Origin: an uncultured Rhodospirillales bacterium
GTDB lineage: Bacteria > Pseudomonadota > Alphaproteobacteria > Acetobacterales > Acetobacteraceae
DNA length: 33,617 bases
Assembly (NCBI GenBank): GCA_903823665.1
Contig: CAIJTR010000158.1
Coordinates: 1 to 33,617 of the forward strand
Reading direction: 5' to 3'
The position numbers and the translations under genes were made by a program. This document shows positions 1 through 33,617 of this stretch, piece by piece (the first letter of the stretch is position 1; every line of letters begins with the position of its first letter). The notes beneath the pieces are model-generated. The model saw only the letters and a program-made list of their open reading frames with translations, was not told the DNA's origin and made no database searches.

Positions 1-64
1 CAAAGCGTTCACGCCAACCGAATGTGCAAACTACCTCCGCAACTCAGGCTACGCGTCAACCTAA
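1..64 (+). CDS. IS630-type transposase, C-terminal end only (partial)
   Basis: The window opens inside a reading frame (codons from base 2, TAA at 62-64) whose last 20 residues are KAFTPTECANYLRNSGYAST. The pattern FTPxECxNYxxxxGYAS is how many IS630-family transposases end, so this is probably the 3' tip of an IS630-like element lying left of the window. The DDE catalytic core is outside the window, so intactness cannot be judged. The palindromic sequence starting 12 bases after the stop fits an element end or an adjacent repeat. The call rests on a short C-terminal match and is moderately sure. Confidence 0.6.
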   Translation, partial: KAFTPTECANYLRNSGYAST

Positions 65-75
65 AGCTATCAGGC

Positions 76-130
76 TCTAGAGCACGTTTCGACCAGATGG
101 AATCATCTGGTCGAAAGTTCGTGCTCTAGA
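76..130. repeat. Palindromic repeat, long hairpin
   Basis: A 55-base inverted repeat bounded by TCTAGA on both sides. The arms share TCTAGAGCAC / GTGCTCTAGA at the outside and TTTCGACCAGATG / CATCTGGTCGAAA at the inside, around a GAAT loop, with one small asymmetric interruption. It lies just after the transposase stop, so it may be the terminal region of the IS630-like element or an independent dispersed intergenic palindrome. As RNA it would form a strong hairpin and could terminate transcription, but it has no U tract. Confidence 0.8.
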
Positions 131-140
131 AATATATGAA

Positions 141-206
141 TCTAGAGCAACTTAGCGCCGATCAGATTGCACCGGAACAGTTCAATCTGGTCGGGCGTTG
201 CCCTAG
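141..206. repeat. Second, diverged copy of the TCTAGAGCA palindrome
   Basis: This begins with TCTAGAGCAAC and ends with GTTGCCCTAG, with inner arms CCGATCAGATTG and CAATCTGGTCGG. It resembles the palindrome at 76-130 (same TCTAGAGCA outer arm, same GATCAGAT/ATCTGGTC core), so the two are tandem members of one repeat family. Its symmetry is more decayed than that of the first copy. The remaining bases 207-363, up to the end of the PrpF-family gene, show no convincing gene or site. Confidence 0.65.
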
Positions 207-363
207 CTTGGTGTTTGATCGCACGCTTCAGACCTGTGGCGATTCCGCCTTCGGTCATCATGCTCTGGCACATCGCGTGAGGCACGGTCAGTGATGGATT
301 GTGAGATGCGGATGCCGCGCGGAGGGTGATCCATCGCTCATGGATCGCGGTGGGAGCGAGCGG

Positions 364-1518
364 CTATTGTTTTGGCAGGCAATACAGCACTTCACCCTGG
401 AACAGCCGTCGTGCCGTCCGGTAGACGGTGGCGTGCCTGATGTGGATGGCGTCGCCCTGCAGTTCGGCCGCTGCGTCTACCAGCACCACGCCAGAGGGAT
501 GGCCGATGCGGACGGGGCCGGTGCGAGCGGCTTCGGAGAGCATTCGGTTGGGGATGCTGCCGGGCACGCGGCAAGCGGCGGCGAGGCACATGGCACCGGT
601 CAGCTCAGTGGCGCGATGCGGCTGGCCGGAAGAGATCATGCGGACGTGAATGTCCATATCATCAGCCGTCAGCATTTTGCCGCTGAGTGTGCGAGCGTCG
701 GCCGCTGCTGCCACCATCGCAACCTTCGGAGCCGTGGCCATGCGTCTGGCCTCCTCAATGCTGGAGGTGAGGCCCATCGCCACCGATGCCATGCAGCGCA
801 TCTCCTGCAGCCGGGCCAGCAGTTCGGTGTTGCGTTCCAGCTCCGTCGGCAACTCCAGGCCGGTGATGCCCATGGATGCGGCCGCGACAAACATGCAGGC
901 GTTGGTGGCGTCGATCAGACTGACTTCGACCTCGCCGAGCCCGTCCACCGTCAAGTGATCGACGGCGTGGCCGGTGGGCAGCAGCTTGCCGGTGCCAGCA
1001 CCGCCGGGATCGAGGAATTCGAGCCGGATCGGTGCCCCGGTGCCGGCGACGCCATCGAGCGCGAGGTTGCCGTCCACCGCCGCCATGCCGTCCTCGACCG
1101 GGAAGCGGGCGTGGATGATTTTGCCGGTGTTGGTGTTGTGGATGCGCACCAGCGCCTCTGGCCCGGTGGGGCGGGGGACCAGGCCTTCATCGACGGCAAA
1201 CGGGCCGATGGCCGAGGACATGTTGCCGCAGTTGGCGGCGTAATCGACCATTGCCGATGTGATCAGCACCTGGCCGAAAGTGTAGTCGACATCGGCATCC
1301 TCCCTGCTGGGTGGGCCGATGACGCAGACCTTGGACAGTGACGACACGCCACCGCCCATGCCGTCCAGTTGGCGACCGTTGGGGTCCGGTGAGCCCATCG
1401 CCGCGAGGAAGATAGGTGCCCAGCCGGCCTGATCGGCGGGGAGATCACCGCGATGGAACATCAGGGCGTTGGAGGTTCCGCCACGCATAAACACCGCGCG
1501 AAGCCTGTGCTGCGCCAT
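364..1518 (-). CDS. PrpF-family isomerase (2-methylaconitate / 4-oxalomesaconate type)
   Basis: A 384-residue protein of the PrpF family, which has a diaminopimelate-epimerase-like fold and moves a double bond in substrates such as 2-methylaconitate or 4-oxalomesaconate. Visible motifs are MRGGTSN at residue 11, GMGGGVSSLSKVCVIG with Lys63, and NCGNMSSAIGPFAVDEG with Cys97. The 34-residue spacing of Lys63 and Cys97 matches the Lys/Cys pair described for PrpF. The usual GGTSKG reads GGTSNA here, a small departure. Length is normal. The ATG is preceded by a GGGGGAGAG ribosome site. The gene lies 48 bases downstream of the ornithine decarboxylase gene on the same strand and may be co-transcribed. 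No prpB/C/D or gallate-pathway genes are nearby, so the substrate is undecided. Confidence 0.85.
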   Translation of the reverse strand: MAQHRLRAVFMRGGTSNALMFHRGDLPADQAGWAPIFLAAMGSPDPNGRQLDGMGGGVSSLSKVCVIGPPSREDADVDYTFGQVLITSAMVDYAANCGNMSSAIGPFAVDEGLVPRPTGPEALVRIHNTNTGKIIHARFPVEDGMAAVDGNLALDGVAGTGAPIRLEFLDPGGAGTGKLLPTGHAVDHLTVDGLGEVEVSLIDATNACMFVAAASMGITGLELPTELERNTELLARLQEMRCMASVAMGLTSSIEEARRMATAPKVAMVAAAADARTLSGKMLTADDMDIHVRMISSGQPHRATELTGAMCLAAACRVPGSIPNRMLSEAARTGPVRIGHPSGVVLVDAAAELQGDAIHIRHATVYRTARRLFQGEVLYCLPKQ

Positions 1519-1566
1519 GGCCGCTCTCCCCCGTGGATCGTTATGTCCTTGGGGGAGAGTAGCAGG

Positions 1567-2694
1567 TCAGACGTAGTGCTCAACCAGCGGCGCGAAACCG
1601 TTGAAGCGTTGGCTCGCATAGGTGGTGACGTAGGCCCCGGTGGAGAGCAGGGAGATGCGGTCACCGGATTCGAGCGCCATTGGCAGGCGGTAGTTGGACT
1701 TCTCGTAGAGGATGTCGGCACCGTCGCAGGTGGGGCCGGCGATGGCGACCGGGCCGCACTCGCTGCCGTCATGGTCGGTGGTGATGCGATACTTGATCGC
1801 CTCGCCTTCGGTTTCGGCCAGACCGCCGAAGCGGCCGATGTCGAGATAGACCCAGCGGACTGGGTCGGTGCCGCGCTTGCTGACCAGCACCACTTCGGCG
1901 CTGACCACACCGGCATCGGCCACCAGGAAGCGACCGGGTTCGATCAGCATTTCCGGCAGGGCGTTGCCGAAATGCTTGGTCATGGCCCCCATAATGGCCA
2001 TGCCGAACTTGTCGATGCCCGGCACATCATCTCGGTAGGCGGTGGGGAAGCCGCCGCCGAGGTTGACCATGCGCAGGTTGACATGGGCATCACGTAGGTC
2101 GGTGAACAGCATGCCGACGCGACCGATGGCGGCCTCATAGCTGGCGGTTTCGGTCTGCTGGCTGCCGACGTGGAAGGACAGGCCATAGGCGTCCAACCCG
2201 AGCGTTCCGGCGCGGATCATCAGCGCACGGGCATGTTCGAGCGTGGTGCCGAACTTGCGCGACAGCGGCCAATCGGCACCGGCATTCTCCACGAGAATGC
2301 GGCAGTAAACGCGGCTGCCGGGGGCGTGGGTGGCGATCTTTTCCAGTTCCTCGTCCGAATCGAACGCGAACAGATCAACGCCTGCCGCGAAAGCGCGCTT
2401 GATGGCCGACACCTTCTTGATGGTGTTGCCGAAGCTGATGCGTGAGGGCGCGGCACCGGCGTTGATGCAGTATTCGACCTCTTCCGCACTTGCGGCATCA
2501 AAGCTGCTTCCGAGGCCCGCCAAGCGTTCCAGAATGGGGGCGGCGGGGTTGGCCTTCACAGCGTAATAGATGCGGGCCAATGGCAGAGCCGTTCGCAGCG
2601 CGTGGAAATTTTGTTCCACACGATCAACATCCAATACCAAGCACGGCGTGGCCGGTTGGTGGTCAGCAAGGAATCGCGCGACTTTTGGGGTCAT
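1567..2694 (-). CDS. Ornithine/lysine decarboxylase, PLP fold type III
   Basis: A 375-residue group IV (alanine-racemase-fold) decarboxylase that makes putrescine (or cadaverine) in the cytosol, using PLP. Seen: YAVKANP with the PLP lysine at residue 47, FHVGSQQ, the GGGFP glycine loop, EPGRFLVADAG binding the cofactor phosphate, and GPTCDGADILYEK carrying the catalytic cysteine of the partner subunit. This form resembles the bacterial dual L/ODC enzymes, so lysine may also be used. The start at 2694 is fixed by a strong AGGAGG nine bases upstream and by the family N-terminus; the frame stays open upstream but that part is leader. The gene sits behind a structured ~195-base leader, suggesting polyamine-responsive control. 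The prpF-like gene follows. Confidence 0.93.
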   Translation of the reverse strand: MTPKVARFLADHQPATPCLVLDVDRVEQNFHALRTALPLARIYYAVKANPAAPILERLAGLGSSFDAASAEEVEYCINAGAAPSRISFGNTIKKVSAIKRAFAAGVDLFAFDSDEELEKIATHAPGSRVYCRILVENAGADWPLSRKFGTTLEHARALMIRAGTLGLDAYGLSFHVGSQQTETASYEAAIGRVGMLFTDLRDAHVNLRMVNLGGGFPTAYRDDVPGIDKFGMAIMGAMTKHFGNALPEMLIEPGRFLVADAGVVSAEVVLVSKRGTDPVRWVYLDIGRFGGLAETEGEAIKYRITTDHDGSECGPVAIAGPTCDGADILYEKSNYRLPMALESGDRISLLSTGAYVTTYASQRFNGFAPLVEHYV

Positions 2695-2699
2695 CGCAC

Positions 2700-2890
2700 G
2701 GGGCCTCCTATGAAACATCCGCCTGTTCAGGCGACGGACGTGGGTTACTAAACGGTCGAACGAACCAGCGACCAGACGAAGATTTCGCGACGAGAGGGTG
2801 TCGCAAACCCGGTTTGCCAGAACGCTTGACGTCGTTACGTAACCCCGGAGGCGAAACAGCTGGGGGCCAGAGGCACGTGCGTTGCTGCGT
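2700..2890 (-). ncRNA. Candidate speF-type leader RNA of ornithine decarboxylase
   Basis: The ornithine decarboxylase leader is long and rich in pairing segments. On the minus strand these include the near-perfect palindrome GCAAACCGGGTTTGC (2803-2817), a CGCCTGAACAGGCG hairpin (2720-2733) just before the ribosome site, and the stretch TTACGTAACGACG. Alphaproteobacterial ornithine decarboxylase genes are known to carry the conserved speF RNA motif in this position, and the layout agrees. Assignment to that family is from memory of its general form and context; a covariance-model scan was not possible. Exact boundaries are uncertain. Confidence 0.6.
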
Positions 2891-2897
2891 GACTGCC

Positions 2898-2926
2898 CAA
2901 ATAGGACCCCCACCCCCCCTATGCAA
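2898..2926 (-). promoter_or_regulatory. Possible promoter of the ornithine decarboxylase leader
   Basis: On the minus strand TTGCAT (2926-2921) and TATTTG (2903-2898) are separated by 17 bases, an acceptable but weak -35/-10 pair. The spacer is an almost pure G tract. It lies just below the terminator of the upstream gene and would start a leader of about 195 bases. Confidence 0.3.
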
Positions 2927-2951
2927 GAGATTTTTTAGGGGGCAGGCCCAC

Positions 2952-2984
2952 AAAAAAGGCCGGGAGTTGCCCCCCGGCCTTTTG
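2952..2984 (-). terminator. Rho-independent terminator after the Bax-inhibitor-1 gene
   Basis: An 11-bp stem, AAAAGGCCGGG (2954-2964) pairing with CCCGGCCTTTT (2973-2983), is followed on the minus strand by a T run at 2957-2952. It lies 23 bases beyond the stop of the gene at 3007-3777 and separates it from the ornithine decarboxylase promoter. Confidence 0.85.
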
Positions 2985-3006
2985 TGACATTTTAACTCAG
3001 GATCAA

Positions 3007-3777
3007 CTAGTTGCTGCGACGGTCGCCAGTGAGCTGGAGGATCAGCATGAACAGGTTGATGAAGTTCAGATATAGGCTCAGAGCGTCATAAACCGAGCGT
3101 TTGCCGCCGTCCTGGATGCCGCCATAGCTGGCCGTTTGCAGGTAGGTCGCCTTGATGCGCTGGGTGTCATACGCGGTGAGGCCGGTGAACACGAGGACAC
3201 CGATCACGCTGATGGCGAACTGCAGCGCGCTGGAGCCCACGAACATGTTCACCAAACCTGCGATGACGATGCCTATCAGGCCCATCATGAGGAAGCTGCC
3301 CATGCGGCTGAGGTCGGTGCGGGTGACGTAGCCCCAGATGCTCATGGCAGCGAAGGTGCCGGACGTGATGAAGAACACGCGCACGATGCTTTGGCCGGTA
3401 TAGACCAGGAAGATGTTCATCATGCTGGCACCCATCGCGGCGGCGAAGGCCCAGAAGATCGCCTTGGCGGCGGTGGCGGAAAGCTTGTTGACGCCGAAGC
3501 TCAGCACCATGACGAAGGCGAGCGGTGCGAACATGGAGATGTAAGCGAGGCCGCCGGGCTGGTGCATCATGCCGCGCGGCGTTGCCACCAGCGGGTAGAA
3601 CACATCGAGCAAATAGGTGCTGCAACCATAGGCCACGATGCCGGTCAGCAGCAGGCCGGATGCCATCCAGTTGTAAACATTGAGCATGTACGAGCGCAGC
3701 CCGGCATCAACCGCGGCCGCCGAAGATGCGGCACCGCCGGTGGCGGGATAGGACCGATAGTCGGGTGTGAAAGCCAT
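3007..3777 (-). CDS. Bax inhibitor-1 / YccA-YbhL family membrane protein
   Basis: A 256-residue integral membrane protein with about seven hydrophobic helices after a soluble N-terminus (MAFTPDYRSYPATGG). It has the family hallmarks TGLTAYDTQRIK and ALSLYLNFINLFMLILQL near the C-terminus, which include the acidic residues implicated in ion leak in bacterial BI-1 proteins. Related proteins act as calcium/proton leak channels or modulate FtsH proteolysis; the role here is not shown by the sequence. The ATG is preceded by AAGGAAA. The gene has its own structured leader with a 10-bp dyad and ends in a strong terminator, so it is probably a single-gene unit. Confidence 0.92.
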   Translation of the reverse strand: MAFTPDYRSYPATGGAASSAAAVDAGLRSYMLNVYNWMASGLLLTGIVAYGCSTYLLDVFYPLVATPRGMMHQPGGLAYISMFAPLAFVMVLSFGVNKLSATAAKAIFWAFAAAMGASMMNIFLVYTGQSIVRVFFITSGTFAAMSIWGYVTRTDLSRMGSFLMMGLIGIVIAGLVNMFVGSSALQFAISVIGVLVFTGLTAYDTQRIKATYLQTASYGGIQDGGKRSVYDALSLYLNFINLFMLILQLTGDRRSN

Positions 3778-3873
3778 GGAGTGTTTCCTTGTTTAGGAGC
3801 AGCATTAGCCGTGGGAGATGGTAGCAGAAAATTCCCCTGCCTTCATCTTGTATAAACCCTCGTTTTATACAAG
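3778..3873 (-). ncRNA. Candidate ybhL-type leader RNA with dyad
   Basis: Upstream of the BI-1 gene is a perfect inverted repeat, CTTGTATAAA (3847-3856) and TTTATACAAG (3864-3873), with a 7-base loop. Between it and the start codon are further pairing segments (AGATG with CATCT; GCAG with CTGC). Alphaproteobacterial ybhL genes are known to carry a short conserved leader called the ybhL motif, so position and host gene agree. The outer dyad could instead be a protein operator. No model scan was possible. Confidence 0.45.
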
Positions 3874-3911
3874 CGTCGGCGAGATTAAACGGCGGAAAGC
3901 CGGATGTCGGT

Positions 3912-6398
3912 TCAGTCGTTTCGCAGCAGCGGAGCCACTTTTGTGCGCAATGCCTGTTCGGTGCCGAAATAGCCGAACACCAGCATCAGCGCCATGCAGC
4001 CGAGAATGGTAAGGGCAAGCGTCCCGGGTAGGAACACCCAGGTGGTGGCCATGACGTAATGCGTGACCGCGAAGCTGGCGGCGGTGCCGATCAGTGCCGC
4101 AATGATTCCGGCGGTGAGGCCGAGCACGCCGAATTCCACCAGCCAGGCGGCGCGGATCTGGGCGCGGGAGGCGCCGAGGCTTTTCAGGATCACGGCTTCG
4201 TTGATCCGCCTGCGCTGCCCGGAGGCGACGGCACCACCCAGAACCAGCGTGCCTGCAATCAGCGTAAGTGAGCCGGTGGCAGCGAGGGCGGCGCTGAGCT
4301 GGCCGAACAGCACACCGACGGCGGCCAACACATCGGCGACGCGAATGCCGGACACGTTCGGCAGGGCTTGGGTGACGGCGCGGAGAAGGCGGGGTTGGCT
4401 CGCATCGGTTGCGCGGACGGTGGCGATATGCGTGTGCGGTGCGCGATCCAGCAGGCCGGGGCTTGCGACCATAGCGTAGTTGATGCCCATGCTGCGCCAA
4501 GCGATGTCTCGCAAATTGGCGACTTTGAGGTCGATGTCGCGGCCGAGGACGTTGACGCGGATGGTGTCTCCTACTGTGACGCCCCAGCCGCGGGCAAGAT
4601 TGGCGTCGAATGAGACCAAGGGCGGGCCGTTATAGTCCGCGGGCCACCACGTGCCTGCAACGATGGTGGTGCCATCTGGCGGGGTGGCGGCGTAGGTGAG
4701 GCCGCGATCCCCGCGCAGGGCCCAGACCGTGTCTGGCGTGGCTTTGACTTGTTCTGCTGGGACGCCGCCGACGGCGACGACGCGGGCGCGCAGGTTGGGC
4801 ACTTCCTTCATGTCGATCACGCCGGGTTCGGCTGCCAGAATCTGGCGGAACTGCGCCATCTGGGTGTTCTGGATGTCGATGAAGAAGAAGCTGGGGGCGT
4901 TGGCGGGGAGCTGGTCGGCCACCTGCGCCTGAATGTTGCCCTGAATGAGCGCCACGGCCGCGAGGGTGGACAGGCCGAGGCCGACGGAGACAAGCATCAG
5001 CGGCGTGGCGTTGCCGGGGCGGCTTAGGTTGCCAAGGCCCAGTCTCGCCCAAGGCTTGCTGGCATGCGTGCCGCGAATGGTGCGGATCAGCGCCCAGGCC
5101 CCGATGCGGAACAGGGCGAGGGTGGCCACGGCGGCTCCGCAGAAGCCGATGGCGAATTTCCACTCGGTGGCGGTGACGATGGTCAGCGCGATGAGGCAGG
5201 CGGAGAGCAGCAATGTGGTCAGCACCAGCCAGCGCTTGGGCTTCCCGCCATCCGGCAGCACCGCATCACGGAACAGGGCGGCGCCGGAGATGCTCATGGC
5301 GCGTGACAGCGGCCAGAGGGCGAAGGTGGCGGCGGTGAGCGCTCCGAAGCCGGCGGCGAGGGCGAGGGGTTTCCAGTAGAAGCCGCTGATCGGCGGGACC
5401 GGCAGCACCTCCACCAGCAGGCGGGAGGCGAGCATGGGCAGCAATCCGCCGATGAGCACGCCCACACCGATGCCAATGGCCGCAAGTGCTCCCACCTGAA
5501 GGGCGGAGCTGGCGAAGACCAGGCGGGGTGACGCCCCGAGGCAGCGCAGGATGGCGATGCTGCGCGCGCGGGCCTCAAGCCACGAGCGCACGCCGTTGGC
5601 GACGCCGATGCCGCCGACGAGCAGCGAGGTGAGGCCCACCAGCGTCATGAACAGGCTGGTGCGGTCGAGGAACTGACGAATGCCGGGGGCGGCGTCGCTG
5701 CTGTCGCGGATGCGCCAGCCAGTGCCGGGGAATTCCCGCCTAAGATCGGCGATGGCGGCCTTGATGTTGGTGCCGTCCGGGAAGCGGGCGCGGAGTTGGT
5801 GTTCGATGATGGCACCGGGCTGGATGAGGCCGGTGGCGTCCATGTCCTCGCCGCGCATCAGCACGCGCGGGCCGAGGATGGACGGGCTGGAGACAGAGTC
5901 GGGCTCGTTGGTGATGACGCCGCCGAGCTTGAGCTTGGCGTTGCCGATTTGCACGGTGTCGCCAACTTTCAGACCGAGGCGATCTAATACCAGCGGGTCG
6001 ACGGCGATGCTGCCGGGGGCAAGGGCTCCGACAGGGGCGAAGGTTGCTGTGCCGATGAGTGGCCAAGCGGCGTCTACCGCCTTGAGTTCCACCAACAGGC
6101 GTTCGCTGGAGGGGGCGGCGAGCATGGAGCGCATGCCGACGCCGTCGGTGATTGCGGCACCGCGGCCTTGCAGCCAGTCGTGCAGGCTGGCGGGAAGCGG
6201 TTCGTAGCCACCTTGGACGGAGATGTCACCGCCGAGGATGCGGGTGCCGTCTGACGCCAGCCCAGCGTCGATCCCGGCGCGCAGGCTGCCGACGGCGGCG
6301 ATGGCGGCGACGCCCAGGGCGAGGCAGGCGAGGACGACTCGCAATCCGCGCACACCGGCCCGCAATTCACGGCGCGCGATGCGCAGCGCCATCATCAT
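3912..6398 (-). CDS. ABC transporter permease, FtsX/YbbP type
   Basis: An 828-residue permease of the MacB/FtsX class. There is one hydrophobic helix near the N-terminus, a large extracytoplasmic domain, a first FtsX block of three helices (roughly residues 250-370), two further helices around 390-440, a second periplasmic domain, and a C-terminal FtsX block (about 690-820). Ten helices and this length match YbbP, which pairs with the ATPase YbbA. Its ATG overlaps the YbbA stop as ATGA, so the two are translationally coupled. The start has three consecutive ATG codons; the first is used here. Substrate is unknown; in related bacteria the locus sits beside tesA, as here, which suggests lipid or envelope traffic (inference). 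Confidence 0.9.
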   Translation of the reverse strand: MMMALRIARRELRAGVRGLRVVLACLALGVAAIAAVGSLRAGIDAGLASDGTRILGGDISVQGGYEPLPASLHDWLQGRGAAITDGVGMRSMLAAPSSERLLVELKAVDAAWPLIGTATFAPVGALAPGSIAVDPLVLDRLGLKVGDTVQIGNAKLKLGGVITNEPDSVSSPSILGPRVLMRGEDMDATGLIQPGAIIEHQLRARFPDGTNIKAAIADLRREFPGTGWRIRDSSDAAPGIRQFLDRTSLFMTLVGLTSLLVGGIGVANGVRSWLEARARSIAILRCLGASPRLVFASSALQVGALAAIGIGVGVLIGGLLPMLASRLLVEVLPVPPISGFYWKPLALAAGFGALTAATFALWPLSRAMSISGAALFRDAVLPDGGKPKRWLVLTTLLLSACLIALTIVTATEWKFAIGFCGAAVATLALFRIGAWALIRTIRGTHASKPWARLGLGNLSRPGNATPLMLVSVGLGLSTLAAVALIQGNIQAQVADQLPANAPSFFFIDIQNTQMAQFRQILAAEPGVIDMKEVPNLRARVVAVGGVPAEQVKATPDTVWALRGDRGLTYAATPPDGTTIVAGTWWPADYNGPPLVSFDANLARGWGVTVGDTIRVNVLGRDIDLKVANLRDIAWRSMGINYAMVASPGLLDRAPHTHIATVRATDASQPRLLRAVTQALPNVSGIRVADVLAAVGVLFGQLSAALAATGSLTLIAGTLVLGGAVASGQRRRINEAVILKSLGASRAQIRAAWLVEFGVLGLTAGIIAALIGTAASFAVTHYVMATTWVFLPGTLALTILGCMALMLVFGYFGTEQALRTKVAPLLRND

Positions 6399-7111
6399 GC
6401 GACGATTTTACCGTCGGCAATCGAGATCGTGCGGTCGCAGCGGGCGGCGAGGTGGAGGTCGTGGGTGATCAGCATGAGCGTGGTGCCGTGCTCCGCGCGC
6501 AGGCCGAACAGCAGATCCATCACCGCCTCGCCGGTGGCACCGTCGAGATTGCCGGTCGGCTCGTCGGCGAGAAGCAGGCGGGGCCGGGCGGCGAAGGCTC
6601 GGGCGAGGGCCACGCGTTGTTGTTCGCCGCCGGAGAGTGTGCCGGGCAGATGCGTCAGGCGGTGGCCGAGGCCGACGGCGCGAAGGGAGGCTTCGGCGCG
6701 GTCCATGGCGTCCGCAGCACCCGCGAGTTCGAGCGGGATGGCGACGTTTTCCAGCGCCGTCATGCTGGAGATCAGGTGGAAGGCCTGGAAGACGATGCCG
6801 ACATCACGGCGGCGCAGGGCAGCGAGTGCGTCCTCGTCCTGGCCCACGAGTTCCTGGCCTGCCACGCGGACGGAGCCGGAGCTGGGGCGTTCGAGGCCTG
6901 CGAGCACCATCAGCAGGCTGGTTTTGCCGGAGCCGGAGGGGCCTACGACGCCCACCGCCTCGCCGGTTGCAATGTCGAGGTCGATGCCTCGCAAGATGTT
7001 GACCGCGCCCGCTGCCGAGGGCACCGTCAATGTCAGATTGCGCACGCTGACCAGTGATTCTCTCTGGTGTGACGGTGCGTTGGTGGCCGGAGGCGTGATG
7101 AGAACGTCCAT
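6395..7111 (-). CDS. ABC transporter ATPase, YbbA/LolD type
   Basis: A 238-residue ATPase subunit. Visible are Walker A GPSGSGKT, the signature LSGGEQQR, Walker B LLLADEPTGNLD, and the switch histidine in LITHDL. It belongs to the MacB/LolD/YbbA group and powers the permease encoded immediately downstream (ATGA overlap). The start at 7111 is uncertain: no clear ribosome site precedes it, the first 20 residues are outside the conserved fold, and the codon overlaps the beginning of the divergent tesA. A later non-ATG start would remove that overlap. The arrangement ybbA divergent from tesA is the same as in enterobacteria. Confidence 0.92.
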   Translation of the reverse strand: MDVLITPPATNAPSHQRESLVSVRNLTLTVPSAAGAVNILRGIDLDIATGEAVGVVGPSGSGKTSLLMVLAGLERPSSGSVRVAGQELVGQDEDALAALRRRDVGIVFQAFHLISSMTALENVAIPLELAGAADAMDRAEASLRAVGLGHRLTHLPGTLSGGEQQRVALARAFAARPRLLLADEPTGNLDGATGEAVMDLLFGLRAEHGTTLMLITHDLHLAARCDRTISIADGKIVA

Positions 7112-7742
7112 GGTCAAGCGATATGGCCCGTTGGTGGCCCTTCGCAAAGCCGCACTGCTTGTGTGTTGCGTGATTTTCATCTCGGCGACGCAAAAGCCGC
7201 GGCTGCTGATCCTCGGTGATTCACTGTCAGCGGGGTACGGGCTGGCGCATTCCGATGGGTTCCAGGCCCAACTGGCGACGGCGTTTCCGGGCGTGGAACT
7301 GATCGACGGTGCCGTTTCCGGGGATACCACGGCGGGAGGGCTGGCGCGGCTGGACTGGGCGCTGGCCGACGGCGCGGACGCTGCGCTGGTGGAACTGGGC
7401 GGCAATGACGGGTTGCGCGGCATTGATCCGCGCAACACCGAGGCGAATTTGACGGCCATTCTGGATCAGTTGGCGGCCAAGCACATTCCGGTGCTGCTGT
7501 CCGGCATGAAGTCTCCGCCCAATCTTGGCGATGCTTATGCTCGGGATTTCGACGCGGTGTTTGACCGGCTGAGCCATCGGCCCGGCGTGATCTATGATCC
7601 GTTTTTTCTGGAGGGTGTGGCGGCGGACCCGGCGTTGAACCAGGCCGATCATATTCATCCCAATCCGGCGGGGGTGAAGCGTGTGGTCGCGCGGATTTCG
7701 CCGCTGGTGGCTCGGTTGATCGCCCAGGTGGGGACGAAATGA
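7098..7742 (+). CDS. tesA: SGNH/GDSL arylesterase (thioesterase I type)
   Basis: A 214-residue GDSL hydrolase related to TesA, a periplasmic multifunctional esterase/thioesterase/lysophospholipase. Catalytic blocks are visible: LILGDSLSAGYG (nucleophile serine), the glycine in AVSGDTTAGG, GGNDGLRG (oxyanion Asn), and DHIHPN (Asp/His). The N-terminus has basic residues followed by KAALLVCCVIFISA, a signal peptide that may include a lipobox-like cysteine. ATG 7098 is chosen because GGAGG lies four bases upstream; ATG 7110 is the alternative. The stop overlaps thpR as ATGA. The 5' end overlaps the divergent ybbA by 14 bases. Confidence 0.88.
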   Translation: MRTSMVKRYGPLVALRKAALLVCCVIFISATQKPRLLILGDSLSAGYGLAHSDGFQAQLATAFPGVELIDGAVSGDTTAGGLARLDWALADGADAALVELGGNDGLRGIDPRNTEANLTAILDQLAAKHIPVLLSGMKSPPNLGDAYARDFDAVFDRLSHRPGVIYDPFFLEGVAADPALNQADHIHPNPAGVKRVVARISPLVARLIAQVGTK

Positions 7743-8272
7743 GGCTGTTTGTCGGCATTGATCTGCCGTGGGAGTTGCGGGAACGGCTGGCGGCTCTGTG
7801 CTCCAGCCTGCCGGGCGCGCGGTGGGTGCCGCGAGAGAATTTGCATCTGACGCTGCGGTTTGTGGGCGAGGTGACGCCCAATCAGGCGGAGGAGGTGGAC
7901 TTGGCGCTGGGGACGATGCGCGGGAAACGGTTTCCACTGACCGTCACGGGCATTGGCACGCATGACAAGGCGGGGCGGCCAGTGGCGTTGTGGGCGGGGG
8001 TCGAGCGCAGCCCGGGGCTGGAGCATCTGCAATCCAAGATCGAGACGGCTTTGCAGCGCGCGGGGCTGCCTGCGGAGAAGCGGCGGTTTTTGCCACACAT
8101 CACGCTCGCCAAGCTCGATGTGGCGGCAGAGGCGAAGCTCGGCTTGTTCGTGCAGACGCATAATCTGTTCCGCGCCGGGCCGTTCGAGATCGGCCACATC
8201 ACGCTGTTCAGCTCGCAACTTGGCAAGGAGGCTTCGGTTTACACGGCTGAGGTGGAGTATCCGCTGGCGTGA
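7739..8272 (+). CDS. thpR: RNA 2',3'-cyclic phosphodiesterase (2H family)
   Basis: A 177-residue LigT/ThpR protein of the 2H phosphoesterase family, which opens 2',3'-cyclic phosphates on RNA ends. Both catalytic signatures are present: HLTL at residues 36-39 and HITL at 120-123, with the typical LFVGIDLP start and a conserved ITLFSSQL stretch near the end. Length is normal. The ATG overlaps the tesA stop (ATGA), and its own TGA overlaps the GTG of the following histidine phosphatase remnant, so this is one tightly packed transcript. Confidence 0.92.
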   Translation: MRLFVGIDLPWELRERLAALCSSLPGARWVPRENLHLTLRFVGEVTPNQAEEVDLALGTMRGKRFPLTVTGIGTHDKAGRPVALWAGVERSPGLEHLQSKIETALQRAGLPAEKRRFLPHITLAKLDVAAEAKLGLFVQTHNLFRAGPFEIGHITLFSSQLGKEASVYTAEVEYPLA

Positions 8273-8460
8273 ACTGGTTCATCACGCATCCGGATGTGGT
8301 GATCGATCCGGACGTGCCGATGGCGGAGTGGCGGCTTTCTGAGCGTGGGCGGGCGCGGATGGCGGTGCTGGCATCGCGGGAGTGGGTGCGGGGGATCACG
8401 TCGATCTGGTCGAGCGCCGAGCGCAAGGCGATGGACGGGTGGCGGGCGATTGATGGGTGA
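8269..8460 (+). pseudogene. Histidine phosphatase family remnant (N-terminal third only)
   Basis: A 63-codon frame opening with GTG that overlaps the thpR stop. Its product begins NWFITHPDVVIDPDVPMAEW and continues LSERGRARM and IWSSAERKAMDG. This resembles the N-terminal part of the PGAM-like histidine phosphatases in which the usual RHG motif is replaced by a HP motif. Full proteins should continue for more than 100 residues; here the frame ends seven codons after AERKAMDG and the next gene's ATG lies inside it. A deletion seems to have fused the stub to the uracil-DNA-glycosylase gene. It may persist only as a coupling leader for that gene. Confidence 0.65.
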
Positions 8461-9031
8461 TCTCGCGACTGAAGCCGCCACCGCTCGGGCCTGCACCATC
8501 TGTGCGGACACGCTGCCGCTCGGGCCGCGTCCGGTTTTGCGGGTTTCCACCACGGCGCGAATTTTGATCATTGGGCAGGCACCGGGGACGAAGGTGCATG
8601 CGTCTGGGGTGCCTTGGGATGATCCTTCCGGGGTGCGGCTGCGGTCTTGGTTGCAGATGGAGCCGGAGGTTTTCTACGACGAATCGCAGATCGCCATTTT
8701 GCCGATGGGGCTTTGCTATCCCGGCGTGTTGCCGAATGGCGGGGACAAGCCGCCGATGCCGGTGTGCGCGCCGACCTGGCATCCCCGGCTGCTGCCGTTG
8801 ATGCCCGATGTGCGGCTGACTTTGCTGGTGGGCAGTTATGCGCAGGCCTATATCCTTGGCAAAGGGCCGATGGGGGAGCGGGTGGCTGATTTCCGGCGGT
8901 ATTTGCCGGATCGCATTCCGCTGCCGCATCCTTCGTGGCGGACGCAGGGGTGGGAGCGGCGTAACCCCTGGTTTGGCGAGGAATTGCTGCCGGTGCTGCG
9001 GTCTTGGGTGCTAGAAGTGCTCGCACGTTGA
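8453..9031 (+). CDS. Uracil-DNA glycosylase family protein
   Basis: A 192-residue member of the uracil-DNA-glycosylase superfamily (COG1573-like), which removes uracil or related bases from DNA. Motif 1 reads IGQAPGTK at residues 40-47 and motif 2 reads PLPHPSWR at 157-163, with the catalytic-loop histidine of the HPS motif. A CTIC pair (Cys14, Cys17) at the N-terminus hints at metal or cluster binding, but the four-cysteine set of family 4/5 enzymes is not evident, so activity is uncertain. ATG 8453 lies within the histidine phosphatase remnant (8-base overlap). The frame is open further upstream, but that region is taken by the remnant. Confidence 0.82.
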   Translation: MGDLATEAATARACTICADTLPLGPRPVLRVSTTARILIIGQAPGTKVHASGVPWDDPSGVRLRSWLQMEPEVFYDESQIAILPMGLCYPGVLPNGGDKPPMPVCAPTWHPRLLPLMPDVRLTLLVGSYAQAYILGKGPMGERVADFRRYLPDRIPLPHPSWRTQGWERRNPWFGEELLPVLRSWVLEVLAR

Positions 9032-9123
9032 TGTGATATCGCCCCCATGCTAGGCGGCAGCGATGGCGAAGGATCGCGCGCAGGCTTATTCCAGCGTGAT
9101 CTGGCCATTTTGGAGGACAGGTT

Positions 9124-9585
9124 TTGAGCATTCCCTTCGATCCTGAGAGCGTGCGAAAGCTCGCTGAGATCCTGACTGCGAATGGTCTGACGGAAATTGA
9201 GATTGAGCATGAGGGCGGGAAGGTGCGGCTGGTTCGCGCGCCCGCGCCGGTAATGGCGGCTGCTGCGGCCCCAATGATGGCGGCCCTTGCGGCTGCACCC
9301 GCGCAAGTCGCATCGGCGCCTGCGCCTGCGACGGATGATCCGGCCAAGCATGAGGGTGTGGTGCTGAGTCCGATGGTGGGCGTGGCGTATCTGTCGCCGG
9401 AGCCGGGGGCGGCCCCGTTCATCACGATTGGGCAGAGTGTGGCGGCTGGGCAGACGTTGTTGCTGATTGAGGCGATGAAGACGTTCAATCAGATCAAGGC
9501 CCCGAAATCCGGCATTGTGACGCGTATTCTCATCTCGCCCGGCAGCCCCGTTGAATACGGTGAGCCGCTGTTGATTGTGGAATAG
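9124..9585 (+). CDS. accB: Acetyl-CoA carboxylase biotin carboxyl carrier protein
   Basis: A 153-residue BCCP. The N-terminal domain (about 1-40) is joined by an Ala/Pro-rich linker (about 40-72) to a biotinyl domain containing IEAMKTFNQIKAP, with the biotinylated lysine at position 119. It carries the carboxyl group for malonyl-CoA synthesis. No ATG is available; the start is TTG at 9124 with GGAGGA a few bases upstream, which also gives the family's usual N-terminus. accC follows seven bases after the stop. The aroQ gene that often precedes accB in proteobacteria is absent. Confidence 0.95.
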   Translation: MSIPFDPESVRKLAEILTANGLTEIEIEHEGGKVRLVRAPAPVMAAAAAPMMAALAAAPAQVASAPAPATDDPAKHEGVVLSPMVGVAYLSPEPGAAPFITIGQSVAAGQTLLLIEAMKTFNQIKAPKSGIVTRILISPGSPVEYGEPLLIVE

Positions 9586-9592
9586 ACGGCGC

Positions 9593-10957
9593 GTGACCGA
9601 GGCTCCTTTGTTTCACAAGGTTCTGATCGCCAATCGTGGCGAGATCGCATTGCGCATTCAGCGGGCGTGTCGCGAGTTGGGGATTCCGACGGTTGCCGTG
9701 CATTCGACGGCGGATGCGCAGGCGATGCATGTGCGGCTGGCGGATGAGAGCGTGTGCATCGGGCCACCGTCGGCACGGGATTCTTACCTGAATGTCGCCG
9801 CGATTTTGTCGGCGGCGGCGGTGACGGGGGCGGATGCGATCCATCCGGGCTATGGGTTTTTGTCGGAGAACGCGAATTTCGCCGAGATGGTGGAGGCGCA
9901 TGGTCTGACGTTTATTGGGCCGTCCTCGGCCCATATTCGGATGATGGGCGACAAGATCACCGCCAAGACGGCGATGGCGTCGCTGGGTGTGCCGCTGGTG
10001 CCGGGGTCGGACGGCGAGGTGAAGGATTTGGATGAGGCCCGGGCGGTTGCGGACCGGATCAAGTATCCGGTGTTGATCAAGGCTGCTGCCGGTGGCGGCG
10101 GGCGCGGCATGAAGGTGGCGCATTCCGAGGACGATCTGGAGGAGGCGTGGCGCGTGGCCCGCACGGAGGCTCGGACAGCATTTGGCAATGATGCTGTTTA
10201 TATCGAGAAATATCTCGACCGCCCGCGCCACATCGAAATGCAGGTGATGGCTGACAGCTTCGGCCACGTGGTGCATTTCGGCGAGCGCGATTGCTCGTTG
10301 CAGCGGCGGCATCAGAAGTTGCTGGAGGAGGCGGGCTCGCCTGCGCTGACCGGGGCGGAGCGTGATGCGCTGGGGGCGACGGTGACGGCGGGGCTGGCCA
10401 AGCTCGGCTACCGCAATGCCGGCACGCTGGAGTTTTTGTATCAGGACGGCCAGTTCTCGTTTATCGAAATGAACACGCGCCTGCAGGTGGAGCATCCGGT
10501 GACGGAGATGGTCTGCGGGGTGGATTTGGTGCGTGAACAGATCCGCATCGCTGCGGGCCAGGCGCTTGGCTACACGCAGGCGGATGTGACGTTTAGCGGC
10601 CACGCGATTGAGTGCCGGGTGACGGCGGAAGACCCGGAGACGTTCATGCCAACGCCGGGGCTGGTGAGTGTGTTTCATGCGCCCGGTGGCCTGGGCGTGC
10701 GTGTCGATTCAGCGCTGTATGCGGGCTATGTGGTGCCGCCGTTCTATGACAGCCTGGTGGCGAAACTGATTGTGCATGCGCCGACGCGGCCAGAGGCGAT
10801 TGCGCGGATGCGCCGTGCGCTGGCGGAGTTTGCAGTGGTGGGGATCAAGACGACGATCCCGCTGCATCAGCGGATTATGAACGACCCGGAGTTCCAGGCG
10901 GGGGATTATACGATCCATTGGCTCGAACAATTTGTGGAGCGGTTGGCTGAGGATTGA
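9593..10957 (+). CDS. accC: Acetyl-CoA carboxylase, biotin carboxylase subunit
   Basis: A 454-residue ATP-grasp enzyme that carboxylates the biotin on AccB. Recognisable: KVLIANRGEIALRI at the N-terminus, HPGYGFLSENANFA, the glycine-rich GGGGRGMK loop, EKYLDRPRHIEMQV, and the metal/active-site stretch FIEMNTRLQVEHPVTE. The GTG at 9593 is used here. TTG 9608 (MFHKVLIANRG), with GAGG four bases upstream, would give 449 residues, the usual length, and is a serious alternative. It is co-transcribed with accB. Confidence 0.96.
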   Translation: MTEAPLFHKVLIANRGEIALRIQRACRELGIPTVAVHSTADAQAMHVRLADESVCIGPPSARDSYLNVAAILSAAAVTGADAIHPGYGFLSENANFAEMVEAHGLTFIGPSSAHIRMMGDKITAKTAMASLGVPLVPGSDGEVKDLDEARAVADRIKYPVLIKAAAGGGGRGMKVAHSEDDLEEAWRVARTEARTAFGNDAVYIEKYLDRPRHIEMQVMADSFGHVVHFGERDCSLQRRHQKLLEEAGSPALTGAERDALGATVTAGLAKLGYRNAGTLEFLYQDGQFSFIEMNTRLQVEHPVTEMVCGVDLVREQIRIAAGQALGYTQADVTFSGHAIECRVTAEDPETFMPTPGLVSVFHAPGGLGVRVDSALYAGYVVPPFYDSLVAKLIVHAPTRPEAIARMRRALAEFAVVGIKTTIPLHQRIMNDPEFQAGDYTIHWLEQFVERLAED

Positions 10958-11045
10958 GCTCTCACGCTTCGCGGTAGCCAGCAATTTCGTGTGCCGACTC
11001 GGCGGCATCCGCTAACTTAGGGCGTTCGAGATTGGGAGACTGACC

Positions 11046-11732
11046 ATGCGGCGCGTGATGATTGGATTGTGTGCTGTGGCGGTGACGGCACCGGCTTGGG
11101 CGCAGAGCATCACGTCGGAGACGCTGGCACCGCCGCCGGGTGTTGCTGCAAAGCTGTCGGCACCGCTTGCGCCGAATGCCAGTGTGCCGCTGGTTCCGAA
11201 GATGCCTTCGATGCCGTCCGCTGCTGCCGCGCCTGCGGTCCCTGCGCTGCCAGACACGACGACGGTGGCATTGCAACAATTGCAGGTGCAGCCTTCAGCT
11301 TCTGCTGTCTCTGCCCCGAAGATGATGACGGTGCCGGCAACCATACCTGCGCCCACGCCGTCAGTGCCGAGCGTGGCGTCGGGTGAGCCGCATGGGGTGG
11401 CTCCGTCGCTGCTGGGGCATTCGGCTCCGGGGCGGGCGGAGGTGCCGCAAGGTGAGGGCCCGCGCGCTGCGGTCGCTGCTTCGGCGTCTTTGCCGGTCGG
11501 CTCGTCTCGCGCTCGCCCGGCTGCGCCCAAGACCGCGGCCCTGCCGGCCCCGTTTCAGTCGGCAGCGCTCAGCCAGCCCGACCCAGCGCATGCGCCCGCC
11601 AAGCCTGCGGCACACGCAGCGAGTGTGACGCTGGGCAAGTCTGCGGCACCCGCCAAGACCCCTATTGGCCACAAAGCGACGCATTCCACGAAGCCGAAAT
11701 CCCCGTTGAAGCCGGGGGCGGCCACGGCCTGA
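11046..11732 (+). CDS. Exported Pro/Ala-rich protein of unknown function
   Basis: A 228-residue protein with a clear Sec signal peptide (MRRVMIGLCAVAVTAPAWA, cleaved before QS). The rest is low-complexity, dominated by Ala, Pro, Ser and Thr, and becomes Lys/His-rich at the C-terminus (GHKATHSTKPKSP). No fold or catalytic motif is visible and it is probably disordered in the periplasm or at the envelope. A GGGAGA ribosome site and a good ATG support that it is real. It lies between accC and the sulfite dehydrogenase genes with short gaps; no functional link is evident. Confidence 0.7.
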   Translation: MRRVMIGLCAVAVTAPAWAQSITSETLAPPPGVAAKLSAPLAPNASVPLVPKMPSMPSAAAAPAVPALPDTTTVALQQLQVQPSASAVSAPKMMTVPATIPAPTPSVPSVASGEPHGVAPSLLGHSAPGRAEVPQGEGPRAAVAASASLPVGSSRARPAAPKTAALPAPFQSAALSQPDPAHAPAKPAAHAASVTLGKSAAPAKTPIGHKATHSTKPKSPLKPGAATA

Positions 11733-11822
11733 CGCCTGGCGTGACAAGATCGTTGCGGTCGGTGGTGTCTTCGACCATCCTCCTGAAAACATCGCAGACG
11801 CGTGTGTGACGGGAAGAGACGC

Positions 11823-13031
11823 ATGAACCGCAGAGAATGGCTCGCTGGCTCCGCCGCTGCCCTGGCCGCCGTAACCCCGCTTCGTCGTGCCCTGGCCGAA
11901 GGGGCGGCCGTCCATCCGGCCCTGGCGCTGGGCACGAAGGAGGAGGCGGTGTTCGACGCGCTGCCGGGCAAGCAGAAGCTGATCAAGCTGAGCTATCGGC
12001 CGCCGAATTACGAATCACCGCTTTCGGCGTTCCGCACGCCGATCACGGCGAACGACCAGTTTTTCGTGCGCTATCATCTGTCGCAAATCCCGACCATGGC
12101 CGATCTGGCGGATTGGAAGCTGACAGTGGACGGCGATGCGGCGGGCAAGCCGCTTAGCCTCACGCTCGATGATCTCAAGAAGCTGCCGCAGAGCGAGGTG
12201 ACGGCGGTGTGCCAGTGCTCTGGCAACCGGCGTGGCATGGCGAGCCCGCATGTGGCCGGTGTGCAATGGGGGCCGGGGGCGATGGGCTGTGCCAGTTGGA
12301 CGGGACCGAAATTGGCCGACGTGTTGGCGCTGGCTGGTGTGAAGGCCAACGCGATTGAGGTGGCGTTTCGTGGGGCGGATAACGCGCTGATTGAGGCGAC
12401 GCCCGCGTTTGCCAAATCCATTCCGGTCAGTCGGGCGCTGGATCCGAACACGATCGTGGCCACCGGCATGAACGGCGTGCCGCTGCCGATCTGGAACGGC
12501 TATCCTGCGCGCATTGTGGTACCGGGTTGGACGGCGACGTATTGGATGAAGCACATCGCCCGTATCAGCGTCAGCAGCCAGAAGCTCGATAATTTCTGGA
12601 TGAAGACGGCGTATCGGGTGCCAACCGGCTTGTTCCCCGGCAGCGACTTCCCCTCGCAGGACAATGCGACCAACCGGCCGATCACTGATATTGTGCTGAA
12701 TTCGCTGGCGACGTCACATGCCGATGGGGACACGGTGCGGGGCGCTGGATTTACGCTTTCGGGCTTTGCCTGGGACAATGGCACCGGGATTGCGCGAATG
12801 GAGTTCTCGATCAATGACGGGGCGACCTGGGGCGTGGCCATGATGGGCATCTCGGACGGGCCGTTTGCATTTCAGACCTGGAGCACGCAGCTTGCTGCGT
12901 CGCCCGGCCCGCTGACGGTGTTGATCCGCGCGGTGTCGAAATCTGGTGCTGTGCAGCCGGATAAGGCGAGCAGCAATCCCGCTGGTTATCATCACAATGC
13001 TGTCCAGCGCCTGTCGCTGGTGGCTGTATAA
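11823..13031 (+). CDS. sorA: Sulfite dehydrogenase molybdopterin subunit, SorA/SoxC-like, Tat-exported
   Basis: A 402-residue enzyme of the sulfite oxidase family that should oxidise sulfite to sulfate in the periplasm, using a molybdenum cofactor. The N-terminus MNRREWLAGSAAALAAV is a twin-arginine signal. The molybdenum ligand cysteine is Cys132 in VCQCSGNRRG; GMNGVPLP, NGYPARIVVPGW and WMKHIARI are family landmarks, followed by a C-terminal dimerisation domain from about residue 285. Start ATG 11823 has GGGAAGAG upstream. The next gene, 11 bases on, encodes a small c-type cytochrome, the SorA/SorB arrangement of sulfite:cytochrome c oxidoreductases. SoxC is the alternative, but no other sox gene is present. 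Confidence 0.85.
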   Translation: MNRREWLAGSAAALAAVTPLRRALAEGAAVHPALALGTKEEAVFDALPGKQKLIKLSYRPPNYESPLSAFRTPITANDQFFVRYHLSQIPTMADLADWKLTVDGDAAGKPLSLTLDDLKKLPQSEVTAVCQCSGNRRGMASPHVAGVQWGPGAMGCASWTGPKLADVLALAGVKANAIEVAFRGADNALIEATPAFAKSIPVSRALDPNTIVATGMNGVPLPIWNGYPARIVVPGWTATYWMKHIARISVSSQKLDNFWMKTAYRVPTGLFPGSDFPSQDNATNRPITDIVLNSLATSHADGDTVRGAGFTLSGFAWDNGTGIARMEFSINDGATWGVAMMGISDGPFAFQTWSTQLAASPGPLTVLIRAVSKSGAVQPDKASSNPAGYHHNAVQRLSLVAV

Positions 13032-13042
13032 AGGGCCCCGCC

Positions 13043-13330
13043 ATGCGCTCGATGATCGTTATCGCCGGTATTGTGGCGTTGGCTTTGCCGGCTTTGGCCG
13101 ATGAGCAGCCCGTGGTTCTCAAAGAAGCACCGGGTCTGGTGCAGATCACCGTCAATTGCTCGGGCTGTCATAGCCTTGATTATGTGCGGATGAACGCGCC
13201 GTTTCTGACCGCCGATGCCTGGAAGGCCGAGGTGGGCAAGATGCGTGCGGCCTATGGCGCTGCGATCGACGACGAGGACAGTGCCAAGATCATCGCCTAT
13301 CTCGCGGCCAATTACGGTCCGGCCTCCTGA
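13043..13330 (+). CDS. sorB: Small c-type cytochrome, SorB-like electron acceptor
   Basis: A 95-residue periplasmic cytochrome: signal peptide MRSMIVIAGIVALALPALA, then a haem-attachment site CSGCH at residues 39-43 and a candidate distal methionine (Met50 or Met68). Its size and place directly after the molybdenum subunit identify it as the probable electron acceptor of the sulfite dehydrogenase, passing electrons on to the respiratory chain. The stop codon forms a CTGA overlap with the apparent start of the PPK2 gene. Confidence 0.83.
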   Translation: MRSMIVIAGIVALALPALADEQPVVLKEAPGLVQITVNCSGCHSLDYVRMNAPFLTADAWKAEVGKMRAAYGAAIDDEDSAKIIAYLAANYGPAS

Positions 13331-14169
13331 TCACCGTAGCATCAGGTCATGGGTTTGACCTGGCCGATCATGACGCGGCGCTGAAGCCGCCGATTGACAG
13401 GGATGAGGGCGAGAAGCGGCTAGCGAAGGCCGCTGCCACGATTGCCGACCGTCAGGATTTGATGATGGCGCGGCAGAGCTGGTCGATGCTGGCGATTTTT
13501 CAGGGCATGGATGCGGCGGGCAAAGACGGCACGGTGGCACATGTGTTCGACCGGGTGAATCCGTCCGGCATCATCGTGACCAGCTTCAAAGCCCCGTCGG
13601 AGGAAGAGAAGCGGCATCACTTCCTGTGGCGCATCCATCGTGCGGCCCCGGCGGCAGGCCTGATCGGGGCGTTCAACCGAAGCCATTACGAGGACGTGTT
13701 GGTGCCGCGGGTGCATGCCGGGCTACTCAAGGAGGACCATCTGCCGCAGGCGATGATGGACGACGATATTTGGAAGCGACGGCTGGCGGACATCGTCCAT
13801 TTCGAGGACATGCTCGTTCATAACGGCACGTTGGTGCACAAGTTCTTCTTGCACATCTCACCCGAGGAGCAGCGCAGTCGATTGCTGGACCGCCTGGATG
13901 ACCCAGCCAAGCATTGGAAGTTCAGCCCGGCGGATTTGGGCGAGCGGGCGTTTTGGAAGCGCTATCAGGCCGTCTACACTGAGGCGATAGCCGCCACCGC
14001 CACCCCGGATGCGCCGTGGCACATCATTCCAGCTGATCACAAATGGTATGGCCGGATGCTCGTGGCGGAGATTTTGGCGGGGCATTTGGAGGCGTTGGAT
14101 CTTTCCACACCGCCAGCCACTGTGGCTGAGTTGAAGGCGATGGCGATCGCCCGGAAGGCTTTGCGGTAG
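13327..14169 (+). CDS. Polyphosphate kinase 2 family protein, probable CTG start
   Basis: PPK2 enzymes move phosphate between polyphosphate and nucleotides. The frame shows Walker A FQGMDAAGKDGT, SFKAPSEEEKRHHFLWRIH, and FNRSHYEDVLVPRVH, closest to class III (AMP/ADP-phosphorylating) members. Family homology (HGFDLADHDAALKPP) begins about 35 codons upstream of the first ordinary start, TTG 13459, and no ATG, GTG or TTG exists in that stretch. The CTG at 13327 overlaps the sorB stop as CTGA, a one-base variant of the usual ATGA coupling, so I infer a CTG start giving 280 residues. If it is not used, the protein starts at 13459 (236 residues) without its N-terminal segment but with Walker A intact. 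Confidence 0.85.
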   Translation: MITVASGHGFDLADHDAALKPPIDRDEGEKRLAKAAATIADRQDLMMARQSWSMLAIFQGMDAAGKDGTVAHVFDRVNPSGIIVTSFKAPSEEEKRHHFLWRIHRAAPAAGLIGAFNRSHYEDVLVPRVHAGLLKEDHLPQAMMDDDIWKRRLADIVHFEDMLVHNGTLVHKFFLHISPEEQRSRLLDRLDDPAKHWKFSPADLGERAFWKRYQAVYTEAIAATATPDAPWHIIPADHKWYGRMLVAEILAGHLEALDLSTPPATVAELKAMAIARKALR

Positions 14170-14242
14170 CCCGTATCGCTATGTGGCGATGCTGGGATTG
14201 TGCGAGCGTACCGCAGTGCCCAAGGGCGATGTGGGCCACTCA

Positions 14243-14974
14243 TCAGGAATGGTGTTCGGTGCCAGCTGACAAGAGCGATGCGATTTCGCTGATCAGTTTG
14301 CGGCGCATGGCCCGGCCGAAGGATTGGAAGTCGTGGACCTCCAGCACGAAGCTGCCGGGGCCGCCGATGACATGCTCTCGATACCAATTGGTGAGGCCGC
14401 CTGCTGGTGCCACATGGGCGAAATTGTAGTTCACTGGGCGGTCGTTGATGATGGTGAGGCCGTTGATGACGATGCCCTGTTTCAGCGCGTCATCGCGTGC
14501 GTCATTGATGTTGCGCCCCGCGTTGTTGGTGCCGTCTCCGCACACGTCAATCACGTGGCGGGTGGCTTCGAATGGCAGTTCGCCGAGTAATTTGACGGCC
14601 GCGTCGATGCCCGAGCTGATGGCGGTGCGGCCGGCGAAGCTGCGGGGCAGTTCGCCCAGTTTCTCGGCGAAATCGCGCGCGGTTTCGAAGTCTCGGATGA
14701 TGGTGAAGCCGATGACGGTGCGGACCTGCGATTCACCGGCAAATTCGACGTATGCCACCGCGATGGCACCGTTGGGGCCGTTGTGGATGGCGTTGAGCAC
14801 GGCGGGATCAAGAAATGCGGCCCCGGTGCCCTTTTTCTCCAGATCGTATTCGCTGTCATCGATGGAGCGGGAGACGTCGGTCACCAGAACCAGCGCCAGA
14901 TCGACCTGCTCGGCCGCGCGGGCCGAGTGGAGGCAAAGCAGCACGGCCAAGATGAGGGTGCCAGCGAACTTCAT
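14243..14974 (-). CDS. DUF1194 protein, exported VWA domain
   Basis: A 243-residue exported protein: signal peptide MKFAGTLILAVLLCLHSARA, then a von Willebrand factor A-like domain with the metal-site motif DVSRS at residues 33-37 and a second metal-loop region at GRTAISSGID. It matches the alphaproteobacterial DUF1194 family, whose function is not established; such domains usually mediate metal-dependent protein binding. ATG 14974 is preferred over the upstream TTG because it starts the signal peptide exactly. The gene is convergent with ppk2 and sits just upstream of the next gene's end only by position; mgtC ends 54 bases away on the same strand. Confidence 0.85.
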   Translation of the reverse strand: MKFAGTLILAVLLCLHSARAAEQVDLALVLVTDVSRSIDDSEYDLEKKGTGAAFLDPAVLNAIHNGPNGAIAVAYVEFAGESQVRTVIGFTIIRDFETARDFAEKLGELPRSFAGRTAISSGIDAAVKLLGELPFEATRHVIDVCGDGTNNAGRNINDARDDALKQGIVINGLTIINDRPVNYNFAHVAPAGGLTNWYREHVIGGPGSFVLEVHDFQSFGRAMRRKLISEIASLLSAGTEHHS

Positions 14975-15028
14975 GGCGGTATCGTCACGCAAAGTGGTGG
15001 ACGAATACAAACCAAATCTTGTGCGGAT

Positions 15029-15736
15029 CTAAGACTCCGGGATGGCGCGTTCGACCGCCCAGTTGATGCTGACGACGGACGGCGCATCGATCTCGCGCAC
15101 GCGGGCGAGGGCTGCTTCGATGATGGTGTCGCTGCGGGTGGAGGCGATGGCGCGGGCGGTGATGCGGACGCGGGTGGTGTCCATGATGTCTTCGCTGTCG
15201 ATGCCGCGCATGATCATGTGGGCGCGCTGCAGCGATTGCAGAATGGCCTCGCGCAGACGCATGACATCTGGTGCGTCGCAAACGATCTCAACTGTATAAT
15301 AGGTCTCGGCTGCCTCCACTCTCAAAAGCTTTGCATTGAGACGTCGCACGAGCGGGCGGAGGGCGATGTTGGTGATCACGATGAAGGCTGTGGCGATCAC
15401 CCCCGCCACCGATTGTCCGGCCCCTGCGAGCGATCCGACCATGGCGGAGCACCACAGCGTGGCTGCGGTGTTCAGGCCGTGGACGTTGATGCCTTCGCGC
15501 AGAATGACACCTGCGCCGAGAAAGCCGATGCCGGAGACGATTTGGCCGACGATGCGGGCTTCCTCGTTATGGCCTCCGAGCACGGCGAAGGTGACGAAAC
15601 CAGATGCGCCAAGGGCGACGAGAGCGTTGGTGCGCAGCCCCGCCATTTTTTGATGCCATTGCCGTTCGACGCCGATGGCGGCACCGAGCAGCAGGCCAAG
15701 GCCCATGCTCGCGGTCGGGCTGGCCCATTGCATCAT
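15029..15736 (-). CDS. MgtC/SapB family membrane protein
   Basis: A 235-residue protein with an MgtC-type hydrophobic N-terminal half of about four to five helices and the signatures GLLLGAAIGVERQW and GLRTNALVALGASGF, plus GFLGAGVILREG. A soluble ACT-like C-terminal domain follows from about residue 140. MgtC proteins help growth at low magnesium and inhibit the F-type ATP synthase in some pathogens. The start could be ATG 15736 or 15733, or GTG 15751; ribosome sites are weak. It begins 32 bases after the S24 repressor gene on the same strand, so the two are probably one operon. Confidence 0.88.
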   Translation of the reverse strand: MMQWASPTASMGLGLLLGAAIGVERQWHQKMAGLRTNALVALGASGFVTFAVLGGHNEEARIVGQIVSGIGFLGAGVILREGINVHGLNTAATLWCSAMVGSLAGAGQSVAGVIATAFIVITNIALRPLVRRLNAKLLRVEAAETYYTVEIVCDAPDVMRLREAILQSLQRAHMIMRGIDSEDIMDTTRVRITARAIASTRSDTIIEAALARVREIDAPSVVSINWAVERAIPES

Positions 15737-15767
15737 GAAGTCATTGACGATCACGGGTGCGGCCGGA

Positions 15768-16418
15768 TTATTGGCTCGCCCAGACGATTCGGTGAATCCA
15801 CGCGACTTCGGACAGATCGAAATTGTAGTGCGGATGTTCCGGGTTGAGGCTGCGCAGTTCAACTCGGCGGGCGGACCTTCGCGCGAGCTGCTTGGCCATG
15901 ACTTCGCCGGCGTTGGTGCGGACGACCACGCGGTCGCCACGGCGGATGGGGGCGTTGGGGGAGACGATGACGAGATCACCGTCACGAAACACCGGCTCCA
16001 TGCTTTCGCCGGAGATTTCGAGTGCGTAGGCGTTGCCGTCGGCGACTTCGGGCAGGCCCACTTCGTCCCAGCTGCCGCCGACCGGGTAGCCGCCATCGTC
16101 GAAGAAGCCTTCACCACCGGCCTGGGCGAGGCCGATGAGCGGGATGCGGCGCGACATTTGGCGCTGGGGGGCGCTGGCCGGAATGGCGCGGGCACCGGTG
16201 ACAAGCGAGGTGAAGGCGTCCAGCGGGCAGCCGGTGGCATCGAGCACCTTGGCGATGCTCTCGGTGGACGGCCAGCGCGACCGCCCGTCGCCCATTTTGC
16301 GTTTGGACGGGTTGAAGGTGGTGGGATCGAGCCCGGAGCGTTTGGCGAGGCCGGACGCGGAGAGCCCGTTTTCGGCGGCGAGCGTATCGAGTGCGCGCCA
16401 AATGTCTTCGTGCTTCAT
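15768..16418 (-). CDS. LexA/CI-like transcriptional repressor with S24 peptidase domain
   Basis: A 216-residue regulator: N-terminal helix-turn-helix (about residues 10-70, with GLAKRSGLDPTTF) and a C-terminal self-cleaving S24 domain (about 93-210). The catalytic serine is Ser139 in SGESMEP and the lysine is Lys176 in VMAKQL; a likely cleavage bond is Ala100-Gly101 in AQAGGE. It resembles the phage-CI-type regulators of alphaproteobacteria rather than classic LexA. The ATG follows GGAGA. It is divergent from a small gene of unknown function and upstream of mgtC. The shared promoter region holds a dyad that may be its operator, so autoregulation is likely. Confidence 0.88.
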   Translation of the reverse strand: MKHEDIWRALDTLAAENGLSASGLAKRSGLDPTTFNPSKRKMGDGRSRWPSTESIAKVLDATGCPLDAFTSLVTGARAIPASAPQRQMSRRIPLIGLAQAGGEGFFDDGGYPVGGSWDEVGLPEVADGNAYALEISGESMEPVFRDGDLVIVSPNAPIRRGDRVVVRTNAGEVMAKQLARRSARRVELRSLNPEHPHYNFDLSEVAWIHRIVWASQ

Positions 16419-16487
16419 GCCATTCTCCGTTTGAATCGATATGGCGCATTGACTGCCGAGTCGCAGCGTTAAAAGAGTGTTATAGGA

Positions 16488-16516
16488 TTTTTACCAAACG
16501 TGAATAGGAAATTCAA
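16488..16516 (-). promoter_or_regulatory. Candidate promoter and operator of the S24 repressor gene
   Basis: On the minus strand TTGAAT (16516-16511) and TAAAAA (16493-16488) stand 17 bases apart. The -35 hexamer overlaps a perfect inverted repeat, TGAAT-AGGAA-ATTCA (16501-16515). The surrounding intergenic stretch is unusually A+T-rich. A self-cleaving repressor binding this dyad would block its own promoter and perhaps the divergent gene. Confidence 0.4.
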
Positions 16517-16597
16517 CTTATTAACTTTTTAAACCTTCGGAACTGTGGGTATATGTTCTTGCTTCGTTCCATCATCCTAGCAACAAGGACACACACC

Positions 16598-16831
16598 ATG
16601 GATTTCACCGCACGCAACCTCTCGATCCTCGCTTATGCCCAGGGCTTCACGCTTTGGCACTACAAGGCCCCGACACTGCCGCTGGCGCAGTTGAACCGCC
16701 CGGGTTTTTTCAATCCTGCCAATGACATGATCGCATCGGGCGACATCATCATGTTGTCGGCTGAGGATGGTGGGCGGGTGGCCTTCGTGGCGGCAGCAAA
16801 TGACAGCATTACGCTGGCAGCGCTGGCATAG
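16598..16831 (+). CDS. Small conserved-looking protein, unknown function
   Basis: A 77-residue protein starting MDFTARNLSILAYAQGFTLWHYKA. No catalytic motif, signal or membrane helix is evident. The LAYAQGFTLWHYK segment, the FFNPANDMIASGDIIML segment and the length resemble small uncharacterised proteins I associate with alphaproteobacteria and their phages; this is a memory-based impression. The ATG has AAGGA eight bases upstream, and codon use matches neighbours. It is divergent from the S24 repressor across an A+T-rich region, so it may be under that repressor's control. pyrD starts 27 bases downstream. Confidence 0.72.
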   Translation: MDFTARNLSILAYAQGFTLWHYKAPTLPLAQLNRPGFFNPANDMIASGDIIMLSAEDGGRVAFVAAANDSITLAALA

Positions 16832-16858
16832 CGGGGCGATTTGCGGCATCACCCAATC

Positions 16859-17896
16859 ATGAATCCTGCACTTGCCTCGCTGCTCACCCCGGCCCTGCGC
16901 CTTTTTGACCCAGAAACGGCGCATGGGCTGGCTTTGCGGGCGCTGAAGCTTGGCTTGGCAGGCTCGGCCAACGGGTCTGATCCGCGGTTTGAGGTGCAGG
17001 CGATGGGGCTGACGTTCCGCAACCCGCTTGGCCTGGCCGCTGGGTTTGACAAGAATGCTGAGGCGTTGATTCCGCTCGGGCGCATCGGGTTTGGCTTTGT
17101 GGAGGCGGGGACCGTCACCCCGCGTCCGCAGGTGGGCAACCCGAAGCCGCGGCTGTTCCGGCTGACGGAGGACAGTGCGGTGATCAATCGCCTGGGCTTC
17201 AACAATGGCGGAATTGATACCTATCTGATTAATATCGAGCGGCGGCCGCGTGATATTCCGGTGGGTGGGAATATCGGCATCAACAAGGACAATGCGGTGC
17301 CGGAGCGGGATTATCCGGCGCTGGTGCGGGCGCTGGCGCGGAAGGTGGATTACATCACCATCAATGTTTCTTCGCCGAACACGCCGGGGCTGCGGGATTT
17401 GCAGAGTGAGCAGAAGCTGCGGGGCATTTTGGCGGCGATTGCCGATCAGGTGCCGGAGCATCCGCCGCTGCTGGTGAAGATTGCACCGGATCTGTCGCCA
17501 GAAGGTGTGGCATCCGTTGTGGAGACGTGTGTGGCGGGCGGGGCGGCGGGGATGATTGTCTCCAACACCACGCTGGCGCGGCCGAAACTGCGCTCTCCGC
17601 AGGCGACGCAGGCGGGCGGATTGTCCGGCGTGCCGCTGATGGGGCCATCGACGGCGATGCTGAAGATTGCGGCACGGCAGGCGGCGGGGCGGTTGGTGTT
17701 GATCGGCGTGGGCGGGATTTCATCCGGCGCTGATATTCTGACGAAGCTGCGGGCTGGGGCATCATTGGTGCAGCTTTACTCGGCGCTGGCGTTTGAAGGG
17801 CCGGCGCTGATCCCGCGACTGCTGGATGAGTTGCGTGCGGCGCTGGATGCGCAAGGTTTTCCCACGGTTGAAGCCGCCATTGGCGCTGACCTGTAA
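16859..17896 (+). CDS. pyrD: Dihydroorotate dehydrogenase (quinone), class 2
   Basis: A 345-residue membrane-associated flavoenzyme that oxidises dihydroorotate with quinone in pyrimidine synthesis. Seen: an N-terminal hydrophobic/amphipathic segment (LASLLTPALRLFDPETAHGLA) typical of class 2, GLAAGFDKNAEA, the product region NRLGFNNGG, INVSSPNTPGLRDLQ with the catalytic serine, VKIAPDLS, and IGVGGISSGADI for FMN phosphate. Length is normal. ATG 16859 is preferred over TTG 16841 on family fit. A HAD-phosphatase gene follows after 15 bases, probably on the same transcript. Confidence 0.96.
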   Translation: MNPALASLLTPALRLFDPETAHGLALRALKLGLAGSANGSDPRFEVQAMGLTFRNPLGLAAGFDKNAEALIPLGRIGFGFVEAGTVTPRPQVGNPKPRLFRLTEDSAVINRLGFNNGGIDTYLINIERRPRDIPVGGNIGINKDNAVPERDYPALVRALARKVDYITINVSSPNTPGLRDLQSEQKLRGILAAIADQVPEHPPLLVKIAPDLSPEGVASVVETCVAGGAAGMIVSNTTLARPKLRSPQATQAGGLSGVPLMGPSTAMLKIAARQAAGRLVLIGVGGISSGADILTKLRAGASLVQLYSALAFEGPALIPRLLDELRAALDAQGFPTVEAAIGADL

Positions 17897-17911
17897 ACGG
17901 ACGGGCATATC

Positions 17912-18763
17912 ATGGAACATCTGACGCAGTTTCGCTCGCTGGCCGAGCGGTATGACGGGTTTATTCTCGATCTTTGGGGCGTGATCCATGATGGGGTGAC
18001 GCCGTATCCGGGGGCGGTGGAGTGCCTGGAGCACATCAAGGCGCTGGGCAAACCGGCAGTGCTGCTCTCAAACGCGCCGCGCCGGGCGAGTTTTGCGCAG
18101 CGGGCGTTGCGGCATATGGGCGTGGGGGACGAGCTTTATTCCGGCATTATGACGTCTGGCGAGGCGGCGCATTTGGCGTTGGCGCATCGCTCTGATCCGT
18201 GGTTCGCGGCGTTGGGGACGAAGGTGTTCCATCTCGGCCCGGCGCGGGATCGCAATGTGATTGACGGGCTGGATGTGGTGCGGGTGGAGACGCCGGCCGA
18301 GGCGGAGTTCGTGCTCAACACCGGGCCGGATGATCTGGCGGCCTCGGCTGAGCCTGAGGAGTTTGACGCGGTACTTACGGAGTGTTTGGCGGCGGGGCTG
18401 CCGATGATCTGCGCCAATCCGGATTTGGAGGTGATCCGCGGCGGCGTGCGGGTGATTTGTGCGGGGCTGTTGACGCAGCGATATGAGGCGATGGGCGGCG
18501 TCGCGTGCTGGCTCGGCAAGCCGGACCCTGCGATTTATGCGCCTGTGCTGGCGATGCTTGATGTTCCGCAATCCCGCGTGCTGGCGGTGGGGGATGCGCT
18601 GCGGACGGACATTGCGGGGGCGCAGGCGGTGGGGATCGACAGTTGTTGGGTGCTGGGCGGGATTCATGGCGAGGCTTTGGGCGGTGATGTGGGGAAGATC
18701 GAGGCGGCGGCGCGGGAGGCTGGGTTGGGGCCGGTTGCTTGTGTGCCGGGGTTTGTTTGGTAG
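17912..18763 (+). CDS. TIGR01459-type HAD-superfamily hydrolase (class IIA)
   Basis: A 283-residue HAD phosphatase. Motif I is FILDLWGVIHDG with the nucleophile Asp20; motif II is VLLSNAPRR; the C-terminal motifs are GKPDPAIYAP (lysine) and VLAVGDALRTDIAGA (acidic pair). This is the NagD-like class IIA architecture in the alphaproteobacterial branch where the second Asp of DxD is replaced by Trp. Substrate unknown. Its position just behind pyrD suggests nucleotide housecleaning, but that is inference. Confidence 0.9.
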   Translation: MEHLTQFRSLAERYDGFILDLWGVIHDGVTPYPGAVECLEHIKALGKPAVLLSNAPRRASFAQRALRHMGVGDELYSGIMTSGEAAHLALAHRSDPWFAALGTKVFHLGPARDRNVIDGLDVVRVETPAEAEFVLNTGPDDLAASAEPEEFDAVLTECLAAGLPMICANPDLEVIRGGVRVICAGLLTQRYEAMGGVACWLGKPDPAIYAPVLAMLDVPQSRVLAVGDALRTDIAGAQAVGIDSCWVLGGIHGEALGGDVGKIEAAAREAGLGPVACVPGFVW

Positions 18764-18799
18764 GGGTGGCGTTTTATTTGAAGTTCGGCGGAGATTTTT

Positions 18800-19444
18800 A
18801 TGGACGAAAATGCAAAGCCACGGGCCTCTGTCCGTAAACGTGCTGCAGAGATCAAGCCATTTCGCTGCAAAAACCTGATTGCTGTGCTTGAGAACCCCGC
18901 CGATGTGAAAAACATTGGAACGGTCATTCGCAACGTGAACGCATTGGGCGTTGAGAAGGTTTATGTCGTGGACACGCGGCGCGCGCTGCCCGACGATTGG
19001 CAGGTTTTGCGGGAGCAGAGATCTGTTTCAAAGACGTCCGTGTCTGCAGTGAAATGGACGTTTGTGAAGCGCTTCGACAGCACTGACGATTGTTTTGACT
19101 ATTTGGAGCAAAACAAGTTTGTGTCGATTGTCACGTCACCGCATGTGAAGGGCAAAGAGAGCATCTTCCTTCACGAAGGCGACTATACTGTCCATCACAA
19201 GCTGGCGGTTTGGTTTGGCAGTGAGTCGATGGGCATCAGTGAGCGCGCCGTTGAACGAAGTTCTATGTGCGTGAGCATTCCCATGTTCGGGATGGTTGAA
19301 AGCCTAAACCTTGGGACGAGTTCAGGGATCGTCTTATACGAGGTTGCGAAGCAGCGCCGTGATTATCAGAGCAGATACAAATGGCGCGGACGTAAGGGCG
19401 AACGAGAGACGCCGCTGCCAACCGTGATTGTCCCCGAGAGTTAG
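18800..19444 (+). CDS. TrmH/SpoU-family RNA 2'-O-methyltransferase (SPOUT)
   Basis: A 214-residue SPOUT methyltransferase. Motif 1 NPADVKNIGTVIRN, motif 2 AVWFGSESMGISE and motif 3 IPMFGMVESLNLGTSSGI form the trefoil-knot S-adenosylmethionine site; the asparagine/arginine of NIGTVIRN is catalytic in relatives. It should methylate a ribose in tRNA or rRNA; Gm18 of tRNA (TrmH) is the nearest model. The C-terminus is short and basic. Its sequence has visibly more A/T at third codon positions than the genes on either side, suggesting recent acquisition, and a palindromic element and toxin-antitoxin genes follow it. ATG 18800 follows CGGAGA. Confidence 0.87.
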   Translation: MDENAKPRASVRKRAAEIKPFRCKNLIAVLENPADVKNIGTVIRNVNALGVEKVYVVDTRRALPDDWQVLREQRSVSKTSVSAVKWTFVKRFDSTDDCFDYLEQNKFVSIVTSPHVKGKESIFLHEGDYTVHHKLAVWFGSESMGISERAVERSSMCVSIPMFGMVESLNLGTSSGIVLYEVAKQRRDYQSRYKWRGRKGERETPLPTVIVPES

Positions 19445-19449
19445 CACCT

Positions 19450-19532
19450 CGTAGGGTGGGTGGAGCGATTGCGAAACCCATCGGTGCTCCGTGCAGAGTG
19501 ATGGGTTCCGCTGGCGCTGCACACATCCTACG
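19450..19532. repeat. REP-like imperfect palindrome
   Basis: An 83-base element whose 33-base arms, starting CGTAGGGTGGGTGGAGCG and ending GCACACATCCTACG, are imperfect inverted copies (AAACCCATC against GATGGGTT in the inner part). It lies between the methyltransferase stop and the parD promoter. The sequence style matches widespread short intergenic palindromes in high-GC proteobacteria. As RNA it would fold into a long hairpin and could end the upstream transcript. Confidence 0.7.
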
Positions 19533-19550
19533 CTTGCTAATTTGATATCG

Positions 19551-19579
19551 TTGATTGTGGTACTACCCAGTAGTATATT
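19551..19579 (+). promoter_or_regulatory. parDE promoter with embedded operator
   Basis: TTGATT (19551-19556) and TATATT (19574-19579) are separated by exactly 17 bases, the best sigma-70-type promoter in the window. The spacer and -10 edge contain a perfect inverted repeat TACTAC-CCA-GTAGTA (19561-19575), ideally placed for a ribbon-helix-helix ParD dimer. Binding would block RNA polymerase, the usual autoregulation of toxin-antitoxin operons. Confidence 0.65.
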
Positions 19580-19596
19580 CTGCTGTGGAGGTGGCC

Positions 19597-19869
19597 ATGA
19601 CGGTGAAGACGTCGATCTCGCTCACGGATGACCAGGAAGCCTATGCGCGCTCGCTCGTGGACAATGGGCAATTCCCGAGCCTCAGCGCGGTGCTTCAGCG
19701 TGGGCTTGATATGCTGCGGCGGGAGAGTGAGATGCGGGAGGCGGAGCTTGAGGCGTTGCGGACGTTGATCGATCAGCGCCGTGCGGGGGCTTTCGTTGAT
19801 CTCGATGCCGGTGAGGCGGAGACGCGGGCGATGCTGACGCGCAAGCGGCACGCTCGTGCGGCGTTATAA
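19597..19869 (+). CDS. parD: ParD-family antitoxin
   Basis: A 90-residue type II antitoxin. The N-terminal ribbon-helix-helix DNA-binding region (MTVKTSISLTDDQEAYARSL, then SLSAVLQRGLDMLR) is followed by an acidic toxin-binding tail (DLDAGEAETRAML). The ATG follows GGAGG. Its promoter carries a perfect dyad likely to be its operator. The parE start lies 14 bases inside this gene, so the two are coupled. ParD neutralises ParE, a gyrase poison in studied cases. Confidence 0.88.
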   Translation: MTVKTSISLTDDQEAYARSLVDNGQFPSLSAVLQRGLDMLRRESEMREAELEALRTLIDQRRAGAFVDLDAGEAETRAMLTRKRHARAAL

Positions 19870-20203
19870 GGTCAGCCGTGCGGCTGGCATCACGCGTGAC
19901 TTGGATTTGATCGAGGATCATCTGACCGGGGCGTACCAGACATTCGGCGACGATTTAGAGAATGCTGTGGAGCGGGCGGCTGCGCGGATTGAAGACGCTC
20001 TGGTTTACATGCGCAGCTTTGCCACTCATCCCCATCGTGGCACGGAACATCCCACGATCTGGCCCGGGCTCCGGACCGTGACCCATCGGGCCTTCGTCTT
20101 TTATTTTGAAATTGATGAGGCCGCGTTGAGCGTGCGGCTGCTCGCGGTTTTCTTCGGCGGGGCTGACCACAGGCGTCAGATCATGGATCGTCTGGGGAAC
20201 TGA
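19856..20203 (+). CDS. parE: RelE/ParE-family toxin
   Basis: A 115-residue toxin of the RelE/ParE fold starting at GTG 19856, 14 bases within parD. Family features: MRRYKVSRAAGITRDLDLIEDHL, then an arginine-rich middle, FVFYFEIDEAALSVRLLAVFFGGADHRRQI at the C-terminus (the I-x-V-RLLAVFHG-type strand). ParE proteins inhibit DNA gyrase; RelE catalytic residues are not evident, so ParE is the better name. It is slightly longer than many ParE toxins. The frame is intact, so the pair may be active. A palindromic repeat follows at once. Confidence 0.85.
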   Translation: MRRYKVSRAAGITRDLDLIEDHLTGAYQTFGDDLENAVERAAARIEDALVYMRSFATHPHRGTEHPTIWPGLRTVTHRAFVFYFEIDEAALSVRLLAVFFGGADHRRQIMDRLGN

Positions 20204-20209
20204 GAGCGG

Positions 20210-20268
20210 TAGGTCGGGCATCGCCCGACTTTATGCCGGGGCGATGGTGTCGGGCGGTGCCCGACCTA
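20210..20268. repeat. REP-like double palindrome between parE and ilvD
   Basis: Two 20-base arms, TAGGTCGGGCATCGCCCGAC and GTCGGGCGGTGCCCGACCTA, are inverted copies with a single mismatch, separated by 19 bases. Each arm is itself a small palindrome (TCGGGC..GCCCGA). It fills the space between the convergent parE and ilvD genes and ends 4 bases before the ilvD stop, so it may also terminate both transcripts. The form is that of a dispersed REP/BIME-like element. Confidence 0.8.
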
Positions 20269-20272
20269 TGGG

Positions 20273-22132
20273 TTAGCGTTCGACCTGCGACACATCCCGC
20301 ACCGCGCCGCGTGAGGCGCTGGTGGTGAGGGCGGCGTAGGCTCGCAACGCGGGGGAGACGAGGCGTTCGCGGCTCTCGGGCTTCCAGGCCTTGCTGCCGC
20401 GGGCTTCCATCTCGGTGCGGCGTGCGGCGAGTTCCTCGTCTGAGAGGGCCGCGCGGAGGATGCGGTTGGGGATGTCGATTTCGATGATGTCGCCGTTGCG
20501 GATCAGGCCGATGGCACCGCCCTCGGCGGCTTCGGGCGAGATGTGGCCGATGGACAGGCCCGCGGTGCCGCCGGAGAAGCGTCCGTCGGTGATGAGGGCG
20601 CAGAGTTTGCCGAGGCCCTTCGATTTCAGATAGCTGGTGGGGTAGAGCATTTCCTGCATCCCGGGGCCGCCCTTGGGGCCTTCGTAACGGATCAGCACCA
20701 CCTCGCCGGGCTTGACGCGGTCGGCGAGAATGCCGGCCACTGCGTCATCCTGGCTTTCGAAGATGTGGGCGGGGCCAGAGAAGACGAGGTTCGATGGATC
20801 GACGCCTGCGGTTTTCACGATCGCACCTTCGAGCGCGATGTTGCCGTAGAGCACGGCGAGGCCGCCATCCTTGCTGAAGGCGTGCGCCACGTCACGGATC
20901 ACACCGTTCGCGCGATCCGTGTCGAGTTCGGCGTAGCGGCGGTCCTGGCTGAAGGCTTCGACGGTGCGCACGCCGCCTGGGGCTGCGCGGTAGAGCACGC
21001 CGGCGTTGCTGTTCGGGTCCGCCCCCACCACGTCCCACTTCGCGAGTGCTTCACCGATGGTGGTGGTGTGGACGGTGGGAACGTCGGTGTGGATGAGGCC
21101 CGCGCGGTTGAGCTCGGAGAGCAGCGCCATGATGCCGCCGGCGCGGTGGACGTCTTCCATGTGAACGCTCAGCACGGAGGGTGAGACTTTGCACAGGTTT
21201 GGAATGCCGCGCGACAGGCGGTCAATGTCGGCCATTGTGAAGTCAAGCCCGGCCTCCTGTGCTGCGGCGAGAAGGTGCAGCACGGTGTTGGTGGAGCCGC
21301 CCATCGCAATGTCCAGCGACATGGCGTTTTCGAAGGCTTTGAAGGTGGCGATGTTGCGCGGCAGGGCGCTCTCATCGTCCTGCTCATAGTAGCGGCGGGC
21401 GAGGTCCACGACGGTCCAGCCGGCTTCGACGAACAGCTTGCGGCGGTCGGCGTGGGTGGCGAGCAGACTGCCGTTGCCGGGGAGCGAGAGGCCGAGGGCT
21501 TCGGTGAGGCAGTTCATCGAGTTGGCGGTGAACATGCCGGAGCAAGAGCCGCAAGTGGGGCAGGCGGAGCGTTCCTGCTCGGCGGCTTCGGCGTCGGACA
21601 CGCGCGGGTCGGCTGCGGCCACCATGGCGGTGATGAGGTCGGCGCGGCGCTCCAGCACGTCACTGTCGGATTTGATTTTGCCGGCTTCCATCGGGCCACC
21701 GGAGACGAAGACGGTGGGGATGTTGAGGCGCAGGGCCGCCATCAGCATGCCCGGCGTGATTTTGTCGCAGTTGGAGATGCAGACCAGCGCGTCGGCGCAA
21801 TGGGCCTGGACCATGTATTCGACGGCGTCTGCAATCAGCTCGCGCGAAGGCAGGCTGTAGAGCATGCCGGAATGGCCCATGGCGATGCCGTCATCAACCG
21901 CGATGGTGTTGAATTCCTTGGCAACACCGCCGGCCTTGTGGATTTCACCGGCGACGAGCTGGCCGAGGTCCTTGAGGTGGACATGGCCAGGCACGAACTG
22001 GGTGAAGGAGTTGGCGATGGCGATGATCGGCTTGCCGAAATCAGCGTCACCCATGCCGGTTGCGCGCCAAAGGGCACGGGCCCCCGCCATGTTGCGGCCA
22101 TGGGTGGAGGTGCGAGAACGATAGGCCGGCAT
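20273..22132 (-). CDS. ilvD: Dihydroxy-acid dehydratase
   Basis: A 619-residue iron-sulfur enzyme of valine/isoleucine synthesis, converting 2,3-dihydroxy acids to 2-keto acids. Cluster cysteines are visible in [10 protein letters not shown] (Cys122) and [11 protein letters not shown] (Cys191-197); the first-cysteine position found in [2Fe-2S] forms reads FVPGHVH, so this is the E. coli-like, oxygen-sensitive cluster type. C-terminal [24 protein letters not shown] is the substrate region. Full length. The ribosome site is weak (AAGGG). It is the last gene of a minus-strand run after yqgE and the YjdM-like gene. Confidence 0.96.
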
Positions 22133-22226
22133 GATGAAACCCTTATGTGCGGCAGCGTTTGATGAACATTTCCAGCGTCACCAATATGCCATTTCATGTC
22201 GTTTGGCGACATCCCGGCAGAGCGTG

Positions 22227-22439
22227 TCAGACCTTCTTGAGAAACTCCGTCCGCAACACGAGGCCCTTGATCTTCTCGGCGTTGCATTCGATCAGAGCGT
22301 CGTCGTCGGTGAGGCGGATGTTTTTGATGAGCGTGCCGCGTTTGAGGGTGGACGAGGTGCCTTTGACTTTGAGGTCTTTGATCACCTGCACGCTGTCGCC
22401 GTCGGCAAGTTCGGTGCCGTTGCTGTCTCTGGCTGCCAT
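22227..22439 (-). CDS. YjdM/PhnA C-terminal-domain protein
   Basis: A 70-residue protein equal to the C-terminal domain of YjdM (formerly PhnA): DSNGTELADGDSVQVIKDLKVKG and LKRGTLIKNIRLTDDD form the SH3-like beta domain. The N-terminal zinc ribbon of the 111-residue E. coli protein is missing and no cysteine pairs remain. The clean ATG with GGAG upstream shows this is a stable short form rather than a decayed gene. The old link to alkylphosphonate use is doubtful, so no function is given. It lies between yqgE and ilvD on the same strand. Confidence 0.85.
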   Translation of the reverse strand: MAARDSNGTELADGDSVQVIKDLKVKGTSSTLKRGTLIKNIRLTDDDALIECNAEKIKGLVLRTEFLKKV

Positions 22440-22495
22440 GTCGCGCGCTCCGTGTGAGAGGCGGGTTTAGGAGCAGCGCCGCCGCACGGCAACTG

Positions 22496-23083
22496 TCAGG
22501 CGCGGCCGGATTGGGAGGAGAGCCTGCCGGGGCTGATGTTGAGGCGGGCCATGGCGCGTGCCCATTTGCTGGGGTGGTCGGCGTCGAACAGCAGTTTGAT
22601 GTCGGCAGAGGCGGTGAGCCAAGAGTTCTGTTTCATCTCGGAGTCCAGCTGTCCCGGGCCCCAGTTGGCGTAGCCGAGGGCCAGGATGCCCTGCTTGGGG
22701 CCGCCGCCGTCGGCGATGGCTTTGAGGACGTCTAGGCTGGCAGTGAGGGCCACTTCATCGTCCACGCGCAGGCTGCCGTCGCCGGTCCAGTCTGCGGTGT
22801 GCAGAACGAAGCCCCGGCTATTATCCACCGGGCCGCCTTTGCAGAGGCCGATCGCCCGAGCGGGCGGCATGGGGCCGACGGCGAGATGGCCCAGCAGATC
22901 GGCGAAGCTTGGCTCGTTCAGCGGACGGTTGACGATAATGCCCATGGCACCGTCGTTGGTGTGCGAGCACAGATAGACGACGCTGTGGGAGAATTCAGGG
23001 TCCGGCAGGCCGGGCATGGCGATGAGGATCTGGCCAGCCAGCGAGGTCTCAGACCGGGTGGTGGGGAGGTGATCTGGTATCAT
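22496..23083 (-). CDS. YqgE/AlgH family protein
   Basis: A 195-residue soluble protein of the UPF0301 (YqgE/AlgH) family. Landmarks: LAGQILIAMPGLPDPEF, SVVYLCSHTNDGAMGIIVNRP, GGPV, ALGYANWGPGQLDSEM, NSWLTA. The biochemical role is unknown; AlgH was once linked to alginate control. The ATG at 23083 gives the normal length. It is divergent from the peroxiredoxin gene (106 bases between starts) and probably heads the minus-strand run with the YjdM-like gene and ilvD. Confidence 0.93.
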   Translation of the reverse strand: MIPDHLPTTRSETSLAGQILIAMPGLPDPEFSHSVVYLCSHTNDGAMGIIVNRPLNEPSFADLLGHLAVGPMPPARAIGLCKGGPVDNSRGFVLHTADWTGDGSLRVDDEVALTASLDVLKAIADGGGPKQGILALGYANWGPGQLDSEMKQNSWLTASADIKLLFDADHPSKWARAMARLNISPGRLSSQSGRA

Positions 23084-23189
23084 GATCCTTATGTTGGCAG
23101 GCTTGGCGTGACAGGCAAGCGTCCGTTCGCTAGGAATTGCGGCGAAACCTGGGCAGGAGACTGCCCGCCACCTTAAGGAAGCTCATTGC

Positions 23190-23678
23190 ATGACCACGCC
23201 CATCCAGGTTGGTGCCGCTATTCCGGCCATGAAGCTGATCACGGCCACCGCTGACGGCCCCAAGGAAATCACCACCGAAGAATTGTTCGGTGGCAAAAAG
23301 GTTGTGGTGTTTGCCGTCCCCGGCGCGTTCACGCCGACCTGCAGCGCCAAGCATCTGCCGGGTTTTGTGCAGCATGCCGGCGAGTTCGCAGCCAAGGGCG
23401 TGGATACTGTGGTGTGCATGGCCGTGAACGATGCCTTTGTGATGAGCGCATGGGCGAAGGATCAGAATGTGGACGGCAAGATCGTCATGCTCGCCGATGG
23501 TTCGGGCGCATTCACCAAGGCGCTGGGTCTGGAGCTTGATCTGGTGGCGCGCGGCCTGGGAATGCGCAGCCAGCGCTTTGCCATGGTGGTCGAAAACGGC
23601 GTTGTCAGCCATCTGATGGTGGAAGCGCCAGGCGGATTCGATGTCAGCCGGGCCGAGGCAGTGCTCGCAGCGCTTTGA
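23190..23678 (+). CDS. Peroxiredoxin, Prx5/PrxII type
   Basis: A 162-residue thiol peroxidase that reduces peroxides in the cytosol. The peroxidatic cysteine is Cys51 in PGAFTPTCSAKHLPG, with a second cysteine at 76 (TVVCMAVND), the Cys51/Cys76 pattern of PrxII proteins that are regenerated by glutaredoxin or glutathione; Arg in GLGMRSQRFA completes the site. No fused glutaredoxin domain. ATG 23190 has AAGGAAG eight bases upstream. A strong hairpin follows the gene. Confidence 0.93.
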   Translation: MTTPIQVGAAIPAMKLITATADGPKEITTEELFGGKKVVVFAVPGAFTPTCSAKHLPGFVQHAGEFAAKGVDTVVCMAVNDAFVMSAWAKDQNVDGKIVMLADGSGAFTKALGLELDLVARGLGMRSQRFAMVVENGVVSHLMVEAPGGFDVSRAEAVLAAL

Positions 23679-23690
23679 GATTGCTGGGCG

Positions 23691-23725
23691 GGCCGCAAGC
23701 TCACGTTTTCGTGAGTTTTGCGGCC
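23691..23725 (+). terminator. Hairpin after the peroxiredoxin gene
   Basis: GGCCGCAAGCTCACG (23691-23705) pairs with CGTGAGTTTTGCGGCC (23710-23725) around a TTTT loop, with one small bulge. It starts 13 bases after the stop codon, the expected place for a terminator, but no T tract follows, so intrinsic termination is only probable. Confidence 0.5.
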
Positions 23726-23862
23726 TGATCAATGAAGCGTGATTGTCACATTTCGCACGTGACACGGCTCGATCTGTGGACCAAGGTTATCACGTTAAGG
23801 TAACCAGTGGCCGGAACCCATAGAAAACAAGGGGCGGCCCAACCAGGGTGGGATTAGGTGCG

Positions 23863-24027
23863 ATGCGGGCGTTCCACGACGAGGACAATATGTTCTTGGA
23901 GCACAATTGCCGTTATGGTGCGCGGAGCACGCGGGCGTCGATTTGGATATTGCTGGGTCTTGCCACGCTGACATGGGCCGGGATCTGGGTTGTGGGTGTT
24001 GGGATCGAACGGCTGTTCGCCGGATAA
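23863..24027 (+). CDS. Possible tiny single-helix membrane protein
   Basis: A 54-codon frame from ATG 23863 to TAA 24025-24027. The product has a charged N-terminus, a short basic stretch (GARSTRAS), then one clear hydrophobic helix (IWILLGLATLTWAGIWVVGV) ending in GIERLFAG. ATG 23890 (45 residues, MFLEHNCRYGARS) has the better ribosome site, GAGGA five bases upstream. The basic-then-hydrophobic layout looks like a genuine inner-membrane miniprotein and the third positions are mostly G/C. No family recognised. It is convergent with the next gene, 6 bases away. Confidence 0.5.
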   Translation: MRAFHDEDNMFLEHNCRYGARSTRASIWILLGLATLTWAGIWVVGVGIERLFAG

Positions 24028-24033
24028 TCCCGT

Positions 24034-24366
24034 CTAAGCGAACGCGAGCAGAACCACACCGGCGGCGATCAATCCCAATGCGGCGATGTGGGTGGACGAA
24101 ATGGGCTCACCAAAGCCGAAATGGCCGACCAGAGCGGCGGCAATATAGGAAATAGCGGTTGCCGGCAGCGCCACGGAGAGTGGGATTCGCCGAAGCGCCG
24201 TCATGTAGAGCAGGGCTGCTGCACCATAGAGGCCGAGGCCTGCGATCGAGGTCCATGACAGTAGCTTGCTGATCAGATCTGGCGCGCGGGCACCAGATTT
24301 CAGCAGTGTTTGGCCGCCCATGCTGACCGCGATGGCGGAGAGCAGCAGCACCCAGGATAGGTTCAT
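24034..24366 (-). CDS. Small EamA/SMR-like membrane protein, possible lipid-carrier flippase subunit
   Basis: A 110-residue protein with four hydrophobic helices, starting MNLSWVLLLSAIAVSMGGQTLLKSGA, and ending in the LGLIAAGVVLLAF helix. It is a half-size EamA/SMR-type transporter. Because it follows the polyprenyl-phosphate glycosyltransferase gene by 25 bases, the ArnE/ArnF model (flipping a glycosyl-undecaprenyl-phosphate) fits best, possibly as a homodimer (inference). Drug efflux is the alternative, but the key SMR glutamate is not evident in helix 1. ATG 24366 follows GGAAGAGAG. Confidence 0.78.
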   Translation of the reverse strand: MNLSWVLLLSAIAVSMGGQTLLKSGARAPDLISKLLSWTSIAGLGLYGAAALLYMTALRRIPLSVALPATAISYIAAALVGHFGFGEPISSTHIAALGLIAAGVVLLAFA

Positions 24367-24391
24367 GCCCGTGCTCTCTTCCGATGGGGAC

Positions 24392-25375
24392 TCACGCAGC
24401 GGTGTCGATGCGGCGAATGGCCGTTGGCTCATTGCTGGCGATCATGCGCACGCTGCCCTGCGGCTTGCCGTTGGCGGACAGGAAGGTGCGGCCGACATAT
24501 TCGCCGAGCACGCCAAGGATCATTGATTGCACGCCGCCGACGAGGAGAATGGCCGTCATGGTGGAGGCCCAGCCATCCGGTATGGAATCGCTCGACAGCG
24601 CTTCGACGATGGTGGCGATGGCCCCGATCATGCCCAGCATCGCCATGACGAGGCCGAGCAGGATGGCAATTCGCAGCGGGGCCAGCGAGAAGCTGGTGGC
24701 GAGGTTGAGCCAGAGCAGGACGAGCCTACGCAGGGTGTAGTTCGACCGGCCCTCGGCGCGCGGCAGATGTCGCACCTCAATGCTGTCGATGCGCTGCGTG
24801 GCCTGCATGATGAGGCCGTCCACGTAGGGATAAGGGCCTTGATAGCGGGTGATCTCAGTGATGACGGAGGCCGCCATGCAGCGGAATGAGGAGAGATACA
24901 GGCCGCGTGGCTTGTCGAGCAGCATGTCGGCCACGCCGTTGGCGAAGCGGCTGCCGAGGTTGCGCCAGCCGGCGTGTTCCTTCACCACGTAGCGCGTGTA
25001 GACGACGTCCCAGTTGCCGAGCCGGGCGTGGTCGTAGAGTTTGATCACTTCCTCGGGTGGGTTTTGCAGGTCGTCGTCCATGGTGATGACGTAGCGGCCG
25101 GTGGCGTGGCGCAAGCCGGTCATCACCGCGTTGTGTTCGCCGTAATTGCGGGCGTGCTCGATGTAGACGAGTTTTACGCCGGTGGTGGCGAGCAGGGCGC
25201 GGCAGACATCGCCGGAATCGTCTGGGCTGCCGTCGTTGACGAGGATGATTTCGAGGCCGCCTTGAGGTTGCAGCGCTTCGAGTGCTTGCACGAGCATGCC
25301 GACGGTGGCGGCACCGCGGTAGACGGGCACGACGATTGAGAGGCCTACGGCCGGCGAAGCGGGGGTGGCGATCAT
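24392..25375 (-). CDS. Family 2 glycosyltransferase, polyprenyl-phosphate type (ArnC/DPM1-like)
   Basis: A 327-residue enzyme: a GT-A domain (LSIVVPVYRG, EIILVNDGSPDDS, the metal motif ITMDDDLQNPPEE, and SFRCM with GPYPYVDG in the acceptor part) followed by two C-terminal membrane helices (about residues 230-300). This is the GtrB/ArnC architecture that loads a sugar onto undecaprenyl phosphate at the inner membrane. The sugar cannot be read from sequence. It overlaps the upstream methyltransferase stop by ATGA and precedes the small flippase-like gene, so the three act as one unit. Confidence 0.9.
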   Translation of the reverse strand: MIATPASPAVGLSIVVPVYRGAATVGMLVQALEALQPQGGLEIILVNDGSPDDSGDVCRALLATTGVKLVYIEHARNYGEHNAVMTGLRHATGRYVITMDDDLQNPPEEVIKLYDHARLGNWDVVYTRYVVKEHAGWRNLGSRFANGVADMLLDKPRGLYLSSFRCMAASVITEITRYQGPYPYVDGLIMQATQRIDSIEVRHLPRAEGRSNYTLRRLVLLWLNLATSFSLAPLRIAILLGLVMAMLGMIGAIATIVEALSSDSIPDGWASTMTAILLVGGVQSMILGVLGEYVGRTFLSANGKPQGSVRMIASNEPTAIRRIDTAA

Positions 25376-26100
25376 GGTGGGTCCAGCAAGGGTTTGGTGG
25401 CGATGGCGAGCACGGAGCCACCGAATGGGAGCGCGAGCTTGAGGCGGCGCTCTATGTCAGTGGTGGCATATAGCATGGTATCGAGCCATGGCGGAAATGC
25501 GGCGACGTCTGATGCTGCGTCTCCGCGAGCGAGGAGTTTGCGCTGGACGATCATCAGCGGCAGTAGCAGGCTATTCCAGAAGCGGGTTTGGATGCCGGTG
25601 AATGCTGCGTCGTGAAGCCAGATTTGTAGAGCGCTGGGTGTGACGCGGCGGGCGTTCGCGACGCGGCGGTCATGCGCGGAGGTGAGCCACTCGTAGGCGG
25701 GCATGTTCAGGATCAGCTTGCCGCCGGGCCGCAGCACGCGGTGGAATTCAGCGAGGGCGGCGGCGGGTTGCACGCCTGCGTGGCAGAGGACGTCGGCCGA
25801 GATGACGGCGTCGAACTTGCTGTTTGGGAAGGGGAGATCGGCAACGTCGCCGCACAGAACTGTGGTTTGTGCCTTTTCGGCGGCGCGGGCGGCTGCTTTT
25901 GCGTCGTATTCGACGCCGGTGGTGAAGAGCAGGGGGCGTTTCTGATGGAGGACGGCTAGAAATCCGCCGGTGCCACAGCCTGCATCGAGCACTTCGCCTT
26001 GCGCGTGAGCCAGTTCATCCAGCAGCCGGGCGTGAAGGGCGCGGTACCACCACATGCGATCCTCAGCTACGTCCATCAGCTCGTATTCGCGCGATTCCAT
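25372..26100 (-). CDS. Class I SAM-dependent methyltransferase
   Basis: A 242-residue Rossmann-fold methyltransferase. Motif I is VLDAGCGTGGFLA, the acidic residue of motif II is in GVEYDAKA, and DLPFPNSKFDAVISADVLCH plus RVLRPGGKLILNMPAYEWL complete the SAM fold. An N-terminal segment rich in Trp/Tyr (EDRMWWYRALHARL) is common in methyltransferases paired with polyprenyl-sugar enzymes. The TGA overlaps the glycosyltransferase ATG by four bases, so its substrate probably belongs to the same lipid-linked-sugar pathway (inference). It is the first gene of the three. Confidence 0.85.
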   Translation of the reverse strand: MESREYELMDVAEDRMWWYRALHARLLDELAHAQGEVLDAGCGTGGFLAVLHQKRPLLFTTGVEYDAKAAARAAEKAQTTVLCGDVADLPFPNSKFDAVISADVLCHAGVQPAAALAEFHRVLRPGGKLILNMPAYEWLTSAHDRRVANARRVTPSALQIWLHDAAFTGIQTRFWNSLLLPLMIVQRKLLARGDAASDVAAFPPWLDTMLYATTDIERRLKLALPFGGSVLAIATKPLLDPP

Positions 26101-26213
26101 CCGGGTGTTCTGCCATATTCAACGACAGATGCACCACTGGCGCGTTTGATCACATTTGCAGCAGCGTATTGTACACGCTGACAAATCGGCGTTTAGGTGC
26201 GATATCACCGGCC

Positions 26214-27056
26214 ATGCCATTTTTGACCGAACCTGAACCGCCGCGCGGTGTTGCCACTGAGGTTGTGGCCTCCATCCGACGCATTGTCGCCCGCAATCCG
26301 GGCCCCATGACGTATCATGGCACCAACACCTATCTGATCGATGGGCCGGAGGGGGCGAGCGTGATCGACCCCGGGCCAGCGGATGAGGCTCATCTGCGGG
26401 AGGTGATCGCAGCCGCAGGCGGCACGATTGCGCGCATTTTGGTGACCCATCGCCATCATGACCACGTGGGCGGACTGGCCGCGATGCGGGCCGCGACGGG
26501 GGCGAAGGTCTATGCGTTCGATGCCGCTCTGGTGCCGGATCAGGTGCTGACGGACGGCGTCGTTGTGGCAGGTTTCACGGTGCTGCACACGCCGGGCCAT
26601 TCGCCGGATCATGTATGCTTTGCCCGTGAGGACGGTGTGGTGATGTCGGCGGATCATGTGATGGGCTGGTCCACCAGCGTGGTGCCGCCGCCGCCGGATG
26701 GCAGCATGGCGGATTACTTCGCGTCACTGCAGCTGATGCTGGAACGGCGGGACTGGCTGTATCTGCCCGGTCATGGCCCGGCGATTATCGAGCCGTTGGA
26801 GCATGTGCAGGAGTTGCTGCGGCACCGGCAGGCGCGTGAGGATCAAATTATGGCGTCGCTGTTGGCTGGGCCGCAATCAACCGAGCAACTGGTGGCGCGA
26901 CTTTACATAGGGATTGACGACAAGCTGCGACCGATGGCGGTGCATAGTGTGAATGCGCATTTGCTGAAGCTGATGGACGAGGGCCGCGTTGTCCTCCGCA
27001 AGATGGTCTGGTGGGCTATTCCCGTTCCCAGACCCGCTCGCGCAAAGTCGGCGTAA
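26214..27056 (+). CDS. MBL-fold metallo-hydrolase (LACTB2-like)
   Basis: A 280-residue metallo-beta-lactamase-fold hydrolase. Metal ligands: His79, His81, Asp83 and His84 in VTHRHHDHVGG, the histidine in HTPGHSPDHVC, the aspartate in MSADHVMG, and the histidine in LPGHGP. A C-terminal winged-helix-like segment (residues 215-275) makes it look like LACTB2-type hydrolases, which include RNA endonucleases; glyoxalase II is less likely. Its last 41 bases overlap the 3' end of the convergent Nudix gene. ATG 26214 is used instead of the upstream TTG on family fit. Confidence 0.88.
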   Translation: MPFLTEPEPPRGVATEVVASIRRIVARNPGPMTYHGTNTYLIDGPEGASVIDPGPADEAHLREVIAAAGGTIARILVTHRHHDHVGGLAAMRAATGAKVYAFDAALVPDQVLTDGVVVAGFTVLHTPGHSPDHVCFAREDGVVMSADHVMGWSTSVVPPPPDGSMADYFASLQLMLERRDWLYLPGHGPAIIEPLEHVQELLRHRQAREDQIMASLLAGPQSTEQLVARLYIGIDDKLRPMAVHSVNAHLLKLMDEGRVVLRKMVWWAIPVPRPARAKSA

Positions 27057-27627
27057 AATCCCGCGCGAGGCGTTCGCCGGGCGACATGGCGAGCCAATCA
27101 CCGAGCGATTCCAGCACCTTGCGGGTGGGGAAGGCGAGGTCGAGGGCGAGGGCATCAGCGAGCCCATACCAGCGCAAATCCTCTAGTTCGCCGGAGCCGA
27201 GCAATTCGCCGGTGGCGCATTCGGCTGGGATGATGAGGAAACGGGCGTCGAAGCGCGTGGTGTAGCGCTCCGGGGCAACCGCGCGGCAGAGATAATCCAT
27301 CTGAGACAGATCGGGCGGCTCACCGAGGCTCAGGCCGGTTTCTTCTGCAAGTTCGCGCGCGGCGGCGTGCAGGATGGCGTGCGCTTTGGGGCCGAGACGG
27401 GCGCAGGTTGTAGGATGCGGCAAGGGACCGAGTGAGGCGGTGTGGTCGTCAGCGTCAACCCGTCCGCCTGGGAAGACGAGGTGGTTGGGCATGAATTTAT
27501 GCCCGGCCCCGCGCAGGCCCATCAGCACTTCCGGCTGGGTGCCGCGCAGCAGAAGGAGGCTTGCGGCGTCACGTGCGGGGACGGGAGCCGGGGCGGGCTC
27601 TGGAATGGGGGTGGATATGTCGGTCAT
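27016..27627 (-). CDS. Nudix hydrolase
   Basis: A 203-residue Nudix protein. The Nudix helix reads AARELAEETGL at residues 89-99, preceded by NHLVFPGGRVDADD. The spacing between GG and the REL box is longer than in MutT, as in the NUDT7/NUDT19-like acyl-CoA or ADP-sugar branch. Substrate unknown. A proline-rich N-terminus (PIPEPAPAPVPA) precedes the domain. ATG 27627 is the natural start; the frame remains open far upstream through the opposing gene. The gene runs convergently into the MBL gene with a 41-base overlap. Confidence 0.87.
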   Translation of the reverse strand: MTDISTPIPEPAPAPVPARDAASLLLLRGTQPEVLMGLRGAGHKFMPNHLVFPGGRVDADDHTASLGPLPHPTTCARLGPKAHAILHAAARELAEETGLSLGEPPDLSQMDYLCRAVAPERYTTRFDARFLIIPAECATGELLGSGELEDLRWYGLADALALDLAFPTRKVLESLGDWLAMSPGERLARDFTPTLRERVWERE

Positions 27628-27689
27628 TCCGCATGCTTGCCGCAGTCCGTCTGTTGCGCAAGGCTTACGGAAACAAGTGAGGACCGACC

Positions 27690-28754
27690 ATGGCCGCTGC
27701 GCATGACTACGCCACTCATCTCGCCCAGATTGAGGCCATTCTGAAGGGCTGGGGGATGCCGCAGATGCAGGCGGCCGAGACGGCGGAGATTTTGGGCTAC
27801 GCCGATTTGCACGGGATCGACAGCCACGGCATGTCGATGCTGCCGCCTTATGATGTGTGGCGGCGCGAGGGGCGGCTGAACATGGCCCCGGAGCCGAAGA
27901 TTTTGCGGGAGATGCCGGTTTCTGCGCTGGTGGATGGCGGCGGCGGGCTTGGGCATGTGCCCGGCGCGTTTGCGATGCGGCTGGCGATTGCCAAGGCGCA
28001 GGCGGTGGGGATTGGCGTGGTGGTGGTGCGGCGGACGTCGCATTTCGGCGCTTGCGGGTATTATGGGCGGATGGCGGCGGAAGCTGGGCTGATCGGGATG
28101 GTTTCCACGTCGGCTTCTGGTGTGCGGGTGCCGCCGACGGGTGGGGCGCAGGCGCGACTCGGCACTGATCCATGGTGCTTTGCCGCACCGGGTGAGCCTG
28201 GGCGGCCGTTCCTTTTGGATATGGCGACGACGACGGTGGCGTATGGCCGGGTGCGCAACAAGTCCAACGAGGGCCAGCCTGCGCCCGCGGGCTGGGTGAT
28301 GAACAACAAGGGCGAGCCGAGCACGGACGCGGATGACGTGGTCAAGCGCGGCGGGTTTCTGACCTCGCTGGGAGGGACGCCGGAAAATTCCAGCCATAAG
28401 GGCTACGGGCTGGCGATGATGGCCGATATTCTCTCGGCGGGCTTGGCGGGTGAGAGCTTTCCCTCGGACCCGATGCACGCGAAGGGGGCCGAGATCGGGA
28501 TGGCGCATTTCTTCCTGGCGATGGACCCGTCGATGTTCCGCGAACGCGAGGCGTTTGAGGCCGATGTGACGCGGTTCTGTCACGATATGCGGGCGACGCC
28601 GCCGCTTGATCCCGCCAAGCCAGTGATGGTGGCGGGTGATCCGGAGCGGGCGAAGGCGGTGATCCGGCTGCGCGATGGCGTTCCGGTGGGAGATGGATTG
28701 AAGGCGCAAATCCGGCAGTTGGCGTTGGAGGCGAATGTCGAATGGATGCTTTAA
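27690..28754 (+). CDS. Malate/L-lactate/ureidoglycolate-type NAD(P) dehydrogenase (Ldh_2)
   Basis: A 354-residue oxidoreductase of the malate/L-sulfolactate/ureidoglycolate dehydrogenase family, which has its own NAD(P)-binding fold. Seen: ADLHGIDSHGMSML, RRTSHFGACGYYG with the catalytic His, GTDPWCFAAPG, LLDMATTTVAYGRV, and SSHKGYGLAMM. The exact 2-hydroxy-acid substrate cannot be read. The start follows GAGGA. Its last 13 bases overlap the nucleoside transporter gene; this suggests joint expression, and an allantoin/ureidoglycolate (purine salvage) role would make sense of the pair, though that is speculation. Confidence 0.87.
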   Translation: MAAAHDYATHLAQIEAILKGWGMPQMQAAETAEILGYADLHGIDSHGMSMLPPYDVWRREGRLNMAPEPKILREMPVSALVDGGGGLGHVPGAFAMRLAIAKAQAVGIGVVVVRRTSHFGACGYYGRMAAEAGLIGMVSTSASGVRVPPTGGAQARLGTDPWCFAAPGEPGRPFLLDMATTTVAYGRVRNKSNEGQPAPAGWVMNNKGEPSTDADDVVKRGGFLTSLGGTPENSSHKGYGLAMMADILSAGLAGESFPSDPMHAKGAEIGMAHFFLAMDPSMFREREAFEADVTRFCHDMRATPPLDPAKPVMVAGDPERAKAVIRLRDGVPVGDGLKAQIRQLALEANVEWML

Positions 28755-29989
28755 GGGCGCTGCTCGGCATCGTGGTGCTGCTGGGGCTGGCGTTTCTGTG
28801 CAGCGAGAACAGGCCTGGCATCCGGCTGCGCCCGGTGCTGGGCGGGTTGGTGTTGCAGTTGGTGCTGGCGTTGGTGCTGATTGATTTTCCGCCGTCGCGC
28901 CGGGTGATGCTGCTGCTCAATCATGCGGTGGATGCTTTGCAGGCGGCGACGGATACCGGGACGGGTTTTGTGTTCGGCTATCTCGGCGGCGGGGCTTTGC
29001 CGTTTGCCGAGACGCATCCGGGGGCGTCGTTTATTCTGGCGTTCAAGGTGCTGCCGCTGGTGCTGGTGATCTCGGCCTTGTCTGGCCTGCTGGTGCATTG
29101 GGGGATTTTGCAGCGGATTATGGGCGCGTTTGCGTGGCTCTTGCGCGGCACGCTGGGCGTGGGTGGCGCGTTGTCCTTGGGGGCGGCGGTGCATGTGTTT
29201 GTGGGGATGGTGGAGGCACCGTTGCTCATCCGGCCTTGGCTTGAGCGGATGTCGAGGGGAGAGATTTTCGCGCTGATGTCGTGCGGGATGGCGGGGATTG
29301 CGGGCACGGTGATGGTGATCTACGCGGCGATTTTGGGCCCGGTGATCCCGGACGCGCTGGGGGCGATTTTGTCGGCGGCGATCATTTCCACGCCGGCGGC
29401 ACTGGCGGTGGCGGCGATGATGATCCCGTTTGAGGCGGCTCCTGACGATGAGAGCAAGCTGATGCTGCCGCATGCGCCCTCCGGTGCGCTGGATGCGATT
29501 GTCCGGGGCACGGCGGATGGGGTTGGGCCGCTGGTGGGCATTGCCACCATGCTGATCGTGGCTGTGGCTCTGGTGGCATTGGTGAACATGGGTCTCGGGC
29601 AGTTGCCGGATGTGATGGGTGAGGCGATCACGCTGGAGCGGCTGGCCGCGTTGCCGTTTCGCCCGGTGGTGTGGCTGATCGGGGTGCCTTGGGGCGAGAG
29701 TGCGGCGGCGGCTGGGTTGATGGGGACGAAGACGATCCTCAACGAGTTCGTGGCGTATTTGCATTTGGCGTCGCTGCCGGTGGAGACGCTTTCTGCGAAG
29801 TCTCGGTTGATTATGACCTATGCGCTATGTGGGTTTGCCAATTTGGGCAGCGTTGGGATTTTGGTGGGCGGCATGGGGGCGATGGTGCCGGAGCGGCGGT
29901 CGGAGATCACGGCGCTGGGCATGCGCTCGTTGTTGTCCGGCACGATTGCGACGTGTTTGAGCGGGGCTTGGGCGGGTATTTTGGGGTGA
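28742..29989 (+). CDS. Concentrative nucleoside transporter, NupC/CNT family
   Basis: A 415-residue inner-membrane nucleoside:cation symporter with the CNT layout: N-terminal helices, then FVFGYLGGGALPFAE, AVHVFVGMVEAPLLIRPWLE (nucleoside-binding region), MSCGMAGIAGTVMVIYA, and near the end GTKTILNEFVAYLHL and YALCGFANLGSVGILVGGMGAMVPERR. Length is typical of NupC. It overlaps the upstream dehydrogenase gene by 13 bases. The stop is immediately next to the stop of the convergent glycosyltransferase with no bases between. Confidence 0.93.
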   Translation: MDALRALLGIVVLLGLAFLCSENRPGIRLRPVLGGLVLQLVLALVLIDFPPSRRVMLLLNHAVDALQAATDTGTGFVFGYLGGGALPFAETHPGASFILAFKVLPLVLVISALSGLLVHWGILQRIMGAFAWLLRGTLGVGGALSLGAAVHVFVGMVEAPLLIRPWLERMSRGEIFALMSCGMAGIAGTVMVIYAAILGPVIPDALGAILSAAIISTPAALAVAAMMIPFEAAPDDESKLMLPHAPSGALDAIVRGTADGVGPLVGIATMLIVAVALVALVNMGLGQLPDVMGEAITLERLAALPFRPVVWLIGVPWGESAAAAGLMGTKTILNEFVAYLHLASLPVETLSAKSRLIMTYALCGFANLGSVGILVGGMGAMVPERRSEITALGMRSLLSGTIATCLSGAWAGILG

Positions 29990-31423
29990 TCATGGCCGGG
30001 CGAAAAGCTGCGCTTCCAGGCCGCCGAAATGTTCGTCGAGCACACGGGGGAGCGTGATCGCGGCCCCGAGTTCCTGCTGCGCCTTTGGGCGTTGGCGAGT
30101 GATGATCCAGACCCTGGCGTGCTGGGCGGCGTCGGCTGGGATGGCTGATTGTGGGAGGATGCGGCCAGGGAAATTGCGGAACCAGGGCTCCTCGTTTTGG
30201 TCGAAGCCCACGACATCGACGCCTTGGCGGGGCCAGCCGTAATGGTCGAGCAGGAGGGTGTTGGCGAGGGTGGAGACGTAGACGGTGTCTGCGGGTCGCA
30301 TTTTTTCGCGCAGCATGGCGGTGAGGGGGCGGTATTGTTCGCTGTGGGCGTCCGCTGCGTCGTAAGCACCCCATAGATGCAGGGCCACGAGGGCGGCGAG
30401 GGTTGGAATGCGCAGGCGGCCGAGGGCGGTGCAGCCGATGCCGGCGGCGACGAGGCCGATTGGGCCGATCCAGAGCAGGGTTTTGCCGTTCAGCAGCGGG
30501 CGATACTGGCTGACGGCGAAGAGCAGGGCGGGGGCGGCGACGATGGCTGCGAGGAGCAGGAGTGGGCCTATGGCGCGCGTGCGCATCTGCCAGACTGCCA
30601 GCCAGACTGCGGCGATGAAGGCCATGTCGATCCAGGGCTGGCCGACTGAGAGAGCGGGCTGGCCGAGGACGAGATGCATCTGGGTGATGACGGCTTCGAG
30701 GTCGGGCTTGGGTATCCAGGCCAGCGAGAGCGGGTTTTTCGCCTGGAAGAGCAGGACGGGAACCCAGGGGAGATAGAGCAGGGCCACCAGAACGTTGGCC
30801 GCGAGCCAGCCGCGCAGGAACCGGCGGGCTCCCTCCGGTTCGGCCAGCAGGCTTAGGAGCATGGCGAGGTTGATCACCAGCAGCACGAACGGGGCGATGT
30901 TGTGGGTGTAGAGCGCTGCCGTGGTGGTGATGATGTAGAGCGCCCAACCGGCGCGGTGATTGCGTGCCAGCACGAGGCCGAGTGTGGCGGCCAGGAAGGT
31001 AAGGGCGAGCAGTTCGTAGCTGCGCGCGTATTGGCTCATGGCGATGTCACGCGCGGACAGGGCGAGCAGGAGGGCGGCAGCACCGGCGGCAAATCGTCCG
31101 GCCAGGCACCATGCGAGGGCGGCACCGACGGGGATGGTGAGCACGCCTGCAATCACTGAGACGAGGCGGAGTTGCTCGACGCTGCCGCCGAGGCGGTTGA
31201 TGAGGCCAGCGAAGGTGTAGAACAGCGGCGGGTTGGGTTCGAGCCAGGCCGGGCCGGTCCAGAGATCGGTGAAGGGCAGGGCTGCGAAATAGCCGGTTGC
31301 CGCCTCGTCATAGTCCAGTTCGATGGTGGTGAGGCCATGCAGGCGAAGGGCGAGGCCGAGCGCCATGGCGGCGAGGATGGTGGCGTAGGTGACGCGGTCC
31401 TGATGCGAAGCTGAGACCGGCAT
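29990..31423 (-). CDS. GT39-type membrane glycosyltransferase (ArnT/PMT-like)
   Basis: A 477-residue protein with about ten to twelve membrane helices and a C-terminal soluble part (from about residue 375). The N-terminal loop LDYDEAATGYFA holds the acidic pair and PLFY motif (PNPPLFYTF) of PMT/ArnT-like GT-C enzymes, which use lipid-linked sugars on the periplasmic side. The matching donor could be made by the glycosyltransferase/flippase genes at 24034-26100, although 4 kb of unrelated genes lie between (inference). Target unknown. Start ATG 31423; the gene is divergent from rpmE. Confidence 0.83.
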   Translation of the reverse strand: MPVSASHQDRVTYATILAAMALGLALRLHGLTTIELDYDEAATGYFAALPFTDLWTGPAWLEPNPPLFYTFAGLINRLGGSVEQLRLVSVIAGVLTIPVGAALAWCLAGRFAAGAAALLLALSARDIAMSQYARSYELLALTFLAATLGLVLARNHRAGWALYIITTTAALYTHNIAPFVLLVINLAMLLSLLAEPEGARRFLRGWLAANVLVALLYLPWVPVLLFQAKNPLSLAWIPKPDLEAVITQMHLVLGQPALSVGQPWIDMAFIAAVWLAVWQMRTRAIGPLLLLAAIVAAPALLFAVSQYRPLLNGKTLLWIGPIGLVAAGIGCTALGRLRIPTLAALVALHLWGAYDAADAHSEQYRPLTAMLREKMRPADTVYVSTLANTLLLDHYGWPRQGVDVVGFDQNEEPWFRNFPGRILPQSAIPADAAQHARVWIITRQRPKAQQELGAAITLPRVLDEHFGGLEAQLFARP

Positions 31424-31559
31424 CGGCGTTTCCCTGGCAGTGACGCCGCTTTTCGCGGCAGATCAGATGAAGTGATGCTTGCACGAGGGCCGTGGCCGCC
31501 GCTATACCCCGCGCTTCGCGGGACCGGTCGGGATCGGTTGCGCCATAGGAGCGATCAAC

Positions 31560-31784
31560 ATGAAGCCGGGCATTCACCCCGAATACCATACCGTGACCAT
31601 CATTCTGACCGATGGCACCGAATACAAAACCCGCACCTGCGCCGGCAAGGAAGGCGATGTGATGCGGCTCGACATCGACCCGAAGTCGCATCCGGCGTGG
31701 ACTGGCGTACAGCGTGTGATGGACACCGGCGGCCAGATCGCCAAGTTCAACAAGAAATTCGCGGGGATCGGCGTCAAGAAGTAA
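31560..31784 (+). CDS. rpmE: 50S ribosomal protein L31
   Basis: A 74-residue L31: [27 protein letters not shown], then [12 protein letters not shown] and [13 protein letters not shown]. This is the alphaproteobacterial form in which the four-cysteine zinc site is reduced (only one Cys remains), a type that does not need zinc. The ATG follows AGGAG. A small CCCGCGCTTCGCGGG hairpin (31507-31521) lies in the leader. A strong terminator follows. Confidence 0.96.
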
Positions 31785-31816
31785 TGCTTCTGTCGCATAT
31801 CTGATGCGCTTTATGG

Positions 31817-31850
31817 AAACGCCGCCCTCTTGAATGAGAGGGCGGCGTTT
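31817..31850 (+). terminator. Rho-independent terminator after rpmE
   Basis: A perfect 14-bp stem, AAACGCCGCCCTCT (31817-31830) and AGAGGGCGGCGTTT (31837-31850), with a TGAATG loop and a T run (TTTT to 31851). It ends the rpmE transcript and insulates the hsp20 leader. Confidence 0.92.
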
Positions 31851-31944
31851 TCCATTTGAAGTGTTGTCCGGGGTGCCCTGATGGGGCTCTGGAGACTGCG
31901 GCGCAGGCCCGAATGGGGTGCGCATTTTGGCTACCACAATCGAC

Positions 31945-31970
31945 CCTTGCTTACTCAAGAAGGTGATGAA
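31945..31970 (+). promoter_or_regulatory. ROSE-like RNA thermometer covering the hsp20 ribosome site
   Basis: CCTTGCTT (31945-31952) pairs with AAGAAGG (31957-31963) around an ACTC loop, leaving one bulged G. The paired strand is the ribosome binding site of hsp20, 10 bases before its ATG. The UUGCU opposite the ribosome site is the conserved core of ROSE elements, which control small heat-shock genes in alphaproteobacteria. Further GC hairpins lie upstream in 31865-31940, as ROSE leaders have. Heat would melt the weak hairpin and allow translation. Confidence 0.65.
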
Positions 31971-31972
31971 CC

Positions 31973-32443
31973 ATGAACGCTCTGAATCTGTCTCCGCTGT
32001 TTCGCACCGCCATCGGCTTTGATCGCCTGGCACGTATGGCCGATATGGCCGCTGCTGCGGACGTTTCGTATCCGCCTTATAACATTGAGAAAACCTCCGA
32101 AGACAGCTACCGCCTGACGATGGCCGTGGCGGGTTTTGGCCCGGACGACATCGAGCTGGTGGTGAAGGAGAACACCCTGTTCGTCGCCGGTCGCGTGGCT
32201 GGTGAGCCGGAGAAAACCGAGCTGCTGTATCGCGGCATTGCCGGGCGCGCCTTCGAGCGTCGCTTCACGCTGGCCGAGCATATGGTGGTGGACGGCGCTG
32301 ACCTGAAGAACGGTCTGCTGCAGATTGGCCTCAAGCGTGTGGTGCCGGAGGCTTCCAAGCCGCGCAAGATTGCGATTTCGGGTGCGACTTCGACTGTTAC
32401 GGCTGCGTCCAATGACAGCCAGCCGGGCGTGCAGGCTGCATAA
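31973..32443 (+). CDS. Hsp20 / IbpA-type small heat-shock protein
   Basis: A 156-residue holdase chaperone. The N-terminal NLSPLFRTAIGFDRL is characteristic of IbpA/HspA class A proteins; the alpha-crystallin domain runs from about YNIEKTSEDSYRLTMAVAGF to LKNGLLQIGLKR, with LYRGIAGRAFERRFTLAE; the C-terminal tail carries the PRKIAI I-x-I motif. The tail is longer than in E. coli IbpA. Expression is probably controlled by the thermometer hairpin over its ribosome site. A terminator lies within the opposing DUF1192 gene downstream. Confidence 0.94.
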   Translation: MNALNLSPLFRTAIGFDRLARMADMAAAADVSYPPYNIEKTSEDSYRLTMAVAGFGPDDIELVVKENTLFVAGRVAGEPEKTELLYRGIAGRAFERRFTLAEHMVVDGADLKNGLLQIGLKRVVPEASKPRKIAISGATSTVTAASNDSQPGVQAA

Positions 32444-32449
32444 GGCGGG

Positions 32450-32650
32450 TTAATTCCCGCTAGGTTTGCGAAAGAAGGCCTCGGCTGCGTTGCGGCTGAG
32501 GCCTTTTTTCGTGATGTCGGCCTCGGCGCGGGCAATTTCGGCTCGGAGTTCGTCGATGTATAGGCGCAATTCGGCGATGCCGAGCGGTTCAAGATTGAGC
32601 TTGATGAGCCGTGTGGGAACTGGCTTTGGCGTTTCATCGTCAAAGATCAT
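32450..32650 (-). CDS. DUF1192 family small protein
   Basis: A 66-residue protein beginning MIFDDETPKP and containing LEPLGIAELRLYIDELRAEIARAEADI, a helical coiled-coil-like segment typical of the alphaproteobacterial DUF1192 family. Function unknown. The ATG has GGAGA upstream. The gene ends six bases from the hsp20 stop, and the hsp20 terminator is encoded inside its 3' half. It is divergent from the TrcR gene. Confidence 0.88.
   Translation of the reverse strand: MIFDDETPKPVPTRLIKLNLEPLGIAELRLYIDELRAEIARAEADITKKGLSRNAAEAFFRKPSGN
32475..32509 (+). terminator. hsp20 terminator embedded in the DUF1192 coding sequence
   Basis: AAGGCCTC (32475-32482) pairs with GAGGCCTT (32498-32505), extended inside by GGC/GCT pairs, followed by six T residues (32504-32509) on the plus strand. 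It acts on hsp20 transcripts while the same bases encode part of DUF1192 on the other strand. Confidence 0.82.
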
Positions 32651-32692
32651 GATATTTCTCCATGCAATGGCCCGATGGGAGCATTGTCTTAC

Positions 32693-32721
32693 TTGACCCG
32701 TTGAAGTGTAGCGGTCCATAT
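32693..32721 (+). promoter_or_regulatory. Possible promoter of the TrcR gene
   Basis: TTGACC (32693-32698) followed after 17 bases by CCATAT (32716-32721). The -35 fits the alphaproteobacterial TTGAC consensus; the -10 is weak. It is about 85 bases before the ATG and points towards the TrcR gene. Confidence 0.35.
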
Positions 32722-32805
32722 GCCCGTCTTTCCTGCGGTATTGGCGCGACCTCTTCGAGGATCAAGCGCCCCGCAAGGCCCGAACGATGCCAGAAAGATG
32801 ACCTC

Positions 32806-33384
32806 ATGACCCTGCCTTTGATGCCAAAAGCCACCGCCGTGTGGCTTATCGAGAAGACCGCGCTGACCTTTACCCAGATTGCTGATTTCTGTGGCATGCA
32901 TCCGCTGGAGATCCAGGCCATTGCTGACGGTGAAGTGGCGCAGGGCATTGTTGGCTACGATCCGGTGGCGAATGTGCAGGTGACGGCGGACGACATCAAG
33001 CGCTGCGAGGCCAATACGGACGCGCGGCTGAAGCTGCTCGCCGCCGCCATGCCGCAGCCGAAGCGGGGCCGGGGTGCGCGCTATACGCCGGTGGCCAAGC
33101 GCAATGACCGTCCTGATGGCATCCTGTTCCTGCTGCGCAACTACCCGCAGCTGACCGAGGCGCAGGTGGGCAAGCTGATGGGCACCACGAAGGACACCAT
33201 TCAGAAGGTGCGTGACCGGACGCATTGGAACTCGGCGAACATCAAGCCGCGTGATCCGGTGATTTTGGGGCTTTGCACGCAGACTGATCTTAATGCGGCA
33301 GTCACGTCGGCGAATGATCGTCTGGCCCGTGAAGGGCGTGCTGTGCCGCCGCCGCCGATGCCTGAGACGGAAGAAGCGGCCTGA
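32806..33384 (+). CDS. trcR: Cell cycle transcriptional regulator TrcR (DUF1013)
   Basis: A 192-residue DUF1013 protein, the alphaproteobacterial family that includes TrcR. Visible: MPKATAVWLIEKTALTFTQIADFC with an N-terminal helix-turn-helix-like region, HPLEIQAIADGEVAQGI, a basic linker (PKRGRGARYTPVAKRNDRPD), and a second helix-turn-helix-like segment LTEAQVGKLMGTTKDTIQKVRDRTHWNS. The family is thought to regulate transcription in the cell cycle. ATG 32806 is chosen on homology; upstream codons in the frame belong to the leader. Proline-rich C-terminus. Ends before a shared convergent terminator. Confidence 0.92.
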   Translation: MTLPLMPKATAVWLIEKTALTFTQIADFCGMHPLEIQAIADGEVAQGIVGYDPVANVQVTADDIKRCEANTDARLKLLAAAMPQPKRGRGARYTPVAKRNDRPDGILFLLRNYPQLTEAQVGKLMGTTKDTIQKVRDRTHWNSANIKPRDPVILGLCTQTDLNAAVTSANDRLAREGRAVPPPPMPETEEAA

Positions 33385-33404
33385 GGCTGCGAGAGGCTTG
33401 GGCA

Positions 33405-33436
33405 TTAAAAAAGGCCGGGGTTTGCGCCCCGGCCTT
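33405..33436 (-). terminator. Bidirectional hairpin between TrcR and DUF465 genes
   Basis: A perfect 10-bp stem, AAGGCCGGGG (33411-33420) and CCCCGGCCTT (33427-33436), with TTTGCG loop. On the minus strand it is followed by a T run (33412-33407), so it terminates the DUF465 gene, and it probably also ends TrcR transcripts. Its stem is almost the same as that of the terminator at 2952-2984. Confidence 0.85.
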
Positions 33437-33444
33437 GATTTGGT

Positions 33445-33617
33445 TCAGGAAACTCCAGGTTTGATGCGGTCCATCTCTTCCTTCAATCGCAGCTTCTCGA
33501 GCTTCAATTTGGCAAGCACGCCAGTGTCTGGTCGGGGCCGGTGATCTTCGTCGGTGATGCGGCTATCCAGGCTGGCGTGGCGCGTTTTGAGACTGTCGAG
33601 ACGGGATTGCAGGTTCA
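33445..33617 (-). CDS. DUF465 (YdcH family) small coiled-coil protein, cut at the window edge
   Basis: Fifty-six codons plus stop are visible: NLQSRLDSLKTRHASLDSRI, then a proline-containing turn (DEDHRPRPD), then LAKLKLEKLRLKEEMDRIKPG. The two-helix pattern with LKxxKLxLKEEMDRI is diagnostic for the DUF465/YdcH family, whose function is unknown. The first two bases at the window edge read TG before the first full codon, so the ATG most likely lies one base outside and the protein is otherwise complete. Convergent with TrcR. Confidence 0.85.
   Translation of the reverse strand, partial: NLQSRLDSLKTRHASLDSRITDEDHRPRPDTGVLAKLKLEKLRLKEEMDRIKPGVS

Follow-up and report, generated by a model that had tools for sequence, protein, structure and literature searches.

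Organization of the sorA-sorB-ppk2 locus

We analyzed a stretch of 33,617 nucleotides (the window) from an uncultured Rhodospirillales bacterium, contig CAIJTR010000158.1. On its + strand, a sorA-like gene, a sorB-like gene and a gene for a PPK2-family polyphosphate kinase (ppk2) follow one another, and the three presumably form an operon in which ppk2 is the third gene. The features of the locus are listed below.

11823 to 13031, + strand: sorA-like sulfite dehydrogenase catalytic subunit; ATG 11823 was picked by reading, and GTG 11802 gives a longer frame
13043 to 13330, + strand: sorB-like c-type cytochrome; stop codon TGA at 13328-13330; coding score +41
13326 to 13346, + strand: small inverted repeat CCTGAT/ATCAGG, which would pair the stop/start region in RNA; fold z-score -1.76
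13327 to 13329, + strand: CTG as the candidate start of ppk2, forming CTGA with the sorB stop; in the ortholog L042, ATG occupies this position relative to the sorB stop
13330 to 13332, + strand: alternative near-cognate start ATC, whose A is common with the sorB stop (TGATC); CTGATG occurs at 13 of the 28 sampled CTGA junctions
13327 to 14169, + strand: ppk2 (class III-like PPK2); 280 codons if CTG 13327 is the start; stop codon at 14167-14169
13459 to 13467, + strand: first standard in-frame codons TTG, ATG and ATG, corresponding to ppk2 residues 45-47

The sorA-like gene scores 385 bits against the SorA profile NF052245, under its cut-off of 600, and exceeds the cut-offs of the Pfam profiles Oxidored_molyb and Mo-co_dimer. 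The sorB-like gene matches the SorB profile NF052246 with an E-value of 2.6e-20 and 72 bits, under the cut-off of 93. Beyond ppk2, and convergent to it, lies a gene for a DUF1194 protein (14243-14977, - strand).

The ppk2 product resembles class III PPK2 enzymes

The predicted ppk2 product matches PF03976 with 228.5 bits (cut-off 22.3) and, from residue 3 on, TIGR03709 with 338.9 bits (cut-off 247.2), while its score of 301.7 against the narrower profile NF042973 (ADPpolyPPhtase) falls under the cut-off of 450. An AlphaFold2 model (32 sequences) has a pLDDT of 94.1, and its top structural match in the PDB is 6ang, with a TM-score of 0.93 and 42% identity. Judged by profile and modeled fold, the product is predicted to belong to the PPK2 polyphosphate kinase family, and in both fold and sequence it is like the class III PPK2 enzymes of Cytophaga hutchinsonii (6ang) and Meiothermus ruber (5o6k).

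Relative to most of the 32 aligned proteins, the window's PPK2 has a shorter N-terminus; many of them start some ten residues further out. The model is ordered from residue 2 onward, with a strand spanning residues 2-4 and a helix spanning residues 25-49, and blocks within residues 1-50 have mean pLDDT values of 91-98. Given this modeled strand and helix, the fold seems to include the residues before 45. The Walker-type motif GMDAAGKDG lies downstream of the codons at 13459-13465.

A second PPK2-like gene (C95; 36% identity) is found elsewhere in the same genome. PPK2 relatives that are 41-42% identical also occur on two IMG/VR contigs filed as viral (L153 and L154), which may be host DNA.

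ppk2 lacks a standard start codon before its conserved N-terminus

The ppk2 frame is open from position 13180; TTG 13459 is its earliest ATG, GTG or TTG, and ATG 13462 and ATG 13465 come next. The PPK2 N-terminal sequence HGFDLADHDAALKPP sits upstream of all three codons, confirming that ppk2 has no standard in-frame start before its conserved N-terminus. A preliminary description of this DNA had placed the N-terminal sequence upstream of any in-frame ATG, GTG or TTG and had noted that CTG 13327-13329 overlaps the sorB stop at 13328-13330 as CTGA, one base from ATGA; our coordinates agree with it on both points. Standard gene finders accept only ATG, GTG and TTG, and they would place the ppk2 start at TTG 13459 or at one of the ATGs next to it, losing at least 44 residues of the conserved domain.

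We surveyed 65 ppk2 loci, the window's included, for a standard in-frame start before residue 9. The set combines 30 loci (paralog L002 excluded), 9 loci (L042 excluded, as it repeats L003) and 26 loci. They are the best-scoring loci rather than all matches: a first search matched 71 of 100 genomes and a later one, at a cut-off of 1e-60, 310 of 397, with the best loci used. A standard start was present in 63 of the 65, a lenient count, since chance starts in open upstream frames would inflate it; L016 is truncated at a contig edge, and the window's ppk2 is alone in having none. With a standard start in 63 of 65 loci, its absence in the window is more than chance. The CTGA start site is known from one genome only, and we recognized no second isolate of the window's species among 10 public-contig ppk2 loci, a set from which records of the window's own genome may be omitted.

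Coding signal and the nearest ortholog point to a start at the sorB stop

The nearest ortholog of the window's ppk2, 60% identical, lies in G007, a Rhodospirillales MAG of the same genus (contig JANYFG010000038.1; locus L003, the same as L042). G007 has the same sorA-sorB-ppk2 order, and its ppk2 starts at the ATG of an ATGA on the sorB stop. The SorB C-terminus reads ANYGKAE in G007 and ANYGPAS in the window, at the same position, and the window's ppk2 is without six codons that are present in G007 just after the start.

A codon-usage measure derived from 603 kb of this genome, for which ppk2 was excluded from the final training genes, gives the ppk2 frame a score of -33 over 13180-13326 and +13 over 13330-13458, so that the sign flips at the junction. 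Moreover, the differences between the window and G007 over the first 43 aligned codons are distributed 15/13/32 among codon positions 1, 2 and 3, as in coding DNA. Identity between the two is 20/43 in these first aligned codons versus 145/236 in the remainder. Conserved sites are changed in 5 of 83 columns in the window's PPK2 versus 6 of 85 in the ortholog, with no excess.

Overall, the ATGA at the same place in the ortholog, the onset of the coding signal and the modeled ordered N-terminus support a start of PPK2 translation at or very near the sorB stop. These same three lines of evidence uphold one part of an earlier claim, that CTG 13327 is the only sensible start, by placing the start at the junction; the claim had overlooked ATC 13330. 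Both CTG 13327 and ATC 13330 overlap the sorB TGA, and neither is a standard start codon.

Stop-start overlaps in this genome

Within 603 kb of this genome, in which we called genes with a custom codon-usage script rather than a published gene finder, 109 of the 463 stops of called genes read CTGA, so a CTG at the sorB stop is no evidence by itself. We identified 106 NTGA junctions with a fitting downstream frame: 49 ATGA, 19 GTGA, 10 TTGA and 28 CTGA. Overlaps of the ATGA, GTGA and TTGA kinds are common in this set, which favors a restart at the sorB-ppk2 junction. In 27 of the 28 CTGA junctions a standard start follows 1 to 15 codons on, 13 times as CTGATG, and the sample gives no sign of a CTG-start habit in this genome. 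The window holds the sole CTGA junction without a standard start until codon 44 further on. It is one base from ATGA and, with TGATC at the sorB stop, one base off a TGATG overlap, and both of these are frequent in the sample.

Coding signal precedes any standard start in 3 of the 459 called genes whose left end falls within one of the sampled stretches, namely ppk2, L105/L149 and L070. L105 (the same as L149) is an EcsC-like gene on the - strand (19659-19018) with no ATG, GTG or TTG before its conserved part; an in-frame TAA lies seven codons upstream, and two same-genus relatives have an ATG there. In the glycosyltransferase gene L070 (4443-5638, + strand), the N-terminal part and the body are apparently in different frames, joined near 4555, which on reading is probably a frameshift or indel. 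Since these other flagged genes occur at about the same rate (3/459 in all), decay or error is a fair rival explanation for ppk2. One more gene, L068, was flagged as start-less in a survey of 350 kb and dropped out of the 603 kb survey; it lies near a contig end.

The sorA-sorB-ppk2 cluster in other genera

We searched 66 ppk2 loci (the 65 above and L042) for sorA and sorB; most of them extend just 1.5 kb 5' of ppk2, so that a more distant sorB would be missed. The two genes adjoin ppk2 in four genomes from at least three genera: the window's, G007, G193 (locus L075) and G101 (locus L083), the last two being from the same family as the window and from other genera. The ppk2 of L075 starts with an ATG 12 bases past the sorB stop and that of L083 with a GTG 21 bases past it, in neither case with an overlap, and both proteins have the longer N-terminus that is usual in the family. 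Among these loci, sorB and ppk2 overlap only in the window's genus, as ATGA in G007 and as CTGA in the window. The cluster therefore recurs beyond the genus, and because the genes of L075 and L083 adjoin without overlap, the overlap is not general. The preliminary description had proposed looking in close relatives for an ATGA at this site: G007 has it; in G193 and G101, from other genera, sorB lies next to ppk2 and the two do not overlap. Two further genomes of the window's genus, G005 and G004, also carry a sorB relative; about 46 and 152 bases beyond it the contig ends, no ppk2 occurs in that space, and their ppk2 matches sit on other contigs, which leaves these genomes uninformative on the junction.

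The ATGA of G007 is the closest point of comparison for the CTGA of the window and may be the older of the two. It is not proven to be ancestral, given the non-overlapping starts of L075 and L083 and the six codons absent after the window's start, and the window's lineage may have lost a start lying further on, along with the six missing codons.

Initiation signals and RNA folding

The predicted Shine-Dalgarno duplex before CTG 13327 has an energy of -2.9 kcal/mol. This is about the median (-3.0) of 855 sites used as internal controls (quartiles -5.5, -3.0 and -1.7), a comparison based on 350 kb of the genome rather than 603 kb. The duplex before the ATGA of the G007 ppk2 reaches only -1.7, so a weak Shine-Dalgarno sequence is not peculiar to the CTG.

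Folding predictions give the ppk2 start codon an unpaired probability of 0.01, a value as low or lower in 10 of the 106 junctions, the window included. The fold energy at the window junction ranks 28 of 106, and RNA of the ortholog in G007 does not show a fold of the CCTGAT/ATCAGG type. With this energy rank and an ortholog that lacks the fold, a special RNA hairpin is a weak explanation for the missing start, even with a start codon that ranks with the most paired ones. There is a weak case that the hairpin would favor opening by ribosomes leaving sorB and hinder fresh initiation. We also found a second inverted repeat, CAGGTCA/TGACCTG (13342-13363), that overlaps an arm of CCTGAT/ATCAGG, so that only one of the two hairpins could form at a time.

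A model for ppk2 initiation

We propose that the ppk2 coding sequence begins at the sorB stop, with CTG where G007 has the ATG of ATGA. Ribosomes finishing sorB would restart at one of two near-cognate codons, CTG 13327 or ATC 13330, with no clear Shine-Dalgarno sequence ahead of it, and full-length PPK2 would be made at low yield, with an output that should depend on sorB translation. Taken as a whole, low-yield restart at one of these two junction codons is in our view on balance probable. CTG 13327 is the more likely of the two, by our judgement about three to one. We infer the restart itself, the codon used, the coupling to sorB and the low yield. Restart at CTG is disfavored by the poor performance of CTG as a start, by the weak Shine-Dalgarno sequence and by the predicted pairing of the start in a hairpin. 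If the CTG does work, a conserved enzyme can be translated from a stop overlap with neither a standard start nor a clear Shine-Dalgarno sequence, which bears on the weight of start-codon identity for restarting ribosomes.

Alternative explanations

A recent base change or small deletion may instead have removed the ppk2 start, leaving a decaying gene with trace translation at most. The EcsC-like gene L105/L149 is likewise without a start and L070 is apparently frameshifted, so that broken genes occur at a similar rate in this genome, and the second PPK2-like gene, C95, might make the loss bearable. Moreover, the six codons absent relative to G007, and the L075 and L083 starts that lie 12 and 21 bases past the sorB stop, leave room for a start to have been deleted. 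Against this, the rest of the ppk2 frame is intact and its conserved sites show no excess change, although a young loss would look alike. We regard a lost start as unlikely.

Internal initiation at TTG 13459, ATG 13462 or ATG 13465, yielding a shortened PPK2 of 234 to 236 residues, strikes us as quite improbable. It would use standard codons, with an AGGA (13454-13457) located 4 and 7 bases 5' of the two ATGs and a duplex energy of -4.1 kcal/mol, and the shortened protein would keep GMDAAGKDG and score 317 bits to TIGR03709. However, such a start would remove the strand at residues 2-4 and most of the helix at residues 25-49, which are modeled with high confidence, and both the coding signal and the third-position divergence reach upstream of 13459. 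The AGGA itself falls in the codons CAG GAT (Gln-Asp), and Gln-Asp or Gln-Glu is found in many aligned relatives; the duplex energy of -4.1 is unremarkable against the internal-control quartiles.

A more elaborate form of junction restart, in which the near-cognate start is kept on purpose, is very doubtful. A start too weak to act by itself, lying across the sorB stop and tucked into a small hairpin, would be opened only as ribosomes come off sorB. PPK2 would then amount to a small, constant share of SorB, at a level that tracks IF3, whose gene infC appears to start at ATA in this genome.

We see only a slim chance that the base at 13327 (or 13332) is wrong, whether it was misread, misassembled or taken from a minor strain variant, and that ATGA or TGATG stands there in the actual population. 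A single base separates the site from each of these frequent overlaps, and the draft genome, in 211 contigs, has one apparent indel in L070. Yet single-base substitutions generally do not often survive in a consensus, and the six-codon gap relative to G007 at the same junction implies that the region has truly changed.

Other candidates were rejected: a frameshift from sorB into ppk2, which is in frame -1 to sorB, as no slippery heptamer was seen by reading before the stop and the resulting fusion would presumably carry an exported cytochrome; the out-of-frame ATG 13349, which is followed by only 11 codons before a TGA; and an N-terminal piece in another frame, as in L070, since the upstream sequence is sorB's own frame up to its stop and the G007 protein begins at the same stop.

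Comparison with known systems

Low-yield restart at CTG 13327 or ATC 13330 would resemble the termination-reinitiation at ATGA and TGATG gene pairs, for which coupling is reported as validated for 14 pairs in Haloferax volcanii and E. coli (Huber et al, 2019, PMC6728339; Huber et al, 2023, PMC10666635). The contribution of the Shine-Dalgarno sequence is described there as varying from gene to gene (PMC6728339). A 2025 article (PMC12548453) presents RNA unfolding and restart as models of coupling, and recounts that IF3 overexpression lowered coupling in one study while IF3 was required in another. For near-cognate codons, CUG is quoted from other work as making up 0.024% of bacterial start codons and giving 0.86% of AUG output (PMC11497404), and the output of an ATT start is given as about 0.3% (PMC10666635). 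By one account, CTG, ATT and ATC are not enriched at the start sites of Mycobacterium tuberculosis (PMC9094748), and reinitiation at non-canonical starts has been described in a eukaryotic system (PMC4648390). We recognized no report of this CTGA ppk2 case among the papers listed in literature searches, and among the matches listed for sorAB with PPK2, polyphosphate kinase 2 was not mentioned. With a start at the junction, the co-directed sorB-ppk2 pair would have the same 4-base (or 1-base) stop/start overlap as the ATGA/TGATG systems; unlike in these systems, that start would be CTG or ATC rather than ATG, GTG or TTG, and coupling is a prediction here.

The gene infC is known for its rare start codon. 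The infC of this genome (L099; G000:C109, - strand, positions 2034-2032 of the locus) has an ATA six bases after an AGGAG. In a set of 30 genomes, the in-frame codon behind AGGAG is ATA in 25, CTG in 2, ATC in 1 and ATT in 1, and in all 29 of these the AGGAG stands 6 to 9 bases before the near-cognate codon; an AGGAG with a near-cognate codon was not found in the remaining one of the 30 infC genes, which has ATG. Many of the 30 also carry an in-frame standard codon within the first 15 codons, but in 10, this genome's included, no standard start of any kind precedes the match. From the AGGAG and these 10 genes, the infC of this genome appears to use a near-cognate ATA start. As in the model for ppk2, a near-cognate codon (ATA in the infC of this genome, CTG in that of two relatives) apparently starts a conserved protein in infC. 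The two differ in that infC has a strong Shine-Dalgarno sequence (AGGAG), whereas ppk2 has a weak one, a stop overlap and one known case. Set beside these systems, the proposed ppk2 start would be an uncommon instance of an already known type of start rather than a new mechanism.
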